In this document: positions 1 through 64,000 of the stretch, piece by piece
Layout of the letters: every line of letters starts with the position of its first letter
Numbering within the stretch: the first letter of the stretch is position 1
From: a halophilic archaeon SHRA6
Lineage (GTDB): Archaea; Halobacteriota; Halobacteria; Halobacteriales; Haloferacaceae
Reading direction: 5' to 3'
NCBI GenBank assembly: GCA_005239175.1
Contig: ML241294.1
Span: forward strand, 310,001-374,000
DNA length: 64,000 nucleotides
Position numbers and translations under genes: made by a program
Notes under the pieces: model-generated
The model's database searches: none
Told to the model about the DNA's origin: nothing
The model's input: the letters and a program-made list of their open reading frames with translations, nothing else

Positions 1-327
1 TGTTTTCGCTATTTTCGCTCTTCATTACACACATATGATTGTAATTTTTTGCTTGGGTTTGAGAGGGTCGCTCGTACTAGCTGAACACGTCAATTGTACA
101 CGATTATTATTGTTAATTTCGGGTAGAGCCTACGTAAATGAAATGCGTATACGAATACTGTATTCAATTTTGTATACGGCTACAACAAGGGTTTCATGCC
201 ACGAAAACGTCGATTAGCTGCAGGGCTATGACCCAGAAATCCGGCGATAAACTAAGAGAACGTAGACGCGCTCTGTCGCTAAATACCAACGATCGACCAG
301 CAACTCCGAGTGGTTTACGCGGCCAGT
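1..327. other. intergenic, no supported gene
   Basis: No convincing gene was found. Short reading frames here have no family resemblance and odd composition. The stretch is A+T-rich up to about position 200. It holds one copy of the RTTACA-N10-TGTAAY palindrome (24-45) and the 8-bp palindrome CGTATACG near 146-153, with a related TGTATACGG near 171. The acyl-CoA ligase on the minus strand ends at 328. Confidence 0.5.
24..45. promoter_or_regulatory. dispersed palindrome RTTACA-N10-TGTAAY, copy 1
   Basis: ATTACA, ten bases, then TGTAAT. The same arms and spacing recur at 29856, 44346 and 63828. The function is unknown; see the findings. Confidence 0.5.
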
Positions 328-1959
328 CTACTCGCGTTCCTTGTCACGGAGTTCAGTACGGCGGATCTTGCCGGTCTCAGTCCGCGGCAGTGACACAACG
401 AATTCGACGGCACGCGGATACTTGTACGGCGCAAGCGTCTGTTTGACGTGTGTCTGTATCTCGTCAATTAGTTTCTCGGAGCCTGTTTCTCCGTCTGCGA
501 GGACAACGAACGCCTTGACAATCTCGCCACGTTCCTCGTGTGGGCTGCCAACGACAGCAACTTCAATGACTGCCTCGTGTTCTTCGATGACCGCCTCGAC
601 CTCAGGCCCGGGGATATTGTAGCCGCTGGAGACAATGAGATCGTCGCTTCTGGATTTGTACTCGAAGCGGCCGTCGGCGCGCTGAATAAAAATGTCCCCT
701 GGCAGCGACCAGCCGTCTTCGATCGCATCCGCTTGCTTGTTTGGACGGTTCCAGTACGCGATGCCAGTCGGTCCACGGACGGCCAACAGTCCGGCCTCAC
801 CACGCGGGAGATCCTCACCGGTGTCAGGGTCGATGATTTTACACTCGTATCCGGGTACTGGATAGCCCGTCGCAGTGGGGTCAACCTCTTCGTCGTAGCG
901 GTGACTGATGAATATGTGAAGCATCTCCGTCGTGCCGATACCGTCGAGCAGTTCGACGCCGTATTCGGACTCAAAGTTATTGAACGTCGTTGGGGTAAGT
1001 GGTTCACCCGCGCTTAGTCCGAGTCGAAGCGACGACACGTCGTACGCTTCGGGACCGTCAGGGAACTTCGAGAGAATCTGATTGAATCCGGTGGGAATCG
1101 ACGCGAGTACCGAAATCCCGTGAGTTTCTGTCGCTTCGAGGAGATCGCCGGGCGACGCGTTTTCGACGAGACTGGTGCTCGCCCCGAACCGGAACGGGAA
1201 GGTGACGAGACAACCATAGCCGTAGGCGAACGGCAACGGCGGGTTCCCGCCAAACACGTCGTCGGGAGTCGGCTCGATGCAGTATCGCGCGTAGGTGTCT
1301 GCGGTCGCGAGCACGTTTCGGTGGGTGTGGATCGCCCCCTTCGGTTCGCCGGTCGTCCCGCTCGTGTACAACATCAACGCGAGGTCGTCGCGGTTAGTGT
1401 CGTAAGCGGTAAGTTCTGGCTCTGCGTCGGCGAGAAGCTCCTCGAACTGATGGTGGTCGTGGTCGACATCCTCACCAGCGACGATCACCGACTCGACGGA
1501 TTCGAGGTTCGGGAGCGCGTTTTCGACCTCCTCGAGCAGCTGATCGTACACGATCACGGCGCTGGCTTCCGCGTTGTTAATGATGTGGACGAGTTCTTTC
1601 GCACGAAGGAGCTTCATCGACGGCAGCGCGACCGCGCCGATCTTCTGTACTGCGAGACAGGAGACGATCGCTTCCGGTCGGTTCGTGAATCGGGCGACGA
1701 CGCGATCGCCCGGCTCGATGCCGAGATCGACAAGTGCGTTGCCGAGACGATTGACCTGCGCCTGCAGGTCGGCGTAGGTGATAACATCGTCCTCGAATTT
1801 GATCGCGGGCCGATCGCCGTGACCCGCCTCGACATGGCGGTCGACCAACTCCTCGACGACGTTTATTTGGTGTGGGTAATGTGCCTCTGGTACGGCGTGA
1901 ACGTACTCCGGGGAGATATCCGCGTCAGGTAAGTACTCCGTTGGTACTGTCGGCTGCAT
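328..1959 (-). CDS. AMP-forming acyl-CoA synthetase (benzoate-CoA ligase type)
   Basis: Activates a carboxylic acid to its CoA thioester through an acyl-adenylate. The 543-aa protein has the ATP-binding loop YTSGTTGEPKG, the GTTE adenylate motif (GIGTTEMLH), the hinge motif LPGDIF...YKSRSDDLI, and a C-terminal catalytic lysine in ETGKIRRTEL. Length is normal for the ANL superfamily. Overall style resembles benzoate/2-aminobenzoate-CoA ligases, but sequence alone does not give the substrate. A TATA-like ATTTAAAAC (minus strand, 1981-1989) lies about 25 nt upstream, so the mRNA is probably leaderless. CoA-transferase genes lie upstream on the same strand and a Liv importer is divergent, so the acid is probably imported and then activated here. 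Confidence 0.9.
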   Translation of the reverse strand: MQPTVPTEYLPDADISPEYVHAVPEAHYPHQINVVEELVDRHVEAGHGDRPAIKFEDDVITYADLQAQVNRLGNALVDLGIEPGDRVVARFTNRPEAIVSCLAVQKIGAVALPSMKLLRAKELVHIINNAEASAVIVYDQLLEEVENALPNLESVESVIVAGEDVDHDHHQFEELLADAEPELTAYDTNRDDLALMLYTSGTTGEPKGAIHTHRNVLATADTYARYCIEPTPDDVFGGNPPLPFAYGYGCLVTFPFRFGASTSLVENASPGDLLEATETHGISVLASIPTGFNQILSKFPDGPEAYDVSSLRLGLSAGEPLTPTTFNNFESEYGVELLDGIGTTEMLHIFISHRYDEEVDPTATGYPVPGYECKIIDPDTGEDLPRGEAGLLAVRGPTGIAYWNRPNKQADAIEDGWSLPGDIFIQRADGRFEYKSRSDDLIVSSGYNIPGPEVEAVIEEHEAVIEVAVVGSPHEERGEIVKAFVVLADGETGSEKLIDEIQTHVKQTLAPYKYPRAVEFVVSLPRTETGKIRRTELRDKERE

Positions 1960-1980
1960 GGTTACAGCTACTTCATCATA

Positions 1981-1989
1981 GTTTTAAAT
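1981..1989 (-). promoter_or_regulatory. TATA-like box of the acyl-CoA ligase gene
   Basis: Reads ATTTAAAAC on the minus strand, 22-30 nt before the ATG at 1959. The gene therefore has its own promoter even though the CoA-transferase genes lie 93 nt upstream on the same strand. Confidence 0.45.
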
Positions 1990-2052
1990 GAAATACCTGT
2001 CGGTTCATCTCTCCGCCCGCTGGATGAAAGAATCACCGGTGGTGGTCGTCTG

Positions 2053-2829
2053 TCACTCCCCAGTCCAGAACCCGTCTGGATCGAATGTTCGGATGAGCGA
2101 TAGCTCCTCGTCGGTCGGCACAGGAGTCTGGCCGACCGTCCCGCCGAGATCGGCAGCGGTCTGCAGGTCCCACGGGAAGTCGTCTGCGATCGCGTCGAGC
2201 TCTACGCCGGGGTGAAGCGTTCGGACGTAGAGTTCGCCGGTATTGTCGAAGCCGAACGTGGCCTTTGAGGTAACGAGCGCGCTCGGCCCACCGCCCGGTG
2301 CAGGATGGTCATCGCGCCCAGTGCCATCCCGTGCGTATCCGGGGCTTGTTACGTAGTGAGCGGACTCAACGAAGCGCCGCGGCTCGTGGGCCATGAGGAG
2401 CACCGTCCGATTCGCCATGCACGCGATGTCGCAGGCACCGCCGCTGCCGGGGAGTCGGATCTCTCGGTTCCCGGCCTCGACGAGCGTGGTGTTAAGATTG
2501 CCGTACCGATCGATCTCGGCTCCACCGAGGAAGCCGACGTCGATGTCTCCTCGCTGGAGCCGCGACATGATGTCGAGCATTCCGGTCGTCGAGACGGCGT
2601 TGTTGAGGTTCGGCAGGTCACACATCGTGTGAATAAATCCGTCGGCGGGGCTGTCACGGATGACCCCGCTTTCGTACACTGCGAGCGCATCCGGTGCGTG
2701 GGTGCTCACCGCAACCTGAAACGCGATGAGTGGCAGCCGCATCCCGACAAACGCGGTATCGCCGTCGTCTATTTCTGCGGCCGCCGCGGAGACCATCAGC
2801 TCGCGATCGGTGTACTCCTTACTGGCCAT
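2053..2829 (-). CDS. CoA-transferase family I, beta subunit (GctB/IpdB-like)
   Basis: Beta chain of a two-subunit family I CoA-transferase or a relative. The 258-aa protein carries YESG at residues 52-55; Glu53 matches the glutamate of glutaconate CoA-transferase B that forms the glutamyl-CoA intermediate. Other family signs are GFLGGAEIDRYGNLNTT and LPGSGGACDIA. It overlaps the alpha gene by 11 bp, so the two are translationally coupled. IpdAB members of this family act on ring-opened CoA esters rather than transferring CoA, so hydrolase or lyase chemistry is an alternative. The family is secure; the substrate is unknown. Confidence 0.88.
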   Translation of the reverse strand: MASKEYTDRELMVSAAAAEIDDGDTAFVGMRLPLIAFQVAVSTHAPDALAVYESGVIRDSPADGFIHTMCDLPNLNNAVSTTGMLDIMSRLQRGDIDVGFLGGAEIDRYGNLNTTLVEAGNREIRLPGSGGACDIACMANRTVLLMAHEPRRFVESAHYVTSPGYARDGTGRDDHPAPGGGPSALVTSKATFGFDNTGELYVRTLHPGVELDAIADDFPWDLQTAADLGGTVGQTPVPTDEELSLIRTFDPDGFWTGE

Positions 2830-3706
2830 ACCGCACCTCCGGAGCGATCGTCTCCTGGGTAATAGAGAGCGCCGACTCGTCGATCAGTTCACGGTACGCA
2901 GTGCGATCGTCGACACCGTGGATCCACGTCTCGGCCCACGCGTCGTAGTCTTCTTGAGTGCGGGTTGCTCCGTGATACTCCAGATAGTACGCGTTATCGC
3001 GGTTGTAGTGACCGGCGACCGGCGACGGGTGTGCGCCGTACGGGCACTCGACGACGAGGTCGACTTGATCGCGGGCGATCACCACCCGGCTTGGATCTCG
3101 CTTGATGACAGATTCGTCGACGACCTCCTCAGCAACCACAATGACGTTGTCAGCAGCGCCGACTGCTGGCTCTGTGATCCCGGTATTTCCCCAGAGGTGT
3201 GCGTCGCCCGCGGGGCTCGCACGCTGGACGTGAACGATCGCCCAGTCTGGTTCGATCGCCGGCACGAGCGCGAGGCGATCGCCCGAAAATGGGTCCTCCT
3301 GCTCGAGAAATCGGTCGTTCTCTGCGAAGATGTCGCTGCCGAGAAGCGATCGCGTCGGGAGGTACGGAACACCCATCGCGGCCGCCTGCAGCGCGAGGCC
3401 AATACTGAAGTTCGAGTGGTTCTCCACGTTGATCGATCCAGACTCGGCTGCCTCGCGGAATCGATAGCCAGTACCGGCGCTCACATTGCCGACCCATGCA
3501 GCGCGGATCGACGAAACCACCCCGGCCCCGACGAGTTGATCAAACAGGAGGTCGCTGATCGGTCCGATCAGCGTGAGGTCGTCGATCCCCTGCCGAATGA
3601 GTTCGTGTCCAGCGGCGAACGGGATCGCGTGTTCTAATGCGAGCCCCATTGCAATCGAGCTACCGGGCGCTATCCGACCGATCGCGTCGGTCATCGAAAC
3701 GGTCAT
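2819..3706 (-). CDS. CoA-transferase family I, alpha subunit (GctA/IpdA-like)
   Basis: Alpha chain partner of the downstream beta subunit (295 aa). It has the family's Gly-rich CoA-binding style early on (IAPGSSIAMGLALEH) and AHLWGNTGITEPAVGAADN later. ATG at 3706 is preceded 23-31 nt upstream by TTTTATATA on the minus strand, which fits leaderless transcription. The promoter is divergent from the Liv importer starting at 3822, so import and CoA activation are probably controlled together from the 115-bp gap. The substrate is unknown. Confidence 0.87.
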   Translation of the reverse strand: MTVSMTDAIGRIAPGSSIAMGLALEHAIPFAAGHELIRQGIDDLTLIGPISDLLFDQLVGAGVVSSIRAAWVGNVSAGTGYRFREAAESGSINVENHSNFSIGLALQAAAMGVPYLPTRSLLGSDIFAENDRFLEQEDPFSGDRLALVPAIEPDWAIVHVQRASPAGDAHLWGNTGITEPAVGAADNVIVVAEEVVDESVIKRDPSRVVIARDQVDLVVECPYGAHPSPVAGHYNRDNAYYLEYHGATRTQEDYDAWAETWIHGVDDRTAYRELIDESALSITQETIAPEVRYGQ

Positions 3707-3728
3707 GGTCCGACGTGGACCCAGCGCG

Positions 3729-3737
3729 TATATAAAA
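3729..3737 (-). promoter_or_regulatory. TATA box of CoA-transferase genes
   Basis: TTTTATATA on the minus strand, 23-31 nt upstream of the ATG at 3706. Confidence 0.55.
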
Positions 3738-3790
3738 CCATCCGATCAATCGTGTTTATTTGTTAGCAAGTGATCCCGAATGAACGTAAA

Positions 3791-3800
3791 TTATATATAG
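3791..3800 (+). promoter_or_regulatory. TATA box of the first Liv operon
   Basis: TTATATATAG ends 22 nt before the ATG at 3822, a typical haloarchaeal short-leader promoter. Together with the minus-strand box at 3729-3737 it makes a compact divergent promoter. Confidence 0.6.
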
Positions 3801-3821
3801 ACGGTTGTCGACGGTGGGAAT

Positions 3822-5060
3822 ATGTCGAATGACGGCAGCCAACAGCTAGGACGCCGGCAAAGCAACAGTGATAGACAACACCTTTCACGTCGAGGCTACC
3901 TCGCGGCCGGTGCAGCATTGGGATCGGCGGCGATCGCCGGGTGTCTCGGTGGCGACGGTGACGAGACGCTAACGGTTGGGATGGCTGTCCCGACAACTGG
4001 CGTGTACGCGCTGCTTGGTGAGAGTATCACCAACGGTTTTGAGCTGTTCCTTGAGGAAAACGACGGCGAAATCAACGGCCAAGAGGTCGAGATCGTGTCT
4101 CGAGATACTGAGGCCGATACAAGCCGGGGCGTGTCGATCACTCGTGAACTCATCACGAGCGAAGGCGCAGATGCGATCGTGGGTCCAGTTTCGAGCGCGG
4201 TCGCCATCGCGATGATGGAGACGATCGAATCCGAAGGCAGCGCCGTCTGGCTCAACGCCAACGCCGGCGACTACCGAGTCACCCGTGATGGCTGCATGCG
4301 GTATCACTTCCGAACGTCGTTCAACGATTGGCAAACAAGCGCCCCGCTGGCCCAATGGGTATACGACAACATCGGCGAAACAGTCTGTATCGCCAACGCC
4401 GACTACGCGTTCGGGAACAACTCCCGAGAGTTCTTCCGAGAGGCGTTCGAGGAGGTCGGCGGCGAGGTCGTCGAGGAGGTCGGTGTCCCACTCGGCACCG
4501 ACGACTTCTCACCGTACTTCGACGATATCGAAAGCAGCGGTGCGGACGCGATCTACTCGTTCTTTGCCGGCAGCGATGCGGTCAATTACATCAGCCAAGG
4601 TGACGACTTCGGACTGTTTGACGAGATGGTCCAGACTGGCAGTGGATTTTTGTTGTCGGAGGATACCCTTCCCGCGCAAGGTTCGGCCGCAGTCGGAAAG
4701 TATTCGCTGTTGCACTACGCCTCAACGGCCGAACAGACCCAAGACTTCGTAGCGGCGTACCGCGACGCCTACGACGAAACCGCAAACGTCTACGCCGCAC
4801 AGGGGTACGACTCCGCACAGGCGTTCGCCGCCGCGATCGAAGATGGCGGTAGCAGCGATATTGACGACATCATTGACGCGATGCGCGGCATGGAGATCGA
4901 CAGTCCACGGGGGAACTTCCGGTTCAACGAGGACACCAACGATCCAATCCAGGACATGCACGTTCGTGAGGTCGTCGACGGCGATGATGGCCCCGAAAAC
5001 CAGGTCGTCGAGACGATCGAAAACGTTGAATCGCCCACGTGGGACTGCAGCATCTACTGA
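3822..5060 (+). CDS. Liv-type ABC transporter substrate-binding lipoprotein, system 1
   Basis: Captures the ligand outside the membrane for the importer encoded next. The 412-aa protein has a twin-arginine segment (SRRGYLAAG) and lipobox AGC near residue 45, so it is probably Tat-exported and lipid-anchored. The rest is a type I periplasmic binding fold (Peripla_BP_6), starting LTVGMAVPTTGVYALLGES. Its neighbours are an acyl-CoA ligase and CoA-transferase, and Liv systems of this type also import aromatic and dicarboxylic acids, so an organic acid is more likely than an amino acid (inference). First gene of a five-gene operon running to 8647. Confidence 0.9.
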   Translation: MSNDGSQQLGRRQSNSDRQHLSRRGYLAAGAALGSAAIAGCLGGDGDETLTVGMAVPTTGVYALLGESITNGFELFLEENDGEINGQEVEIVSRDTEADTSRGVSITRELITSEGADAIVGPVSSAVAIAMMETIESEGSAVWLNANAGDYRVTRDGCMRYHFRTSFNDWQTSAPLAQWVYDNIGETVCIANADYAFGNNSREFFREAFEEVGGEVVEEVGVPLGTDDFSPYFDDIESSGADAIYSFFAGSDAVNYISQGDDFGLFDEMVQTGSGFLLSEDTLPAQGSAAVGKYSLLHYASTAEQTQDFVAAYRDAYDETANVYAAQGYDSAQAFAAAIEDGGSSDIDDIIDAMRGMEIDSPRGNFRFNEDTNDPIQDMHVREVVDGDDGPENQVVETIENVESPTWDCSIY

Positions 5061-5113
5061 ACTGTCTATAGAGCAACATTCTCCTGACTAATGGGACATT
5101 TACTCCGATACGA

Positions 5114-5983
5114 ATGATCGAATCGATACTCCGTGCAACGCTGCTCGGGCTCCAACTCGGGGTCACGTTCGCACTCGTCGCAGCCGGGCTTACGCTCATC
5201 TTTGGAATGATGGACGTAATCAACTTCGCACACGGAGCACTGTACATGCTCGGTGGCTACTTCGGCTACACGATCGCCACACAGTTCGGCAGCTTCTGGG
5301 CGGCACTCGTACTCGCACCGATCATCGTCGGCGTGTTGGGCGCGGCGATGGAGAAATTTACCCTCCGCCCGCTGTATGGGCGGAATCCGCTGTATCACAT
5401 TTTGCTCACGTACGGACTTGCCGTGATGATCCAAGGTGTGGTTCTCGAGGTATGGGGCGCGAGCTCTCAACAGATTCCCCGCCCCGGTCAGTTCACGGGT
5501 TCGATCACCGTTGGGCCGGTGACGTACCCGACGTACTGGCTATTCGTGCTCGTGGTAAGCACAGTTATCTTGACGGTCATCTGGTATGCGATCGAAAACA
5601 GCAACCTCGGGATTTTGATGCGCGCGAGCGCACACGATACGGAGATGGTCAACGCCCTTGGCATCGACGTATCGAAGGTATTTACCGGGGTGTTTGTCTT
5701 TGGTGCTGCGCTTGCCGCACTCGCTGGCGTCCTCCTCGGGGCAACTCGTTCTGTCAACCCAGGGATGGGGGCCGGAATCATCATTGAGGCGTTCGTCATC
5801 GTCGTGATCGGCGGACTCGGGAGCTTCAAAGGCGCGGTGTACGCAGCGCTGTTAATCGGACTCGTAACTGCGTACGGCGCGCTCGTCGCACCAACGCTGA
5901 CGGAACTGTTCTTGTTCGTGCTCATGGCAGTCGTGTTGCTCGTGAGACCAAGCGGCCTGTTCGGCGCAACGGAGGCAGCCTAA
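5114..5983 (+). CDS. livH: Liv-type ABC permease LivH, system 1
   Basis: First membrane subunit of the importer, 289 aa and almost entirely hydrophobic with about eight membrane segments. Diagnostic family stretches are LTLIFGMMDVINFAHGALY near the N terminus and VIGGLGSFKGAVYAALLIG near the C terminus, the latter being the cytoplasmic coupling loop for the ATPases. It follows the binding-protein gene by 53 nt and is followed after one base by the second permease. Confidence 0.92.
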   Translation: MIESILRATLLGLQLGVTFALVAAGLTLIFGMMDVINFAHGALYMLGGYFGYTIATQFGSFWAALVLAPIIVGVLGAAMEKFTLRPLYGRNPLYHILLTYGLAVMIQGVVLEVWGASSQQIPRPGQFTGSITVGPVTYPTYWLFVLVVSTVILTVIWYAIENSNLGILMRASAHDTEMVNALGIDVSKVFTGVFVFGAALAALAGVLLGATRSVNPGMGAGIIIEAFVIVVIGGLGSFKGAVYAALLIGLVTAYGALVAPTLTELFLFVLMAVVLLVRPSGLFGATEAA

Positions 5984-5984
5984 T

Positions 5985-7085
5985 ATGAAAGCATCCGAAT
6001 ATCTTGAAGAGCTCGCCGACGGAACCGTATTGGATCGAGCAGCCGCGGGGTCTGGCTCGGAAGTTCTCTCGTCGAGTCAGCGGGTCGGCGTGGTCATTAT
6101 TGCGGCTGTGTTGGTCGTGTTCGCACCGATCGCCGACGCAACCAGTCCGTTTTGGCTGAACATCCTGACACGGATCCTTATTTTCGGGCTGTTGGCAGTG
6201 AGCCTCGATTTCATCTTCGGCTACGCGGGATTGCTCTCATTTGGTCACGCGGCCATGTATGGGACCGGTGGGTACGCCGCGGCGTGGCTCATTTCTGAGG
6301 TGACGACAAATGCTCTGGTGGTGTTACCGCTTTCGATCGTCGTCGGCTGCGGCGTCGCGGCGTTCATCGGATGGTTCAGCGTCCGAGCAAGAGGCATCTA
6401 CTTCGCAATGCTGACACTTGCCTTCGCACAGGTGTTTTACGTTGTCATTCTCACCGACCTGCCAGCGCAGGTCCTCGGCGTCGAGACGATCACCGGTGCG
6501 GACGACGGGCTCTTTGGAATTGCGCGCTATGGCGTATTTGGAATCGAACTCGGGGGCGGATTACCGTACTTTTATCTCACGTTCGGGCTCGTACTCGCCT
6601 CGTTTGCGGTGCTCGTGCGGGTCGCAAACTCCCCGTTCGGTCGGGTGCTGCAGGCGATTCGTGAGAACGAAGACCGCGTTGAGTTCATCGGCTACAACGT
6701 ACAGCGCTACAAGCTGATCGCATTCACAATAAGCGGTGGCTTCGCCGGGTTGGCCGGCGGATTATACGTACCGTTCCAGAGTGTCGCCTCACCAGGGCTG
6801 TTGAATTGGACCGTCAGTGGAGAACTCATTGTCATGTTACTGTTGGGCGGACTTGGGACTTTCTGGGGGCCCATTCTGGGCGCTGGTGTGGTAATCTTCC
6901 TCGAAGAACAGCTCGCTGGCTTCGCGACGTGGGAAATCATCCTCGGCACCGTGTTCGTCGTGGTTGTGATTTTTGCTCCGCGAGGTATCGCCGGCAGCCT
7001 CGAAACGCTTGCGTCCGACCCGCGCGCTGCGGTAGAACGAACGAAAGAGGCCCTCTCGAGCTACCGAGAAAGTATCAAACGATAA
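5985..7085 (+). CDS. livM: Liv-type ABC permease LivM, system 1
   Basis: Second membrane subunit, 366 aa. It has a hydrophilic N-terminal tail of about 35 residues, then LDFIFGYAGLLSFGHAAMYG, the LivM hallmark, and the coupling-loop region LLGGLGTFWGPILGAGVVI. The start is one base after the livH stop. The N-terminal tail is longer than in many bacterial LivM proteins, which is common in haloarchaea. Confidence 0.92.
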   Translation: MKASEYLEELADGTVLDRAAAGSGSEVLSSSQRVGVVIIAAVLVVFAPIADATSPFWLNILTRILIFGLLAVSLDFIFGYAGLLSFGHAAMYGTGGYAAAWLISEVTTNALVVLPLSIVVGCGVAAFIGWFSVRARGIYFAMLTLAFAQVFYVVILTDLPAQVLGVETITGADDGLFGIARYGVFGIELGGGLPYFYLTFGLVLASFAVLVRVANSPFGRVLQAIRENEDRVEFIGYNVQRYKLIAFTISGGFAGLAGGLYVPFQSVASPGLLNWTVSGELIVMLLLGGLGTFWGPILGAGVVIFLEEQLAGFATWEIILGTVFVVVVIFAPRGIAGSLETLASDPRAAVERTKEALSSYRESIKR

Positions 7086-7089
7086 TCCA

Positions 7090-7887
7090 ATGAGCGCACA
7101 CACAAACCACTCGACGACAGAGCAAACCAGCAGACAACCGATCCTCGAGACAGAAGGACTCACGAAGAAGTTCGGCACGCTCACCGCAGTCAACAACGTC
7201 TCGTTGACAGTGTCTCCTGACACGATCAGCTCGATTATCGGTCCGAACGGCGCAGGAAAAACGACCCTGTTCAACCTCTTTACCGGTGCGTTCGGGCCGA
7301 CCCGCGGCGAAATTCGGTTCAAGGGCAAAGACATCGCGGGCACATCGCCACACTCGATCGTTCGACAGGGGATCGTCCGATCCTACCAGATCACGAATTT
7401 CTTCGACGAACTCACTGCCTTGGAAAACATCAGACTGGCTGCACAGGCACCCTACACCGGCTTCCGGGCCCGGGATTTTACGAAACACTACACGGCAGTC
7501 GACCAGGCAATGGAGGACGCCCATCGAATTCTCGAACGGATCGAACTCGATCACGTCGCCGAGCAGACGGCATCGAGCCTCTCGTACGGACAACGTCGGC
7601 ACCTCGAAATCGGGATCTCACTGGCTTCTGATCCAGACCTGCTGTTGATGGACGAGCCAACTGCAGGCATGAGCCCAGAGGAGACGAACGAGGCGGTCGA
7701 GTTGGTCGAAGAGATCGCCGCGGATACCACGCTCATTATAATCGAACACGACATGGAGATCGTTATGGACATTTCCGATCAAATCAACGTGATGAACGAC
7801 GGCGAGCTACTCGCATCCGGCACAGCAGACGAGATTCGTAACGACGAACGGGTACAGAAAGCGTATCTCGGAACAGGTGACGAGTAA
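7090..7887 (+). CDS. livG: Liv-type ABC ATPase LivG, system 1
   Basis: Energises import together with LivF. Walker A is GPNGAGKTT, the signature loop is a LivG-typical LSYGQRRHLEI, and Walker B is LLLMDEPTAGM. The 265-aa length is normal. The N-terminal 20 residues before LETEGLTKKFG are a polar extension. It lies 4 nt after livM and runs directly into livF. Confidence 0.92.
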   Translation: MSAHTNHSTTEQTSRQPILETEGLTKKFGTLTAVNNVSLTVSPDTISSIIGPNGAGKTTLFNLFTGAFGPTRGEIRFKGKDIAGTSPHSIVRQGIVRSYQITNFFDELTALENIRLAAQAPYTGFRARDFTKHYTAVDQAMEDAHRILERIELDHVAEQTASSLSYGQRRHLEIGISLASDPDLLLMDEPTAGMSPEETNEAVELVEEIAADTTLIIIEHDMEIVMDISDQINVMNDGELLASGTADEIRNDERVQKAYLGTGDE

Positions 7888-7888
7888 C

Positions 7889-8647
7889 ATGAGTCGTAGC
7901 AACACCGAGGCCGACGGCAATCACAGCGTAGATAGCGACCACCGCCTCATCATAGACGGGATCAACACCTTCTACGGCGACAGCCACGTGTTGTTCGACG
8001 TCTCGTTGTCGGTCGACGACGGCGAAATCGTTGCGCTCGTCGGGCGAAACGGGGTCGGTAAGACGACTACGATCCGGAGCATCATGGGACTGACGCCGCC
8101 GCGATCCGGCACGATACGAAAAGACGGCGATGAGATTACCGGACTGGAGCCACACAAGATACGCGCTCGGGGCATCTCGTGGGTACCGGAAGAACGTCGG
8201 GTGTTCGGCGGGCTAACTGTCCATGAGAACCTCAGACTGGCGGCCCACAGCGCCAGCGAGGACCAGTCTGATCGGTTCGAAGCGATCTATGAACGGTTCG
8301 AGCGCCTAGACGAACGGCGGAAACAAAAGGCCGGCACGTTGAGCGGCGGTGAACAGCAAATGCTTGCGATCGCGCGATCGTTGTTGGGCCCCGAAACCGA
8401 CGTGTTGCTTCTGGATGAACCCAGCGAAGGATTGGCCCCGCAGATCGTCGAAGACGTCAAAGACATTATCCGCGAACTCAATGACGACGGGGTCACAATC
8501 CTGCTGGTCGAACAAAACGCGGAGATGGCACTCGGGCTCGCCGAACGTGCGTACGTTCTCGAGAAGGGTCGCGTTGTGCACCGGTCGGACGCCAACGAAC
8601 TGTTGACTGACCGCTCAGCGATGGAAGAGTACCTCGGAGTTCATTGA
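7889..8647 (+). CDS. livF: Liv-type ABC ATPase LivF, system 1
   Basis: Partner ATPase of LivG, 252 aa. Walker A is GRNGVGKTT, the signature LSGGEQQMLAIA and Walker B LLLDEPSEGLAPQIV, all standard for LivF. I chose ATG 7889 over an upstream GTG at 7877, because GGTGA sits about 8 nt before the ATG and the ATG follows the livG stop by one base. The crotonase gene overlaps or abuts its stop, tying transport to CoA-ester breakdown. Confidence 0.92.
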   Translation: MSRSNTEADGNHSVDSDHRLIIDGINTFYGDSHVLFDVSLSVDDGEIVALVGRNGVGKTTTIRSIMGLTPPRSGTIRKDGDEITGLEPHKIRARGISWVPEERRVFGGLTVHENLRLAAHSASEDQSDRFEAIYERFERLDERRKQKAGTLSGGEQQMLAIARSLLGPETDVLLLDEPSEGLAPQIVEDVKDIIRELNDDGVTILLVEQNAEMALGLAERAYVLEKGRVVHRSDANELLTDRSAMEEYLGVH

Positions 8648-8649
8648 GC

Positions 8650-9456
8650 ATGACACAGACAACCCGCGTCGCAGAGACGGTTCGCCTTGATCGATCCGCC
8701 GACGGAGCTGTCGCGACGCTCGTCATGGAGCAAGGTGACTTGCCCATCAATGTCTTCGAACCCAGTGAGATCGAGGCGATGGCAACCGCAGTTGAATCGC
8801 TTGACAGCGAAGTTGGCTGTCTCGTGTTGACTGGAGAGCCGGATTTTTCTGCCGGCGCTGACTTGCGGGTGATCGACGAGACGCCCCAGGAGCTTCGCTC
8901 GGCAAAGATCGACGCGATCGCCGCCGCATCGAACCGATTCATCACCGCCCTCCGGCGTGTTGACGCGCCTGTCATCGCGGCGATCACAGGCGTCGCCGCT
9001 GGTGGCGGACTCGGCTTTGCGCTGTCGTGTGATCTCATCCACATGCACGCCGAGGCGACGCTCAACGCCGCGTACACCCAGATCGGACTCACACCCGACA
9101 ACGCGACGCCGTTTTTTCTCGTCAAAACGGTCGGCCCGTACAAAGCCCGCGAACTCCTGTTCCGTTCGGAGCCGGTCTCCGCCGAAGATGCGGTTTCACT
9201 TCGGCTCGCAAACGCGTCTCACGACTGCTCAATCGAGGAGTTTCGAGATCGCATCGAGGCGATCGCGGCGGAGTACGCCGCCGGACCGACACGCACGTAC
9301 GGAGAAATCAAGTCCCTCACAGACACGGTGTTCGACGGCCACCTCAGCCAACATTTAGAAGAAGAACGAGCAGCGATCAAACGCATGAGCGATTCCGATC
9401 TCTTCGACGAGGGGCTGTCGGCGTTCCTCGAAGGTCGCGACCCCCAGTGGGACTGA
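8650..9456 (+). CDS. enoyl-CoA hydratase/isomerase family protein (crotonase 1)
   Basis: Crotonase-fold enzyme acting on an acyl-CoA, 268 aa. The oxyanion-hole region is GVAAGGGLGFALSCD, where the first catalytic glutamate of classical hydratases is Gly. In the second site the glutamate is replaced (AAYTQIGLTPD) while the Asp of GLxPD is kept. That is the pattern of PaaG-like isomerases rather than classical enoyl-CoA hydratase, so isomerase or ring-opening chemistry is likely. ATG 8650 was chosen over TTG 8644, which lies inside the livF stop region. It ends convergent with the dehydrogenase gene 22 nt downstream. Confidence 0.85.
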   Translation: MTQTTRVAETVRLDRSADGAVATLVMEQGDLPINVFEPSEIEAMATAVESLDSEVGCLVLTGEPDFSAGADLRVIDETPQELRSAKIDAIAAASNRFITALRRVDAPVIAAITGVAAGGGLGFALSCDLIHMHAEATLNAAYTQIGLTPDNATPFFLVKTVGPYKARELLFRSEPVSAEDAVSLRLANASHDCSIEEFRDRIEAIAAEYAAGPTRTYGEIKSLTDTVFDGHLSQHLEEERAAIKRMSDSDLFDEGLSAFLEGRDPQWD

Positions 9457-9477
9457 ACGAAACCGAAAAAACGCGAT

Positions 9478-10353
9478 CTACCAGTCGTCGCTCGTGTCGA
9501 CGATCTCGCCGTCTTCCCAGACGTAGAACCCCTCGCCGCTTTTTTTCCCGAGTTTGCCAGCACGGACTTTTTGTTTGAGCAGTTGCGGCGGACGGAACCG
9601 TTCGCCGAGTTCGTCACGGAGGTGTTCGAGAATGTCGAGACGGACATCGAGGCCGACGACGTCCGTGAGTTCGATCGGTCCCATCGGATGGCTGTAGCCG
9701 AGTTCCATCGCCGCGTCGATCGCCCGGGGATCGGCGACACCAGTTTCGAGCATCCGGATGGCCTCGACACCCAGGGCGACCCCGAGCCGCGAGGAGGCGA
9801 ATCCAGCAGAGTCACGGACGACGATCGGCTCTTTGTCGATCGCGTCGACGAAGTCAGTCGCGGCTTCGAGGGTCGCATCGTCGGTCTGTTCGGCCACGAC
9901 GACCTCGACGAGGCCCATAATGTGTACCGGGTTGAAAAAGTGCAGCCCGATCGCACGCCCGGGGCGATCGAGAACGCTCGCGATCTCTGTCACCGAGAGC
10001 GATGACGTGTTCGAGCCGATGATCGCCTCCGAGGGCGCGGCGTCTGCGACCTCCTCGAAGGTGGCCTGTTTGATATCCATTCGTTCGGGGACCGCCTCAA
10101 TGACGAGGTCCGCGTCGGCGACCGCGTCGAGGAGCGAGGTCGTTGTCTCGATTCGATCGAGGGAGCGACGCATCGTCTCTGGGGAGACCTTGTCGCGATC
10201 GACGCCTCCTTGGAGGTTCTGCTCGATCGCGGTCAGAGCCTCCGCAAGGATGTCCGTTTCGAGGTCTCGAATCGTCACATCATGGCCAGCCATGGCCGAT
10301 ACCTGCGCGATGCCGTGGCCCATCGTCCCGGCACCGAGAACTGTAACACGCAT
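9478..10353 (-). CDS. 3-hydroxyacyl-CoA dehydrogenase
   Basis: NAD-dependent oxidation of 3-hydroxyacyl-CoA to 3-oxoacyl-CoA. The 291-aa protein starts with the Rossmann motif GAGTMGHGIAQVSAMAGH. It contains the family signature LHFFNPVHIMGLVEVV, holding the catalytic His, and ends with the C-terminal helical domain (YSHPMGPIELTDVVGLD). Length fits stand-alone FadB2/Hbd enzymes. It lies tail-to-tail with crotonase 1. With three crotonases nearby it covers the hydration and oxidation steps of beta-oxidation; no thiolase is in the window. Confidence 0.93.
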   Translation of the reverse strand: MRVTVLGAGTMGHGIAQVSAMAGHDVTIRDLETDILAEALTAIEQNLQGGVDRDKVSPETMRRSLDRIETTTSLLDAVADADLVIEAVPERMDIKQATFEEVADAAPSEAIIGSNTSSLSVTEIASVLDRPGRAIGLHFFNPVHIMGLVEVVVAEQTDDATLEAATDFVDAIDKEPIVVRDSAGFASSRLGVALGVEAIRMLETGVADPRAIDAAMELGYSHPMGPIELTDVVGLDVRLDILEHLRDELGERFRPPQLLKQKVRAGKLGKKSGEGFYVWEDGEIVDTSDDW

Positions 10354-10410
10354 GCTGGCTCAGGGGTTATTCGCCACCGATTAAACTGTAGCGATCGATT
10401 GCAATGTGGC

Positions 10411-10812
10411 TCAGGCCTGTTTTTTTGCGCCGCAGACGAGCACTGGGCGAGTGGTGTCGAGAATCACCTCCTGTGTAACGCTACCGAAAAGCACCTTCCC
10501 CGTTGGCGATCGCTTCCGCCCGCCGACACAGATCTGATCGACGTCGTGTTCCTCGGCGTACGCGCGGATTTGCTCGCTTGGCTTCCCGCTGGTCTCGTCA
10601 AGCGTGACGTCGATACCTGCCTCGCGAAGACGCGCTTCGGCGTGTCTGGCGGCTTCGATCTGTTGGACGGATGCGCCAGCCGTGTTCTCGGTGAACACGT
10701 GCAAGACTGTCACTCTAAGTGAGTCAGGGACCGCCGAGAGGTTCCGTATTGCATCGACCTGCGCGTCGACGTGGTCGATCGCATCGTCCACTGAGACGAG
10801 GATGTGGTACAT
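10411..10812 (-). CDS. universal stress protein, UspA family
   Basis: Small nucleotide-binding stress protein (133 aa), probably a dimer in the cytoplasm. It begins YHILVSVDDA, the strand-1 and Asp of the ATP-binding type. Near the C terminus it has GGRKRSPTGKVLFGSVTQEV, matching the G-2x-G-9x-G-S/T phosphate-binding motif. It is divergent from crotonase 2 (79 bp between starts). A TATA-like GGTTAAGAC lies about 25 nt upstream on the minus strand. Its exact role is unknown. Confidence 0.88.
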   Translation of the reverse strand: MYHILVSVDDAIDHVDAQVDAIRNLSAVPDSLRVTVLHVFTENTAGASVQQIEAARHAEARLREAGIDVTLDETSGKPSEQIRAYAEEHDVDQICVGGRKRSPTGKVLFGSVTQEVILDTTRPVLVCGAKKQA

Positions 10813-10890
10813 AGCTCGATGTTCACCACCGATCGTCTTAACCGTTGGTCATCCCCGAACAGTTATTCCATCCGCAGACAGTACTCAGGT

Positions 10891-11637
10891 ATGCGAATCG
10901 AAACCAGCGATGGCGTTCGCACCGTCACGTTCGATCGGCCAGCGTCGTTGAACGCCTTTACACCCGCGGCGGCGGTTGAACTCGCCGAGGCAATCGAAGA
11001 CACGTCCGTAGATACCCACGATGCAATCGTTCTCACCGGCGAGGGAGAGGCGTTCAGTGCCGGCGGTGACATTGAAGCGATGGCCGCCCGTGAGGAGACT
11101 GCAGATGAGTCGCTCGATCGCGTGCGAGCGACCCTCGGCCGGGTGGTTGACGCCGCGGTGAACTCCGCGGTGCCGATTGTCGCAAAGGTGAACGGCGACG
11201 CGGTCGGGGCGGGGCTGTCAATTACAGCCGCCAGCGACTTCGCGTACGCTGCCGAATCGGCCGTCTTTAGCTGTGCGTTTGTCCGCGTCGGATTGGTCCC
11301 CGACACGGGCGGAACGTTCCTGTTGCCACAGCTTATCGGGCTTCGGCGGGCGAAAGAACTCGCGTTCACCGGAAAGTTCATCGCTGCCGAAGAGGCCGAG
11401 TCAATAGGGCTTATCACCGAAGCGGTCCCCGATGACGAACTGGATACAGCCGTCGATTCGCTGCTCGACACCCTCCGTGATCGGCCAACGAAGACGATCG
11501 GCCTGACAAAACACGCGTTCCACGAGAACGCCGGCAAACACTGGCAGGAGGCACTCAACTACGAGCTAATGACCCAGTCGATCGCGTATGGAACCAACGA
11601 ACATGAGCGTGGCGTCAGGCAATTCCTTGATCGGTAG
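10891..11637 (+). CDS. PaaG-like enoyl-CoA isomerase/hydratase (crotonase 2)
   Basis: Crotonase-fold protein of 248 aa. The second active-site region CAFVRVGLVPDTGG is typical of PaaG, keeping Asp in GLVPD and lacking the glutamate of classical hydratases. The first site reads GAGLSITAASD, also without Glu. This suggests double-bond isomerisation or oxepin-type chemistry rather than hydration. ATG 10891 was chosen because homology begins there (MRIETSDGVRTVTF). Upstream in-frame sequence overlaps the divergent usp start and looks non-coding. Confidence 0.87.
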   Translation: MRIETSDGVRTVTFDRPASLNAFTPAAAVELAEAIEDTSVDTHDAIVLTGEGEAFSAGGDIEAMAAREETADESLDRVRATLGRVVDAAVNSAVPIVAKVNGDAVGAGLSITAASDFAYAAESAVFSCAFVRVGLVPDTGGTFLLPQLIGLRRAKELAFTGKFIAAEEAESIGLITEAVPDDELDTAVDSLLDTLRDRPTKTIGLTKHAFHENAGKHWQEALNYELMTQSIAYGTNEHERGVRQFLDR

Positions 11638-11708
11638 CTGACCGTAATATTCACACCAGCCTTCGTCGATCGGTAAACGTTTTGTATTCACCGGCGGATC
11701 GTTCACGC

Positions 11709-11837
11709 GTGCATATCACTACCGTAGCGCATGAAGACACTCACATTAGCCTACCCAAGGACGGTCCGACAACGACCTGCGGGCCGAAACGTACTGATCG
11801 CAAAGCCGGGCGGTCGAAGAGTACCGGAGGCCGGTGA
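11709..11837 (+). CDS. candidate 42-aa small ORF upstream of crotonase 3
   Basis: A GTG-initiated frame whose TGA shares a base with the ATG of the next gene (TGATG), the arrangement of translationally coupled genes. The peptide starts MHITTVAHEDTH, has one Cys and a basic Gly/Lys/Arg-rich tail, so it is unlike the acidic proteome. No family is recognised. It may be a chance frame in a leader; ATG 11731 opens another short frame over the same bases. Confidence 0.2.
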   Translation: MHITTVAHEDTHISLPKDGPTTTCGPKRTDRKAGRSKSTGGR

Positions 11838-12637
11838 TGAGTTTCAACGACTACGAGACACTGACGGTGTCGGTCGGGGAATACGCTGATCGGGTCGCGA
11901 CGATATCGATCGATCGTCCCGAGGCACGCAACGCGTTGAACGCGGAGGTTCGCCGCGAGCTATCGGCTGCCCTAGAGGCCTTCGAAGACGACGACGAGGT
12001 TCGTGTCCTTGTTCTCACGGGTGTGGAGGCGGCAAACGCGTTCGTCGCTGGCGCAGACGTAACCGAACTCCGCGAGCGGACGCTGCTCGAACAACGCGAG
12101 GCGAGCAGGCGACCACGGATCTACGAGCGTGTCGACGCGCTTTCGATGCCAGTGATCGCGCGGATCAACGGCCACGCGCTCGGCGGGGGCTGCGAGCTCG
12201 CACAGGCATGCGATGTCCGCATCGCCGTCGAAGACGCAAAGCTCGGCCAGCCAGAGATCAACCTCGGGATTATTCCCGGCGGCGGCGGCACCCAACGACT
12301 GACACGGCTCGTCGGCGAAGGCCACGCGATGCGGTTGGTCCTCAGCGGGGAGCTGATCGACGCGACCGAGGCCCAAGAGATCGGCCTCGTTGACGAGGTT
12401 TATCCGGCTGAAGAATTAGACGATCGGGTTTACGAACTGGCGGGCGCGATGGCCGAAAAAAGCCCGATCGCCCTAGAGCTCGGCAAACAAGCGGTCCGCG
12501 CCAGCTCCCGGATGGACCTCGAATCGGGAATCGACTACGAGGCGGAGTTATTCGTCCAACTGTTCGCGACCGATGATAAAAACGAAGGGATCGACGCGTT
12601 CCTCGAGGGCAGAGATCCCGAGTTCACCGGGACGTGA
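11837..12637 (+). CDS. enoyl-CoA hydratase (crotonase 3)
   Basis: Hydrates trans-2-enoyl-CoA to 3-hydroxyacyl-CoA. Unlike crotonases 1 and 2, this 266-aa protein keeps both catalytic glutamates: GGGCELAQACD and GQPEINLGIIPGGGGTQRL, the classical crotonase pattern. The C terminus (LEGRDPEFTGT) matches the usual FLEGRxPxF ending. ATG 11837 was chosen; a GTG lies one codon earlier. It probably feeds the 3-hydroxyacyl-CoA dehydrogenase encoded nearby on the other strand. Confidence 0.92.
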   Translation: MSFNDYETLTVSVGEYADRVATISIDRPEARNALNAEVRRELSAALEAFEDDDEVRVLVLTGVEAANAFVAGADVTELRERTLLEQREASRRPRIYERVDALSMPVIARINGHALGGGCELAQACDVRIAVEDAKLGQPEINLGIIPGGGGTQRLTRLVGEGHAMRLVLSGELIDATEAQEIGLVDEVYPAEELDDRVYELAGAMAEKSPIALELGKQAVRASSRMDLESGIDYEAELFVQLFATDDKNEGIDAFLEGRDPEFTGT

Positions 12638-12677
12638 GAGCCGACGCGGGACGCGTCGGTGAGGCGTTGCCGGCGGA

Positions 12678-14129
12678 TTAGCTGATGTTGAGATTCACGT
12701 TTTTTATTTGGGTGTACTCGTCGATTGCCTGTGCGCCCTGTTCGCGGCCGCTTCCGGACTGTTTGTAGCCGCCAAACGGCGTTTGCGGATGCGTCACTGG
12801 GTATTCGTTGACCGACACCATGCCGTAATCGAGTTGATCGACAACCGTGTGGGCAGTGTTCAGGTCAGTCGTCCATACGCCTGCGCTCAGTCCGTACGGT
12901 GAGTCGTTGGCGATTTCGATCGCCTCTGTGCGGTCGGAGAACGGTAGCACAACCAACACGGGGCCAAACACCTCTTCGCGGGCGATCGGCATATCCGGAG
13001 TGACGTCGGTCAGAACAGTTGGTTCAAAAAAGAACCCACGGGATTTATCTGCGGGACTGGTTCCACCGGTTACGACGGTCGCTCCCGCTTTGCGTGCAGT
13101 GTCAACGTACGCTTGGACGTCATCCCGGTGCCAGTCCGCAATGAGTGGTCCCATACGGCCGTCGTCGTCGATCCCGCTACCGAGTTCGATTGCCGCTGCG
13201 CGATCGACAATGCGATCGACGAACTCATCCTGGATCGACTCGTGGACGAGCAGCCGCGAGCCAGCCCAACACATCTGGCCCGCGTTCATGAAGATTCCGT
13301 ACTGACATCCTTTCGCTGCGGCCTCGAAGTCCGCATCGGGAAACACGATGTTCGGTCCTTTTCCACCGAGTTCGAGCGTGACGCCTGAGACTGTGTCGGC
13401 GGCACTTCGGAGGACCTCTTTTCCAACAGCGGTCGAGCCAGTGAACGCGACGTGTTTGATGTCCGGATGGCTGGCGAGTGCATCACCCGCCACGCTGCCG
13501 CTGCCAGGGAGCACGTTAACGACCCCATCTGGCAGCCCTGCTTCCTCGGCAGCGACGCCGTAGTACAGCGCAGAAAGTGGCGTCGTGCTCGATGGCTTGA
13601 GAACCACGGAATTACCACAGGCGAGTGCTGGTGCAAGGCTACGGCCCGCCAGCTGGAAGGGGTAGTTCCATGGTGCAATGTGCGCCGTCGCCCCCAGCGG
13701 CTCTCTGAGCGTATAGTCGGTATTACTGTTCGGAACGGGAATCGTCTCGCCGCGTATTTTATCTGTCCAACCCGCGTAATACCGGATTGTATCGATTGCG
13801 TACGTCACCTCGATATCTGCCTCGAACGGGGTCTTGCCGTTGTCGTGTGATTCTACGAGTGTGATCTCCTCTTTGCGAGCCTCAAGAGCGTCTGCAAACG
13901 CTCGGAGGGCCTCACCGCGATCGCTTGGAGCAATCGATCGCCACTCGCTTTCCCGGTCGGCTGCCTTGACCGCAGCCGTGACCGCCGCGTCGACGTCCAC
14001 AGCGCCCGCTTGTGCGACAGTCGCATAAACGTCTTCAGTTGCAGGATCGATCGTCTCGAGTGTGGCGTTGTCGTCGGACGAAGTCCACGTACCGTCGATA
14101 TACAGGTCTGTCGGACCGCTGTATTCCAT
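12678..14129 (-). CDS. NAD(P)-dependent aldehyde dehydrogenase
   Basis: Oxidises an aldehyde to the acid, 483 aa. The cofactor segment is APWNYPF and FTGSTAVGKEV. The general-base Glu is in TLELGGKGPNIVF and the catalytic Cys in NAGQMCWAGSR. The ending FGGYKQSGSGREQG is typical of the betaine-aldehyde and related group. A TATA-like CTTTAATCC lies about 25 nt upstream of the ATG on the minus strand. It is convergent with crotonase 3 and may supply the acid for the acyl-CoA ligase (inference). Substrate not determined. Confidence 0.92.
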   Translation of the reverse strand: MEYSGPTDLYIDGTWTSSDDNATLETIDPATEDVYATVAQAGAVDVDAAVTAAVKAADRESEWRSIAPSDRGEALRAFADALEARKEEITLVESHDNGKTPFEADIEVTYAIDTIRYYAGWTDKIRGETIPVPNSNTDYTLREPLGATAHIAPWNYPFQLAGRSLAPALACGNSVVLKPSSTTPLSALYYGVAAEEAGLPDGVVNVLPGSGSVAGDALASHPDIKHVAFTGSTAVGKEVLRSAADTVSGVTLELGGKGPNIVFPDADFEAAAKGCQYGIFMNAGQMCWAGSRLLVHESIQDEFVDRIVDRAAAIELGSGIDDDGRMGPLIADWHRDDVQAYVDTARKAGATVVTGGTSPADKSRGFFFEPTVLTDVTPDMPIAREEVFGPVLVVLPFSDRTEAIEIANDSPYGLSAGVWTTDLNTAHTVVDQLDYGMVSVNEYPVTHPQTPFGGYKQSGSGREQGAQAIDEYTQIKNVNLNIS

Positions 14130-14292
14130 TACGCGTGGAGATCACCACCAGCTGGATTAAAGCGTTGGGGTAATAGCTATTGGTTACGTCGGTAGATACA
14201 TTCGTGCTGGCGGTCGAAATATCCAAGTTCGTGCGCGATTCGTACTCACGTAAAACCATGAGAAAACGAACAACGCGGGCACGGGGGCGATC

Positions 14293-14838
14293 GTGACTGG
14301 GGCAACTGAACCAACCGAATTAGAGGAACAGATATCGAGCGTGACGTCCGCGGTCGTTGTCGTCTGTGGCCCGCCGGGTGTCGGAAAGTCAACTGTTTCG
14401 AGGCGGCTCGCCGATCGGCTCGGTTCAGTGGTCATTCGGACGGACGTACTCAGGAAGGAACTGTTCGCGGAGCCCGACTACTCCGACGCAGAGACCGAAC
14501 AAACGTACGAGGCGCTGTTTGAACAGATCGGTTCGATCGTCGAAGACGGACAATCGGCCGTTGTCGACGGCACGTTCCGAACCCGATCGATACGTCAACG
14601 TGCACGGCAGCAGGCAGCAGCACACGAGGTCCCGTTTTTGCTGGTGAGCGTCACGTGTGATGAGTCAGTGGTCGAAGCACGGATCGAACAGCGAGAGGGC
14701 GTGAGCGATGCCGATTTCGCGATTCACAAACAGATCAAATCGGAGTTTGAATCGATCGAAATACCACACATCACGATTGACAATTCCGGAGGGCTCAACG
14801 CGTTATCCCGCCAACTTGACGAGCACTTTTCGCTATGA
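14293..14838 (+). CDS. AAA-type P-loop ATP-binding protein (putative kinase)
   Basis: Small ATPase or kinase of 181 aa. Walker A is GPPGVGKST around residues 26-34, followed by VIRTDVLRKELF and VDGTFRTRSIRQRA, as in the AAA_33 group of zeta-toxin/polynucleotide-kinase-like proteins. The start is GTG. Its 3' end overlaps the convergent MMPL gene by 6 bp. No phosphate acceptor can be inferred. Similar haloarchaeal proteins are annotated only as ATP-binding or adenylylsulfate-kinase-like. Confidence 0.75.
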   Translation: MTGATEPTELEEQISSVTSAVVVVCGPPGVGKSTVSRRLADRLGSVVIRTDVLRKELFAEPDYSDAETEQTYEALFEQIGSIVEDGQSAVVDGTFRTRSIRQRARQQAAAHEVPFLLVSVTCDESVVEARIEQREGVSDADFAIHKQIKSEFESIEIPHITIDNSGGLNALSRQLDEHFSL

Positions 14839-17397
14839 CCGAATCGCAGGCGTTCGGGCTGCGATCGTGTCCACAACAGCTCGGATTGTGGGGTCCACCC
14901 GGTGCCAGATAACGATCGTCGACGGAAGGACCAGTATCGACGCGAGGTACGCGTACAACACTCCGAGCGCGAGCAACAGTCCAAAGTCCTGAATTAGCGG
15001 AATCAGCGCGAGATAAAGCGTCCCGAGCCCCGTAACGGTCGTGATCATGCTCCCCGTGAGCGCACCCCCGGTCCCACGAGCAGTGACGAGCAACGCCGCG
15101 TTGACGTCTCGGCCGGAATCGAACTCATCGACGAACCGGTGCATGAAGTGAACAGTGTAGTCAACCCCGAGCCCGATGGAGACCCCTAGAATGGGCGCAT
15201 TGATCGGCGTCAGCGAGATACCGAGATACCGCATCGACCCCGCCAACACACCGACGGTGATGAAAATCGGGATCAGGTTGATGACGCCGTAAATGGCTCG
15301 GGATTCGAGCCACCAGTACGCGATCATGAGGAACGCGCCAGTGAGGAAAAATGCGACAAAGAGACTCCGGATCGACGATTCGGTTATTTCATCGATCACA
15401 ACCTGATTGACGACGAGGTCACCTGTTGCGACCGCGTCCAACTCCATCGAATTGGCGATCGACTGGGCAGCCGCGGTGATCTCGTCCTGTTCAGCGTCGA
15501 CATTGACGGTGTACTGAATCCGTGTTGCCCGCCGGTCGGCGGTGAGATACGTCGCTGCCTCGTCAGACCGCGGCGAGTCCTGCAACTCCGCGTAAACCTG
15601 ATCGACGTTGCGATCTGGGATGCCGTCTCCAGTCGCGTCTGAGCGCTCAACCAGTCGAGCGAACTCCGGGTCTTCGGCCGCGTGATTGTTCATTACGCCG
15701 ACGATGCTATCGGCGTTCGCGCGCCGATCGCTCGACTCCAGCGCCTCGGGAGTCGATTGAAGAGCTCTGTCAATGTCACGTAACGCCATATCCGACCGGA
15801 CGTCTGGATCGTCGATATACACCGTAACGGAGCCGACAAAGCCCTGCCCAAAGTCGTTCTCTAGGCGATCGAGCACCTGCATAAATGTGTACTCGCTCGG
15901 GGCAAGTGGCCCAGGCAACGCGCCGTATTGTTCAATTCGCTCTTGGTCTGGGAAGAACGCCTCCTGGGAGAATTCAGTGTCGACGCCGGTACCGTACGCG
16001 CCGCCAGCCGCGCCAAGAACCAGCGCTGAGATGAGAATTATCGCCGGCGCGATCGCCGCTGCCTTTGCGCCGATCGGAAGCACTGTTCCGAGAATCGATC
16101 CCTCGCTACCGATCGGACTCGACCCAAACTGTGGAATCCGCGATCCCTCACGAAGCCGGTCGGCAACAATCTTGCCGGCCGGTAAAAAGATCCCAAAGAT
16201 CAGAAACGTAAACAGGATACCGAACGCGGAAACGATACCGAACTCGCGGGTCGACTGCAGAGAACTCGTGAGGTTCGCAGCAAAGCTGAAAACGGTCGTC
16301 AGGGTGACGATCAAAAACGCCGCGGTGAGTTGGGTCGTCGTCAACGACATGGCCTTGTCGATCGACGCTCCGTGACTACGCTCTTCACGGTATCTGTTGA
16401 TGGTGTGAATGCCAAAGTCGATCCCGACCGCCAACAACAGCGGAAACACTGTGACCATCGAATCCGAGAAGGGAATATCGGCATAGCCCATGAAGCCGAA
16501 CGTCCAGACGAGAGTCATAAGCAGCGAAACGATGCCAAGTGCGAGGTCGATCGGATCTCGATAGGCAATGACGAGGAAAAAGAGGATCAAAAATACAGCC
16601 GTCGGAAAGACAATAATGGCGGTGTCGGTCAGAAGATCGAGGATCTCGTCTTCGAGGATCGCATCGGCAAAGACGACCACATTCTCACCAGATTCGAAGC
16701 CTTCGACCTCCTCGACGATCTCGACTGTCTGGAATTGGATCTCGCTAACGTCGCTCGTCCCCGCGCTCGCAGGAACGTCGTAGGAGACAAACACCTGCAT
16801 CACCGACGCGTCAGGGCCAGCAGGATTGAAATCCTCGCTGACTGGACCGAGTGAATCTGTCTCGTCGGCGCGACGGACTGCCGACTCGACCTCCCCCACC
16901 GACGCGCGCGCGATAGCCCGCCGCTGGGCCTCCGCCGTCGTCGCCGTTGGATCGATCTGGCGGGCGATGTTCGAGGCCGGACTGCCCGTCTGTTCGACAC
17001 GGAGGCGTGGTTCCGTTTCAAGCCGGTCTTGGGCGTCAAGGACCCGAAGCAATACCGGCTTTGAAAGCACGTTGCGATCGTCACTAATAAACAACGTCGC
17101 GGTTGACCCGCCAGTATCGCGGCTGTTCGACGCGAACTCTTCTTGCATGTCTTCTAACGCTTGGGACTCCTCAACGTCTTCAGTGAACTGATCGGAGCCG
17201 GCTTGCTGTTCGATGCCGCTGATGCCACCCGCAAAAAGCACCGTTAAGAGAAGAAACGCCGCGAGAATCCGCCATGGTGCGGTCGAAATCGCTCGGTTGA
17301 CCCAGCGGGTAATTGGATCGTCCGCATCCGATTGCGGATCAACGGCTGGCCCTGAAGCGTCGCCGGCAGTGTCATCACGACGATCTGTTGGGGGCAT
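14833..17397 (-). CDS. MMPL/RND family transporter
   Basis: Large membrane exporter of 854 aa. Two repeats each have one leading membrane helix, a large extracellular loop domain, and a bundle of about five further helices. The conserved charged elements appear as GIDFGIHTINRYREE in the first half and GVDYTVHFMHRFVDEF in the second, the pattern of archaeal RND exporters. Its ATG directly follows the TAG of the upstream CARDB-type gene with no spacer, so the two are coupled. With the divergent TetR gene this looks like a regulated efflux or lipid-export unit. The substrate is unknown. Confidence 0.9.
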   Translation of the reverse strand: MPPTDRRDDTAGDASGPAVDPQSDADDPITRWVNRAISTAPWRILAAFLLLTVLFAGGISGIEQQAGSDQFTEDVEESQALEDMQEEFASNSRDTGGSTATLFISDDRNVLSKPVLLRVLDAQDRLETEPRLRVEQTGSPASNIARQIDPTATTAEAQRRAIARASVGEVESAVRRADETDSLGPVSEDFNPAGPDASVMQVFVSYDVPASAGTSDVSEIQFQTVEIVEEVEGFESGENVVVFADAILEDEILDLLTDTAIIVFPTAVFLILFFLVIAYRDPIDLALGIVSLLMTLVWTFGFMGYADIPFSDSMVTVFPLLLAVGIDFGIHTINRYREERSHGASIDKAMSLTTTQLTAAFLIVTLTTVFSFAANLTSSLQSTREFGIVSAFGILFTFLIFGIFLPAGKIVADRLREGSRIPQFGSSPIGSEGSILGTVLPIGAKAAAIAPAIILISALVLGAAGGAYGTGVDTEFSQEAFFPDQERIEQYGALPGPLAPSEYTFMQVLDRLENDFGQGFVGSVTVYIDDPDVRSDMALRDIDRALQSTPEALESSDRRANADSIVGVMNNHAAEDPEFARLVERSDATGDGIPDRNVDQVYAELQDSPRSDEAATYLTADRRATRIQYTVNVDAEQDEITAAAQSIANSMELDAVATGDLVVNQVVIDEITESSIRSLFVAFFLTGAFLMIAYWWLESRAIYGVINLIPIFITVGVLAGSMRYLGISLTPINAPILGVSIGLGVDYTVHFMHRFVDEFDSGRDVNAALLVTARGTGGALTGSMITTVTGLGTLYLALIPLIQDFGLLLALGVLYAYLASILVLPSTIVIWHRVDPTIRAVVDTIAARTPAIRS

Positions 17398-19350
17398 CTA
17401 CGTGGTCCGTTGTCGGTACCGATACCCAGCAAATGCAAGCCCACCGAGAAGTCCGAGCACGAGCAAGACGATCGCTCCCGTGACAATTGGTGATCGGTCA
17501 CCATCATCGGTCGGCTCAGTCACACTCACTGGCTGCTGGTAGGTGTCCGAGAGGACTGACTCGCCGCGTTCGGTCTCGTACTGGAAGTCCATCTCGACAG
17601 GGTATGTTTTCGCCATCGTGTCCTCCTCCGCCGAAATTGAGAAGACAAGTTTGGCTGAGTCACCGGGTTCAAGACGCTTGACAAACGCTTCCTCACTGTC
17701 GACAGAGAGCGGACTGTCGGCGAACACCTTCGCGTTGATATTTTCGAGCGTCTCCGGGCGTTCGTTGGTGATTTCCAAGACGAGCTCAGTGCTCCCGCCG
17801 GCCGCAACACGAGTTTCAGTGCCGTTAACGGAGAACTCTCGGCGTTGTGGATCGATTTCGACGCGGTGTGCGAGCGGCCCAACCTGTGTGGGTTCGGCTC
17901 GATCGTTGTTGTATTCGACAGTGAATCTGACCTGCCGTGGTCCAGCATCGACCGAGCCACCGATGTCTGTTTGATACTCAAACGGAACCGCCTCACCCGG
18001 CTCGACAGGTGGGAGCGCAAAGCGCCGCTCTTCGATCGAAATCGAGTCGCTCGTTGGCTCGATGACGAGCACGCCGTCAGTGACAGTACGTTCGCCGTCG
18101 TTTCTGAGTTCGCCAGCGATCGTACCGCTGTAACCGACAGCGAGCGTGTCGCTGAGGTTTTCGATCCGGAATGATGCAGCATCCGCGATTGAAACCCGAG
18201 AGGCGATCGGATCACTCCGGATCGTCGTGGCACCCCCGTTTGCGTATTCGACCGCAAACCGAGCCTGCTGTGCGCCGCCGTCCGTGTTCGGAGAGACTGT
18301 CGTTTCAAACGAATAGTCCGTGCGTTCACCCGGCTCAAGCGGTGGTAGTGCAAATCGCGGGTCGGTGACCTGGAGGGATTCACCGGTTGATTCAACGATC
18401 AACACACCGTCGGTAACAGTCGAGGTACCGTCGTTACGAACGGTCCCAGAGAGCTCACCACGCTCACCGACCGCGAGCGCCGAATCGTCGGCAATCACCG
18501 AGAACGATGCGGCTGGCTGTGTCATAAACGTGCCGTCAGCGGACGGTGCCTCTCGATCGATCCCATCTTCATCAGTATACTGAACCGACGCTGTGATCGG
18601 AATAGCTCCGTCTTCGGTGCGCTCTGACAGTGTGGTCGAAACGTTGATTCGAGTTGAATCACCGGCGTCTAGATCGCTGATCGACGCGTCAACAGTTCCG
18701 TCGCCAAACGTCAATCCACTGTTGCCGCGGAGCGTCGCTCTGACATCCGTGGCATCAGTCGCGCCAATATTTGTGAGTTCGACGATACTTGTGCCACTCA
18801 TTCCCGGTTGGAGGTCGGTTGTGACGTTGGTGATTTCGAAGCGGGGATCCTCCGTGACGGTGAGTGTCACCGTAACGCGCTGCAACCGAGAGCGATCGTT
18901 CACTCGATTGTTATTTGGGGAGATCGATTGGGTATGTGAGTACCGGACGTTGAGAGAGACCTCGTACGAACCAGGTTCGAGATCCGATGGCGTGCCGACT
19001 CGCAGGTTGGCAGTGGTACTCATTCCGTCAGCGATCGATCCAAGCGGAATCGTCCCACCGCGTATTTCGAACGGCCCAGAATCGCGTACTTCAACGGACA
19101 CGCCGCGGGCAGTGGTGACAGTATCTGTCTGAGTTCCAACATCAACTTGACCGTCGTTTTGTAGTTGGATGCCGACCGTTGTTTCACTGCCAGGAACAAC
19201 TTCGTTGTCAGGTGCGTATGCAGTGAGTTCGGGTTCGCCGCGGGTGTATCCGCCCTGTTGAGCGCTAACAGGGAGAGAGACCGCTGCAAGCACGACAAGG
19301 AGAAACAAGCTGACAGCTACCCATTGGTGACTCGTCAGATTCATTGACAT
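17398..19350 (-). CDS. secreted/surface CARDB (COG1361-type) protein
   Basis: Probable cell-surface partner of the MMPL exporter, 650 aa. It has a signal peptide (VAVSLFLLVVLAAVSLPVSA), then about five repeated beta-sandwich modules with the recurrent pattern 'LEPGE...F...V.Y..' (CARDB/NEW3 type), then one C-terminal membrane helix (IVTGAIVLLVLGLLGGLAFA) and a basic tail RYRQRTT. Modules around residues 280-400 and 400-500 are clearly internal duplicates. The topology is an external domain stack anchored at the C terminus. It begins 173 bp from the divergent tetR gene and abuts the exporter gene downstream. Confidence 0.85.
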   Translation of the reverse strand: MSMNLTSHQWVAVSLFLLVVLAAVSLPVSAQQGGYTRGEPELTAYAPDNEVVPGSETTVGIQLQNDGQVDVGTQTDTVTTARGVSVEVRDSGPFEIRGGTIPLGSIADGMSTTANLRVGTPSDLEPGSYEVSLNVRYSHTQSISPNNNRVNDRSRLQRVTVTLTVTEDPRFEITNVTTDLQPGMSGTSIVELTNIGATDATDVRATLRGNSGLTFGDGTVDASISDLDAGDSTRINVSTTLSERTEDGAIPITASVQYTDEDGIDREAPSADGTFMTQPAASFSVIADDSALAVGERGELSGTVRNDGTSTVTDGVLIVESTGESLQVTDPRFALPPLEPGERTDYSFETTVSPNTDGGAQQARFAVEYANGGATTIRSDPIASRVSIADAASFRIENLSDTLAVGYSGTIAGELRNDGERTVTDGVLVIEPTSDSISIEERRFALPPVEPGEAVPFEYQTDIGGSVDAGPRQVRFTVEYNNDRAEPTQVGPLAHRVEIDPQRREFSVNGTETRVAAGGSTELVLEITNERPETLENINAKVFADSPLSVDSEEAFVKRLEPGDSAKLVFSISAEEDTMAKTYPVEMDFQYETERGESVLSDTYQQPVSVTEPTDDGDRSPIVTGAIVLLVLGLLGGLAFAGYRYRQRTT

Positions 19351-19469
19351 TTACCCACGAACGTCTGAAAATAAACCAAGGGGGCGAGACGCCATGCTCG
19401 TCTCGGTCCAGTACTGTGCGGTACCCAATTCATATGCACAATGGAACAACAGCCACGTACATAGTATTG

Positions 19470-19489
19470 TTGATTGAACGTTCAATCAA
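19470..19489. promoter_or_regulatory. 20-bp perfect palindrome, probable TetR operator
   Basis: TTGATTGAACGTTCAATCAA is its own reverse complement over all 20 bases. It lies between the divergent starts at 19350 and 19524, 35 bp from the tetR ATG. The length and perfect dyad fit TetR-family operators, so it probably controls both directions. Confidence 0.75.
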
Positions 19490-19523
19490 TACGATTTTAT
19501 CACAGTACCCCCACCGACAGACA

Positions 19524-20120
19524 ATGACCCAGCTGTTCGGCGATCCAAGCGATACCCGCGAGGAAATCCTCGCAGCCACATACCGCGCGCTTCAGACGCA
19601 CGGATACGCCGAACTCACGATCGATCGGATCGGTGAAGAGTTCGAAAAGAGCATCTCACTAATATACCATCATTTTGATGATAAAGACGATGTATTGGTT
19701 TCTTGTCTCGAATTTATGCTCGATCAGTACGAACATGGCCACACCGGGGTCTCCGTCGATGAGCCAGACGCAATAGAGGAAATAATCGAATCCGTCCTCG
19801 ATCCAGCGTGTAGCAGCGAGGAACAATCGTTAGTGTCCTCGCTTGTCGAACTTCGCGCGCAGGCAGCACACGATCCAGAGTATCGGGCGCACTTCGATCG
19901 GAGCGATCAGGTATTCCGCGACCGGTTTGCGGCGATTATTCGGGCAGGAATCGACACCGGAGCGTACAACGCATCGTGTGATCCTGACGCTGTAGCGGAC
20001 ACGATTCACACGGCGCTTATTGGCGCGATGGTCCGCCGGGCAACCACCGACAGTACCGAGTGGATCAACGCAGTGGAGACAGAATTACAGGCGTACCTCC
20101 GAGCACAGATATATACCTAA
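19524..20120 (+). CDS. TetR/AcrR family transcriptional regulator
   Basis: 198-aa ligand-responsive repressor. The N-terminal helix-turn-helix is LTIDRIGEEFEKSISLIYHH followed by FDDKDDVL, the TetR_N pattern, with a helical ligand-binding domain after it. ATG 19524 (MTQLFGDP) is preferred to upstream in-frame starts, because the palindromic operator lies at 19470-19489 and TetR homology begins just downstream. It is divergent from the CARDB-MMPL pair and probably represses it. The RNA-ligase-like gene follows after 22 nt, probably co-transcribed. Confidence 0.9.
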   Translation: MTQLFGDPSDTREEILAATYRALQTHGYAELTIDRIGEEFEKSISLIYHHFDDKDDVLVSCLEFMLDQYEHGHTGVSVDEPDAIEEIIESVLDPACSSEEQSLVSSLVELRAQAAHDPEYRAHFDRSDQVFRDRFAAIIRAGIDTGAYNASCDPDAVADTIHTALIGAMVRRATTDSTEWINAVETELQAYLRAQIYT

Positions 20121-20142
20121 TCCATCACAACTGTCGGTAGCC

Positions 20143-20979
20143 ATGCACCGATACCCGGAGCGACCGCGTGCAAGCAACGCACCCGACGGGCTGTTCGATC
20201 GCGGCCACCTCTGGTTGTTCGAAGCGATCGACGGTGCACCGCTGCGATTTCAGCTCACCGACACCGGTGCAATCCGCTTTGGGGATGCGACGACAACGTT
20301 TGACCCCGAAGCAGTGCCAATTCCGTATCGCTACGCAGTTCAGGAGATTCGCGGCCAGATTGACCGTGACGCGCTGTTCGAGGCGGTCCCGGCCCTCGAC
20401 GCTGTCACTTTCTTTGGGGTTGCTCCGCAGCGTCGATCAATTCCGTACGAGTTCGATCGGATTCCCGGCTTCTTCGGGAGCGACATCCGAGTTACCGACC
20501 GAGGGTTGTTACCACCAGATATCACAACGAAAATCTACCACGAGCTCGGGCTCACAACGCTCGAGCCGATCGAAAAGGAGGTCAGAGCAGTAGATTTCGA
20601 CCCCGATCGTCACTCAGTTCCCCCCTCAACGTGGTACGACGGTCCTGCCTATGGGACGATCGCACGGAACAAGACTGGTGAGAGTGCGTTCATCCCTGCC
20701 GACGATGCACCAGTTTCTGAAGCCGAGGTCGCACCCGACGACGCTACCGCCACGGCGGAGGCATTTGTCTCGTCGATCGCCGTAGAGACGCGGTGTGAGC
20801 GAGCGACAACCGACCTCAACCGGGCCGGGACGGCGGTGAGCGTTGACTCGCTGTTCGATCGCGTGATCGCCGCGATCGGCAGGGAGTATCCTGCGCAGTT
20901 CGATGACGGCGCGATCGACCAACGCGCGTTCTCGTCCGCGCTACGGAGCGAAATTCACCGCTGGCACACGTCTCAATAA
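20143..20979 (+). CDS. RNA-ligase-family-like protein lacking catalytic residues
   Basis: 278 aa. It resembles haloarchaeal 'RNA ligase family' proteins (nucleotidyltransferase fold), whose motif I contains EKxDG. Here it reads EAIDG at residues 27-31, so the AMP-accepting lysine is Ala28. Motif III reads TFFGVAPQRR where FFGEA is expected, and the motif IV region reads YGTIARNK where EGVVxRN is expected. All three catalytic side chains are therefore replaced while the rest is intact, including a full helical C-terminal domain. It is probably a non-catalytic RNA- or nucleotide-binding relative. The family call is from memory of the family and should be checked. It lies 22 nt after tetR. Confidence 0.65.
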   Translation: MHRYPERPRASNAPDGLFDRGHLWLFEAIDGAPLRFQLTDTGAIRFGDATTTFDPEAVPIPYRYAVQEIRGQIDRDALFEAVPALDAVTFFGVAPQRRSIPYEFDRIPGFFGSDIRVTDRGLLPPDITTKIYHELGLTTLEPIEKEVRAVDFDPDRHSVPPSTWYDGPAYGTIARNKTGESAFIPADDAPVSEAEVAPDDATATAEAFVSSIAVETRCERATTDLNRAGTAVSVDSLFDRVIAAIGREYPAQFDDGAIDQRAFSSALRSEIHRWHTSQ

Positions 20980-21033
20980 TTAGCTCGATTATCACCCAAA
21001 ATATCAATTAATTTTATATGATATATTATTGAT

Positions 21034-21693
21034 TTATTTAGGGTACCGACGGATATCGAGTTGCGGGTACTCCGCCGCCCACTCAGCGCCTGCGGTGGCG
21101 GCGACCTCGTGAACTCGTTCGAGTTTCGAGACCGCGTCGTCGCTCTCGTCGACACGAAGGTCGTGTTCGATTCGTTCCGTGTCGGGATCGAAGACGACGA
21201 TCGCCGCGCTCTGAGCGGTCGGCCCGCGCTTGTCGCCGCCGGCGTCCTCGCCGGCCCGAAGCGCCGCGAGAAGGCGGCGATCGATCGACTTGCCGCCTGC
21301 GGCCGCAAACGCGTCAGCCATTGCATCGAGTACCGCTGGACCCGCTAGCATGTTGCCCGCAACAGTGTACTCGTCTCCGTGGCGATCGCCAGCGTGGGAA
21401 ATGCATTCACTTCCAGTGTGCCGGACGATCGAACCGGTCTCGTCGATCCCGTGGACCTGTCGCGTTTCGGCATGGTCGTCCGCTTCGAGCAGTGACGCGA
21501 CAGCGTCGTCGATCGCCTCGCCGCGACGGAGTCGTCGAACGGTACGCACGCCGATCGGCGTATTCGTCATTGCCTGCGTACAGACAGCCCCGTGCCGACA
21601 GACGAACGGGGCCGTCGAGCCGACCGCGATCGCCTTTGTCGCGATCGCCGCGCCATGACAGCCGTCGACAGATGCACAGATAGAGAACGTCAT
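21034..21693 (-). CDS. DUF1028 family protein (Ntn-hydrolase-like)
   Basis: 219 aa. It begins [20 protein letters not shown] and continues AVGSTAPFVCRHGAVCTQAM, the conserved N terminus of DUF1028, a family related in fold to Ntn hydrolases. YTVAGNMLAGPAVLDAM is a second conserved block. DUF1028 genes often lie near peptide transport and hydrolysis genes. Here the start overlaps the stop of the oligopeptide ATPase gene by 4 bp (ATGA), so it is the last gene of that operon. Hydrolysis of an imported amide or peptide is plausible but unproven. Confidence 0.85.
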   Translation of the reverse strand: MTFSICASVDGCHGAAIATKAIAVGSTAPFVCRHGAVCTQAMTNTPIGVRTVRRLRRGEAIDDAVASLLEADDHAETRQVHGIDETGSIVRHTGSECISHAGDRHGDEYTVAGNMLAGPAVLDAMADAFAAAGGKSIDRRLLAALRAGEDAGGDKRGPTAQSAAIVVFDPDTERIEHDLRVDESDDAVSKLERVHEVAATAGAEWAAEYPQLDIRRYPK

Positions 21694-23834
21694 GGCTCTG
21701 GCTCGGCGGCTGGCTCATCGTAGAGCGGCGTACTCATCTCCGCTTCTGAGAGGTGACACGCAATCTGGTGTCTCTCGTCGCCGCCGATCGGCGCTGGGAG
21801 CGGCACGTCGGTTTCACAAACGTCACCGATTTTCTTTGGACAGCGGGTGTGGAACGGACAGCCGCTCGGTGGATCAAGCGGACTCGGAACCGTTCCTTCT
21901 AGCAGGATCCGATCGGGCTGGCGCGTGGGGTCCGCGTGCGGAACCGCTGACAGTAGGCTCTCGGTGTAGGGATGATACGGCGGCGCGAACACCTGCTCGA
22001 CAGTGCCGGTTTCGGCGATCTTCCCGAGATACATCACCGCAACGCGGTCACAGATGTGTTGAACCACGCTGATGTTGTGTGAAATGAACAGGTACGAGAG
22101 GCCGTACTCCGCCTGAATGTCGTCAAGGAGGTTGAGAATCTGTGCCTGCACGCTCACGTCCAGCGCCGAAACTGGTTCGTCACAGACGATCAGTTCCGGT
22201 TCGACCGCGAGTGCGTTTGCGATCGCAATCCGCTGTTGCTGGCCGCCGGAGAACTGGTGGGGATACTTGTCGATATCGCTTTTTTGGAGTCCAACGCGTT
22301 CGAGCAGTTCTTCGATCCGCTCGCGCTTTTCATCGCCGGTCGCAATGTCGTGTTTTTCCATCCCGCGACCGATGAGCTGTCCGACCGTCTTCCGCGGGTT
22401 GAGCGAGCTTTTCGGATCCTGAAAAATAATCTGCATTTCCCGGCGGAGACTCCGCAACGCTGTGCTACCGAGCTCGCCGAGCGGCTGCCCGTCGAAGTAC
22501 ACCTCGCCGTCGGTTGGCTCCAACAGCTGCAGTACCGTTCGAGCGACCGTGGACTTCCCACAGCCGCTCTCGCCGACGAGTCCGACGGTTTCGCCGCGGT
22601 TGATTGTGAAGCTCACCCCGTCGACGGCCTTGACATACCGTCGTTCGAGGCTGAGCCCACCGCCGTCGGCCCGGGTGAGCGACAGGTTGCCCAAAAGCCC
22701 GTCGCCCGAAGGGAAGTGTTTCTTCAGCCCATCAACCGCCAACAGCGGCTCTGCGGAGATCGCTTTGTCCTGGCGACGATCGCCCTCGCTCGTCTCCGGC
22801 TCTGTGAGATCGAGTTCGTCCGCGCGGATGCAGGCGGCTTCTGTGTCCGCCGGCGCACCTGCGACTGACTCCAGGGACGGATCCTCGCCCCGTCGGCACG
22901 CGTCGATCGCGTGCGGACAGCGATCTGCGAAGTTACACCCATCTGGGAGTGCTTTTAAATCCGGCATCGAACCTGCAAGCGCGTACAGTCGATCGCGACC
23001 GCGCTCGCCGTCGACCGTTGGGATTGCGTCGATCAGTGCCCGTGTGTAGGGGTGCCTCGGTTGCTTGAAGATCGACGACACCGTTCCGGTCTCGACGAGG
23101 TTACCGGCGTACATGACGCCGACGCGGTCGCACGTCTGGGCAACGACGCCCAGATTGTGGGTGATCATGAGGATCGAGACGCCGTGTTCCTCACGGAGGT
23201 CGTTCAACAACTCAAGGATCTTCGCCTGTGTCGTGACGTCGAGGGCGGTCGTCGGCTCGTCGGCGATAATGAGATCTGGCTCACAGGCCAGCCCGATCGC
23301 GATCAGGATTCGCTGGCGCATCCCACCGGAGAACTCGTGCGGGTACTCGTCAATTCGCGTTTCGGGTGCAGGGATCTCGACCTCCCGCATCGCCTCGATT
23401 GCGATCTCGCGAGCCTCCTCGTGGTCGACGTCCTGATGGAGTTCGATCGTCTCGGTGATCTGTTGACCGACGGTCAACACCGGATTGAGCGAGGTCATTG
23501 GATCCTGTGGGATGAGCGTAATCCGGTTGCCACGGATCGATCGCATCTCCGCTTCGGAGTACGAAAGCAGATCCTCACCGTCAAAGACCACCGACCCGCC
23601 GGCGATCTCGCCGGGATACCGGATCAACCGCATGATCGATTTTGCGGTGACGCTTTTGCCTGCGCCGCTCTCGCCGACAATCCCCATGACTTCGCCGTGA
23701 TCCAACGAAAAGGAGACGTCATTCGTGGCGGTGACGATGCCGTCCTCGGTACGGAACTGGGTCCGGAGTGATTCGACAGACAACAGCGGCTCAGTGGATG
23801 CTTCGGTCGGTGTGGATGTGGTTGCTCGGCTCAT
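21690..23834 (-). CDS. fused oligopeptide/dipeptide ABC ATPase (DppD-DppF)
   Basis: Both ATPases of an oligopeptide importer in one 714-aa chain. Half one has [20 protein letters not shown] and DEPTTALD; half two has [21 protein letters not shown] and DEPVSALD. Each half ends in an oligo_HPY domain with clustered cysteines ([18 protein letters not shown] and [16 protein letters not shown]), like those proposed to bind an Fe-S cluster in OppD/DppD. A linker of about 40 acidic residues joins the halves. It is the third of the importer genes, overlapping its neighbours by 4 bp on both sides. Confidence 0.93.
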
Positions 23835-24718
23835 TCGATGATTTCCCCCTTCGGATCGAGAACGTCACGCAGTCCGTCGCCCAGGAGATTGAATCCGATC
23901 ACGGCGGTCGCGATCGCCGCCGCCGGGAACAGCACAATCCAGGGCGCATCGCCCATGTACGCCCACCCGGAGTTGATCATCAGCCCCCACGATGGCCGCG
24001 GTGGCTGGACCCCCAACCCGAGGAACGAGAGGCTCGCCTCGAGCAACATGGTAAAGGCGATGTTGATCGACCCCTGCACGAGAAGCGGTCCCACGCAGTT
24101 CGGCAACACCTCCCGAAAGATAATATAGGTGTCACTCTCTCCGCGAGCGACGGCCGCTTCAATGTACGATTCGTTTCGCACTGACAGCGCGGCGCTGCGA
24201 GCGACGCGGGCAATGAACGGCGTGTAGACGAACGCCAGCGCGATAATCACGTTGTTCAGACTCGGCTCCATGACCGCGACGATCGTCAGCGCGAGCAGGA
24301 TCGGTGGGAACGACATCATCGCGTCCATCAGGCGCATCAGCGACTCGTCAATGAGGCCCTGATAGTAGCCCGCAACGACGCCGATCGTCGTCCCCATGAT
24401 CATCGCGGCACTGATCGACACGAAGCCGACGTACAGCGAGATCTGGGTGCCTAACACGACGCGGCTGAACACGTCCCGTCCCAGATCATCGGTGCCCATC
24501 GGATGCTGCAGCGACGGTGCTGCCTCACGATTCGGCACATCCGTCGCACTGGGATCGTATGGGACGATCTCGGGTGCGAAATAGGTGACAATCGCGATCA
24601 CGAACAAACTCACGACTATCCCGAGCCCGATCACCGCCTTCTGGTTCCGGCGGAACTGCCGGAGGAACCGCCCGTAGTGGGCCTTTTGTTCCGTGGTTAG
24701 CCAGGTGCTCGTTGACAT
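23831..24718 (-). CDS. oligopeptide ABC permease DppC
   Basis: Second membrane subunit, 295 aa with about six helices. The N terminus has the DppC-typical FRRNQKAVIGLGIVV. The BPD_transp_1 coupling loop appears as EAAVARGESDTYIIFREVLP. I moved the start to ATG 24718 (MSTSTWLTTEQ), because upstream in-frame residues are a shadow of dppB. The ATG shares one base with the dppB stop (TAATG). Confidence 0.92.
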   Translation of the reverse strand: MSTSTWLTTEQKAHYGRFLRQFRRNQKAVIGLGIVVSLFVIAIVTYFAPEIVPYDPSATDVPNREAAPSLQHPMGTDDLGRDVFSRVVLGTQISLYVGFVSISAAMIMGTTIGVVAGYYQGLIDESLMRLMDAMMSFPPILLALTIVAVMEPSLNNVIIALAFVYTPFIARVARSAALSVRNESYIEAAVARGESDTYIIFREVLPNCVGPLLVQGSINIAFTMLLEASLSFLGLGVQPPRPSWGLMINSGWAYMGDAPWIVLFPAAAIATAVIGFNLLGDGLRDVLDPKGEIIE

Positions 24719-25677
24719 TACTCTGATCCCCCGTAGCGGATCCGCGGATCGACGTACGCGTAGAACGTGTCTGCGAGGAAGTTCGAGATCATGTAGATCA
24801 GCGCAATCACAATGATACAGCCTTGCAGCAGCGGAATATCGCGGTTTTCGATCGCCGTCAGCGTGAGCCGGCCGATCCCCGGCCACGAGAAGACCTCCTC
24901 TAAGACAACAACGCCACCGAAGGCGTAGCTGAACTGGAAGGCAATCACAGTGATGACTGGAATGGCAGCGTTCTTCAGCGCGTGTCTGAGCACGACCGCC
25001 CGCTCTCCGAGCCCCTTCGATCGAGCGAACTCGATGTAGTCCTCACTCAGTTCGTCGATCATGCTCGAACGAGTCATCCGCATGATGTAGGCGGTCAACG
25101 CAACGCCCATTGCGCTCGCGGGCAACACCAGATGGTGAAAAGCGGCGACCGGATCCTCGAACGGCGAGACGTACCCCCGAGTCGGAAAGCCCCCAAGCGA
25201 CAGCGCGAAGACGTAAATGAACACAAGTCCCCACAGGAAGATCGGGAGCGAGAGCCCGATGAACGCTAACATCGAGGCAGTCAGGTCCGCCACGGTGTTC
25301 TTTTTCACTGCCGCGATCACGCCCAGCGGGATCGACAGCGTCACCGAGACCACCGTTGCCGAGACCGCAAGCATAAGCGATCGAGGGAGCCGAACGGCAA
25401 TCAGGTCGACCACAGGACCACCGTACCGGAGTGAGGTACCCATGTCACCCTGTACCAGCGCAATAAGCCAGTCGAGGTACTGGATGTACAACGGCTGGTC
25501 CAGTCCAAGTTGCGCTTCGAGCGCGGCGATCGACGCGTCGTTCGCGTTCGGCCCGAGGATCAAAAGCGCCACGTTGCCCGGCAGGATGTTCGTCAGCCCA
25601 AAGGTAATGAGGGTGACGAGAAACAGCGTCACCGCCATGAACCCGAGGCGTTTCGCGAGATACGTAGCGAAGGCCAT
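24718..25677 (-). CDS. oligopeptide ABC permease DppB
   Basis: First membrane subunit, 319 aa. The N terminus (LAKRLGFMAVTLFLVTLITF) and the EFARSKGLGERAVVLRHALKN loop are standard DppB features that contact the ATPase. The ending FLADTFYAYVDPRIRYG is the conserved DppB C terminus. It lies 13 nt downstream of the binding-protein gene and is coupled to dppC. Confidence 0.93.
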   Translation of the reverse strand: MAFATYLAKRLGFMAVTLFLVTLITFGLTNILPGNVALLILGPNANDASIAALEAQLGLDQPLYIQYLDWLIALVQGDMGTSLRYGGPVVDLIAVRLPRSLMLAVSATVVSVTLSIPLGVIAAVKKNTVADLTASMLAFIGLSLPIFLWGLVFIYVFALSLGGFPTRGYVSPFEDPVAAFHHLVLPASAMGVALTAYIMRMTRSSMIDELSEDYIEFARSKGLGERAVVLRHALKNAAIPVITVIAFQFSYAFGGVVVLEEVFSWPGIGRLTLTAIENRDIPLLQGCIIVIALIYMISNFLADTFYAYVDPRIRYGGSE

Positions 25678-25690
25678 CTATATGTCGTGG

Positions 25691-27340
25691 TTACTCCAGT
25701 TGTGTGTCTTCAAACCGGAACGTCGATCCGTCCGGCGACATGACCTCGCCCGTGTAACCGTTGTGTCTGGCCATGAGCGTCGGCGTCCAGTACAGCATGA
25801 TGTGCCCAGATCGGCGTTCCTTGAGCATCTCGGCCGCCTCGTGGTACAGCGGCGCGCGCTCTTCCATGTCGTACAGCGTCCGCGCCTCTTCGACCAGTTC
25901 GTTGTACTCCTCGTCTTCCCACCCGGTAAAGAAGAACGCGCCGTCGCTGTGCAGCGGCCGGTGGAACCCGGCGTCGGGGAACCACAGCGCGAGATATGAA
26001 CTCGTCGTCGCTTGGAAGTTCTGATCGGAGTACACGTCGCTGAGCCAGTTGCTCCACGTGATAAGCTGAATATCGAGCTCGATACCGACCTGTGCGGCAG
26101 ATGCTTCGATCACCTGCGCGGCAGTGACCTGATCGTTGTACTGTTCGGGGATCTGGAACGTCGCCTCAAATCCGTCGGGGTACCCGGCGGCTTCGAGGTG
26201 CTCTTGGGCCTTCTCGAAATCTTGTTCGCGGGGTTCGAGCGAGGGGTGCTCCCACTGGCTGCCCGGTGTCGCCGGGCTGGTCGCGACCTGGCCCTGTCCG
26301 TATAGCGCTGCCTCCATGACTTCCTGCTTGTCGATCGCGTACTCAAGGGCCAGCCGGGCATCCCGGCTGTCGAAGGGCTCCTCGTTGCAGTTGACACCGA
26401 GGTAGACGAGTGATTTGGGGAATCGGTTGATGAAATCGACATCTGGATCATCCTCAAGGTCCTCAGCGTGCCGCGGCGGCACGTCGTTAATGAAGTCAAG
26501 TTCGCCGGCCTGGAACGTGTTCAGCCGGTTGTCATCGTCAGAGATCTCGAGCTTCGTCACCTTGTCGAGGTATGGCAGGTCGTCGTCCCAGTAGTCGTCG
26601 AACTTCGTCATGACGAACTCACTGTCAATTTCAATACTCTCGAACTGGAACGGACCGGTCCCGATCGGCTCGTCGATCGAGTCCTGCTGGGCCTGCTCGG
26701 CGGTGAGGATGTGCATGTCGGAGGTCGCAAGCCGGAAGAGCATCGGGGCGAACGGCTCTGAGAGCTCCATGACAAACGTGTAGTCGTCGGGCGTCGACAT
26801 CGAAGCGACGCGGTCCATGTATCCGGCGGCGATCGCCTCGCCCTCGTCGATCCGTCTGAACGACTCGATGACGTCTTCAGAGGTAAACTCAGTGCCGTCG
26901 TGGAACACGACGTCTTCGCGAAGCGAAAACGTAATCTCGAGGTTATCATCGGAGGTCTCCCACGATTCCGCTAAGAACGGTTCGAGTTCGTAATCCCAGT
27001 TGACTCGGAGGAGCCCCTGGGTGATATTCTCGAGGACGCGAGCGGTCGCTGCGGCGCTCTCGAAGTGCGGATCGAGACTCTGGACAGGGACACTACCGCC
27101 CCAAAGCAGCGCGTTAGCTTCGTCGGAGACGCCGCCGTTGCCGCTCGAGACGTCGCCGTTGCCGCCGTTTCCGTTTCCATTGCCGTTGCCGCCGTTTCCA
27201 TTGCCGTTTCCACTGTCATCTCCACCGACACAGCCAGCAAAGGCGATCGGAATTCCGCTTGCGGCCGCCTTCATGAAGAGCCGACGGCTCGATTTCGTGG
27301 ATGACAGCGAAGCATCTTGACTACTGTTAGGGGTTGCCAT
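25691..27340 (-). CDS. oligopeptide ABC substrate-binding lipoprotein (SBP_bac_5)
   Basis: Extracellular binding protein of the peptide-type importer, 549 aa. The N terminus has a twin-arginine region (SSRRLFMKAAASG) and lipobox AGC, then a spacer of Gly-Asn repeats of about 25 residues. The remainder is a SBP_bac_5 domain (ALLWGGSVPVQSLDPHFES, then LREDVVFHDGTEFTSEDV). The ligand may be a peptide, but the carbamoylase-type amidase upstream suggests an N-carbamoyl or other amide compound (inference). First gene of the importer operon. Confidence 0.92.
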   Translation of the reverse strand: MATPNSSQDASLSSTKSSRRLFMKAAASGIPIAFAGCVGGDDSGNGNGNGGNGNGNGNGGNGDVSSGNGGVSDEANALLWGGSVPVQSLDPHFESAAATARVLENITQGLLRVNWDYELEPFLAESWETSDDNLEITFSLREDVVFHDGTEFTSEDVIESFRRIDEGEAIAAGYMDRVASMSTPDDYTFVMELSEPFAPMLFRLATSDMHILTAEQAQQDSIDEPIGTGPFQFESIEIDSEFVMTKFDDYWDDDLPYLDKVTKLEISDDDNRLNTFQAGELDFINDVPPRHAEDLEDDPDVDFINRFPKSLVYLGVNCNEEPFDSRDARLALEYAIDKQEVMEAALYGQGQVATSPATPGSQWEHPSLEPREQDFEKAQEHLEAAGYPDGFEATFQIPEQYNDQVTAAQVIEASAAQVGIELDIQLITWSNWLSDVYSDQNFQATTSSYLALWFPDAGFHRPLHSDGAFFFTGWEDEEYNELVEEARTLYDMEERAPLYHEAAEMLKERRSGHIMLYWTPTLMARHNGYTGEVMSPDGSTFRFEDTQLE

Positions 27341-27366
27341 GCGCTGATAAGCCGTTTCTGTTTCAT

Positions 27367-27376
27367 CTATATAAAT
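27367..27376 (-). promoter_or_regulatory. TATA box of the oligopeptide importer operon
   Basis: ATTTATATAG on the minus strand, 27-36 nt before the ATG at 27340. The operon therefore has its own promoter even though the amidase gene lies upstream on the same strand. Confidence 0.6.
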
Positions 27377-27568
27377 GTATGGATCGTTCGGCAGGCGTGT
27401 TCAAAAGTAAACAGATACACAGGTGTTTGGCCAAAACACCGACAAAGAGAAATTATAACGAACGACCGTGTGAATAGTAGAGTTGATCGAGGTGGTTAGG
27501 TGAACGTCGAACCGCTTGGTTGGTAGTGATGTCAATCAGCACGACGATCGAGGCACCGACGAGCAGAA

Positions 27569-28828
27569 CTAAGACACGTCTACACCGGCAAGATCGGCAA
27601 TAGCCCCCGCAAGAACCGCGGTCGCGGCCGCACAGTCGGTCCAATCGGTCCACTCCAGTGGGTTGTGTGAAATCCCGTCTCTCGAGGGCGCAAACACGAG
27701 CCCCGCGTCAGTGACACGGGCAATGTTCATCGTGTCGTGAGCCGCACCGGAGTGCAGCGTCAGGGTATCGACAGCGGCACGATCGCCTGCAGCCAGGAGT
27801 GCTGATTGGCAGCGTTCGGCCATCGACTCAGGGGGCACGAAGTACGGACGGTCAATCGAGATCTCCACGCCACGGTCGGCTGCAATTCGTTCGGCACTGG
27901 TGGTTAATTCAGCGACCAGCGACTCGATTGACGCCTCGCTGACGTCTCGAATATCCACACCTAGCCGAACCGCCCCCGGGATGACGTTTGTCGCGTTCGG
28001 GGAAACATCGAGCCGACCGACAGTACCGACCGCGGTCGACGAACCGGGTGTGTCGCCGCGCGCCATCGCCTCGATATCCAATGTGAGCTCGCTGGCAGCC
28101 GCAAGCGCGTCCGTTCGACAGTCCATCGGCGTTGAACCGGCATGGTCGGCGTGTCCAGCGATGTCGACATAACAGTGCGTGATCCCCGCGATAGCTGTAA
28201 CGACGCCGGCAGCCGCGTCGGCAGTCGTAAGCCGTGTGCCCTGTTCGATATGGAGTTCGAGCCACGCATCCCACTCGCTGGCGTCGAGACAGCCGGTGCC
28301 GCGGTAGCCAATTTCTTCGAGACCACTTGCACAAGTCACGCCGTCCTCGTCGGTGAGTTCCAGCGCTTCTGCGAGGGAGGTTCGTCCCGTCGCAACCGAT
28401 GAGCCAAGTAGCCCATTGCCGAAGCGCTGGCCCTCTTCTTCGGTAAAGCAGACGACTTCGATCGGCCGCAATGGGTGAACACCAGCGTCTTGCATCGCGC
28501 GGACAGCCTCAAGCGCGGCGTAGGTTCCGAGCGGACCGTCGAAGAGTCCCCCCTCGGGGACAGAGTCGAGGTGGCTTCCGCAGGCGATCGCCGCGGCAGT
28601 CGAATCCGCTGTCGGCGGATCCCAGCGACCAACGATGTTCCCGATCCCGTCGACAGTCACGTCGAGACCAGCCGCTTCGAGACGGTGAACGAACTGGTCG
28701 CGGGCGGCACCGTTCGCCTCGGTCCCCGCAAGCACCGTCCGTCCGTATCCGTCACCCTCGTCGATCGATCCGAACTCGCCGTTGGCTTCGATGTCCGATC
28801 GGAGCCGTCTCTGTGAGACGGGCAGCAT
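27569..28828 (-). CDS. M20-family hydantoinase/carbamoylase-type amidase
   Basis: Zn-dependent amidohydrolase of 419 aa, related to allantoate amidohydrolase, N-carbamoyl-amino-acid hydrolase and beta-ureidopropionase. Metal and active-site segments visible are CGSHLDSVPEGGLFDGPLG and CFTEEEGQRFGNG, then LELHIEQG, ending with the metal-ligand region LHSGAAHDTMNI. ATG 28828 was chosen over GTG 28831. It is divergent from an IclR gene and shares a 171-bp control region with an inverted repeat. It probably hydrolyses what the downstream oligopeptide-type importer brings in. Confidence 0.9.
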   Translation of the reverse strand: MLPVSQRRLRSDIEANGEFGSIDEGDGYGRTVLAGTEANGAARDQFVHRLEAAGLDVTVDGIGNIVGRWDPPTADSTAAAIACGSHLDSVPEGGLFDGPLGTYAALEAVRAMQDAGVHPLRPIEVVCFTEEEGQRFGNGLLGSSVATGRTSLAEALELTDEDGVTCASGLEEIGYRGTGCLDASEWDAWLELHIEQGTRLTTADAAAGVVTAIAGITHCYVDIAGHADHAGSTPMDCRTDALAAASELTLDIEAMARGDTPGSSTAVGTVGRLDVSPNATNVIPGAVRLGVDIRDVSEASIESLVAELTTSAERIAADRGVEISIDRPYFVPPESMAERCQSALLAAGDRAAVDTLTLHSGAAHDTMNIARVTDAGLVFAPSRDGISHNPLEWTDWTDCAAATAVLAGAIADLAGVDVS

Positions 28829-28860
28829 CACTCGAGGTGTGTGCTGTACGCTTTGTTAAG

Positions 28861-28894
28861 CGTTTGCATCCGGCGTGTTCTCCGAATGCAAACG
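28861..28894. promoter_or_regulatory. inverted repeat, probable IclR operator
   Basis: Perfect 9-bp arms CGTTTGCAT (28861-28869) and ATGCAAACG (28886-28894) with a 16-bp spacer, between the divergent amidase and IclR genes. The left arm abuts a TATA-like CTTAAC of the amidase promoter. A related half-site AATGCGAAC occurs at 28964-28972, near the IclR promoter. Confidence 0.55.
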
Positions 28895-29002
28895 AACGAC
28901 AGAGACAGGATGGGCGAAATACCCGACAGTTACGCACGATAGGTCGCGTTCGATGAATTGGCAAATGCGAACAGTTATATTCGATCGCCCGCTGGCACTG
29001 GT

Positions 29003-29803
29003 ATGACTGACGCGTCGAACGCCCCGCGGCTACTCGAAACGGTATCACGTGCCTGCGACGTGATTGCTGTACTGGACGAACTCGACGGTGCGGGAGTGAC
29101 TGAGGTAGCGACTCAGTTGGATATCTCGAAAAGCTCTGCATACTCGTACCTGAAGACCCTCAAAAATCGCCAGTACGTGGTGCAAAACGGCGACACATAT
29201 CGGCTGAGTCTCGAATTTCTCTACCTCGGAAATACTGTTCGGTACCGAAATCCACTGTTCGTTCACGGCAAAGATGTCGTCGAGCAATTAGCCGAGGAGA
29301 CCAACGAATTCGCCCACCTCATGTGCGAACAGCACGGGCTCGAGCGGAACGTCTACAAGGTCGCCGGAGCGAATGCGGTCGGCGGAGACTACCACGCCGC
29401 AAAAGAACGCCGCGCAGACTACCTACACTTCACCGCGACCGGCAAGGCAGTGCTTGCACACCTGCCGGACGAGCGAGTCGCTTCGATCGTCGATCGGTAC
29501 GGACTGGCAGCGAAAACACCAAACACCATAACCGATCCCACGGCGCTCCGTGAGGAACTAGCGGCGGTTCGCGAGCGAGGATACGCGATCAACGATGAAG
29601 AAGAGGTGGTCGGTATTCGGGCGGTCGGTGCGCCGATCATGGCTCCAGACGGAACCGTTCTCGGAGCGTTGAGCCTCTCTGGACCGACGAGCCGATTCAC
29701 TGATGAGTTCTGTTCGGAAACACTGCCAGAACTCGTGATCGAACGGGCAAACGTGATCGAAGCCAGTATCAATATGTCGAATGCGAGTGAGTCACTCAAG
29801 TGA
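29003..29803 (+). CDS. IclR family transcriptional regulator (amidase/oligopeptide operon)
   Basis: 266-aa regulator with an N-terminal winged helix (VTEVATQLDISKSSAYSYLK) and a C-terminal GAF-like effector domain (FTATGKAVLAHLPDE, ending GALSLSGPTSRF). ATG 29003 (MTDASNAPRLLETV) was chosen because IclR homology starts there. CAGTTATATTC lies about 25-35 nt upstream. It is divergent from the amidase gene with an inverted repeat between them, so it probably controls the amidase and importer genes, and itself. Confidence 0.9.
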   Translation: MTDASNAPRLLETVSRACDVIAVLDELDGAGVTEVATQLDISKSSAYSYLKTLKNRQYVVQNGDTYRLSLEFLYLGNTVRYRNPLFVHGKDVVEQLAEETNEFAHLMCEQHGLERNVYKVAGANAVGGDYHAAKERRADYLHFTATGKAVLAHLPDERVASIVDRYGLAAKTPNTITDPTALREELAAVRERGYAINDEEEVVGIRAVGAPIMAPDGTVLGALSLSGPTSRFTDEFCSETLPELVIERANVIEASINMSNASESLK

Positions 29804-29855
29804 TGCTGTTCTCATTTCGTTAACGACTCCGCGTCAACTGGCTTCTGCGATCGAA

Positions 29856-29877
29856 GTTACACCGATACATTTGTAAT
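29856..29877. promoter_or_regulatory. dispersed palindrome RTTACA-N10-TGTAAY, copy 2
   Basis: GTTACA, ten bases, TGTAAT. It ends 22 nt before the rdfA ATG at 29900, so it overlaps the expected core promoter. Confidence 0.55.
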
Positions 29878-29899
29878 GATGGGTGTTCTACGTCGGTGT

Positions 29900-30508
29900 A
29901 TGACAACAAACGGTTCGGTCGCAAACAGCAAGGTGGCGCGGGTCATCGATCGGTACGAACTGGATGGACTCGGCGATCAACTCGAAGATGAATGGCTCGG
30001 CAAGAATGGGGAGCGAACGAGCTTACGTGATCTTGCTGATAGATTCAACCGGGCAGTGCTGGAGGCGGCGATCGAACGAGCGGGCGGGTCAGTGATCGAT
30101 CGCGATATCCGAAGCACCTACGAGATCCTCACCGGAGATGGCTCCGAGGCTGATCGAATGCGAAAGCGCCGCGAGCTCGAACAGCTCGACGTGGATGTCG
30201 ACGCCGTGACAAAGGATTTTACAACCCACCAGGCGATCCACACCTACCTGACGAAGTACCGCGACGCGACACTGCCCGATCGGAGTGAGGGGCTCGTCGA
30301 TCGAAAACGCGAGACAATTGAGCGTCTGCAAGGTCGCGTGTCGGCGGTCTCAGAGTCGACAATTGACACCCTCATCAATGCCGACAAACTCACCGATCGA
30401 GAGTACGAAACAGTGGTCGACGTGCGAGTGATCTGTTCTGCATGTGGCTCCGATTACGCGATTGGAGCGTTCCTCTCACAGGGAGGCTGTGACTGCTCGG
30501 AGGAGTGA
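29900..30508 (+). CDS. rdfA: rod-determining factor RdfA family protein
   Basis: 202-aa member of the haloarchaeal RdfA family, named for its role in rod-shape development in Haloferax volcanii. The N terminus (KVARVIDRYELDGLGDQLED) and LRDLADRFNRAVLEAA are characteristic. The C terminus has a metal-binding-like cluster, CSACGSDYAIGAFLSQGGCDC. ATG 29900 (MTTNGSVANS) was chosen over two upstream in-frame codons. It is followed after 74 bp by the SMC-related gene, its usual partner. Genomes often hold several paralogues, so equivalence to the characterised protein is not assured. Confidence 0.8.
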   Translation: MTTNGSVANSKVARVIDRYELDGLGDQLEDEWLGKNGERTSLRDLADRFNRAVLEAAIERAGGSVIDRDIRSTYEILTGDGSEADRMRKRRELEQLDVDVDAVTKDFTTHQAIHTYLTKYRDATLPDRSEGLVDRKRETIERLQGRVSAVSESTIDTLINADKLTDREYETVVDVRVICSACGSDYAIGAFLSQGGCDCSEE

Positions 30509-30550
30509 TTTCGATCGCTGCAAGGAGCTAGTTATACAGTTACATAAAGA

Positions 30551-30560
30551 TTTTATATAC
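30551..30560 (+). promoter_or_regulatory. TATA box of the ASRP gene
   Basis: TTTTATATAC ends 22 nt upstream of the ATG at 30583. The SMC-related gene can therefore be transcribed independently of rdfA. Confidence 0.6.
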
Positions 30561-30582
30561 ACAGGTTGATGTACGATTATAG

Positions 30583-32517
30583 ATGCCATCAGAGCAACTT
30601 GTTGAACAGGATGTCGAGGTGTCAGTCCAAAACGTCGGCGGAATTTCGGACGCGGACGTTTCGCTATCGCCAGGGGTAACCGTCCTCCCAGGTCGGAACG
30701 CAACGAATCGAACGTCGTTTTTGCAATCGATTATGGCTGCACTGGGCAGTGAGAAGCCATCGTTGAAAGCCGATGCCGATGAAGGTCACGTTGAACTCTC
30801 GATCGGCGGGGAAACATATACACGAACACTCAAACGACGCGGCGGGACGGTCGTCTTCGATGGCGAGCCGTACCTCGACGATCCCGAAGTTGCCGATCTA
30901 TTCGCGTTCTTACTCGAGAACAACGAGGCACGGCTGGCCGTTGCTCGATCCGAGGACCTTCGGGACATTATTATGCGGCCGATCGACACTGACGAGATCG
31001 ACGCCGAAATCGAGGCAAAAAAGCGCGAACGATCGGCTGTCGACGACGAGATCAACCGTCTCGAGCGACTCGAATCCGAGCTTCCGGAGCTAGAGTCGAA
31101 GCGGGCCGAAATCGAAGACGAACTGGCAGATGCCCGTGAAGAACGCGATGCGCTCGAAGCAGAGATCACGGCGCTAGAGACAGATGTCGACGAAAGTAAA
31201 GACAAAAAGGCCGAACTCGAGGAGGCGTTCGGAAAGGTTCGAGAGACGCGGTCGACACTCGATGATCTGCAGTTCGATCTGCGGACCGAGCGGACCTCCC
31301 TGTCAGAGCTCGAAAACGAACGCGACGAGCTCGAAGCAACACTCGCAGAGGCCGACGATCTCGGAGAGAGCCCAGAGCGGCTGGGTGGACGAATCGAAGA
31401 GCTTCGGAACCGAAAACAGTCGATCAACGAGCGGCTCAACCAGCTAGGCAGCATTATCAGTTTCAACGAGGAGATGCTCGAAGGCGACGGCATCGAACTC
31501 AAGGCCGACACGCAAACGGACGATCCAACCGCCGAACTGGTGGCTGGTGATCAGACAACCTGCTGGACATGTGGATCGACCGTTGAAACCGACAGCATTG
31601 AGGACACACTCGCACAGCTCCGTGACCTCCGTCGAGACACACTTACAGAGCGAAACGAGGTCGATAGCGAGATTAGCGAGCTCGTCGATCGTCGCTCAAC
31701 GCTTCGGAACCGTCGCAACGAGCTCGATCGGGCAGAACGTCGCCTCGACACGGTCGAGTCAAAGATCGAACAGACAAACGATCGCATCGAGGACCTCGAA
31801 ACGCAGATTGACGAAACCGAGGCTGAACTCGAAGAGCTCGAGGCAGCCGCAGAGGACGTCGAAACCGACGACCATGATAAGGCGCTGTCGCTACACAAAG
31901 AGCGCAACCGCGTGGACGTTCGGATCGACCGGCTCGAATCTGACCTTGCCGCCGTCGAGTCAGACATCGCCGACCACGAAGAGCGGATTTCGCAGAAAGA
32001 AACGCTTGTCGAGAAGCGCGAAACGCTGGCTGATCGAATCGCCGAACTTCGGACCCGAGTCGATCGGATCGAGGAGAACGCGGTCGAGGCGTTCAACAAT
32101 CACATGGAAACCATGTTGGACATTCTCGACTACGAGAATCTCGATCGGATCTGGATCGAACGCCGCGAAACCACGGTCCGTGAGGGCCGAAAGAACGTCA
32201 CACGGACCCGGTTCGACCTCCACATCGTTCGCTCAACGCCGGAAGGTCGGGCCTACGAGGACACGATCGACCACCTCTCGGAAAGCGAACGAGAGGTAAC
32301 GGGACTCGTCTTCGCGCTTGCGGGCTACCTCGTCCATGAGGTTCACGAGACGGTTCCGTTCATGATTCTTGACTCGCTTGAGGCGATCGACGCCGAACGG
32401 ATCACCCGGATCGTGGAGTACTTCGGCGAATACGCCGACTACCTCGTCGTCGCACTGCTGCCAGAGGATGCAGAGCCCCTCGCCGGCGAGTACCCCAGAG
32501 TGGAATCGATCGAGTAA
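30583..32517 (+). CDS. archaea-specific SMC-related protein (ASRP)
   Basis: 644-aa SMC/Rad50-like protein. The N-terminal P-loop is unusual: GRNATNRTS at residues 37-45, with Asn-Arg where Gly-Lys is expected. Two long coiled-coil arms (about 130-315 and 335-530) flank a zinc-hook-like CWTC (Cys327, Cys330). The C-terminal half has LSESERE in place of LSGGE and MILDSLEAID in place of the Walker B DE (Asp597-Ser598). I recall these substitutions as family-wide. The protein probably dimerises through the hook, and ATP use may be altered. It is the usual partner gene of rdfA. Confidence 0.85.
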   Translation: MPSEQLVEQDVEVSVQNVGGISDADVSLSPGVTVLPGRNATNRTSFLQSIMAALGSEKPSLKADADEGHVELSIGGETYTRTLKRRGGTVVFDGEPYLDDPEVADLFAFLLENNEARLAVARSEDLRDIIMRPIDTDEIDAEIEAKKRERSAVDDEINRLERLESELPELESKRAEIEDELADAREERDALEAEITALETDVDESKDKKAELEEAFGKVRETRSTLDDLQFDLRTERTSLSELENERDELEATLAEADDLGESPERLGGRIEELRNRKQSINERLNQLGSIISFNEEMLEGDGIELKADTQTDDPTAELVAGDQTTCWTCGSTVETDSIEDTLAQLRDLRRDTLTERNEVDSEISELVDRRSTLRNRRNELDRAERRLDTVESKIEQTNDRIEDLETQIDETEAELEELEAAAEDVETDDHDKALSLHKERNRVDVRIDRLESDLAAVESDIADHEERISQKETLVEKRETLADRIAELRTRVDRIEENAVEAFNNHMETMLDILDYENLDRIWIERRETTVREGRKNVTRTRFDLHIVRSTPEGRAYEDTIDHLSESEREVTGLVFALAGYLVHEVHETVPFMILDSLEAIDAERITRIVEYFGEYADYLVVALLPEDAEPLAGEYPRVESIE

Positions 32518-32526
32518 TCGGGTCCT

Positions 32527-32543
32527 GTTTCTTATTTAGAAAC
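32527..32543. promoter_or_regulatory. GTTTC-N7-GAAAC palindrome upstream of the aldolase gene
   Basis: GTTTCTTATTTAGAAAC, with 6-bp perfect arms around TATTT. It lies 55 nt before the aldolase ATG and just upstream of the likely promoter (GTTAAGTC). The same pattern recurs at 41389, 42196 and 44312. Confidence 0.6.
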
Positions 32544-32598
32544 ACACTGTCGAAACAGACATGTAATGAGTTAAGTCTCCACCGTGAGGAGGGAGTGT

Positions 32599-33282
32599 AT
32601 GTCGAACCCGACGAAAACGGAGGCACAGACCGTCGACGGGACAAAAGCACGGATCATCGAAAGTGGTGTCGTCGCGGTCCTGCGGGGGATCGATCGCGAG
32701 AATATCGTCCCAGTGGCACAAGCGATCCACGAAGCAGGCGTTGACGCACTCGAGGTGACCGCTGACGGCCGCGGGGTGACCGAAAAGATTGCTGCGGTCG
32801 ATCAGGCGTTGGACGACGCGGTTGTCGGCGCAGGAACAGTGTTGGACGCACAGACGGCAACCGCCGTGATCGACGCGGGCGCGGCGTTCGTGCTCGCACC
32901 GGATATGAATCCTGACGTGATCGAGGTATGCAATCGGTATGGCGTGGTCTCTGCGCCGGGTGTCATGACACCGACCGAGGCCACGCAAGCGCTCGCGGCC
33001 GGGGCGGACATCCTGAAGCTGTTTCCTGCCTCCGTTGTCGGCCCCGAACACGTCGGCGCGCTCCGTGGCCCGCTGGGTGACATCGATATTATGCCGACAG
33101 GCGGGGTATCACCGGAAAACGTCGGCGCGTTCTTCGAGGCGGGGGCGATCGCCGTTGGCGTCGGGAGTTCGATCGTCGACTACGAGGCGATCGCCGAGGG
33201 GGATATGACGAGGGTTCGCGAAACCGCCGAACGATTCGTCGAGGCGGTCGAAACGGCAAAAGGCAGCCCGAAAGTGTCATAA
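32599..33282 (+). CDS. eda: bifunctional-type KDPG/KDPGal aldolase
   Basis: Cleaves 2-keto-3-deoxy-6-phospho-gluconate or -galactonate to pyruvate and glyceraldehyde 3-phosphate. 227 aa, class I aldolase of the Eda family. The Schiff-base lysine is in ILKLFPASVVG (Lys140) and the general-acid Glu in DALEVTADG (Glu52). GAGTVLDAQTA is also conserved. ATG 32599 has a strong GGAGGG ribosome-binding site 6-11 nt upstream, unusual in this mostly leaderless region. It is the last step of the galactonate pathway encoded downstream. The KDG/KDGal kinase needed before it is not in the window. Confidence 0.9.
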   Translation: MSNPTKTEAQTVDGTKARIIESGVVAVLRGIDRENIVPVAQAIHEAGVDALEVTADGRGVTEKIAAVDQALDDAVVGAGTVLDAQTATAVIDAGAAFVLAPDMNPDVIEVCNRYGVVSAPGVMTPTEATQALAAGADILKLFPASVVGPEHVGALRGPLGDIDIMPTGGVSPENVGAFFEAGAIAVGVGSSIVDYEAIAEGDMTRVRETAERFVEAVETAKGSPKVS

Positions 33283-33291
33283 AACGCTCGT

Positions 33292-34404
33292 TCAGGCCGA
33301 GATAGCGACGTCTGTAGCCTCGTCGGTTTTCGTTTTCAATGCCTCTCCGGTATCAGGGTCGAACAGGTAGACCGATTCCTCAGGGAAGGAAAATGGCACA
33401 GCGTCTCCAGCCGCGGGCCGATGGCTTGGGTGCACTCGTGCCGTCGTTTCCACGCCGCCAAGCTCCATGTAACAGAAGTTCTCGTTGCCCATCGGTTCGA
33501 CGACGTTCACTATCGCGGTGTTTTCGCCGTCCTCAACCAGGGTGATGTCCTCTGGTCGAACACCAACACGGACCCGGTCGTAGCCCTCTACCGGTGTGGG
33601 ATCGTCGAGCGTGTACGTGAACCCACCGGGACCCGAAAGCGTTCCGGCCTGTACTGTCGCGTCAAGAAGGTTGATACTTGGCGAGCCGATGAAGTCCGCA
33701 ACGAACTCGTTGACCGGGTGTCGGTAGAGGTCCTCCGGCGGCCCGACCTGCTGGAGCACGCCACCATTCATGACGGCAATCCGATCGCCCATGGCCATTG
33801 CCTCGGTCTGATCGTGCGTGACGTAGATCGTCGTGACTCCGAGGTCGGCCTGAAGCTCCTGGAGTTCGGTTCGCATCTCCGCGCGGAGCTTCGCGTCGAG
33901 GTTCGACAGCGGCTCGTCCATCAAGAACGCAGATGGCTCACGGACGATCGCTCGCCCGAGCGCGACGCGCTGTTGTTGGCCGCCGGAGAGCTCTTTCGGC
34001 TTATCATTGAGCAGCTCGGTGATTCCAAGCATCTCGGCAACGGCGTCGACTTTTTCGTCGATCTCCGCCGAAGGCAGACTCGTCGAGAGCTTCAACCCGA
34101 AGCCGATGTTCTGGCGGACGGTCATGTGTGGGTACAGCGCATAGTTCTGAAACACCATCGCGATGTCGCGTTCGCTGGCGCTGTAGTCCGTGACCGTCTG
34201 GTCGCCGAACTGAATCGAGCCTTCGGTGACGTCTTCGAGCCCCGCGATGCAGCGAAGCGTCGTCGACTTGCCGCAGCCAGAGGGTCCGACGAGCACGAGA
34301 AACTCGCCGTCCGCGATCGACAACGACAGGTCTTCGACAGCGACGACGGATTCGGCACCGGAGTCGTACACTTTCGTGAGGTTGGTGAGTGTTATGTCAG
34401 ACAT
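33292..34404 (-). CDS. ugpC: sugar ABC transporter ATPase (UgpC/MalK type), galactoside locus
   Basis: ATPase of a carbohydrate importer, 370 aa. Walker A is GPSGCGKST, signature LSGGQQQRVALGRA and Walker B FLMDEPLSNLDAKLR. The C-terminal TOBE/OB-fold regulatory domain (residues about 240-360) is complete. It ends 9 nt from the convergent aldolase stop and is the last gene of a four-gene operon starting at 37759. Confidence 0.93.
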   Translation of the reverse strand: MSDITLTNLTKVYDSGAESVVAVEDLSLSIADGEFLVLVGPSGCGKSTTLRCIAGLEDVTEGSIQFGDQTVTDYSASERDIAMVFQNYALYPHMTVRQNIGFGLKLSTSLPSAEIDEKVDAVAEMLGITELLNDKPKELSGGQQQRVALGRAIVREPSAFLMDEPLSNLDAKLRAEMRTELQELQADLGVTTIYVTHDQTEAMAMGDRIAVMNGGVLQQVGPPEDLYRHPVNEFVADFIGSPSINLLDATVQAGTLSGPGGFTYTLDDPTPVEGYDRVRVGVRPEDITLVEDGENTAIVNVVEPMGNENFCYMELGGVETTARVHPSHRPAAGDAVPFSFPEESVYLFDPDTGEALKTKTDEATDVAISA

Positions 34405-34463
34405 GGATTCGGTTTGGTGTGGTGTGCTGTGTCGTGAACGGTGTGTGGATAATCATCGGTGTG

Positions 34464-35300
34464 TTACTCTTTGAGCGATCCGGCCAAAATCCCGCTGACG
34501 AACTGTTTTTGCAGGAACAAAAACAGGATAGCGAGCGGAATGATGGCGAGACTGGTCGCGACCATAATCTGGTCGAAGTATACCCGCTGTGAACCTTCGA
34601 GACCCGCAAGGGCGACCGGAATGGTGTAGTTCGCTGAATCCTCGAGAATGACAAGCGGGTACAAGAACAGATCCCACTGGAACAAAAAGAGGATGATCGC
34701 GAGCGCAGCAACTGACGATCGCATCGCAGGCAGTGCAATGCGGTAGAACAGCTGAAACTCCGTGGCGCCGTCCATCCGCGCGGACTCAAGTAGCGCATCT
34801 GGAATCGACTGCATGTTCTGTCGCATCAGGAAGATTCCGATCGGGTTCGCGAGCCACGGGAGGATGATTGCCCGGAAGGTGTCCGTCCAGCCGATCTGTG
34901 ACATCATCAAAAACAGCGGGATGACGAGCAACTGGATCGGTAAGACGAGCGTTGCCAGGATCACGTAGAAGATCGGCTCTTTGAATCGGAACTCGTACTT
35001 CGCGAAGGCGAAGCCGGCCATCGAGCACAACAGAATGGAGATAATAGTGTAGACAACGGCGATGAAGACGCTGTTGCCGATCGAGCGAACGAAGTTCGAT
35101 CGCTCCTGCAGCGCAGCGAAGTTGTCAAAGAAGGAAGTTCCCGGGTACAGCCGCGGCGGGAACTCAATAAACAGTTCCTGTGGGAGTGATGCCGCAACAA
35201 TCATCCAGTACAGCGGCACCAACATAACGACGGTCGCTGCAAGGACGAACGTGTAGGTGAGGAACCGCCAAACTGCGTCCTTTCGGCGCTGTTCGCGCAT
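34464..35300 (-). CDS. sugar ABC permease (UgpE/MalG type), galactoside locus
   Basis: Inner membrane subunit, 278 aa with six predicted helices. The EAA coupling loop is ESARMDGATEFQLFYRIALP. The C terminus (LFLFLQKQFVSGILAGSLKE) is typical of MalG-type proteins. It shares one base with the upstream permease gene stop and lies 59 bp before ugpC. Confidence 0.92.
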   Translation of the reverse strand: MREQRRKDAVWRFLTYTFVLAATVVMLVPLYWMIVAASLPQELFIEFPPRLYPGTSFFDNFAALQERSNFVRSIGNSVFIAVVYTIISILLCSMAGFAFAKYEFRFKEPIFYVILATLVLPIQLLVIPLFLMMSQIGWTDTFRAIILPWLANPIGIFLMRQNMQSIPDALLESARMDGATEFQLFYRIALPAMRSSVAALAIILFLFQWDLFLYPLVILEDSANYTIPVALAGLEGSQRVYFDQIMVATSLAIIPLAILFLFLQKQFVSGILAGSLKE

Positions 35301-36331
35301 CAGTTGTCACCTCCAATCCTGATCTGGATCACCGAGATCACGCTAACGATCGCAACAAAGATCACGGTGAGCGCGCTCGCGTATCCGAGGTTCCAGCTCT
35401 GGAACGCTTCACGGTAGATGTACTGGACGATAGTGATCGTCGCGTTTGTCGGTCCGCCGCCGGTGATGACGTATGGTTCCGCAAACAGTTTGAACGTCCC
35501 AATCGTCGAGAGGACGATCACGAACAACAACACCGGTTTGAGCTGTGGTAGCGTCACGTACCGGAACTTCTCAATCCGGCTTGCGCCGTCGATCTCTGCC
35601 GCTTCGTACAGCTGTTGTGGAATATTTTGTAATCCTGCGAGCAGGATAATCATGTTGTAACCGGTCCAGCGCCACGTCACCGCGGCGATGATCGTCTTGC
35701 GGGCCCAGAACTCGCTGCGGAGCCAGGCGATTGGCTCAACGCCGATTGTCGCAAGCATGTAATTAATCAGGCCGAACTGCTCGTTGAACAACAACAGAAA
35801 CACCGTCGAGTACGCGACGATGTTCGCCGAGACCGGGATCGCGATCGCCGTCCTGAAAAAGCCCTTGAAGCGAAGGAACGACGCGTTAAGCGCGACCGCG
35901 AGCGCAAGCGCAAGTCCGATCATGATCGGGACCTGTATCGCGAGGATGTACGTCGTGTTGAACATCGACTGCCAGAACAGGCCGTCACCGAGGATGCGCA
36001 GGTAGTTGCCGAAGCCGACAAACGACAGTTCGGCGATTCGCGGAACCTCGATGAAGATCGGCCCAAGGTCGATCCAGAACCACCGGTCGCCGCTCACGCC
36101 CTCGTACCGGAAAAACGAGAGATAAATTGTGTAGGCGATCGGGAACGCTAAAAACAGCGTAAAGAGGATAAAAAAGGGCGCAATGAAGATGTACGCGACT
36201 GGACCCAACTCCGGAACGACCCGCGAGTACGCCTGGCGGGCGAATCGGAAGCGATCCCACGCTCGCGTTCGGAGGCTGCCCGCGTCGCTATCTGCGCCGA
36301 GGCGATCGTCGTTTGGAAGCCATGTAGACAT
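35300..36331 (-). CDS. sugar ABC permease (UgpA/MalF type), galactoside locus
   Basis: Partner permease, 343 aa, with an N-terminal cytoplasmic tail of about 45 residues and then six helices. The EAA loop is EAAEIDGASRIEKFRYVTLP and the conserved ITGGGPTNATITIVQYIYREAF precedes the last helices. It lies 18 nt downstream of the binding-protein gene. Confidence 0.92.
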   Translation of the reverse strand: MSTWLPNDDRLGADSDAGSLRTRAWDRFRFARQAYSRVVPELGPVAYIFIAPFFILFTLFLAFPIAYTIYLSFFRYEGVSGDRWFWIDLGPIFIEVPRIAELSFVGFGNYLRILGDGLFWQSMFNTTYILAIQVPIMIGLALALAVALNASFLRFKGFFRTAIAIPVSANIVAYSTVFLLLFNEQFGLINYMLATIGVEPIAWLRSEFWARKTIIAAVTWRWTGYNMIILLAGLQNIPQQLYEAAEIDGASRIEKFRYVTLPQLKPVLLFVIVLSTIGTFKLFAEPYVITGGGPTNATITIVQYIYREAFQSWNLGYASALTVIFVAIVSVISVIQIRIGGDN

Positions 36332-36349
36332 AACTGTCGGACCCCGAGA

Positions 36350-37759
36350 TCAGGCGAGTTCGCGGTCCGTTCGCTCAGCAACAGTTTCGGCGGCGGCCAT
36401 CACGGCCTCTTCGGGATCGAGGTCGTCGCGAAGCATCCGCTCGAACTCGGTGTTGATCGCGTTGGAGACCTCCGGCGTGTCGACCGAGAAGCGGTAGTCG
36501 GGGATCTCCTGGGCCACGTCCGCGAAGACGCGTCGTGCTGGCTGCCCTCCGAAGAAGTCGAGTTCTTCGTCAAAGGCCTCGTTCTCGTATGTCGTTTCGA
36601 GCGCGGGGAACAGCCCGAACTCGTCGAACATGAGCATCTGCATCTCCTCGGTCGCGAGCGACCACTGGATGTAGTCCCATCCGCGGTTTCGTTCGGGCTC
36701 TTCGATCTGCGCGGGGATCATAAGGCTGGAGCCACCCCAGTTTGACGCGCGCGGGCCACCGGACTCGAAGGCCGGAATCTTGTAGACACCCCAGTCGCCG
36801 GCGGTGTCGGGGAGTTCGGCTCGAAGCGTCCCTTCCATCCACGCCGCAGAGGGCAGTGACGCGATTTCGCCGCTCTCGTAGGCACCGAACCACGCCGAGG
36901 ACCATCCCTCAAGCATCGACGCAACGCCGGCGTCGTGCAGTTCTTTCATCGTGCGAGCGATCGTGACCGAGTCTTCGTCGTGGATGTTTACCGCACCATC
37001 GTCGGTGAACGGGTTGTTTCCGAGCTGTCGGAACTGGTACCGCCAGACGCCTGCAAGGTCTCCCGGCGGGAGGTTGAGCATATAGACATCATCGGGGAGC
37101 TTCTGTCCCTCTTCGAGGACGTCGTCCCACGTTTCGATCGAATCTGCATCCAGTCCGTGCTCGTCGTAGACGTCCCGGCGGTAGTACACAGCGGTCGGCC
37201 CGATATCCCACGGAAGTGCGTATATCGCGTCCTCCGTACTGAGTGCCTCCCAAACCCCAGGGACGAAGTCGTCGTATACACCCGCGTCCTCGATGTGTCC
37301 GGAGAGGTCGGTGAGCGACCCGGTATCGATGTATGAGTGCCCGTCGACCATCTCGAGCATCGCCACGTCGGGCGCACCCGATCCACTGGCGAGACGCGTC
37401 TGGAGGTCGTCTTTCATTGCGGAACGACCGAACTCCTCGACAGTGACGCTGGCGTCGTGTTCTTCTTCGTACGCTTCGGCGGTTAGCTGGAGCGATCGAG
37501 CGGCGATATCCCAGCCCCACCCATCGATCGAGCCAGCCATCTCCGTGCCGCCGTTGCCGTTCCCGTCACCATTGCCGCCGTTGCCGTTCCCGTCGCCGTT
37601 GCCGTTGCCGCCATTCCCGTTGCCATCGCCGTTTCCGTTGCCGCCGTTGCCTGCGGGATCGTCCGTTCCGATACATCCCGCGGCAGCAAACGTGCCGGCT
37701 GTGATCAGTCCGCCCAGTACCCTGCGTCGACCGTACATTGAGTTAGTGTCGTGTGGCAT
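36350..37759 (-). CDS. sugar ABC substrate-binding lipoprotein, galactoside locus
   Basis: Binding protein for a mono- or oligosaccharide, 469 aa. A twin-arginine motif (YGRRRVLGG) and lipobox AGC are followed by a Gly/Asn/Asp linker of about 40 residues, then a SBP_bac_1 domain (DVAMLEMVDGHSYIDTG, TEDAIYALPWDIGPTAVYYR). ATG 37759 was chosen; an internal ATG at 37738 is also possible. ATTAAATAC lies 35-43 nt upstream. It is divergent from the GH4 alpha-galactosidase gene, so galactosides are the likely ligand (inference). Confidence 0.9.
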   Translation of the reverse strand: MPHDTNSMYGRRRVLGGLITAGTFAAAGCIGTDDPAGNGGNGNGDGNGNGGNGNGDGNGNGGNGDGNGNGGTEMAGSIDGWGWDIAARSLQLTAEAYEEEHDASVTVEEFGRSAMKDDLQTRLASGSGAPDVAMLEMVDGHSYIDTGSLTDLSGHIEDAGVYDDFVPGVWEALSTEDAIYALPWDIGPTAVYYRRDVYDEHGLDADSIETWDDVLEEGQKLPDDVYMLNLPPGDLAGVWRYQFRQLGNNPFTDDGAVNIHDEDSVTIARTMKELHDAGVASMLEGWSSAWFGAYESGEIASLPSAAWMEGTLRAELPDTAGDWGVYKIPAFESGGPRASNWGGSSLMIPAQIEEPERNRGWDYIQWSLATEEMQMLMFDEFGLFPALETTYENEAFDEELDFFGGQPARRVFADVAQEIPDYRFSVDTPEVSNAINTEFERMLRDDLDPEEAVMAAAETVAERTDRELA

Positions 37760-37793
37760 ACGCTGAAACGCTGTAGTGACAATTGTAACAAAC

Positions 37794-37802
37794 GTATTTA
37801 AT
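37794..37802 (-). promoter_or_regulatory. TATA box of the galactoside importer operon
   Basis: ATTAAATAC on the minus strand, 35-43 nt before the ATG at 37759 (short leader). Confidence 0.45.
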
Positions 37803-37906
37803 AGTTTTGGAGCTCTGCCACACAGACCCACAATACAATCGAGACACCGGGGGCGCACAGTGCGATCGGACCTCCCAACAGCTCACACCCGCTATGGGAT
37901 CACATA

Positions 37907-37914
37907 GTTTTAAG
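37907..37914 (+). promoter_or_regulatory. TATA box of the alpha-galactosidase operon
   Basis: GTTTTAAG, 26-33 nt before the ATG at 37940, fitting a leaderless transcript divergent from the importer operon. Confidence 0.5.
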
Positions 37915-37939
37915 ATGACGAGTGACTCATCACCAGTAG

Positions 37940-39247
37940 ATGCCACGTATCGCCTTTATTGGCGCCGGAAGCATGGTGTTCGCCAAAAAGCTCGTTGGCG
38001 ACATCCTCTCGTTTCCGGCCCTGTCCACAAGCGAGATCGTGCTGATGGACATCGACGAACACCGCCTCGAACAGACGACACGGGTCGCGACTGCGATGGT
38101 CGAAAACAGCGACGTCGAGGCGACAATCGAGTCGACAACCGATCGCCGCGAGGCACTCGACGGCGCCGATTACGTGCTCAACATGATCAACGTCGGCGGC
38201 ACCGAGCCGTTCGAAAACGAGATCGAGATCCCACAGGAATACGGCGTTGAGCAGGCGATCGGCGACACGCTGGGGCCAGGCGGAATCTTCCGGGCACTCC
38301 GAACGCTACCGACGATGCTCGACATCGTCGCAGATATGGAAGAACTGTGTCCGGACGCGCTGTTCATGAACTACACAAACCCGATGGCGATCCTCTGTTG
38401 GGCCCTCTTCGAGGAGACTGATATCGAGACGATCGGGTTGTGCCACAGCGTTCCGCATACCGCGGAGGCAATTGCCGAGTACGTCGGAGTGCCCAAAGAC
38501 GAACTCGACTACTGGGTCGCCGGTATCAATCACATGGCGTGGTTCCTCCAGTGTGAACACGATGGCGAGGACCTGTACCCGCGGCTTCGGGAGGCAATGA
38601 CCGACGAGTCGATTTACGAGCGCGACACTGTTCGGTTCGACCTGTTCAAACACTTCGGCGCGTTCGTGACCGAGTCGAGCCACCACAACAGCGAGTACCA
38701 CCCGTACTTCCGGACTGATCCCGAAGAAATTGAGCGGCTGACCGGCACCGACTACGCTGAGCGGATGCCAACAGCAACGTACCTCGAAGGGTGGAAAGCC
38801 CGCTCGGCAGAACGTGATCGCGCGCTCGCAGATATCGATCCCCAGTCGGTAACGATCGAACGCTCCGAGGAGTACGCCTCGCGGATCATCCACTCACTGG
38901 AGACCGACACCGAACGACGGTTCAACCTCAACGTGAGCAACGGGGACGCCTCGATCACCAACCTGCCGCGGTCGGCCTGTGTGGAGGTGCCGTGTTTCGT
39001 CGACGGGACGGGCATTCACCCCTGCAGCGTTGGTGATTTGCCGCCGCAGCTTGCTGCGTTGAACCGATCGAACATCCACGTCCAACAGCTGACCGTCAAA
39101 GGCGCGCTCGAAGGCGATCGCGAATCGGTCCACCAGGCAGTGAAGCTTGATCCGTTGACCGCGGCGGCGTTGACCCTCGAAGAGATCCACGAAATGACTG
39201 AGGAACTGCTCGACGCGAATGAACCGTATCTTCCAGAGCTGAGCTAA
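37940..39247 (+). CDS. melA: GH4 family alpha-galactosidase
   Basis: NAD- and Mn-dependent glycosidase, 435 aa. The N-terminal Rossmann motif is IAFIGAGSMVFAKKL. GH4 metal-site residues appear as the Cys in IGLCHSVPHT and the His in GINHMAWFLQ, with the catalytic motif NYTNPMA before them. The CHSV form fits alpha-galactosidases better than 6-phospho-glycosidases, and no phosphotransferase system is present. Alpha-glucuronidase or another GH4 specificity is the main alternative. First gene of an operon with galactonate dehydratase and an SDR. Confidence 0.85.
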   Translation: MPRIAFIGAGSMVFAKKLVGDILSFPALSTSEIVLMDIDEHRLEQTTRVATAMVENSDVEATIESTTDRREALDGADYVLNMINVGGTEPFENEIEIPQEYGVEQAIGDTLGPGGIFRALRTLPTMLDIVADMEELCPDALFMNYTNPMAILCWALFEETDIETIGLCHSVPHTAEAIAEYVGVPKDELDYWVAGINHMAWFLQCEHDGEDLYPRLREAMTDESIYERDTVRFDLFKHFGAFVTESSHHNSEYHPYFRTDPEEIERLTGTDYAERMPTATYLEGWKARSAERDRALADIDPQSVTIERSEEYASRIIHSLETDTERRFNLNVSNGDASITNLPRSACVEVPCFVDGTGIHPCSVGDLPPQLAALNRSNIHVQQLTVKGALEGDRESVHQAVKLDPLTAAALTLEEIHEMTEELLDANEPYLPELS

Positions 39248-39269
39248 CGACTCTACCGAATCCAGACCA

Positions 39270-40424
39270 ATGACAACGATCGTCGACTACGACCTGTACG
39301 AAGTACCGCCACGATGGCTATTCCTGCGGATCGAGACCAGCGACGGGACCGTCGGCTGGGGCGAACCGGTCGTCGAGGGGCGCGCGAAGACCGTCAAAGG
39401 GGCCGTCGAGGAACTCATGGACAACTACCTCCTTCGGGAGGATCCCCACCGCATCGAAGACCACTGGCAGACGATGTATCGCGGCGGCTTCTACCGCGGA
39501 GGACCGGTGCTCATGAGCGCGATCGCGGGAATCGATCAGGCGCTGTGGGATATCAAGGGCAAGCAGTTCGGCGCGCCCGTCTACGAGCTGTTGGGCGGGC
39601 GGGCACGCGATCGCATCCGCGTCTATCAGTGGATTGGCGGCGATCGTCCAACGGAGGTGGGCGACGCGGCTGCCGAGAAGGTCGACAGCGGTTTCACCGC
39701 ACTCAAGATGAACGCGACCTCCGAACTGCGCCGCGTGGATAATCCCGCAGCGGTCCAGTCAGCCCGCGATCGACTCGCAGAGGTCCGAGAACGAGTCGGT
39801 CCCGAGGTCGACATTGGCGTCGATTTCCACGGACGGGTATCGAAGCCGATGGCAAAACGGCTCGCGAAGGCGCTCGAGCCGTACGAGCCGATGTTCATCG
39901 AAGAGCCCGTCCTACCCGAGCATAACGACGCGCTGGGCGACATCGCTGCAAACACGACAATCCCGATCGCGACAGGCGAACGAATGTTCTCTCGGTGGGA
40001 TTTCAAAGAGGTGTTCGAAGATGGCAGCGTCGACATCATTCAACCGGATCTCTCACACGCCGGTGGGATCACGGAGGTAAAAAAGATCGCCGCGATGGCA
40101 GAAGCCTACGACGTCGCGCTTGCGCCGCACTGTCCGCTCGGCCCGATCGCGCTCGCGTCTTGCGTGCACGTGGATACGGTCTCGCCAAACGCACTGATCC
40201 AAGAACAGAGTCTCAACATTCACTACAACGAGACGAGCGATGTACTGGACTATCTCACGGACCCGACCGTCTTCGAGTACAAAGACGGCTACGTCGATGT
40301 GCCGAGCGATCCGGGTCTCGGGATCGACATCAACGAATCCTACGTCAAACGCCAGGCCGAACGGACCGTCAACTGGCACAACCCAGTGTGGCGGAACGAC
40401 GATGGCAGCGTCACGGAGTGGTAA
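39270..40424 (+). CDS. dgoD: D-galactonate dehydratase
   Basis: Dehydrates D-galactonate to 2-keto-3-deoxygalactonate. The 384-aa enolase-superfamily protein is strikingly close to bacterial DgoD along its whole length, for example PPRWLFLRIETSDGTVGWGE and GGPVLMSAIAGIDQALWDIK. Mg ligands and catalytic residues appear in order: DFHGRVS, FIEEPVLPE, ATGERMFSR, and the catalytic His in LAPHCPLGPI. It starts 23 nt after melA and is followed after 3 nt by the SDR gene. Confidence 0.95.
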   Translation: MTTIVDYDLYEVPPRWLFLRIETSDGTVGWGEPVVEGRAKTVKGAVEELMDNYLLREDPHRIEDHWQTMYRGGFYRGGPVLMSAIAGIDQALWDIKGKQFGAPVYELLGGRARDRIRVYQWIGGDRPTEVGDAAAEKVDSGFTALKMNATSELRRVDNPAAVQSARDRLAEVRERVGPEVDIGVDFHGRVSKPMAKRLAKALEPYEPMFIEEPVLPEHNDALGDIAANTTIPIATGERMFSRWDFKEVFEDGSVDIIQPDLSHAGGITEVKKIAAMAEAYDVALAPHCPLGPIALASCVHVDTVSPNALIQEQSLNIHYNETSDVLDYLTDPTVFEYKDGYVDVPSDPGLGIDINESYVKRQAERTVNWHNPVWRNDDGSVTEW

Positions 40425-40427
40425 TCC

Positions 40428-41279
40428 ATGCTGACACCAAACGCGAACGGCGGCGGGTCGAACGGCAACGGCAGCGGGGGCAGACTCGACGATCGAACGG
40501 CGATTGTCACCGGTTCGACACGCGGGATCGGCGCGGCAATCACTCGCCGATTCGCTGGCGAGGGCGCGAACGTTGTGGTTTCGGGGCGCAGTGAGGCGGC
40601 CGGCGAGGCAGTCGCCCGCGAGATCACGAACGCAGCCAACGACGGTGACGCACGATTTGTTCGCGTGGACATGCGCGAACCCGAGTCGATCGCCGCGCTC
40701 ATCGAGGAAACCGTCGAGGAATACGGGTCGATCGACGTACTTGTGAACAACGCAGCGGTCCAGACGGAGACAGGCGTTCGGGATGCGACGCTCGAGGACT
40801 GGTCGTTCGTCGTCGACACCGACTTCCGAGGGTACTGGCTCGCCGCGAAGGAGGCGATCGAACATATGCCGGAGGGCGGAAGCATCATCAACGTCTCATC
40901 GAACCACGCGCGGCTCACGATGCCGGAGATCTTCCCGTATAATGCCGTCAAGGCAGGGATCGACGGGATGACCCGAGCGATGGCTGTCGAACTTGGTCCG
41001 CTTGGGATCCGTGCGAACAGTCTCAATCCGGGCTGGATCGAGGTCGACAGAACCCGCGAGGAGCTCGCGGAGGGCCGCTACGAGGAGGTCGAAGCGCTCC
41101 ACCCAATCGGTCGGATCGGCCAGCCGGGCGATGTCGCGAGCGCAGCGGCGTTCCTCGCCAGCGACGGCGCATCGTTCATGACCGGTAGTTCGATCCTGAT
41201 CGACGGCGGCCGATCGGCGCTCATGGAGGATGCGCCGTTTGTCTCCTACGCACGCGAGATCGAACAAAGCGACCAGTAG
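40428..41279 (+). CDS. SDR family oxidoreductase, probable galactose dehydrogenase
   Basis: Short-chain dehydrogenase, 283 aa. The cofactor motif is TGSTRGIGAAI, then VNNAAV and catalytic YNAVK with Ser in INVSSNHAR. The position directly after dgoD suggests oxidation of D-galactose to galactono-lactone, the missing first step (inference). An odd Gly/Asn/Ser-rich N-terminal tail (NANGGGSNGNGSGG) precedes the domain and looks like the spacers of nearby lipoproteins, though there is no signal peptide. Its last about 80 residues have a truncated paralogue at 47653. Its stop codon lies inside a 48-bp tandem repeat. Confidence 0.85.
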   Translation: MLTPNANGGGSNGNGSGGRLDDRTAIVTGSTRGIGAAITRRFAGEGANVVVSGRSEAAGEAVAREITNAANDGDARFVRVDMREPESIAALIEETVEEYGSIDVLVNNAAVQTETGVRDATLEDWSFVVDTDFRGYWLAAKEAIEHMPEGGSIINVSSNHARLTMPEIFPYNAVKAGIDGMTRAMAVELGPLGIRANSLNPGWIEVDRTREELAEGRYEEVEALHPIGRIGQPGDVASAAAFLASDGASFMTGSSILIDGGRSALMEDAPFVSYAREIEQSDQ

Positions 41280-41353
41280 CCGATCGATCAAAGTGGCCGG
41301 TAATTGATCGAATAAAGCGACCAGTAGCCGATCGATCAAGGGAGCAATCAGTC
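41258..41353. repeat. imperfect 48-bp tandem duplication over the SDR stop codon
   Basis: Two units (41258-41305, 41306-41353) share their first 34 bases with one mismatch, including the AGCGACCAGTAG that holds the SDR stop. A partial third unit (GATCGATCGAAC) begins near 41357. The second half of each unit has diverged. Confidence 0.7.
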
Positions 41354-41388
41354 ACTGATCGATCGAACTGACGACAGATAGCTGGTGT

Positions 41389-41405
41389 GTTTCCCTATAA
41401 GAAAT
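41389..41405. promoter_or_regulatory. GTTTC-N7-GAAAT palindrome upstream of iclR
   Basis: GTTTCCCTATAAGAAAT. Its right end overlaps the TATA element at 41404-41413, so a bound protein would affect transcription of the IclR gene directly. Confidence 0.55.
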
Positions 41406-41413
41406 TTTAATAC
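41404..41413 (+). promoter_or_regulatory. TATA box of the galactoside iclR gene
   Basis: ATTTTAATAC, ending 22 nt before the ATG at 41435. Confidence 0.55.
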
Positions 41414-41434
41414 AAGGGCGTCCATGCTCCGCGT

Positions 41435-42196
41435 ATGAGCGATCAGGCATACCCGGTTGGGGCGGTTCGAACGTCGTTTACGATCATCGAAGCGCTCCGA
41501 GAGGCGGGGACAGCCGGGGTGACAGAGCTGGCCGAGGAGACGGGGATCTCGAAGGGGTCAGTGCACAAACACCTCACGACGCTCCGATCGCTCGGTTACG
41601 TCGTCAAAGCGGACACAAGGTATAGCCTCGGCTATCGGTTTCTTGGGTTGGGGTGTCGAATGCGGGACCGATCGGAGCTATTTCGGGTTGCCCGCCCGGC
41701 GATCGACAATCTTGCGGACACCTCTGGAGCAATTGTTAATCTCATCGTCCCGGAACAGGGGTATGGCATCTACCTGTATCGTGCGGGCGACTCGACCGCC
41801 GTACAGGGGTACCTTCCCTCGCTCGGCGAGCGCATATACCTCCACGCGACAGCGGGCGGGAAGGCGATCCTCTCACAGCTGCCGCGTGAGGCGGTCGAAA
41901 CAATTATCGAGACAACTGGGTTACCGAAGCTGACAGCAAAGACGACCACAGAGCCCGACGAACTGTTCACGATGCTCCGATCCGTTCGTGACCGTGAGCT
42001 TGCGTTCGAGCGTGGCGAACACCTCCCATCTGTTCAGTGTGTCGCTGCGCCGATTACCACCGAGGATGGTCCTGTCGGAGCCGTAAGCGTCTCCGGGAGC
42101 ATCGACACGATGAGCGGGAAGAAGCTGGAAGAAGACCTTGCAGGGCTCGTGATCAGTACCGCAAACGAGATTGAACTCCAGCTGTTTTCCCAGTAG
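41435..42196 (+). CDS. IclR family transcriptional regulator (galactoside locus)
   Basis: 253-aa regulator with a winged helix (VTELAEETGISKGSVHKHL) and a C-terminal effector domain (LHATAGGKAILSQLPREA, then GAVSVSGSIDTMSG). It sits between the galactose genes and the beta-galactosidase gene. It probably binds the GTTTC-N7-GAAAY palindromes found near it and in three other gaps of the locus (inference). IclR-type activators of sugar pathways, such as XacR, are known in Haloferax. Confidence 0.9.
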   Translation: MSDQAYPVGAVRTSFTIIEALREAGTAGVTELAEETGISKGSVHKHLTTLRSLGYVVKADTRYSLGYRFLGLGCRMRDRSELFRVARPAIDNLADTSGAIVNLIVPEQGYGIYLYRAGDSTAVQGYLPSLGERIYLHATAGGKAILSQLPREAVETIIETTGLPKLTAKTTTEPDELFTMLRSVRDRELAFERGEHLPSVQCVAAPITTEDGPVGAVSVSGSIDTMSGKKLEEDLAGLVISTANEIELQLFSQ

Positions 42197-42212
42197 TTTC
42201 GTTATGCGAAAC
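42196..42212. promoter_or_regulatory. GTTTC-N7-GAAAC palindrome upstream of the beta-galactosidase gene
   Basis: GTTTCGTTATGCGAAAC, 6-bp perfect arms around TTATG. It starts at the last base of the iclR stop codon and lies 75 nt before the beta-galactosidase ATG, upstream of a likely TATA element (CGTTTAGGTTA). It could also fold as an RNA hairpin at the iclR 3' end. Confidence 0.55.
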
Positions 42213-42287
42213 AAGTGTAGTGCGGTGCAGGCTGATCCTCATCGCCGCGATGGAAACGTTTAGGTTACGGCCGACGGTCGATCGGGT

Positions 42288-44300
42288 ATGGCGATCGGAA
42301 CGTGTTACTTTCCGGAGCACTGGCCGCCCGAACGGTGGGCAACAGACATTGAACGGATGGCAGAAGCGGGAATTGAGTACGTCCGAATGGGTGAGTTCGC
42401 ATGGGAGCGAATCGAACCCGAACGCGGGACGTTTGACTTCGAGTGGCTCGACACGGCGCTGTCGCTGATCGACGATCACGGGCTGGAGGCAATTCTCTGT
42501 ACCCCGACCGCGACGCCGCCGAAGTGGCTCGTCGACGAGTATCCCGAGATTCATCAACGTGACCTCGATGGGACGGTCCGAGGATTTGGGAGCCGGCGGC
42601 ACTACTGTTTTAATTCCGCGCGCTATCGCGCGGAGACCGAACGCATCGTGTCGATCCTCGCGGAGCGATACGCCGATCACCCGGCGATTGCGGGTTGGCA
42701 GACCGACAACGAATTCGGCTGCCACCGGACGGTGCGGTGTTACTGTGATGAGTGTGCGTCGGCGTTCCGGACGTGGCTGCGCGAGCGATACGACGATATC
42801 GACCACCTCAACGAAGCCTGGGGGAACGCGTTTTGGTCACAGGGATACCCCTCGTTCGCAGCGATCGATCCACCCCAGCCGACGCCGGCCGAACAGCATC
42901 CGTCCCGAACGCTAGCGTACGCGCGATTTTCGAGCGACAGCGTCGTCGAGTACAACAAGGTCCACACGCGGGTCCTTCGGGAGACAAACCCCGAGTGGTT
43001 CGTGACACACAACTTCATGGGACACTTCCCGACTCTCAACGCCTACGACGTCAGCGACGCGCTCGATCTGGTTTCGTGGGACTCGTATCCCACCGGATTC
43101 GTCCAGGATCGCCGCGACGGCGAGGCGACTGTCGACGAACTCCGAGCGGGCGATCCCGACCAGGTGGGGCTGAACCACGACCTGTATCGGGGTGCGCTTG
43201 GCCAGCCCTTCTGGGTGATGGAACAACAGCCCGGTGATGTAAACTGGCCCCCCCGCTGTCCGCAGCCCGCGGAGGGGGCGATGCGGCTGTGGGCACACCA
43301 CGCGGCCGCGCACGGTGCGGATGCCGTGTTGTACTTCCGGTGGCGGCGGTGTCTCTCCGGGCAGGAACAGTACCACGCTGGCCTGTTGAAACAGGACGGC
43401 AGTCCCGATCGCGGCCACGCGGACGCCGCACAGGCAGCCGAAGAGTTCGATCGCCTCGGCGAATTTGGTTCGGTGGACGCACCGGTGGCGGTGTTACACG
43501 ACTACGACTCGCTTTGGGCGCTGTCCGAACAGCCACACAGCCCCGATTTCGACTACTGGTCGCTGGTCGACGCGTTCTACGGCGCGGTTCGGTCCCGAGG
43601 TGTACAGGTCGACGTTGTCGATCCCGCGACGTCGCTCTCGAACTACGACGTCGTCATCGCTCCCTCGCTGTACCTCATGACCGAGGAGTTGGCCGATCGG
43701 CTCACCGCCTACGTCGAAGACGGCGGCGAGCTCCTCATCGGCCCCCGGAGTGGATCGAAGGACCACCACAATACCCTGCGGCCGGAACCCCAGCCTGGAC
43801 CACTCGCGTCGCTCGTCGGCGCGACTGTCGACCAACACGAGTCAGTTCCCGATCGGATGGAAACGCGCGTCCGCGAAACCGAGACCGAGCGATCGTTCGC
43901 GTACCGAACGTGGGCTGAATGGCTCGAACCCGGGGAGGCGACCGTCCGAATGCGATATGAACACGGCCCGGGGGCCGACGCCGCAGCGGTCGTCGAGCAC
44001 GCCGCCGGCGACGGGACCGTAACGTACAGCGGAGTGTGGCCACAACCGGACCTCGCAGACGAACTCGTTACTGCGTGCCTCACTCGGGGTGACGTCGCAC
44101 AGACCGATCGGCTCCCGACGGGAGTCAGAGTCGGAGTCCGCGGCGACCGCACGTGGGTGGTCAACTTCACGAGCGATCACTACGAGATCGACGCGAACGG
44201 TGACTGGCTCGTTGGCGACAGCGCGCTCAAGCCATTCGGCTGTGCGGTCGCAGAAAACACGCCGATCGAGCAGCTCCGAATTACGACGGTCGACCCGTAG
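42288..44300 (+). CDS. GH42 beta-galactosidase
   Basis: Hydrolyses beta-galactosides, 670 aa, the usual GH42 length. The acid/base Glu142 is in GWQTDNEFGCH and the nucleophile Glu312 in WVMEQQPGDVNW. A four-Cys zinc site as in Thermus GH42 enzymes is present (Cys107, Cys151, Cys153, Cys156). The trimerisation and C-terminal domains follow. It resembles Haloferax BgaH. There is no signal peptide, so it acts in the cytoplasm on imported substrate. It is probably controlled with the rest of the locus through the palindrome at 42196. Confidence 0.93.
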   Translation: MAIGTCYFPEHWPPERWATDIERMAEAGIEYVRMGEFAWERIEPERGTFDFEWLDTALSLIDDHGLEAILCTPTATPPKWLVDEYPEIHQRDLDGTVRGFGSRRHYCFNSARYRAETERIVSILAERYADHPAIAGWQTDNEFGCHRTVRCYCDECASAFRTWLRERYDDIDHLNEAWGNAFWSQGYPSFAAIDPPQPTPAEQHPSRTLAYARFSSDSVVEYNKVHTRVLRETNPEWFVTHNFMGHFPTLNAYDVSDALDLVSWDSYPTGFVQDRRDGEATVDELRAGDPDQVGLNHDLYRGALGQPFWVMEQQPGDVNWPPRCPQPAEGAMRLWAHHAAAHGADAVLYFRWRRCLSGQEQYHAGLLKQDGSPDRGHADAAQAAEEFDRLGEFGSVDAPVAVLHDYDSLWALSEQPHSPDFDYWSLVDAFYGAVRSRGVQVDVVDPATSLSNYDVVIAPSLYLMTEELADRLTAYVEDGGELLIGPRSGSKDHHNTLRPEPQPGPLASLVGATVDQHESVPDRMETRVRETETERSFAYRTWAEWLEPGEATVRMRYEHGPGADAAAVVEHAAGDGTVTYSGVWPQPDLADELVTACLTRGDVAQTDRLPTGVRVGVRGDRTWVVNFTSDHYEIDANGDWLVGDSALKPFGCAVAENTPIEQLRITTVDP

Positions 44301-44311
44301 GCCGTTTAACT

Positions 44312-44328
44312 ATTTCTTATAGAGAAAC
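44312..44328. promoter_or_regulatory. GTTTC-N7-GAAAC-like palindrome after the beta-galactosidase gene
   Basis: ATTTCTTATAGAGAAAC, 12 nt after the beta-galactosidase stop. Being between convergent gene ends it may be a terminator hairpin or a stray copy of the operator. Confidence 0.4.
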
Positions 44329-44344
44329 GCATGTGGGGTTGGTG

Positions 44345-44368
44345 GATTACACCGTTACATCTGTAATC
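44345..44368. promoter_or_regulatory. dispersed palindrome RTTACA-N10-TGTAAY, copy 3
   Basis: GATTACA, ten bases, TGTAATC: 7-bp perfect arms, the most symmetric copy. It lies between the 3' ends of two convergent genes, where a promoter operator is not expected. Confidence 0.55.
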
Positions 44369-44405
44369 ACCGGTACCGACTGCCCACGCAAGTGAGAAAG
44401 CGGGC

Positions 44406-46787
44406 CTACTCTGACGGCGGCGTTCCTCCCGTACGGACAAACAGCGGCGAGACGACTGTTGGGTCCTCGACTGACGTTTCGAACGTCGACAGTGTGTCCG
44501 AGAGGACGCCCGATTGGGCCGACAACGTCGATGCCGATCGCGAGACAGTGTGAAGCTCGCTCACTTGTTTGTCTGCAAGGGCATCTACGACGCGGGCCTC
44601 CGCACTGGTTTCCCTGGCGATCGATGCCGCCTCTGCGACCATCGAAACCACCTCATCGGTCGATTCGGCCTGTTGCTTCGTCGACGCAGAGATCGCCTGG
44701 ACGCCGTCGTTCGTCTCCTGGGCGTAGTCGTCGATCCGCTCAAGTGCGCTGACGGCGTCGGCGACGCGATCGCTGACCGCGTCTATCCGCTCGCTTGTTC
44801 GTTCGACCTCGTGGACGGATCGCCCTGTTTGCTCGCTGATTCGATCGAGTCGGGTTTCGATCTCCTCGGCGACTGCCTTCGTGTCTCTCGAGAGGGATTT
44901 GATCTCGTTGACCACGAAGTCGAATCCCTCAGCGTTCGCCGTTGACCCGTCCGTTGATCGAGATGCCTCGATCGTCGTATCCAGCGCGAGCATATTGGTC
45001 TGGTCGGCGATCTCACCGATCCGATCGATGAGTTCGTCGACTTGTTCGACCTCTGATTGCAACGCGGTGATTTCTGCGACGGCCTGCTCGGAGGAGGTTT
45101 CGACCTCGTCCATCCCGTCGATCGCGTTCGCCGCGGCATCCCGACCTGTTTCGCCTGCGTCGGCGGTCTGAGCGGCGAGCGTGGCAACCTCGTCAGTGGA
45201 GGCAGAGATATCTTCTGTCACCGCTGCCAGGTCCGACAGCTCGGTGGTCACCGCCTGTAACAGCTCGTTTTGTGACTGTGCGTCCGCTGCGATCTCACCG
45301 ATCGAATCACTCACTCGTTCGCTTGCGGAGCGAACTGAATCGCTTGAAGCGGTAACGTCCTCGCTCGTCGCAGCCACGTGCTTGGCGAACTCGTTGAGCT
45401 GTGCGACCGTCCGCTCTGTCGTCTGTAGCATCTCGTTGAATTCAGTTGCGATCTGCTCCATCTGCGGTGTGTCAGAAATCTGTGTATCCATCCGAGCTGT
45501 TAGATCTCCGTCTGCGGCTGCGCGCATTACCTGTGCGTAGGTGTCGGCCGTTGCCTGAAGATCGTCGTTGAGCTGTTGGACGTGTTCTCGTTCGGCCTCT
45601 GCGTCAGTTCGGGCCTGTTCGGCCCGCTGGATCTGGGCTGCGAGCGCGTCGCGCATCGATCCGAGCCCGTCGTACAGTCGGCCAAGGTCGTCGATCCGAT
45701 CGCTCTCGAAGCTAACATCCAGGTCGCCGTCTTCCATTCGCTCGGTTTTTTGTTTGAGTTCACTGACCGCTGCCGAGCGGTTTTGGCCCATAATTCCGCC
45801 GACAAGCATGATGAGAAGGATGCCGCCAATGGTGATAATCCGCCCATACAGCTGTACCGTATCAATGAACCCAAAGATGTTCTCCCGAGGTGTGTGGACG
45901 ACAAGATAGAGCCCGTCCAGATCGTCATCGGGGATACGCGCGTACGATGCAACGTATTCCCCACCGACGTCGGTTTGATCGGGGTTCGAGACGGCGATCG
46001 ATCGCTGCAACGAATCAGCCGGGACGCCGAACTCAGTCGTTCCCTGTGCACCGACGATTTCACTGCCGTGTGGATACGCGTCGAAGTACGATTCTCCAGC
46101 AGGGTCTGCGATAACCCGGTTGCTTGTTGGGTCGACAACGTACGATATTGTCCCGTCTGCGTTGATCAATTCGTCTCCGAGCGAGTCAAGACGGGCGGTC
46201 ACGACCAAGAACCGCTCTGAGTTGAGGTACTGGCCTCGATCGTTCGGGATTGGCTTGGCGTACGCGACCACAGGCGTGCCATCATGAGAGATGTACGCCC
46301 CGAGCGATCGAGTCTTTGCAAATTCCAGGGTAGTGGTGTCCTCACGTTCGTCCAGCGGCCTGAGCGACTCCCACGGTTCCTCAACCGCATTGAGATCACG
46401 CGAGACGTCCGAGGAGGTGCTGTACGTTACCTCGCGCTCGCCTACGTCGACGTAGTGGATGTGATTTACCGTTCCTGCGTACTGTACCTTCGTCCGCGAA
46501 AAGTACGCGTCGTCAACATCACCCGCAACGACGACATCAGAGGTGGTGAGTGCGTCCGTAATGAAGTAGTTGCGATCGTGCCAATTGCTCACGTGTCTGG
46601 CCTCCTGTTCGGCGAGCGTGGACTGTTCTGCGTACGCACGGTCTTGGACCTCAGAGGCGAGCTGCTCGGTTCCGAGATGCCCCATTGCGCCGATACAGAG
46701 GCCAATTAGCAACAAAACGAGCATGAACTTCAGCGCGTATCGCTGCCTGATTACGTCGGGGACGACGCGTCGGAACCACTGGGGCAT
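44406..46787 (-). CDS. methyl-accepting chemotaxis protein (transducer) with degenerate tip
   Basis: 793-aa membrane transducer. Layout: membrane helix (about 20-40), extracellular sensor domain of about 270 residues (Cache-like), second helix (IITIGGILLIMLVGGIMG), HAMP region, then a long signalling coiled coil. The conserved signalling tip is divergent: EIADQTNMLALDTTIEASRS where NASIEAARA is usual, and FVVNEIKSLSRDTK where ADEVRxLAExS is usual. Coupling to CheA/CheW may be altered. ATG 46787 (MPQWFRRVVPD) was chosen; an upstream start at 46856 would add a further hydrophobic segment. Confidence 0.88.
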   Translation of the reverse strand: MPQWFRRVVPDVIRQRYALKFMLVLLLIGLCIGAMGHLGTEQLASEVQDRAYAEQSTLAEQEARHVSNWHDRNYFITDALTTSDVVVAGDVDDAYFSRTKVQYAGTVNHIHYVDVGEREVTYSTSSDVSRDLNAVEEPWESLRPLDEREDTTTLEFAKTRSLGAYISHDGTPVVAYAKPIPNDRGQYLNSERFLVVTARLDSLGDELINADGTISYVVDPTSNRVIADPAGESYFDAYPHGSEIVGAQGTTEFGVPADSLQRSIAVSNPDQTDVGGEYVASYARIPDDDLDGLYLVVHTPRENIFGFIDTVQLYGRIITIGGILLIMLVGGIMGQNRSAAVSELKQKTERMEDGDLDVSFESDRIDDLGRLYDGLGSMRDALAAQIQRAEQARTDAEAEREHVQQLNDDLQATADTYAQVMRAAADGDLTARMDTQISDTPQMEQIATEFNEMLQTTERTVAQLNEFAKHVAATSEDVTASSDSVRSASERVSDSIGEIAADAQSQNELLQAVTTELSDLAAVTEDISASTDEVATLAAQTADAGETGRDAAANAIDGMDEVETSSEQAVAEITALQSEVEQVDELIDRIGEIADQTNMLALDTTIEASRSTDGSTANAEGFDFVVNEIKSLSRDTKAVAEEIETRLDRISEQTGRSVHEVERTSERIDAVSDRVADAVSALERIDDYAQETNDGVQAISASTKQQAESTDEVVSMVAEAASIARETSAEARVVDALADKQVSELHTVSRSASTLSAQSGVLSDTLSTFETSVEDPTVVSPLFVRTGGTPPSE

Positions 46788-46868
46788 GCCCACACTAAGC
46801 ACATAGACAATCATTACGATTCCGATCGTTTGATACAGACTGAGCGGGAGGAACAAGCAAGAACAGAC

Positions 46869-47546
46869 ATGGACTTCGATCAGCGATGGCCGTCACTTCG
46901 GTCCGCAGAGACGATTCGTTCGATTGCGATCGTCGCCGCGTGTGTACTCGCGATTGCGATCGGGGGCCGATACGCCGCAGTCCTGCTGCCCGCAGTCGGC
47001 GGCGGCATTGTGCTACTCATAGTAATGAGTATTATTCTATATATGATTGGGTATGTATTTGCGATCGGATATGAATTGGCTCCGCAGACAGGGCTGGACG
47101 GAGTCGTGACCGTACTGAAAACCGGACGTGACACGGTTGTCATCACAGTTGTCGTCGCGGCAGCCCCGATCGGGCTGCTCGCGCTCACTGCCGTGGCGGC
47201 TGCAGACGGGATTCCAACCGGCGGTGGTGCGTCTGTGGCATTTCTTTTAGGATCGACGACGGCGATCGCGACGGTGCTCGCAGCGATGTACGTGATTCCA
47301 GTAATGATCGCGGTCCGGCTTCGAGGGCGATCATTCCGGCACGCACTGGTACTTTCGGAGTCTCGAAACGTGCTTCGAACGACTGGCTATCTGGGATCGT
47401 GGGCGATTGGCTTTGCGGCCGTGGCGCTGGCGGGCTGGTTCGGCTCAATCACCGCTCGATCGCCCGGCGTCGTGGGGGTGCTTTCGGCTGTTGTCGCCGC
47501 GTATTTGTTGCTGGTTGCTGTCCGATCGTGGTCGAGTGAATTTTGA
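46869..47546 (+). CDS. multi-span membrane protein, possibly DUF4013-like
   Basis: 225 aa with about five or six membrane segments (for example IAIVAACVLAIAIGG, GGGIVLLIVMSIILYMIGY, VVAAAPIGLLALTAVA). A short basic loop RLRGRSFRHALVLSES near residue 150 is followed by two more helices; the layout recalls haloarchaeal DUF4013 proteins. ATG 46869 was chosen. It is divergent from the transducer with 81 bp between starts. No function can be assigned. Confidence 0.65.
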   Translation: MDFDQRWPSLRSAETIRSIAIVAACVLAIAIGGRYAAVLLPAVGGGIVLLIVMSIILYMIGYVFAIGYELAPQTGLDGVVTVLKTGRDTVVITVVVAAAPIGLLALTAVAAADGIPTGGGASVAFLLGSTTAIATVLAAMYVIPVMIAVRLRGRSFRHALVLSESRNVLRTTGYLGSWAIGFAAVALAGWFGSITARSPGVVGVLSAVVAAYLLLVAVRSWSSEF

Positions 47547-47652
47547 CACCAGTTTTGTATAGTATCAAATGTTTTACTGACGGCGCTGTTGTCTGTAGCT
47601 CGATGTTGGTAAACGAACAGAGTTCCGGACTGCAGAGCCGAGAGTCACGTTA

Positions 47653-47892
47653 CTATTGCAGCAGCTCAGCGGCCTGTTTGTATTCGAGGAAGCTGTGATC
47701 TTGCATGACTGCGGTCCGCCCGCCGTCGACGAGCAGGTTTGCTCCGGTGATGAACGAAGCGTCGTCGCTCGTCAGAAACGAGACGGTCGAAGCCACGTCC
47801 TGGGGAGTGCCAATGCGGCCCAGCGGGTGCATCGCTTCGACCCGCTCGCGGTCGTCGTCGCTCAGTTCTTCTCGGGTCCTATCGCGAAGCAC
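47653..47892 (-). pseudogene. 3' remnant of an SDR oxidoreductase gene
   Basis: Encodes only the last about 79 residues of a short-chain dehydrogenase ([35 protein letters not shown]). It closely parallels the C terminus of the SDR at 40428 (HPIGRIGQPGDVASA, ASFMTGSSILIDGGRSALME). The cofactor and catalytic domains are absent and the sequence upstream of DRTREEL does not match. The break coincides with the start of the A+T-rich island, so it was probably truncated by that insertion. The gene orientation matches the sugar importer operon beyond the island. Confidence 0.85.
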
Positions 47893-48441
47893 GAAGGAAG
47901 GTGCTGTCAGCTCTAAAACAGTATACTCATTGATATATATGGAACAAAATAGGAATAAAAACCGGATGCAGATGAGCTCATAATTACAATTGTAGTTTCG
48001 TAATGCTTGGGCTCAGATATGGTTTTTATCTGTCTTTACAACCAGCACGCTCATTCGGGAACACAGAATCTCCCTTTAATTTAGCAGCGTTTACAATTAT
48101 TTTTTCACTGCTGTTCAGGAAGGATCGGCTCAGACGGTCTCGAACCGAATATTCGGGTCTCTGTTGCAAAGCGTTGCAAACGTTACTATAGCTTGTTCGA
48201 GGGAATACACCAGTTTGCGGACTTTGTGGTATCACACATGATGGTAGGCATCGGGGTCGATCTCTATTTAGTGATCAAGATAGTAGTCTTGGCTATTCAC
48301 CGCTGGTCATATAATTCGCTTACCAATCGTACGTTGTATGCGAAATTGTAGTGCACGAGCAGCCGCTGACCCAGCAAAGCCCGATGTACTCTGAACATAA
48401 GCCGTCCGTACAGTTGCTGAATTGGGAAGAACTACAGACGA
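47893..48441. other. non-coding island edge
   Basis: 549 bases without a supported gene between the SDR remnant and the island IclR gene. It holds the MITE-like repeat at 48083-48187. The short frames visible in it are formed by that repeat. Confidence 0.6.
48083..48187 (+). repeat. MITE-like repeat, copy A
   Basis: About 105 bp bounded by imperfect terminal inverted repeats (TAGCAGCGTTTACAA at the left, TTGCAAACGTTACTA at the right). The inside shares blocks such as CTCGAACCGAATAT and CACTGCTG with copy B at 57505-57611, which lies in the opposite orientation. It is too short to encode a transposase, so it would have to be mobilised in trans. Confidence 0.7.
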
Positions 48442-49248
48442 TCAGAACTCCTTGGATTGTGTATCCATGTTGATATTGACCTCAATGACATCGGCAGTAT
48501 TCATCACTCTTTTTGGAAGCTCTTTCTGGAATCGGTCCCCTTGCATTCGACTTTTAGGCCCCGAAAGGCTGATCGCACCGAGTACATTACCGTCAGGTCC
48601 GTCAATTGCTGCCCCGATAGCGCGCAGACCATCAACCTCTTCCTCAATGTTGTATGCGTACCCGCGCTCATCAATCTCTGCCAGTTCCTCGAACAGGCGT
48701 GTCTTATTCGTTATCGTGTTTCCCGTCCGTTTGCGGAGACCATGTTGATCAACAATCTCCTCCACGCGTGCGTCAGGGAGACGGTTCAATATCGCTTTTC
48801 CCGCAGCTAGGTGGTGGAGATTGAGAGTTTTTCGCTCCATTTGGTCTGGATAGTTGCTCCCAATTGACTTCTCACCACGTTGCAGATAAAGAACAATACC
48901 GAGGCCGTGACGCTCAGTAATCAACTGTGCGTACTCGCCTGTTGTTTCGACGAGTTTGTCAAGTTCTTTCTTCCCAAATCGATAGAGTAGACTCTCCTGA
49001 CGGACATGTTCACCTATCAAGATAAATCGAGGGCTAAGATTATATTCATTACCATTCTTTACCGCAAAATTATTTTCTCTCAGTGTGGCCAAGTGGTTGT
49101 ACACTCCACCCTTTGAGAGACTGAGGTGGTCCGCCATTTCAGTGACAGTTGCACCGTTGAGATTTTTCAATGAATCAATAACGTCAAGTGTGGTCGTAGA
49201 TGTCTGTAACGTCCGGGGCGAATCCGAGTTGGCCGCTTTTTTTCTCAT
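48442..49248 (-). CDS. IclR family transcriptional regulator (island)
   Basis: 268-aa regulator with a winged helix (ATVTEMADHLSLSKGGVYNHL) and a C-terminal effector domain (LHHLAAGKAILNRLP, GAISLSGPKSRMQGD). It is divergent from the asparaginase-amidase-importer genes and is probably their regulator. An inverted repeat (49290-49318) lies 42-70 nt upstream of its ATG. It is related to, but not a recent copy of, the IclR genes at 29003 and 41435. Confidence 0.9.
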   Translation of the reverse strand: MRKKAANSDSPRTLQTSTTTLDVIDSLKNLNGATVTEMADHLSLSKGGVYNHLATLRENNFAVKNGNEYNLSPRFILIGEHVRQESLLYRFGKKELDKLVETTGEYAQLITERHGLGIVLYLQRGEKSIGSNYPDQMERKTLNLHHLAAGKAILNRLPDARVEEIVDQHGLRKRTGNTITNKTRLFEELAEIDERGYAYNIEEEVDGLRAIGAAIDGPDGNVLGAISLSGPKSRMQGDRFQKELPKRVMNTADVIEVNINMDTQSKEF

Positions 49249-49832
49249 GATGACTCTACAAACCGAATCACTATATCATTTGTGGCCTGCAAACAAATAT
49301 CATGTTTATATTTGTGTGAGTAAGATACATTCAGATGAAAAATATAGAATATAAGGATATTCTGGGGTAATGTGTCACACAGTCGCAAATATGACTATAC
49401 TCTATGCGACACCTGCTCGATCGCCAGAAAAATCGTTTGCAGTGTACAAACGAAAATTTGAGATAGGAAGTGTCCAACACGGTCTGTGAGCCTATCCAGT
49501 ATTTTTTGATCAAAAGAACGATTGATGATCAGCGGTCTGCACGGGAGCAAATCAATGAAAACAGATCAGTTTCGAGATGGCTTCGACACCGTATCATCTA
49601 ATACTAACACGAGAAACCGTAGTTGCAGCTATCGTAGGTTCAAGACTACGTGCAGTACTGCCTTTTCAGAACCATTGAGTTGGCGTCGATGACTCAGTAG
49701 CATTTGTGTTTGCGGGACGTGAACAAAAATACCGAAGAAAGGGTGAAAGAACATACACAAAAGCCCGCCGCTTTGGATTTCAGTGATTACTCCGAAACAA
49801 CTAACACCATATACACGCGTCTTAGACCTTGT
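49249..49832. other. island intergenic region upstream of the asparaginase gene
   Basis: 584 A+T-rich bases between the divergent iclR and asparaginase genes. The inverted repeat at 49290-49318 and the TATA-like ATGATATAG for iclR near 49272-49283 are the only signals seen. A TTG-initiated in-frame extension from 49704 is possible for the asparaginase but shows no homology. Confidence 0.5.
49290..49318. promoter_or_regulatory. inverted repeat upstream of the island iclR gene
   Basis: Arms CAAACAAATAT and ATATTTGTGTG, 10 of 11 positions paired, 7-bp spacer. It lies in the divergent control region and is a candidate IclR operator. Confidence 0.45.
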
Positions 49833-50801
49833 GTGAAAGCAAGCATTCGAATTCTCAGTACTGGTGGTACCATTGCAAGTACCGATAGTGACGAAGGTGC
49901 ACGACCAGAGATCTATGGGTCAGAAATACTCGGAGATGCGACCGAAGCAGAGGAGTATGCATCAATCACCGTAGAAGAAGTAACAAAAATCCCGAGCTTC
50001 GATATGGATTTCAAAACGATGGCGACAATCGTTGAAAAATCACACGAGGCTGCCGAGGAGGGTATCGATGGCGTCGTTGTAACTCATGGCACTGACACCA
50101 TGGAAACGTCTGCGTTCTACGCAGGTCAAACATCTTCAACAGACGTTCCGATCGTGTTCACTGGGGCACAGCGGCGGCCCGACGAGCCCAGTTCGGATGG
50201 GCCTGCGAACCTCATTAACGCTGTCCGTGCGGCATCTCATAACCGGGTCCAAGCGGCTGGTGGCTCCTATGTTGTTTTTAATGATCAGCTTCACGAAGCC
50301 CGTAGCGTAACAAAATTACACACTAGCCGGGTTGGGGCGTTCCAGTCCCCGGACTCTGGACCGGTCGCTTCACTTGACCGCCATCGGATCCAGTTCCATC
50401 ATGAACTGAACTCGGCAGAGCCGAAGTGTGGTCCAATCGTCCCGACCGCAACAGTACGAGTAGTCTCAAGTGGGGTCAGCGTGTCGCGTGACCCGATCGA
50501 TGATGCGATTAAGGCTGGAGTGGATGGACTCATCATCGAAGGGACTGGCCTAGGCAACACGACAAAGGCTATGAGTGAGGGAATCGCCGACGCTATTGAC
50601 TACGAAATCCCCGTTGTTGTGGGATCGCGTTGTCCTGGCGGTTCAACAATACCAGTGTACGGTGGTGATGGTGGCGGTGAGACACTCAGGAAGTACGGAG
50701 TTGGGTTCGCCGATGATCTCTCGGTACAGAAGGCACGAATCAAACTTGCACTTGCTTTATCAGTAACCGACAAACCGCTTGAATGGTTTACCAGGTATTG
50801 A
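49833..50801 (+). CDS. L-asparaginase (type I, archaeal)
   Basis: Hydrolyses L-asparagine to aspartate and ammonia, 322 aa from the chosen GTG. Both catalytic threonine motifs are present: ILSTGGTIAST at residues 7-17 and VVTHGTDTMETSAF. It lacks the extra N-terminal domain of the GatD amidotransferase subunit, so a free asparaginase is more likely. The start is uncertain: GTG 49833 fits where homology begins, while TTG 49704 would add 43 unrelated residues. It is followed after 139 bp by an amidase gene, pointing to use of amides as nitrogen source. Confidence 0.88.
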   Translation: MKASIRILSTGGTIASTDSDEGARPEIYGSEILGDATEAEEYASITVEEVTKIPSFDMDFKTMATIVEKSHEAAEEGIDGVVVTHGTDTMETSAFYAGQTSSTDVPIVFTGAQRRPDEPSSDGPANLINAVRAASHNRVQAAGGSYVVFNDQLHEARSVTKLHTSRVGAFQSPDSGPVASLDRHRIQFHHELNSAEPKCGPIVPTATVRVVSSGVSVSRDPIDDAIKAGVDGLIIEGTGLGNTTKAMSEGIADAIDYEIPVVVGSRCPGGSTIPVYGGDGGGETLRKYGVGFADDLSVQKARIKLALALSVTDKPLEWFTRY

Positions 50802-50940
50802 ACGAGTCTTGAACTAGGGAATCTGGCGTAATTGGTAATTCAGCGCGGTCAGTTCGTAGAGTTATTTGATCATAGTGGTTTCAGTGGTCATAGATCTCGT
50901 TAATAGAAAGAATAATACTCTGTTGAGATATCTACCTGAC

Positions 50941-52437
50941 ATGGGTCTTCAACCACCCTCAAAAGAACAGCTTGCCGAACTTGGTGCAGAACTGTCTCTA
51001 AATCTTACTCGTCAGGAGATTACTGACCATCTGGAACTGATTACCGAGGCGCTCAGTTCCTACGAAACGGTTACAGAATACGGGGATGAAACAGTAGACT
51101 CTGTACCCGAGGACCGAGATAGCGGATATCGTGTGGTCGGAGAGGATCCTTACAATGCCTGGATTACACGCTGTGACATCTCTAAATCTAATGAAGGTAG
51201 ATTAGCTGGCTGGGATATCGCAATTAAAGACAATATCGCTGTTGGTGGCGTGGAAATGACCTGTGGCTCAGCAGTTGTCGAAGGATACACTCCTGCCGCC
51301 GATGCGACCCTCGTTACCCGACTTCTTTTAGCTGGTGGACGGATTGTGGGGAAAACCAATCTCGATGATATGGCGTTTAGTGGGAACGGCCACTCCAGTG
51401 CCTTCGGGCCGACATTGAACCCACACAATAGTGATCACCTGGCAGGAGGGTCTAGTGGTGGAAGCGCAATTGCGGTCGCCACTGGGGAGGTTACGATTGC
51501 TATCGGGAGCGATCAAGGAGGCAGTATCAGGGCTCCAGCATCCTGGTCAGGTGTTGTTGGTCACAAGCCAACCCATGGGCTTGTTCCATATACTGGGTGT
51601 GTTGGAATCGAGAATACCATCGACCATGCAGGACCAATCGGCAGAGATGTTGAGACCGTCGCTGAGACGTTGACGGTGCTGGCCGGAAGCGACCCGCGTG
51701 ACCCACGCCAGCCGGAGACTGTCCCAACATACGATTACGCATCGGAACTTGATGGAAACGTCGAAGACCTCAAAATTGCGGTTCTAGAGGAAGGATTTGA
51801 TCAGCCCGAATGCGATTCAGCAGTGAACGACAGAGTAAGATCAGCACTGGCTGATATTGAAGACGTAGGGGCAACTGTTGAGGACGTTTCAGTACCGATC
51901 CACGACGACGCTTCGGATATCTATTCGGTTTCGCTTGCAGAAGGCTTCTTGGCCGCGTTTCGGGGAGAAGGCCTTGGTCACAATTGGGAGGGATGGTACA
52001 ACACCGACTGGGTAAGGGAATTCGGTCGTCTTCGACGTGAGAAAGGCGGAGAGTTCCCACCGACAGTCAAATTCACACTGCTTCTCGGTGCATACGCGAG
52101 CGACGAGTATCGTTCGGAGTATTATGCAGCAGCAATGAACCTGAGAAGTAGACTTACAAATGAATATAATGCAGTTTTTCAATCATACGATCTCATTGCG
52201 ATGCCTACAACACCGATGACCGCTCACGAATGGAAACCAGATCAGGATACGATCGAGTTCATCGGGGATGCATGGACGAATCTAGCGAACACGAGTGCGT
52301 TCAACATGACTGGCCATCCATCAGTGAGTGTACCTGTTGGCTCGGTCGATGGCCTCCCAGTTGGATTGATGCTTACTGGCCGAGCATTTGACGATGTAAC
52401 TGTACTAAATGCGGCTCACGCAGTTGAAAACCAATAA
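50941..52437 (+). CDS. amidase (amidase signature family)
   Basis: Ser-cisSer-Lys amidohydrolase, 498 aa. The triad is visible as Lys96 (AIKDNIAVGG), Ser171 (AGGSSGGSA) and Ser195 (GSDQGGSIRAPAS). ATG 50941 (MGLQPPSKEQ) was chosen because upstream codons look non-coding. Length and layout fit aliphatic or aryl amidases rather than GatA, whose partner subunits are absent. It lies between asparaginase and the amide/urea-like importer, so it probably hydrolyses an imported amide. Confidence 0.9.
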   Translation: MGLQPPSKEQLAELGAELSLNLTRQEITDHLELITEALSSYETVTEYGDETVDSVPEDRDSGYRVVGEDPYNAWITRCDISKSNEGRLAGWDIAIKDNIAVGGVEMTCGSAVVEGYTPAADATLVTRLLLAGGRIVGKTNLDDMAFSGNGHSSAFGPTLNPHNSDHLAGGSSGGSAIAVATGEVTIAIGSDQGGSIRAPASWSGVVGHKPTHGLVPYTGCVGIENTIDHAGPIGRDVETVAETLTVLAGSDPRDPRQPETVPTYDYASELDGNVEDLKIAVLEEGFDQPECDSAVNDRVRSALADIEDVGATVEDVSVPIHDDASDIYSVSLAEGFLAAFRGEGLGHNWEGWYNTDWVREFGRLRREKGGEFPPTVKFTLLLGAYASDEYRSEYYAAAMNLRSRLTNEYNAVFQSYDLIAMPTTPMTAHEWKPDQDTIEFIGDAWTNLANTSAFNMTGHPSVSVPVGSVDGLPVGLMLTGRAFDDVTVLNAAHAVENQ

Positions 52438-52536
52438 CAAGGTAGACCGATACCAGTTTGCTTAGAACGATTTTCATACAGCTCATCATTTTCATTTTAA
52501 ATATAACTCGCGGCAATAATACCTCCCATGGTGTAT

Positions 52537-52546
52537 ATTTATATAG
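52537..52546 (+). promoter_or_regulatory. TATA box of the island importer operon
   Basis: ATTTATATAG, ending 27 nt before the ATG at 52574, giving the importer its own promoter downstream of the amidase gene. Confidence 0.6.
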
Positions 52547-52573
52547 TGGGGTGTATCACATTGACACAGTCGT

Positions 52574-53764
52574 ATGAGTGATAATCACATCAGTCGGCGT
52601 CGTGTGTTGCAAGCAACAGGTGGCTTAACTGTAACTGGACTCGCGGGCTGTATGAGCAGCAGCGGTAATGAGGTCCTCACTGTCGGAGCGAATCTGCCAT
52701 TGAGTCAGGGATGGGAACCGTACGGAAACACGCAGGTACGAGCGGCAGAGATCGCCATTGAAGAAATCAATGATAATGGTGGATTGGACGGAAAAGAGGT
52801 AGAGCTAGTTGTCGAAGATAATCAGGTCGATCCACAAACGGCTCGCCAGATGGCCGAGCGGCTCGTTTCCGAAAAGAATGCAAATGTCCTCATGGGGCCG
52901 ATCAGTAGCGCGACACGAGTAGCAACCTCATCGGTGCTGGAACGACTACAGGTGCCGTCGTTGTACGCAAGCCAGTACGAAGGGCCGGCGGCAGATGACT
53001 ACTGCAATAAGTGGATGTTCCAACTCGGTGATATCCCATCACAAAAGATTGAACCCCTTATTCCGTGGTTAATTGAGAAACACGGTGAGTCGTTCTACCT
53101 CCTCGGGGACGACTACAGCTGGCCGAAGCAAACAAATGAAGCAGTAAAGCAAGCGGTCGATAACAATGGCGGTGAAGTTCTGGAAGAAGAATACGTTTCA
53201 CTCGATACGACTGACTTCACATCGATTATCCCGCGGATCGAACAAGAAGATCCTGACGTGTTGTTCATGACGGTTACTGGTGGCGGTCCAGCAGCAATAC
53301 AGAATCAGATGCAGGAACAAGGAGTTCGTGACCAATTTGCGCAGGTTGGACTCGCACACGGACAAGGTGTTATTCAAGGTGCATCACCAGAAGCGACTGA
53401 GGGAGTCTACTCTTGTCACGCGTATTTGGAGGGTATCGAAAACGATGCGAACACCGAATTTATTGAGAAGTACCGTAACGAACATGGGGAAGATGCGCTC
53501 GTTAACTACTTTACTGGACCAGCATACAACGCTATCAAACTTCTCGAAGATGCTGTGGATCGATCTGGCGGGACCTCTCCCGATGAGATCAGAGAGGGCC
53601 TGCAGGGTGCATCTGCAAGCTCTATAATGGGTGAAACGGAAATCGAGTCAGACAATCAGATGACTGTTGGAACGTTCCTCGGACAGGTAAATAGTGAGCA
53701 AAAATATGAAATACTTGAAAGCTTCGACCCTGTCTCTCCAAGTGGTTCGTGCGGCGATATTTAG
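52574..53764 (+). CDS. Liv-type substrate-binding lipoprotein, system 2 (amide/urea-like)
   Basis: 396 aa. A twin-arginine motif (ISRRRVLQATGG) and lipobox AGC near residue 31 precede a type I periplasmic-binding fold. Within it LYASQYEGPAADDYCNKW and the GDDYSWPKQTNEAVKQ region resemble the UrtA/AmiC/FmdD branch that binds urea and short amides. That matches the amidase and asparaginase genes upstream (inference). It has no Gly/Asn linker, unlike the host's other binding proteins. First gene of a five-gene operon. Confidence 0.9.
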   Translation: MSDNHISRRRVLQATGGLTVTGLAGCMSSSGNEVLTVGANLPLSQGWEPYGNTQVRAAEIAIEEINDNGGLDGKEVELVVEDNQVDPQTARQMAERLVSEKNANVLMGPISSATRVATSSVLERLQVPSLYASQYEGPAADDYCNKWMFQLGDIPSQKIEPLIPWLIEKHGESFYLLGDDYSWPKQTNEAVKQAVDNNGGEVLEEEYVSLDTTDFTSIIPRIEQEDPDVLFMTVTGGGPAAIQNQMQEQGVRDQFAQVGLAHGQGVIQGASPEATEGVYSCHAYLEGIENDANTEFIEKYRNEHGEDALVNYFTGPAYNAIKLLEDAVDRSGGTSPDEIREGLQGASASSIMGETEIESDNQMTVGTFLGQVNSEQKYEILESFDPVSPSGSCGDI

Positions 53765-53773
53765 GACAGAATC

Positions 53774-54640
53774 ATGGCTGAACTAGCAACGACACTTCTG
53801 TTGAATGCCCTAAGTGCGGCGTTAGCCCTTTCGCTCGTCGCACTCGGATTAGCAATTATTTATGGGTTCATGGGAGTGATCAATTTAGCACATGGTGCGT
53901 TCCTCACTGTCGGTGCATACATAGCATGGGTGATGCCGGAGAGGCTCGGGATAAGCTTCTGGGTTGCACTCGTTCTTGCACCGATTATCGTCGGTGTAAT
54001 CGGGGCATTTATCGAACGGGTCGTAATCAGACATCTCTACGATCGGCTCCTCGATACGATTCTGGCGACATGGGGTATCTCGCTGGCACTTGTTGAACTT
54101 GTCAAGCTAGCCTTCGGGACGACAAGCAAATCAGTCAGCAACCCGCTCAGTGGTAGCATTGACCTCGGAGTTACGGTTTATCCAGCATACCGCTTGTTCT
54201 TGATTGGCTTTTGTATAGTGATCCTTGTCGGAGTCTTCATGTTCTTCAAATCGACCGATGTCGGTGTCCGGCTTCGTGCAGTGATTCAGGATCCGGATGC
54301 AGCGAGTCTACAAGGACTGAATAAAACACGAATGTACCAGTATTCATTTGCATCTGGGGCCGCTCTCGCAGGACTCGGTGGTGCAGCAATCGCTCCGATT
54401 ACTACCGTCAACCCAACGATGGGAGTAACATACCTACTTGAATCGTTCTTTGCGGTTATCCTAGGTGGGACTGGTGCACTGATAGCCGTTGTCCCTGGGA
54501 GTATTATCGTTGCTGGGTCGGCGAACATCATGACGTTCATGATATCGCCCATCTTAGCACAAACAATCGTCTTCGTGTTCGTTATCGTTGCGATGATCGT
54601 CCGTCCACAGGGAATCGTCCCGGAGGCATGGCATGAGTAA
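53774..54640 (+). CDS. livH: Liv-type ABC permease LivH, system 2
   Basis: 288-aa membrane subunit. LAIIYGFMGVINLAHGAFL and VILGGTGALIAVVPGSIIV are the family blocks. It starts 9 nt after the binding-protein stop and overlaps the next permease by 8 bp. Codons are A/T-ending far more often than in the system 1 livH at 5114. Confidence 0.92.
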   Translation: MAELATTLLLNALSAALALSLVALGLAIIYGFMGVINLAHGAFLTVGAYIAWVMPERLGISFWVALVLAPIIVGVIGAFIERVVIRHLYDRLLDTILATWGISLALVELVKLAFGTTSKSVSNPLSGSIDLGVTVYPAYRLFLIGFCIVILVGVFMFFKSTDVGVRLRAVIQDPDAASLQGLNKTRMYQYSFASGAALAGLGGAAIAPITTVNPTMGVTYLLESFFAVILGGTGALIAVVPGSIIVAGSANIMTFMISPILAQTIVFVFVIVAMIVRPQGIVPEAWHE

Positions 54641-55697
54641 TAAGAAGTCAAACCCCACGATTGGACCAGTTGAGTTCTCTGTAGTTGATGAGTCAATGCA
54701 GGTATCGATCGGAAGACTCCAAACGAATGCTAATACGTTACTACTCGGTCTCGGATTACTGGTGTTACTCGCTACGCCAGCGGTCTTTTCCGGGTACTTT
54801 GTCGGGTTATTGGTTGTTGCATTTATTTATGGGATCTTTGCCATATCGGTCGATCTTGTCTGGGGGTATGCCGGTATTCTCTCATTCGGTCACGCAGCAT
54901 TTTTTGGACTTGGTGCGTATCTCATGGGAGTAATCACGACTGAACTCTCGCTGCCAAGCATTGGGCTTCTTGGGCTGGTCTTGGCATTTCTCGTTCCGGC
55001 TGTTGTTGGGCTGGTTGTTGCTGGTGTGCTGTTCTCTCGTGGGATTAGTGAAGAGTACTTCACCATCATTACACTCGCCTTAGCAATTGTTGCAAGTCAG
55101 GCCGCACTCATTTTGAGTGATGTTACAGGGGGATCAAACGGATTAACAGAAATCCCACCACTGGGGGTTGAGATTCCTGGTGTCATGACGTATATTATCT
55201 CCCACAACCAGTACTATTTTGTTGTACTCGTCGCGCTGGTCGCTGTGTTCCTGATTGGAAAACGCATTGTTCAGTCACCGTTTGGTACCACTCTCGTCGG
55301 AATAAACGAGAACGAGACAAAAATCTCGTCGCTTGGGTACAACCCAATAAAATACAAAACAATAGTGTTCGGCTTGTCAACTGGGATTGCTGGATTCGCC
55401 GGTGCGCTCTATGCAGCCTACTCGGGGTTCATTTCGCCACCTCTACTTGGGTTCGTCCTTTCGACCGAGGTGCTTGTCTGGGTACTGGTTGGTGGACGTG
55501 GCACACTAATTGGACCAGTTATCGGGGCCACTGCGCTTTATTTGGCCGAGAACATGTTTAGCGGGATGTTTCTGAACACATGGGTACTAATGCTTGGATT
55601 GCTGCTGGTGGTAATCGTACTGGTATTCCCAGCTGGAATCATTGGCGTGTTCAGTATCATCGAAAAGAAGATCAATAAGTACTTGAAAGACACATGA
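54633..55697 (+). CDS. livM: Liv-type ABC permease LivM, system 2
   Basis: 354-aa membrane subunit with a polar N-terminal tail of about 30 residues, then VDLVWGYAGILSFGHAAFFG, the LivM hallmark, and the coupling loop LVGGRGTLIGPVIGATALY. It overlaps livH by 8 bp, and 76 bp separate it from the first ATPase gene. Confidence 0.92.
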   Translation: MSNKKSNPTIGPVEFSVVDESMQVSIGRLQTNANTLLLGLGLLVLLATPAVFSGYFVGLLVVAFIYGIFAISVDLVWGYAGILSFGHAAFFGLGAYLMGVITTELSLPSIGLLGLVLAFLVPAVVGLVVAGVLFSRGISEEYFTIITLALAIVASQAALILSDVTGGSNGLTEIPPLGVEIPGVMTYIISHNQYYFVVLVALVAVFLIGKRIVQSPFGTTLVGINENETKISSLGYNPIKYKTIVFGLSTGIAGFAGALYAAYSGFISPPLLGFVLSTEVLVWVLVGGRGTLIGPVIGATALYLAENMFSGMFLNTWVLMLGLLLVVIVLVFPAGIIGVFSIIEKKINKYLKDT

Positions 55698-55773
55698 TAC
55701 AGATCTCATCACTCAATGAGTCGACTCGTGGTTGTACTGATAGAATGATCGGATCAAGCAGAGGAATCTTGAT

Positions 55774-56559
55774 ATGACAACAGTAGAACCCGACCCGAAT
55801 ACTCCTCAGACACAGAGCTCTGCTGACTCGGAATTGTTACGGACAGAAGAATTGACCCGACGATTTGGCTCACTCGTTGCTGTCGATGACGTGAATATTT
55901 CCATTCCGAGAGGAGAGTTTCACTCGATCATCGGACCAAATGGTGCAGGGAAAACAACACTGTTCAATATGCTTGCAGGGACGCTCCCCGAAAGCGATGG
56001 ACGAATACTCTTCGACGGAGAGGAAATAACTGGGCTTTCTGATCACCAGCGTGTTCAACGAGGAATCAGTCGGGCGTATCAAACCCCACAATTATTCTCA
56101 GGGCTATCCGTGCTAGAGAATCTCCGGTTAGCTGTTCAGTCAAAAAATCAATCGTTTAACCCAATAAAAAAGACAGATTCGGCTCACGAACAGGAAGCGA
56201 TAGAGATGCTAGAGCAAATCGAGTTTGAGGCTGCCCCGGGACAGATTACTGAAAACTTGTCACACGGTAATAAAAAGAAACTGGAGATTCTGATGGCACT
56301 CAGCGTTGACCCAGATCTCCTTCTCCTTGACGAACCAACGAGTGGAGTGTCTCAGGCGGATTCTGATTCATTGATGGAATTTATTTCTGCAGCGAGTGCG
56401 GAACGAACTGTCTTACTTATCGAACACAATGTAGATCTCGTGCTTGAGTACTCCGATAGAGTAACCGTATTGAACAGGGGTGCGGTAATATCACAGGGAA
56501 CACCATCATATATCACTCAAGACGAAACAGTACAAAAAGCGTACATGGGGTCATACTGA
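55774..56559 (+). CDS. livG: Liv-type ABC ATPase LivG, system 2
   Basis: 261 aa. Walker A is GPNGAGKTT, the signature region ENLSHGNKKKLEILMAL is a divergent form, as in urea-type UrtD proteins, and Walker B is LLLLDEPTSGV. Its TGA shares one base with the livF ATG (TGATG). Confidence 0.92.
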   Translation: MTTVEPDPNTPQTQSSADSELLRTEELTRRFGSLVAVDDVNISIPRGEFHSIIGPNGAGKTTLFNMLAGTLPESDGRILFDGEEITGLSDHQRVQRGISRAYQTPQLFSGLSVLENLRLAVQSKNQSFNPIKKTDSAHEQEAIEMLEQIEFEAAPGQITENLSHGNKKKLEILMALSVDPDLLLLDEPTSGVSQADSDSLMEFISAASAERTVLLIEHNVDLVLEYSDRVTVLNRGAVISQGTPSYITQDETVQKAYMGSY

Positions 56560-57266
56560 TGGTGCTAATAGAACTATCGGATGTGCACGCTGGATATAAA
56601 GGTGGAAATGTTATTCACGGAATCTCGCTCTCGATCGAAGAGGGGGAAGTTGTCTCTTTGTTGGGACGAAACGGTGTTGGGAAGACGACAACACTTCGAT
56701 CAATTGTTGGCGTCGTCAGCCCCACCTCCGGAACGATCGAGTTCGGTGGGACAGACATCTCAGATTCAGCTCCCCACGAGACCTACAAGCAAGGAATCAG
56801 CCTTGTGCCTGAAGATCGTGGAATATTCCCCGATCTGACGGTCGAAGAAAACCTTCGGGTTCCAATTGTTGATACCGATGATGAGCGGTCTATCGACGAG
56901 ATTTACGGGTTCTTTTCTAAACTAGAAGAATTACAAGATTCGAAAGGGAAGAATCTGAGCGGTGGCGAACAGCAAATGCTCGCAATCGGTCGGGCGCTTC
57001 GACAGAATCCCCGAATGTTGCTCCTTGACGAACCAAGTGAAGGTCTTGCACCACAGATCATCGAAGATGTTGGGACAGCAATCGAATCAATTGCCCAAGA
57101 GGGAATGACGATACTCATCGTCGAGCAGAATACGAAATTCGCGCTCGATATATCTTCACGTGCGTATATTATGACCGACGGTCAAATCAAACTGGATGGT
57201 TTAACGCAGGAGTTGCGTGAAGACAATGATACACTGGAAAAATACCTTGGTGTTCACGAGTCATAA
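56559..57266 (+). CDS. livF: Liv-type ABC ATPase LivF, system 2
   Basis: 235 aa. Walker A is GRNGVGKTT, signature LSGGEQQMLAIGRAL and Walker B MLLLDEPSEGLAPQII, standard for LivF/UrtE. Last gene of the island operon. The ending EKYLGVHES parallels EEYLGVH of the system 1 LivF, so the two systems are homologous throughout but clearly diverged. Confidence 0.92.
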   Translation: MVLIELSDVHAGYKGGNVIHGISLSIEEGEVVSLLGRNGVGKTTTLRSIVGVVSPTSGTIEFGGTDISDSAPHETYKQGISLVPEDRGIFPDLTVEENLRVPIVDTDDERSIDEIYGFFSKLEELQDSKGKNLSGGEQQMLAIGRALRQNPRMLLLDEPSEGLAPQIIEDVGTAIESIAQEGMTILIVEQNTKFALDISSRAYIMTDGQIKLDGLTQELREDNDTLEKYLGVHES

Positions 57267-57680
57267 TTGATTGCTGCATCGCTGATCATACTATTCGATC
57301 GATGCTTGGCTCTCTGATCATAGATTCAAGTTTGCGGGCGTTATCACAAAATACTCGCTAATCAGGCGCTTAATCGTGAGACCGATCACAACATAGAGCT
57401 ATCCCCTGCAAATCGGTTCGACGACGGCAGCGGTATGTAAGTACCACAAGAAAGGATTATTCTCTCTTCATTAACATCTCCCGTATAGTAATGGCTAGAA
57501 CTACATTAGCGTTTGTAACTCTTTGCAGCAGATGGGTCGATATTCGGTTCGAGAGCCTTTGATCCAACAGTTCCTGATCAGCAGTGTGAAAATAATTGCA
57601 AACGCTACTATATATTGCTCTTCGAGTTGGATGCAGTGTCGGGCCATAATATTACACACGCGCTGCGCGGTAGTGTGCAG
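57267..57680. other. non-coding stretch with repeat B
   Basis: About 410 bases without a gene, between the importer operon and the IS6 remnant. It holds the MITE-like repeat copy B (57505-57611). The reading frame visible across it is produced by the repeat. Confidence 0.55.
57505..57611 (-). repeat. MITE-like repeat, copy B
   Basis: About 107 bp with terminal inverted repeats TTAGCGTTTGTAA and TTGCAAACGCTACTA. In reverse complement it aligns over its length to copy A at 48083, so the two copies face each other around about 9.4 kb. Confidence 0.7.
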
Positions 57681-58303
57681 ATAAGCTGATTCCATGTGAA
57701 GCTGAACGATCTGATCCAGTCGGCGGTTTCTGCGTCGGCGTTGCTAAAACAGCTTGAGAACTAGATAGTTCGACGTTTTATTATTCTAAAGACACGTTCA
57801 ACAGCGTTGCGATTTCCATATTTTTCGTATCTGAAATCGAAGCCGTGGCGTTGACACACAGCTTGTAACGAGTGTGATCCATCAACGAGAAACACAGCAT
57901 CGGAGACGTCGTGTTTCTCCGAGAGTTCCGCAGAAACGAATGAGCGAGAACCGTTGAAGTCGTGGCTTCAAGCTTTCTATAGAGCAATTCGTTTGTCTCG
58001 TGATCAACAGCCGCGTACAGCCAATACTGCTCATCGTTGAGGCAGATCACCGTTTTATCGATCGCAACGTGATCCGGACACCAACCATTTCGGGCTGTAG
58101 ATCAGCTTTGTGAACCCAATTATGAACAGTTGATAGAGCACATTTGAAACCAAATATCTCAAAAATATATACTGTTTTTAAAAGTGATAATCTAGCAAGA
58201 TGAAGCTGAATACCAAGCATCATCAGCAATCTCGGTGTCACTTCCCGTTCCACAAAACCTAATTCTGGTCGATACTACCGCTGAGGCGTGTGTTTTCGGG
58301 CAT
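57681..58303 (-). pseudogene. decayed IS6-family transposase
   Basis: Recognisable as a haloarchaeal IS6-type DDE transposase once frames are joined: MPENTRLSGSIDQ, then EREVTPRLLMMLGIQLHLA, STVHNWVHKADLQPE, CPDHVAIDKTV (first Asp), LNDEQYWLYAAVDHETNELL, VFLVDGSHSLQA (second Asp), and YEKYGNRNAVERVFR (Glu). It is broken by a frame error with a stop near 58263, frameshifts near 58075 and 57935, and a stop near 57733. It is therefore inactive, and old enough to have several lesions while all three DDE segments remain readable. Confidence 0.85.
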
Positions 58304-58390
58304 GGATCACTCAGAAAATACACCACCTCACTCTTCATCCTTATCTGAACACCGCTGATCGTTCACGGTTCGCCTGAACAACTAACAGCT
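58304..58390. mobile_element. upstream end of the IS6-family element
   Basis: Non-coding leader of the transposase remnant. On the minus strand the outer end reads GTTGTTCAGGCGAACCGTG, a plausible terminal inverted repeat, but no matching end was found beyond the transposase 3' end, so that side was probably lost. The sugar ATPase gene stop follows 25 bp away. Confidence 0.45.
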
Positions 58391-58410
58391 CAAAAAGCGA
58401 TCGACAGCGC

Positions 58411-59568
58411 TCAAACAACGCGTTCGGCGTCGCCCTCGAGACGTCGATTCCGGATCGCTCGGCCCGATTCGGTCGAAAAGACGTGTACCGCCTCCTCTGG
58501 AATGCGAACCCAAACGGTCTCAGTATCCGCGATATCGCTTATGCCATCGATTGTTGCGATGAGAACGAGTTGGTCGTCGTCGATGCCGACGTCACCGCTG
58601 TCGAATCGAAGGTACACAACGTTCTCATCGCCCATGGGCTCAACGACATCGACGATCATCGACAGTGCACGGGAGTCTTCCGGCTTTTCAGTGGATAGTT
58701 CGAGATCCTCTGGACGAATTCCGAGCGTCACGTCCGAGACCCCCTCAAGTTCGGCGGCGAGGTCTGCAGAGATCGGATATGTGAACTCATCGGTAACGAT
58801 CTCGTCGTTGTCGATCGTTCCGCGAATCGTGTTCATCGACGGTTCGCCAATAAAGCCAGCGACGAACAGGTTTGCCGGCCGGTGATAGCATTCAAGCGGC
58901 GTCCCGACCTGCTGGAGTTTTCCATCGTTGAGGACGGCAATCCGATCGCCCATTGTCATCGCCTCGGTCTGGTCGTGTGTGACGTAGATCGTCGTTGTTT
59001 CGAGTCCTTCCTGGAGCCGCTGGAGCTCCATGCGCATCTGCGAGCGGAGCTTCGCGTCGAGGTTCGACAGCGGTTCGTCCATCAAGAACACGTCGGGATC
59101 GCGGACGATCGCCCGCCCGAGCGCGACGCGCTGTTGCTGGCCGCCAGAGAGTTCGTCAGGGGTGCGATCGAGCATCCCTTCGATTCCCAACATCTCAGCG
59201 GTTTCAGTGACGAGCGCATCAATTTCCTCGTCCGGGAGGTCAGTCGACTCCTCAAGTCCGAATGCCATGTTGCCCCGGACGGTCATGTGTGGATACAGCG
59301 CATAGGACTGAAACACCATCGCGATGTCTCGGTCCTGTGCGGGGAGATCGTTGATGACGCGATCGTCAAGGCGGATCCTTCCGTCGGTGATTGTCTCGAG
59401 CCCGGCGACCATCCGCAGCGTCGTCGATTTGCCACAGCCGGAGGGACCGACGAGGACGAGGAACTCTCCGTCTTCGATCTCGATCGAGACGTCGTCAACG
59501 GCGACGATCTCGTTGGCGTTGTCGTCAGTGAATACTTTCGTGATATGTTCAAGTGTTGTTCGTGCCAT
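58411..59568 (-). CDS. ugpC: sugar ABC transporter ATPase (UgpC/MalK type), second system
   Basis: 385 aa. Walker A is GPSGCGKST, signature LSGGQQQRVALGRA and Walker B FLMDEPLSNLDAKLR, with a complete C-terminal OB/TOBE domain. ATG 59568 (MARTTLEHITKVF) was chosen; the upstream in-frame extension overlaps the permease gene and is not homologous. It is close to the ugpC at 33292 but not a recent duplicate. Island DNA begins just past its stop. Confidence 0.93.
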   Translation of the reverse strand: MARTTLEHITKVFTDDNANEIVAVDDVSIEIEDGEFLVLVGPSGCGKSTTLRMVAGLETITDGRIRLDDRVINDLPAQDRDIAMVFQSYALYPHMTVRGNMAFGLEESTDLPDEEIDALVTETAEMLGIEGMLDRTPDELSGGQQQRVALGRAIVRDPDVFLMDEPLSNLDAKLRSQMRMELQRLQEGLETTTIYVTHDQTEAMTMGDRIAVLNDGKLQQVGTPLECYHRPANLFVAGFIGEPSMNTIRGTIDNDEIVTDEFTYPISADLAAELEGVSDVTLGIRPEDLELSTEKPEDSRALSMIVDVVEPMGDENVVYLRFDSGDVGIDDDQLVLIATIDGISDIADTETVWVRIPEEAVHVFSTESGRAIRNRRLEGDAERVV

Positions 59569-59659
59569 GATTAGTAGACCTCCTGTGTGGGTGTGGACAT
59601 TGGTTGGATAGCGATCGATTCGATCCCGTCCGACTCGGCGGGTCGTGCTGTCTGGGGGT

Positions 59660-60586
59660 TCATACCTGTACCCCCTCGGCAAACTCGTCCGCGAAGAGCA
59701 CGTAGACGATGAGCGTCGGCAGTGCGGCGACGAACGCGCCGGCCATCCGCAGCGGGAAGTCAACGCCTTCCATTGCCTCGCCGAGCCCCGAGAGGATAAG
59801 CGTCACCGACGCGGCGGGATCGCTCACACTTCTGATGAGCGTCAACGAGAACAGGAACTCGTTCCAGATCTGGGTGAACTGGAAGATGAACACCACGGCG
59901 AACATCGGGATCGACAGCGGCAGAACGATCCGACGATAGACACGCCACATCGACGCGCCGTCGAGGCGTGCGGCTTCGATCATCTCCCACGACATCGTCT
60001 GGTACTGCGCGCGGAACAACACCGTACAGATCGGGATTCCGTAGGCAGTGTGCGTGATGATGAGTTCGATGATCGTCGCGTGCTTTTCGGCCAAGAGTGG
60101 CAGTCCCCACAGGAAGGCCAAGCGACCGTCGAGGTTCACCCAGACGGTCCAAAACTCCGAGAGTGGAATGATGACCGCCTGGTATGGGATGAAGATACCG
60201 GCGATGAACGTCGCGAAGACGAGCACCTGTCCGCGCCAGTTCGCGAGCGTCAGGCCGTAAGCAGCCATACTCCCGAAGACCGCACAGAGAATCGTCGAGG
60301 GAATCGTAAACAGCATGCTGTTTATCATTCCGGTCGAGAGCGCCTCGAACGCAACCTGCCACTTTTCGAACGTAATGCCGGCAGCTCCTGGTGGAAGGAA
60401 CGGCAGTGTCTCTCGCAATGCCTGGCTCGTCTTGATCGAGGTGACGAGTCCAGTCTGGATCGGCGTCAAATAAAACGCAACCAGCCCGAGCAAGAGTACG
60501 TACAATCCAACGTCGCCGGCGCTAACGCGGTTGATCCACGACGGGGTGGGGTCGGTATCTGTTTGAGAGTGTGTCTCAGTGCTCAT
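59660..60586 (-). CDS. sugar ABC permease (UgpE/MalG type), second system
   Basis: 308 aa with six helices. The EAA loop is EAARLDGASMWRVYRRIVLP and the C-terminal LFADEFAEGVQV is in the usual place. It resembles haloarchaeal glucose-type permeases. It overlaps the upstream permease gene by 4 bp. Confidence 0.92.
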   Translation of the reverse strand: MSTETHSQTDTDPTPSWINRVSAGDVGLYVLLLGLVAFYLTPIQTGLVTSIKTSQALRETLPFLPPGAAGITFEKWQVAFEALSTGMINSMLFTIPSTILCAVFGSMAAYGLTLANWRGQVLVFATFIAGIFIPYQAVIIPLSEFWTVWVNLDGRLAFLWGLPLLAEKHATIIELIITHTAYGIPICTVLFRAQYQTMSWEMIEAARLDGASMWRVYRRIVLPLSIPMFAVVFIFQFTQIWNEFLFSLTLIRSVSDPAASVTLILSGLGEAMEGVDFPLRMAGAFVAALPTLIVYVLFADEFAEGVQV

Positions 60587-61656
60587 AGGTTACCCTGTGT
60601 ATACTGTTGATAGAGGTACGGTGCGATGATAGCTAATGAAATGATAAACAGGACGATCGCGATCGACGCGCCGTAGGCCCACTCCTGTCGTTGGAACGCC
60701 TCTCGAACCATCTTGGTCGCGAGAATGTCTGCCCCGCGGCGTGGACGGAATCCCCAGATTGCGTAGAGGAAGTCGAACGCTTTCAGCGCGAACAGCACGA
60801 GCACCACCGAGGCGCTGACTGTTGCTGGCTTCAGTTGGGGAATAATCACCCGCCAGTAGAGCTTCAGCGTGTTCGCCCCGTCAACGCGAGCGGCCTCGTA
60901 CTGATCGCCCGGAATCGCCCGGAGCGCGGCAAGATACACGACCATCGTGTAGCCGCTGAACTGCCACATCAGCGCGAAGATCACGGAGCCGAGCACCAGC
61001 CGTGGGCTGCCAAGCCAGCTATAGGGGCCGAGCCCGACGAGCCCGAAGAGGCCGTTGACGATACCGAAATCGAAGTTGTACATCCACATCCAAAACTGCG
61101 CGGTGACGATGAACGACAGCGCGAACGGCAACAGGTAGATCGTTCTGAACGTGCGCTCAAATCGGATTTTTCGATCCAAGAGGATCGCAAGCGACAGCCC
61201 CAACACCAGACAGGCAAGCGTGAACGCTACGAGCAACACGAGCGTGTTCCGGGTCGCCGCCCAGAATCCAGCATCCCCGACGAGCTCAACGTAGTTGTGG
61301 AGCCCGATCGTCGAGTAGTCGACGTCACCGAATCCCGAATACTCAGTCAGCGAGATGAGGAAGTTCCAGCCGATCGCGGCGTAGACAAAAAAACCCATTA
61401 GCAAAAACGGGGGCAGCCAAAACGGCGCCGACTGGACAAAATCGCTGTCGCGCCACCGCTGGAGGCGCCTTCGCTCGTACTCGCCGGTGGGGTCTGTCTC
61501 CGCAGCCACACCGCCATCGCTTCGGATGGCGTCAGTGTCACCCTCGTCTTTGAGGGCTTCTGCAGCGCTAGCGGGACGATCGACACCGACGTCGCGGTCA
61601 CCGTCTGAACGGGCGTTACGAGCCCGTGTTCGCAGCGCGTGTATGATTCGTTTCAT
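60583..61656 (-). CDS. sugar ABC permease (UgpA/MalF type), second system
   Basis: 357 aa. A polar N-terminal tail of about 85 residues, rich in Asp, Arg and Glu, precedes the first helix (FWLPPFLLMGFFVYAAIGW); this is much longer than the 45-residue tail of the paralogue at 35300. The EAA loop is EAARVDGANTLKLYWRVIIP. ATG 61656 (MKRIIHALRTRARN) was chosen, 23 nt after the binding-protein gene. Confidence 0.9.
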   Translation of the reverse strand: MKRIIHALRTRARNARSDGDRDVGVDRPASAAEALKDEGDTDAIRSDGGVAAETDPTGEYERRRLQRWRDSDFVQSAPFWLPPFLLMGFFVYAAIGWNFLISLTEYSGFGDVDYSTIGLHNYVELVGDAGFWAATRNTLVLLVAFTLACLVLGLSLAILLDRKIRFERTFRTIYLLPFALSFIVTAQFWMWMYNFDFGIVNGLFGLVGLGPYSWLGSPRLVLGSVIFALMWQFSGYTMVVYLAALRAIPGDQYEAARVDGANTLKLYWRVIIPQLKPATVSASVVLVLFALKAFDFLYAIWGFRPRRGADILATKMVREAFQRQEWAYGASIAIVLFIISLAIIAPYLYQQYTQGNL

Positions 61657-61678
61657 AAAAATTACAGAGTGGGCGTGG

Positions 61679-63013
61679 TTACAGCGTGTCCATGAAGCCG
61701 TCTGTCGCCGCCTCGACATCGTACGGATCGAGGAAGGTGTCGGCCAGGACATCCGAGAGATCTGCCTGTAGCGACTGGTTGACTGCCAGCCCGTGAGCGA
61801 TCGCCGGTGGTCGGTGCTCTGCGTCCTGGAAGTCTTCGATCGTCTCTGTGAGGTACGGACTGAAGTCCGACGTATCGACGTCGCGCGTCGGGATCGATCC
61901 CTTCAGGCGGTTGAACTCAATCTGTGCGGTTTCGCTGCCAGCGAACCGCAGGAATGCGTGAGTCTCATCGGGACTCGGGTTGTCCGACGGATAGATGAAT
62001 GAGTCGACGTGGAAGCCGTACATGTTCTCGGTCCCGGGGAACTGGATACGGTCCCAGTCGGTCCCGAACTCAAGGCCCTCGGCCACGTATGCGCCGGCGG
62101 CCCAGTTGCCCTGGTGGATGAAGCCGGCGTCGCCGGCCATGATTCGTTGGTTTGCCTCGGTGAATCCGATCTCGGGAGCGTCGTCGTTGAGGTAGTTGTC
62201 GAGCAGCTCCTCAACGCGCTCGAAGCTCTCCTGAACGGCACTTCTGTCGCCGTTGCCCTCGATAAAGTTCATGTACGCGTCGAATCCCTGTCCGCCGAGC
62301 ATGACCTGCGCCCAAAGCTGCAGGACAGTCCACGGTGCAAGCGAGTTCGCGTACGGTTGGGCGTCGGTTTCGGACTCGATCGCTGCGAGCGCATCGAGGA
62401 GCGCGTCGAAGCTATCAATACTGTCTGGATCAACGCCTGCAGCCTCGACAACCTCAACATTATAGAAGACATCATTCATCCGGTGAGAGCCGATCGGCAC
62501 GGCCGCCATCCCGCCGTCGAACTGGCAGAGTTCTGCGACCTCTTCGACGTGGGCGTCGAACAGTCCAGCCTCTTCCCACACTTCAGCTTCCATGTCGCCG
62601 AGGACGCCCTCGTACTGATCGAGGTTTTTCCCGGGCCACCCGGCAAACGCGCTTGGCGGCACACCGTCACGGAGGCGGCTCGCGACCGAGGCGTCGAGTT
62701 CGACGTTACCGCCGCCACCGATCGCACGGAAGGAGGTGTCCATGTCCGGATACTCCTCCTCGAAGGCGGTGATGAGCGCATCAACGGCATCCGCGCCGTC
62801 GCCGCCTGTCCACCCGTGCATGACTTCGAGGGTCTCACTCCAGCCGCTATCGTCGCCGTTACCGTTGCCACCGTTGCCGTTACCGCCGTTGCCGTTACCG
62901 CCGTTGCCGCCGTCGCCGGTACACCCAGCGAGGCCGGCAACCCCGAGCGCACCAGTCAGTCGTAGCACTTGCCGTCGGGAAGGACGTGCGTCCTCCAGGG
63001 ACTGTTGAGTCAT
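61679..63013 (-). CDS. sugar ABC substrate-binding lipoprotein, second system
   Basis: 444 aa. A twin-arginine-like start (RPSRRQVLRLTGALG) and lipobox AGC are followed by about 22 Gly/Asn residues and a SBP_bac_1 domain (LEVMHGWTGGDGADAVDALI). The domain resembles haloarchaeal glucose-type binding proteins (GWPGKNLDQYEG, NWAAGAYVAEG). It is the first gene of the operon; the sugar is not determined. The promoter TTTTAAGTAC lies 33-43 nt upstream. Confidence 0.9.
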   Translation of the reverse strand: MTQQSLEDARPSRRQVLRLTGALGVAGLAGCTGDGGNGGNGNGGNGNGGNGNGDDSGWSETLEVMHGWTGGDGADAVDALITAFEEEYPDMDTSFRAIGGGGNVELDASVASRLRDGVPPSAFAGWPGKNLDQYEGVLGDMEAEVWEEAGLFDAHVEEVAELCQFDGGMAAVPIGSHRMNDVFYNVEVVEAAGVDPDSIDSFDALLDALAAIESETDAQPYANSLAPWTVLQLWAQVMLGGQGFDAYMNFIEGNGDRSAVQESFERVEELLDNYLNDDAPEIGFTEANQRIMAGDAGFIHQGNWAAGAYVAEGLEFGTDWDRIQFPGTENMYGFHVDSFIYPSDNPSPDETHAFLRFAGSETAQIEFNRLKGSIPTRDVDTSDFSPYLTETIEDFQDAEHRPPAIAHGLAVNQSLQADLSDVLADTFLDPYDVEAATDGFMDTL

Positions 63014-63045
63014 TGCTGTAATCCGTTTTGACGCTTGGAACGCGG

Positions 63046-63056
63046 GTACTTAAAAC
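63046..63056 (-). promoter_or_regulatory. TATA box of the second sugar importer
   Basis: GTTTTAAGTAC on the minus strand, 33-43 nt before the ATG at 63013. Confidence 0.5.
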
Positions 63057-63192
63057 TAACTATCGTTATAATTATTTTTCATTCGACCGATCGACCGGAA
63101 CGTATTTGATCGGTCCTAAGTGTACTGATACCTATGCCCACAGTTTGCAACTGGAAGACGATCGGACGTCGACAGCTCGGTGGTGTCGGGCG

Positions 63193-63609
63193 ATGACTGA
63201 CGAGGACACTGGTGTCGACGGTGAGAATACTGGAGTCGGCGGTGAGGACACTGCCGGAGACAGCGAGGAGACAAGCGTCAACAACGTGGATATCGGTTTT
63301 GAAGAAGGATCGGATCCATCAGCTCCCGAGACAGACAAAACGTACGACCTCCGAAATCTCGGCAATATCAAAGCCGAGTGGGACGCGACGACAATCTACC
63401 TGCCAGCGGAACTCAAGAGTGCAGTTGAGTTGGCGTATCGGCGATCGAGCTACGAGTGCAAACGCGAGTGCGGGTACGACATGCAGAAGCTCCAGGACTT
63501 CTATCCGCTGTTGATCGCAATGGGATTGAATAACCTCAACCGATCTGACTCTGACGACATGCTAACACTGTTAGCGTACGTCCAATCGGAGTACGGCGCT
63601 GACTCGTAG
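63193..63609 (+). CDS. small haloarchaeal protein of unknown function
   Basis: 138 aa from ATG 63193. The first about 45 residues are disordered, Gly/Glu/Asp-rich and repetitive (TGVDGENTGVGGEDTAG). The rest is a compact helical domain (YLPAELKSAVELAYRRSSYE, DFYPLLIAMGLNNLN) with two close cysteines (CKREC). The style recalls short haloarchaeal plasmid-type DNA-binding proteins in which an acidic tail precedes a ribbon/helix domain, but no family is firmly recognised. Upstream in-frame codons back to 63028 look non-coding. Confidence 0.6.
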   Translation: MTDEDTGVDGENTGVGGEDTAGDSEETSVNNVDIGFEEGSDPSAPETDKTYDLRNLGNIKAEWDATTIYLPAELKSAVELAYRRSSYECKRECGYDMQKLQDFYPLLIAMGLNNLNRSDSDDMLTLLAYVQSEYGADS

Positions 63610-63763
63610 CGACGGTTACGTTGGTCTCTCAGTGCGTAGCTCTCTCGGTGCGTTAACCACTACAGTTCTTCATGCGGATACGGGATCTATTGGCCCGTAG
63701 TCACCGAATATCGGGTCGATCGGGCTGATCGGCTGCCAGTAAGAGAGTGAGCGACAGTGAGAA

Positions 63764-63810
63764 AAAGTAATACTAGTATGACCAAAATTCGCTGAAATAC
63801 GTATTACTTT
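63764..63810. repeat. nested inverted repeats
   Basis: Arms AAAGTAATAC and GTATTACTTT pair perfectly over 10 bp across a 27-bp spacer. Each arm overlaps a further 10-bp palindrome. Confidence 0.55.
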
Positions 63811-63827
63811 CAATACTGCCACCCAAG

Positions 63828-63849
63828 GTTACACTTGTACATTTGTAAC
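63828..63849. promoter_or_regulatory. dispersed palindrome RTTACA-N10-TGTAAY, copy 4
   Basis: GTTACA, ten bases, TGTAAC, next to the nested inverted repeats at 63764-63810. Confidence 0.55.
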
Positions 63850-64000
63850 GGTGGTGTCCAGTCGATCGCCACGACGTTCGCGCGCCGAGTCGATCCACTA
63901 TTCGCGTGCGCGCAATATACTAATAAACAAACAGATAAAAAGTGACATATAACCAGATATACGTCCGCGCGCGGCAAAATTTTGTGCCTAAACCGTATGC

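Follow-up and report, generated by a model that had tools for sequence, protein, structure and literature searches.

The question raised by this locus is what use a haloarchaeon makes of a gene whose product resembles an RNA ligase along its whole length and has lost the residues with which such an enzyme works. The gene lies in a window (the whole stretch of DNA that was analysed, 64,000 nucleotides) from a halophilic archaeon of the Haloferacaceae. We consider that it encodes a pseudo-RNA-ligase, with the Rnl2-type fold and no ATP/AMP pocket, which is probably a non-catalytic binder of RNA or RNA ends. As judged from its residues, it is very likely that ligase activity has been lost; RNA binding as the function that was kept is a putative assignment and a matter of judgement, towards which we lean slightly.

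The gene, its relatives and its fold

The gene encodes 278 amino acids and a stop codon, and the original prediction, made from the sequence alone, was exact as to its frame, its coordinates, its 278-residue length and the reading of three motifs (EAIDG, FFGVA and YGTIARN). There is one copy in the genome. The closest homologue is the orthologue in Halalkalirubrum salinum (L002/L031), which also has an intact frame, and homologues are found in 98 of the 171 genomes of the family and in 203 of the 394 of the order. It is this orthologue, the homologues in the family and an alignment with a profile of viral ligases that exclude a chance frame. When 20143–20979 is read as its reverse complement, stops interrupt the frame shown. 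The gene and the domain at its 3' end are as follows.

20143–20979, forward strand: pseudo-RNA-ligase gene, recognized from its open frame, its intact orthologue (90–91% identical) and a profile match to viral RNA ligases over its full length
20755–20976, forward strand: C-terminal helical domain, retained, from AlphaFold2 helices at residues 205–277 (pLDDT mostly 70–93) and alignment with the corresponding domain in viral ligases and T4 Rnl2

Taken alone, the protein matches none of the Pfam, NCBIfam and PHROG models, and no match to PF09414 (RNA_ligase) is found in the genome to which the window belongs. That model is matched by all 17 intact short homologues tested (best 1.1e-20), compared with only 3 of 14 homologues without the catalytic lysine. 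A profile of the lysine-less proteins is nevertheless aligned by hhalign over 276 columns with a set of 12 viral RNA ligases, HGTV-1 gp217 among them (E 1.6e-43, probability 100), and EAIDG is thereby paired with EKLDG, FFGVA with FFGEA and AYG with AEG. The viral set aligns in turn with T4 Rnl2 (profile match E 2.3e-7), and HGTV-1 has been described with Rnl2-family ligases (PMC8651126). An AlphaFold2 model of the window protein, built from a shallow alignment of 13 sequences, has a pLDDT of 82.8, and its best PDB matches in Foldseek are all RNA ligases (2vug first, then 8uch, 1xdn, 2hvr and 5d1o; E 1e-8 to 4e-7), with moderate TM-scores of about 0.5. The predicted nucleotidyltransferase fold is supported; the fine detail of the model is not. 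Full-length homology to the Rnl2-type RNA ligases is firm, and the statement that the chain follows the RNA ligase family along its length is borne out by the 276 aligned columns together with the predicted fold.

The dismantled ATP/AMP pocket

In T4 Rnl2, AMP is carried on K35 of motif I; its ribose is touched by E99 (motif III) and R55 (motif Ia), its base lies beside F119 (motif IIIa) and its phosphate is touched by K225 and K227 (motif V) (PMC3149579). On alignment with T4 Rnl2, the window protein is found to have lost the residues of all five of these motifs and of motif IV as well; it has EAIDG, FFGVA and YGTIARN at the places where its intact relatives have EKVDG, FFGEA and AEGVVVRN. 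The altered positions are listed below.

20221–20235, forward strand: remnant of motif I, EAIDG (residues 27–31), catalytic lysine replaced by Ala28; from alignment with intact homologues, viral ligases and T4 Rnl2
20287–20289, forward strand: motif Ia arginine (the R55 position of T4 Rnl2) replaced by Ala49; arginine in 36 of 37 intact homologues, aligned to CAKR of T4 Rnl2
20410–20424, forward strand: remnant of motif III, FFGVA (residues 90–94), glutamate replaced by Val93; glutamate invariant in intact and viral proteins
20434–20436, forward strand: His98 position of the intact ligases, now arginine; histidine in 34 of 37 intact haloarchaeal proteins, in all viral ones and in 0 of 78 of the lysine-less clade
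20479–20481, forward strand: motif IIIa phenylalanine (the adenine-stacking position) replaced by Ser113; phenylalanine in 35 of 37 intact proteins and 5% of the lysine-less clade, aligned to FYVFDI of T4 Rnl2
20650–20670, forward strand: remnant of motif IV, YGTIARN (residues 170–176), glutamate replaced by Tyr170; glutamate invariant in intact and viral proteins
20683–20691, forward strand: remnant of motif V, S-A-F (residues 181–183), arginine and lysine lost; intact proteins have Arg181 (36 of 37) and Lys183 (29 of 37), and the lysine is invariant in viral ones

It had been claimed that the AMP-accepting lysine and two glutamates are lost, and the alignment agrees (A28, V93 and Y170). As a description of the full extent of the loss, however, this triple falls short, because the residues now represented by A49, S113 and S181/F183 have gone too.

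A substitute catalytic lysine was sought in the window protein and in the lysine-less clade, and none was found. The protein has only three lysines (130, 145 and 177); because K177 alone is conserved in the clade, and the intact ligases share it, no shifted nucleophile is apparent. An alignment that placed the catalytic lysine elsewhere was what the original prediction had named as fatal to it, and the search for one gave no candidate. Such a misplacement would make the protein an active ligase, and there is a parallel in DpRNL, which has been modelled with the lysine of motif V substituting for that of motif I (PMC4599027). Here, however, the motifs align unambiguously with EKVDG proteins that are about 40% identical, the lysine of motif V has itself been lost (F183) and the three that are left include only the one conserved residue; we regard an error of alignment as hardly credible.

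Alternatively, a protein that cannot adenylylate itself might still carry out the third step of ligation, sealing RNA that bears a 5'-AMP cap (AppRNA) made by another enzyme. Evidence that the sealing step can survive includes engineered ligases without the lysine, such as Mth K97A (PMC4606414), and motif V mutants of T4 Rnl2 (PMC3149579), and the existence of seven homologues with K28 and without the motif IV glutamate indicates that partial function may exist en route. Nevertheless, the residues of motifs Ia, III, IIIa and IV have gone in addition to the lysine, and in T4 Rnl2 two conservative changes (R55K/K225R) already abolish sealing (PMC3149579). Moreover, no PF09414 or Lig_C ligase that would make AppRNA was found in the window genome; RtcB is present, but its chemistry is different. 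A ligase restricted to the third step is, in our estimation, very improbable.

Of the features by which an Rnl2-type ATP-dependent RNA ligase is recognized, the window protein therefore has the nucleotidyltransferase fold and the C-terminal helical domain; the diagnostic residues are missing from each of motifs I, Ia, III, IIIa, IV and V. Those of a pseudoenzyme, namely homology to an enzyme without its catalytic residues and maintenance by selection (dN/dS 0.20), are both found.

Repeated loss and continued selection

On the evidence of these residues, catalytic loss is not peculiar to the window gene, and most sampled haloarchaeal relatives share it. Counting the homologues with the triple loss had been proposed as a check, and the answer is 85 of 139 aligned haloarchaeal proteins; K28 is absent in 94 and K28, E93 and E170 are all kept in 37, in a sample that is weighted towards good matches and does not amount to a full count. 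K28 without E170 occurs in 7 of the 139 and E170 without K28 in none, from which we infer an order of loss: the pattern suggests that the motif IV glutamate disappears together with the lysine or ahead of it. Intermediate states in which the lysine is kept and the glutamate of motif IV or III has gone (KEA, KVA, KEK and KAE; L111, L108, L115, L097, L098, L134, L074 and L095) are useful for working out this order.

Since all 12 viral outgroup proteins and a longer paralogue are K/E/E, the intact state is taken to be ancestral and the loss derived. On a tree built without the columns of K28, E93 and E170 and rooted with the outgroup, the lysine has been lost at least 11 times, assuming no regain. 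One old loss is placed at the root of the 78-protein clade to which the window protein belongs, with support of 90–92, which is not decisive, and with long branches present; about ten further losses are more recent. The lineage of the window protein is itself a long branch, in which R181 and R264 are also lost. A single loss is rejected (AU test with all lysine-less proteins held together, p 0.00018), and it appears from the sequences that catalytic residues were lost repeatedly and independently in haloarchaea. Descent of the lysine-less form from viruses was also considered and rejected, as a scan of viruses with the lysine-less profile gave no relative. In this family an RNA ligase has turned many times, independently and in nature, into a non-catalytic protein, so that both the order in which residues were lost and the function that was kept can be tested directly. 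In one well-supported recent case, L003/L005 (HEA) and L018 (KEE) belong to one genus and have a common downstream neighbour.

Between the window gene and the H. salinum orthologue there are 67 differences, of which 42 fall at third positions, and dN/dS is 0.20. When the same base changes were placed randomly in 1000 neutral trials, the median dN/dS was 0.80 and the minimum 0.36, and 78% of the trials gained a stop. Other lysine-less pairs give values of 0.14–0.47, as against 0.08–0.22 in intact pairs. The window gene is therefore maintained by purifying selection, with constraint somewhat weaker than in active ligases, as had been expected of the remaining protein. It follows from the persistence of the lysine-less clade across haloarchaeal genera under such selection that the pseudo-RNA-ligase is in use.

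These results bear on the view that the gene is a decaying relic, on its way out after the enzyme became useless and with no present function. Its patchy presence and a selection weaker than that on intact copies are in keeping with this, as is the finding of copies interrupted by stops or frame breaks in G104 and G051. Set against them are a dN/dS below that of any neutral run, most of which acquired stops, and a length difference of four codons from the H. salinum orthologue that preserves the frame. In addition, the lysine-less clade comprises 78 mostly full-length genes over eight family-level groups, and in H. salinum the genes for a DUF1028 protein and a dipeptide ABC transporter are fragmentary and the frame of the pseudo-ligase is intact. 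Decay is an unlikely account of the gene. Truncated copies, or copies with stops or frame breaks, are seen in G104 (L065), G051 (L068) and G264 (L206), and there is outright loss of the gene in places.

Retention was compared between the pocket and the rest of the protein. Of six pocket positions the window protein retains none, and of the 89 positions elsewhere that intact ligases conserve it retains 58; in the 78-protein clade the median retention is 3% at the six and 81% at the 89 (Mann-Whitney p 3e-5). It should be noted that the comparison is circular for three of the six, which define the groups; retention at the remaining three is 27% (49), 0% (98) and 5% (113). The residues retained in lysine-less proteins include G21-H22-L23-W24, E27, G31, R35, Y102, P108, G112, E146, P160, S162, D166-G167, G171 and K177, together with the C-terminal domain.

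Putative function, neighbouring genes and known systems

Without the ATP/AMP pocket, no ligase-AMP would be formed and RNA would almost certainly not be joined. The retained fold, a nucleotidyltransferase domain followed by the C-terminal helical domain, would most likely still bind RNA or RNA ends through that second domain and the remaining basic surface, and the bound ends might be shielded, presented or competed for with no chemistry. Basic residues retained outside the pocket in the window protein are R35, R75, K177, R217 and R247. The retention data do not single out RNA binding, since the conserved basic residues that lie outside the pocket show no higher retention in the clade than other residues do (median 81% for the basic ones and 79% for the others). 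The gene is evidently dispensable, because its presence within the family is patchy, and no neighbour that would point to a process is conserved beyond the genus. Binding of RNA or RNA ends is economical as a proposal, being the function that demands least invention. The non-catalytic role put forward in the original prediction remains the best reading, given the loss of residues and the dN/dS; the specific role is putative, and other homologues share the loss. A broader proposal, that haloarchaea repeatedly turn an Rnl2-type repair ligase into a non-catalytic protein dedicated to binding RNA ends, is rather doubtful; such an order-wide family would guard or mark RNA ends or compete for them, with viral RNA ligases and tRNA-repair enzymes as examples of what it would act against.

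Non-catalytic members of enzyme families often turn into scaffolds, and this protein, too, might serve as a scaffold or a regulatory subunit whose ligand is a protein or a nucleotide and not RNA. E27 and R35, beside the old active site, are kept in nearly all lysine-less proteins, as such a role might lead one to expect. However, a partner conserved in the neighbourhood beyond the genus is lacking, and no new residue pattern suggests a re-made ligand site, the conserved residues specific to lysine-less proteins being only V93, A170 and a few others; we doubt this explanation, and prefer binding of RNA or RNA ends.

A search for a conserved partner gene was likewise negative, neighbours being kept within genera only. 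Immediately ahead of the pseudo-ligase is the following gene.

19344–20120, forward strand: TetR-family regulator gene (open frame, with the true start probably at about 19524; Pfam TetR_N 1.4e-9, TetR_C_6 6.3e-10)

Its stop is 22 nt upstream, in accordance with the distance first given, and the arrangement recurs in H. salinum; the adjacency is limited to the genus Halalkalirubrum and carries little information. Divergent from the TetR gene, at 14833–19350, are genes for an MMPL-family transporter and an NPCBM-associated secreted protein. All three are 89–96% conserved in H. salinum, and the TetR protein may therefore regulate the MMPL and NPCBM genes rather than the pseudo-RNA-ligase. Downstream of the pseudo-ligase, the window has a DUF1028 gene and a dipeptide ABC transporter, of which H. 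salinum has only short fragments (L031:5906-6258); the deletion ends just behind the intact pseudo-ligase. In one genus, gyrA lies 4–18 nt upstream of lysine-less homologues (L004, L006, L008, L009 and L021), and in another gyrB is immediately downstream (L024, L027, L030 and L042). Both could be coincidence, which would be unsurprising given about 30 genus-level placements.

A second, longer haloarchaeal RNA ligase (about 358 residues) has intact motifs EKFDGS, EGVVVR and RVKLV (L205:2738-3814; L206:2980-4101; L200-L211). It occurs in 34 of the 394 genomes and in a few adjoins the intact short ligase: it starts inside the stop of the latter in G378 (an ATGA overlap) and is directly downstream of it in G295 and G264, which suggests that the two intact ligases form a two-ligase operon. 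As a partner of the window protein it was rejected, being absent from the window genome and confined to those 34 genomes.

A search of the open-access literature turned up no description of a pseudo-RNA-ligase family. By their residues, most sampled short haloarchaeal 'RNA ligase family' proteins are not ligases, and this makes both the annotation and inferences drawn from it about archaeal RNA repair and circularisation unsafe.

The nearest known systems are the short haloarchaeal RNA ligases with intact residues, which fall under PF09414 and carry the annotation 'RNA ligase family protein', for example on Haloterrigena plasmids. They share the length, domain layout and end-to-end homology of the window protein at about 40% identity, but keep K28, E93 and E170. 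The viral ligases (HGTV-1 gp217 and IMG/VR proteins of the Rnl2-like PHROG 548) have full-length homology and the two-domain layout in common with it; all keep the lysine, both glutamates and the motif V lysine, which it lacks. T4 Rnl2 matches in fold, and its motifs and C-terminal domain can be aligned, with K35, R55, E99, F119, E204 and K227 corresponding to A, A, V, S, Y and F. Archaeal Rnl3 (Pab1020, TIGR01209, PF18330) has the nucleotidyltransferase fold in common and supplies the best PDB match, 2vug; identity with Rnl3 is excluded, since the window protein has no Pfam match to the Lig_C domain, and a link to Rnl3/HARP (PMC12153264) was discarded, the window genome having no PF18330 match. 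The deviant RNA ligase 2 of Diplonema, DpRNL, has a rewired ATP pocket (PMC4599027) and is similar in that an Rnl2 pocket has been altered, but it retains the lysines of motifs I and V, neither of which is present here. On this comparison the window protein belongs to the Rnl2-like family by descent, but because it fails in the residues that define Rnl2 the annotation 'RNA ligase' should not be applied to it.
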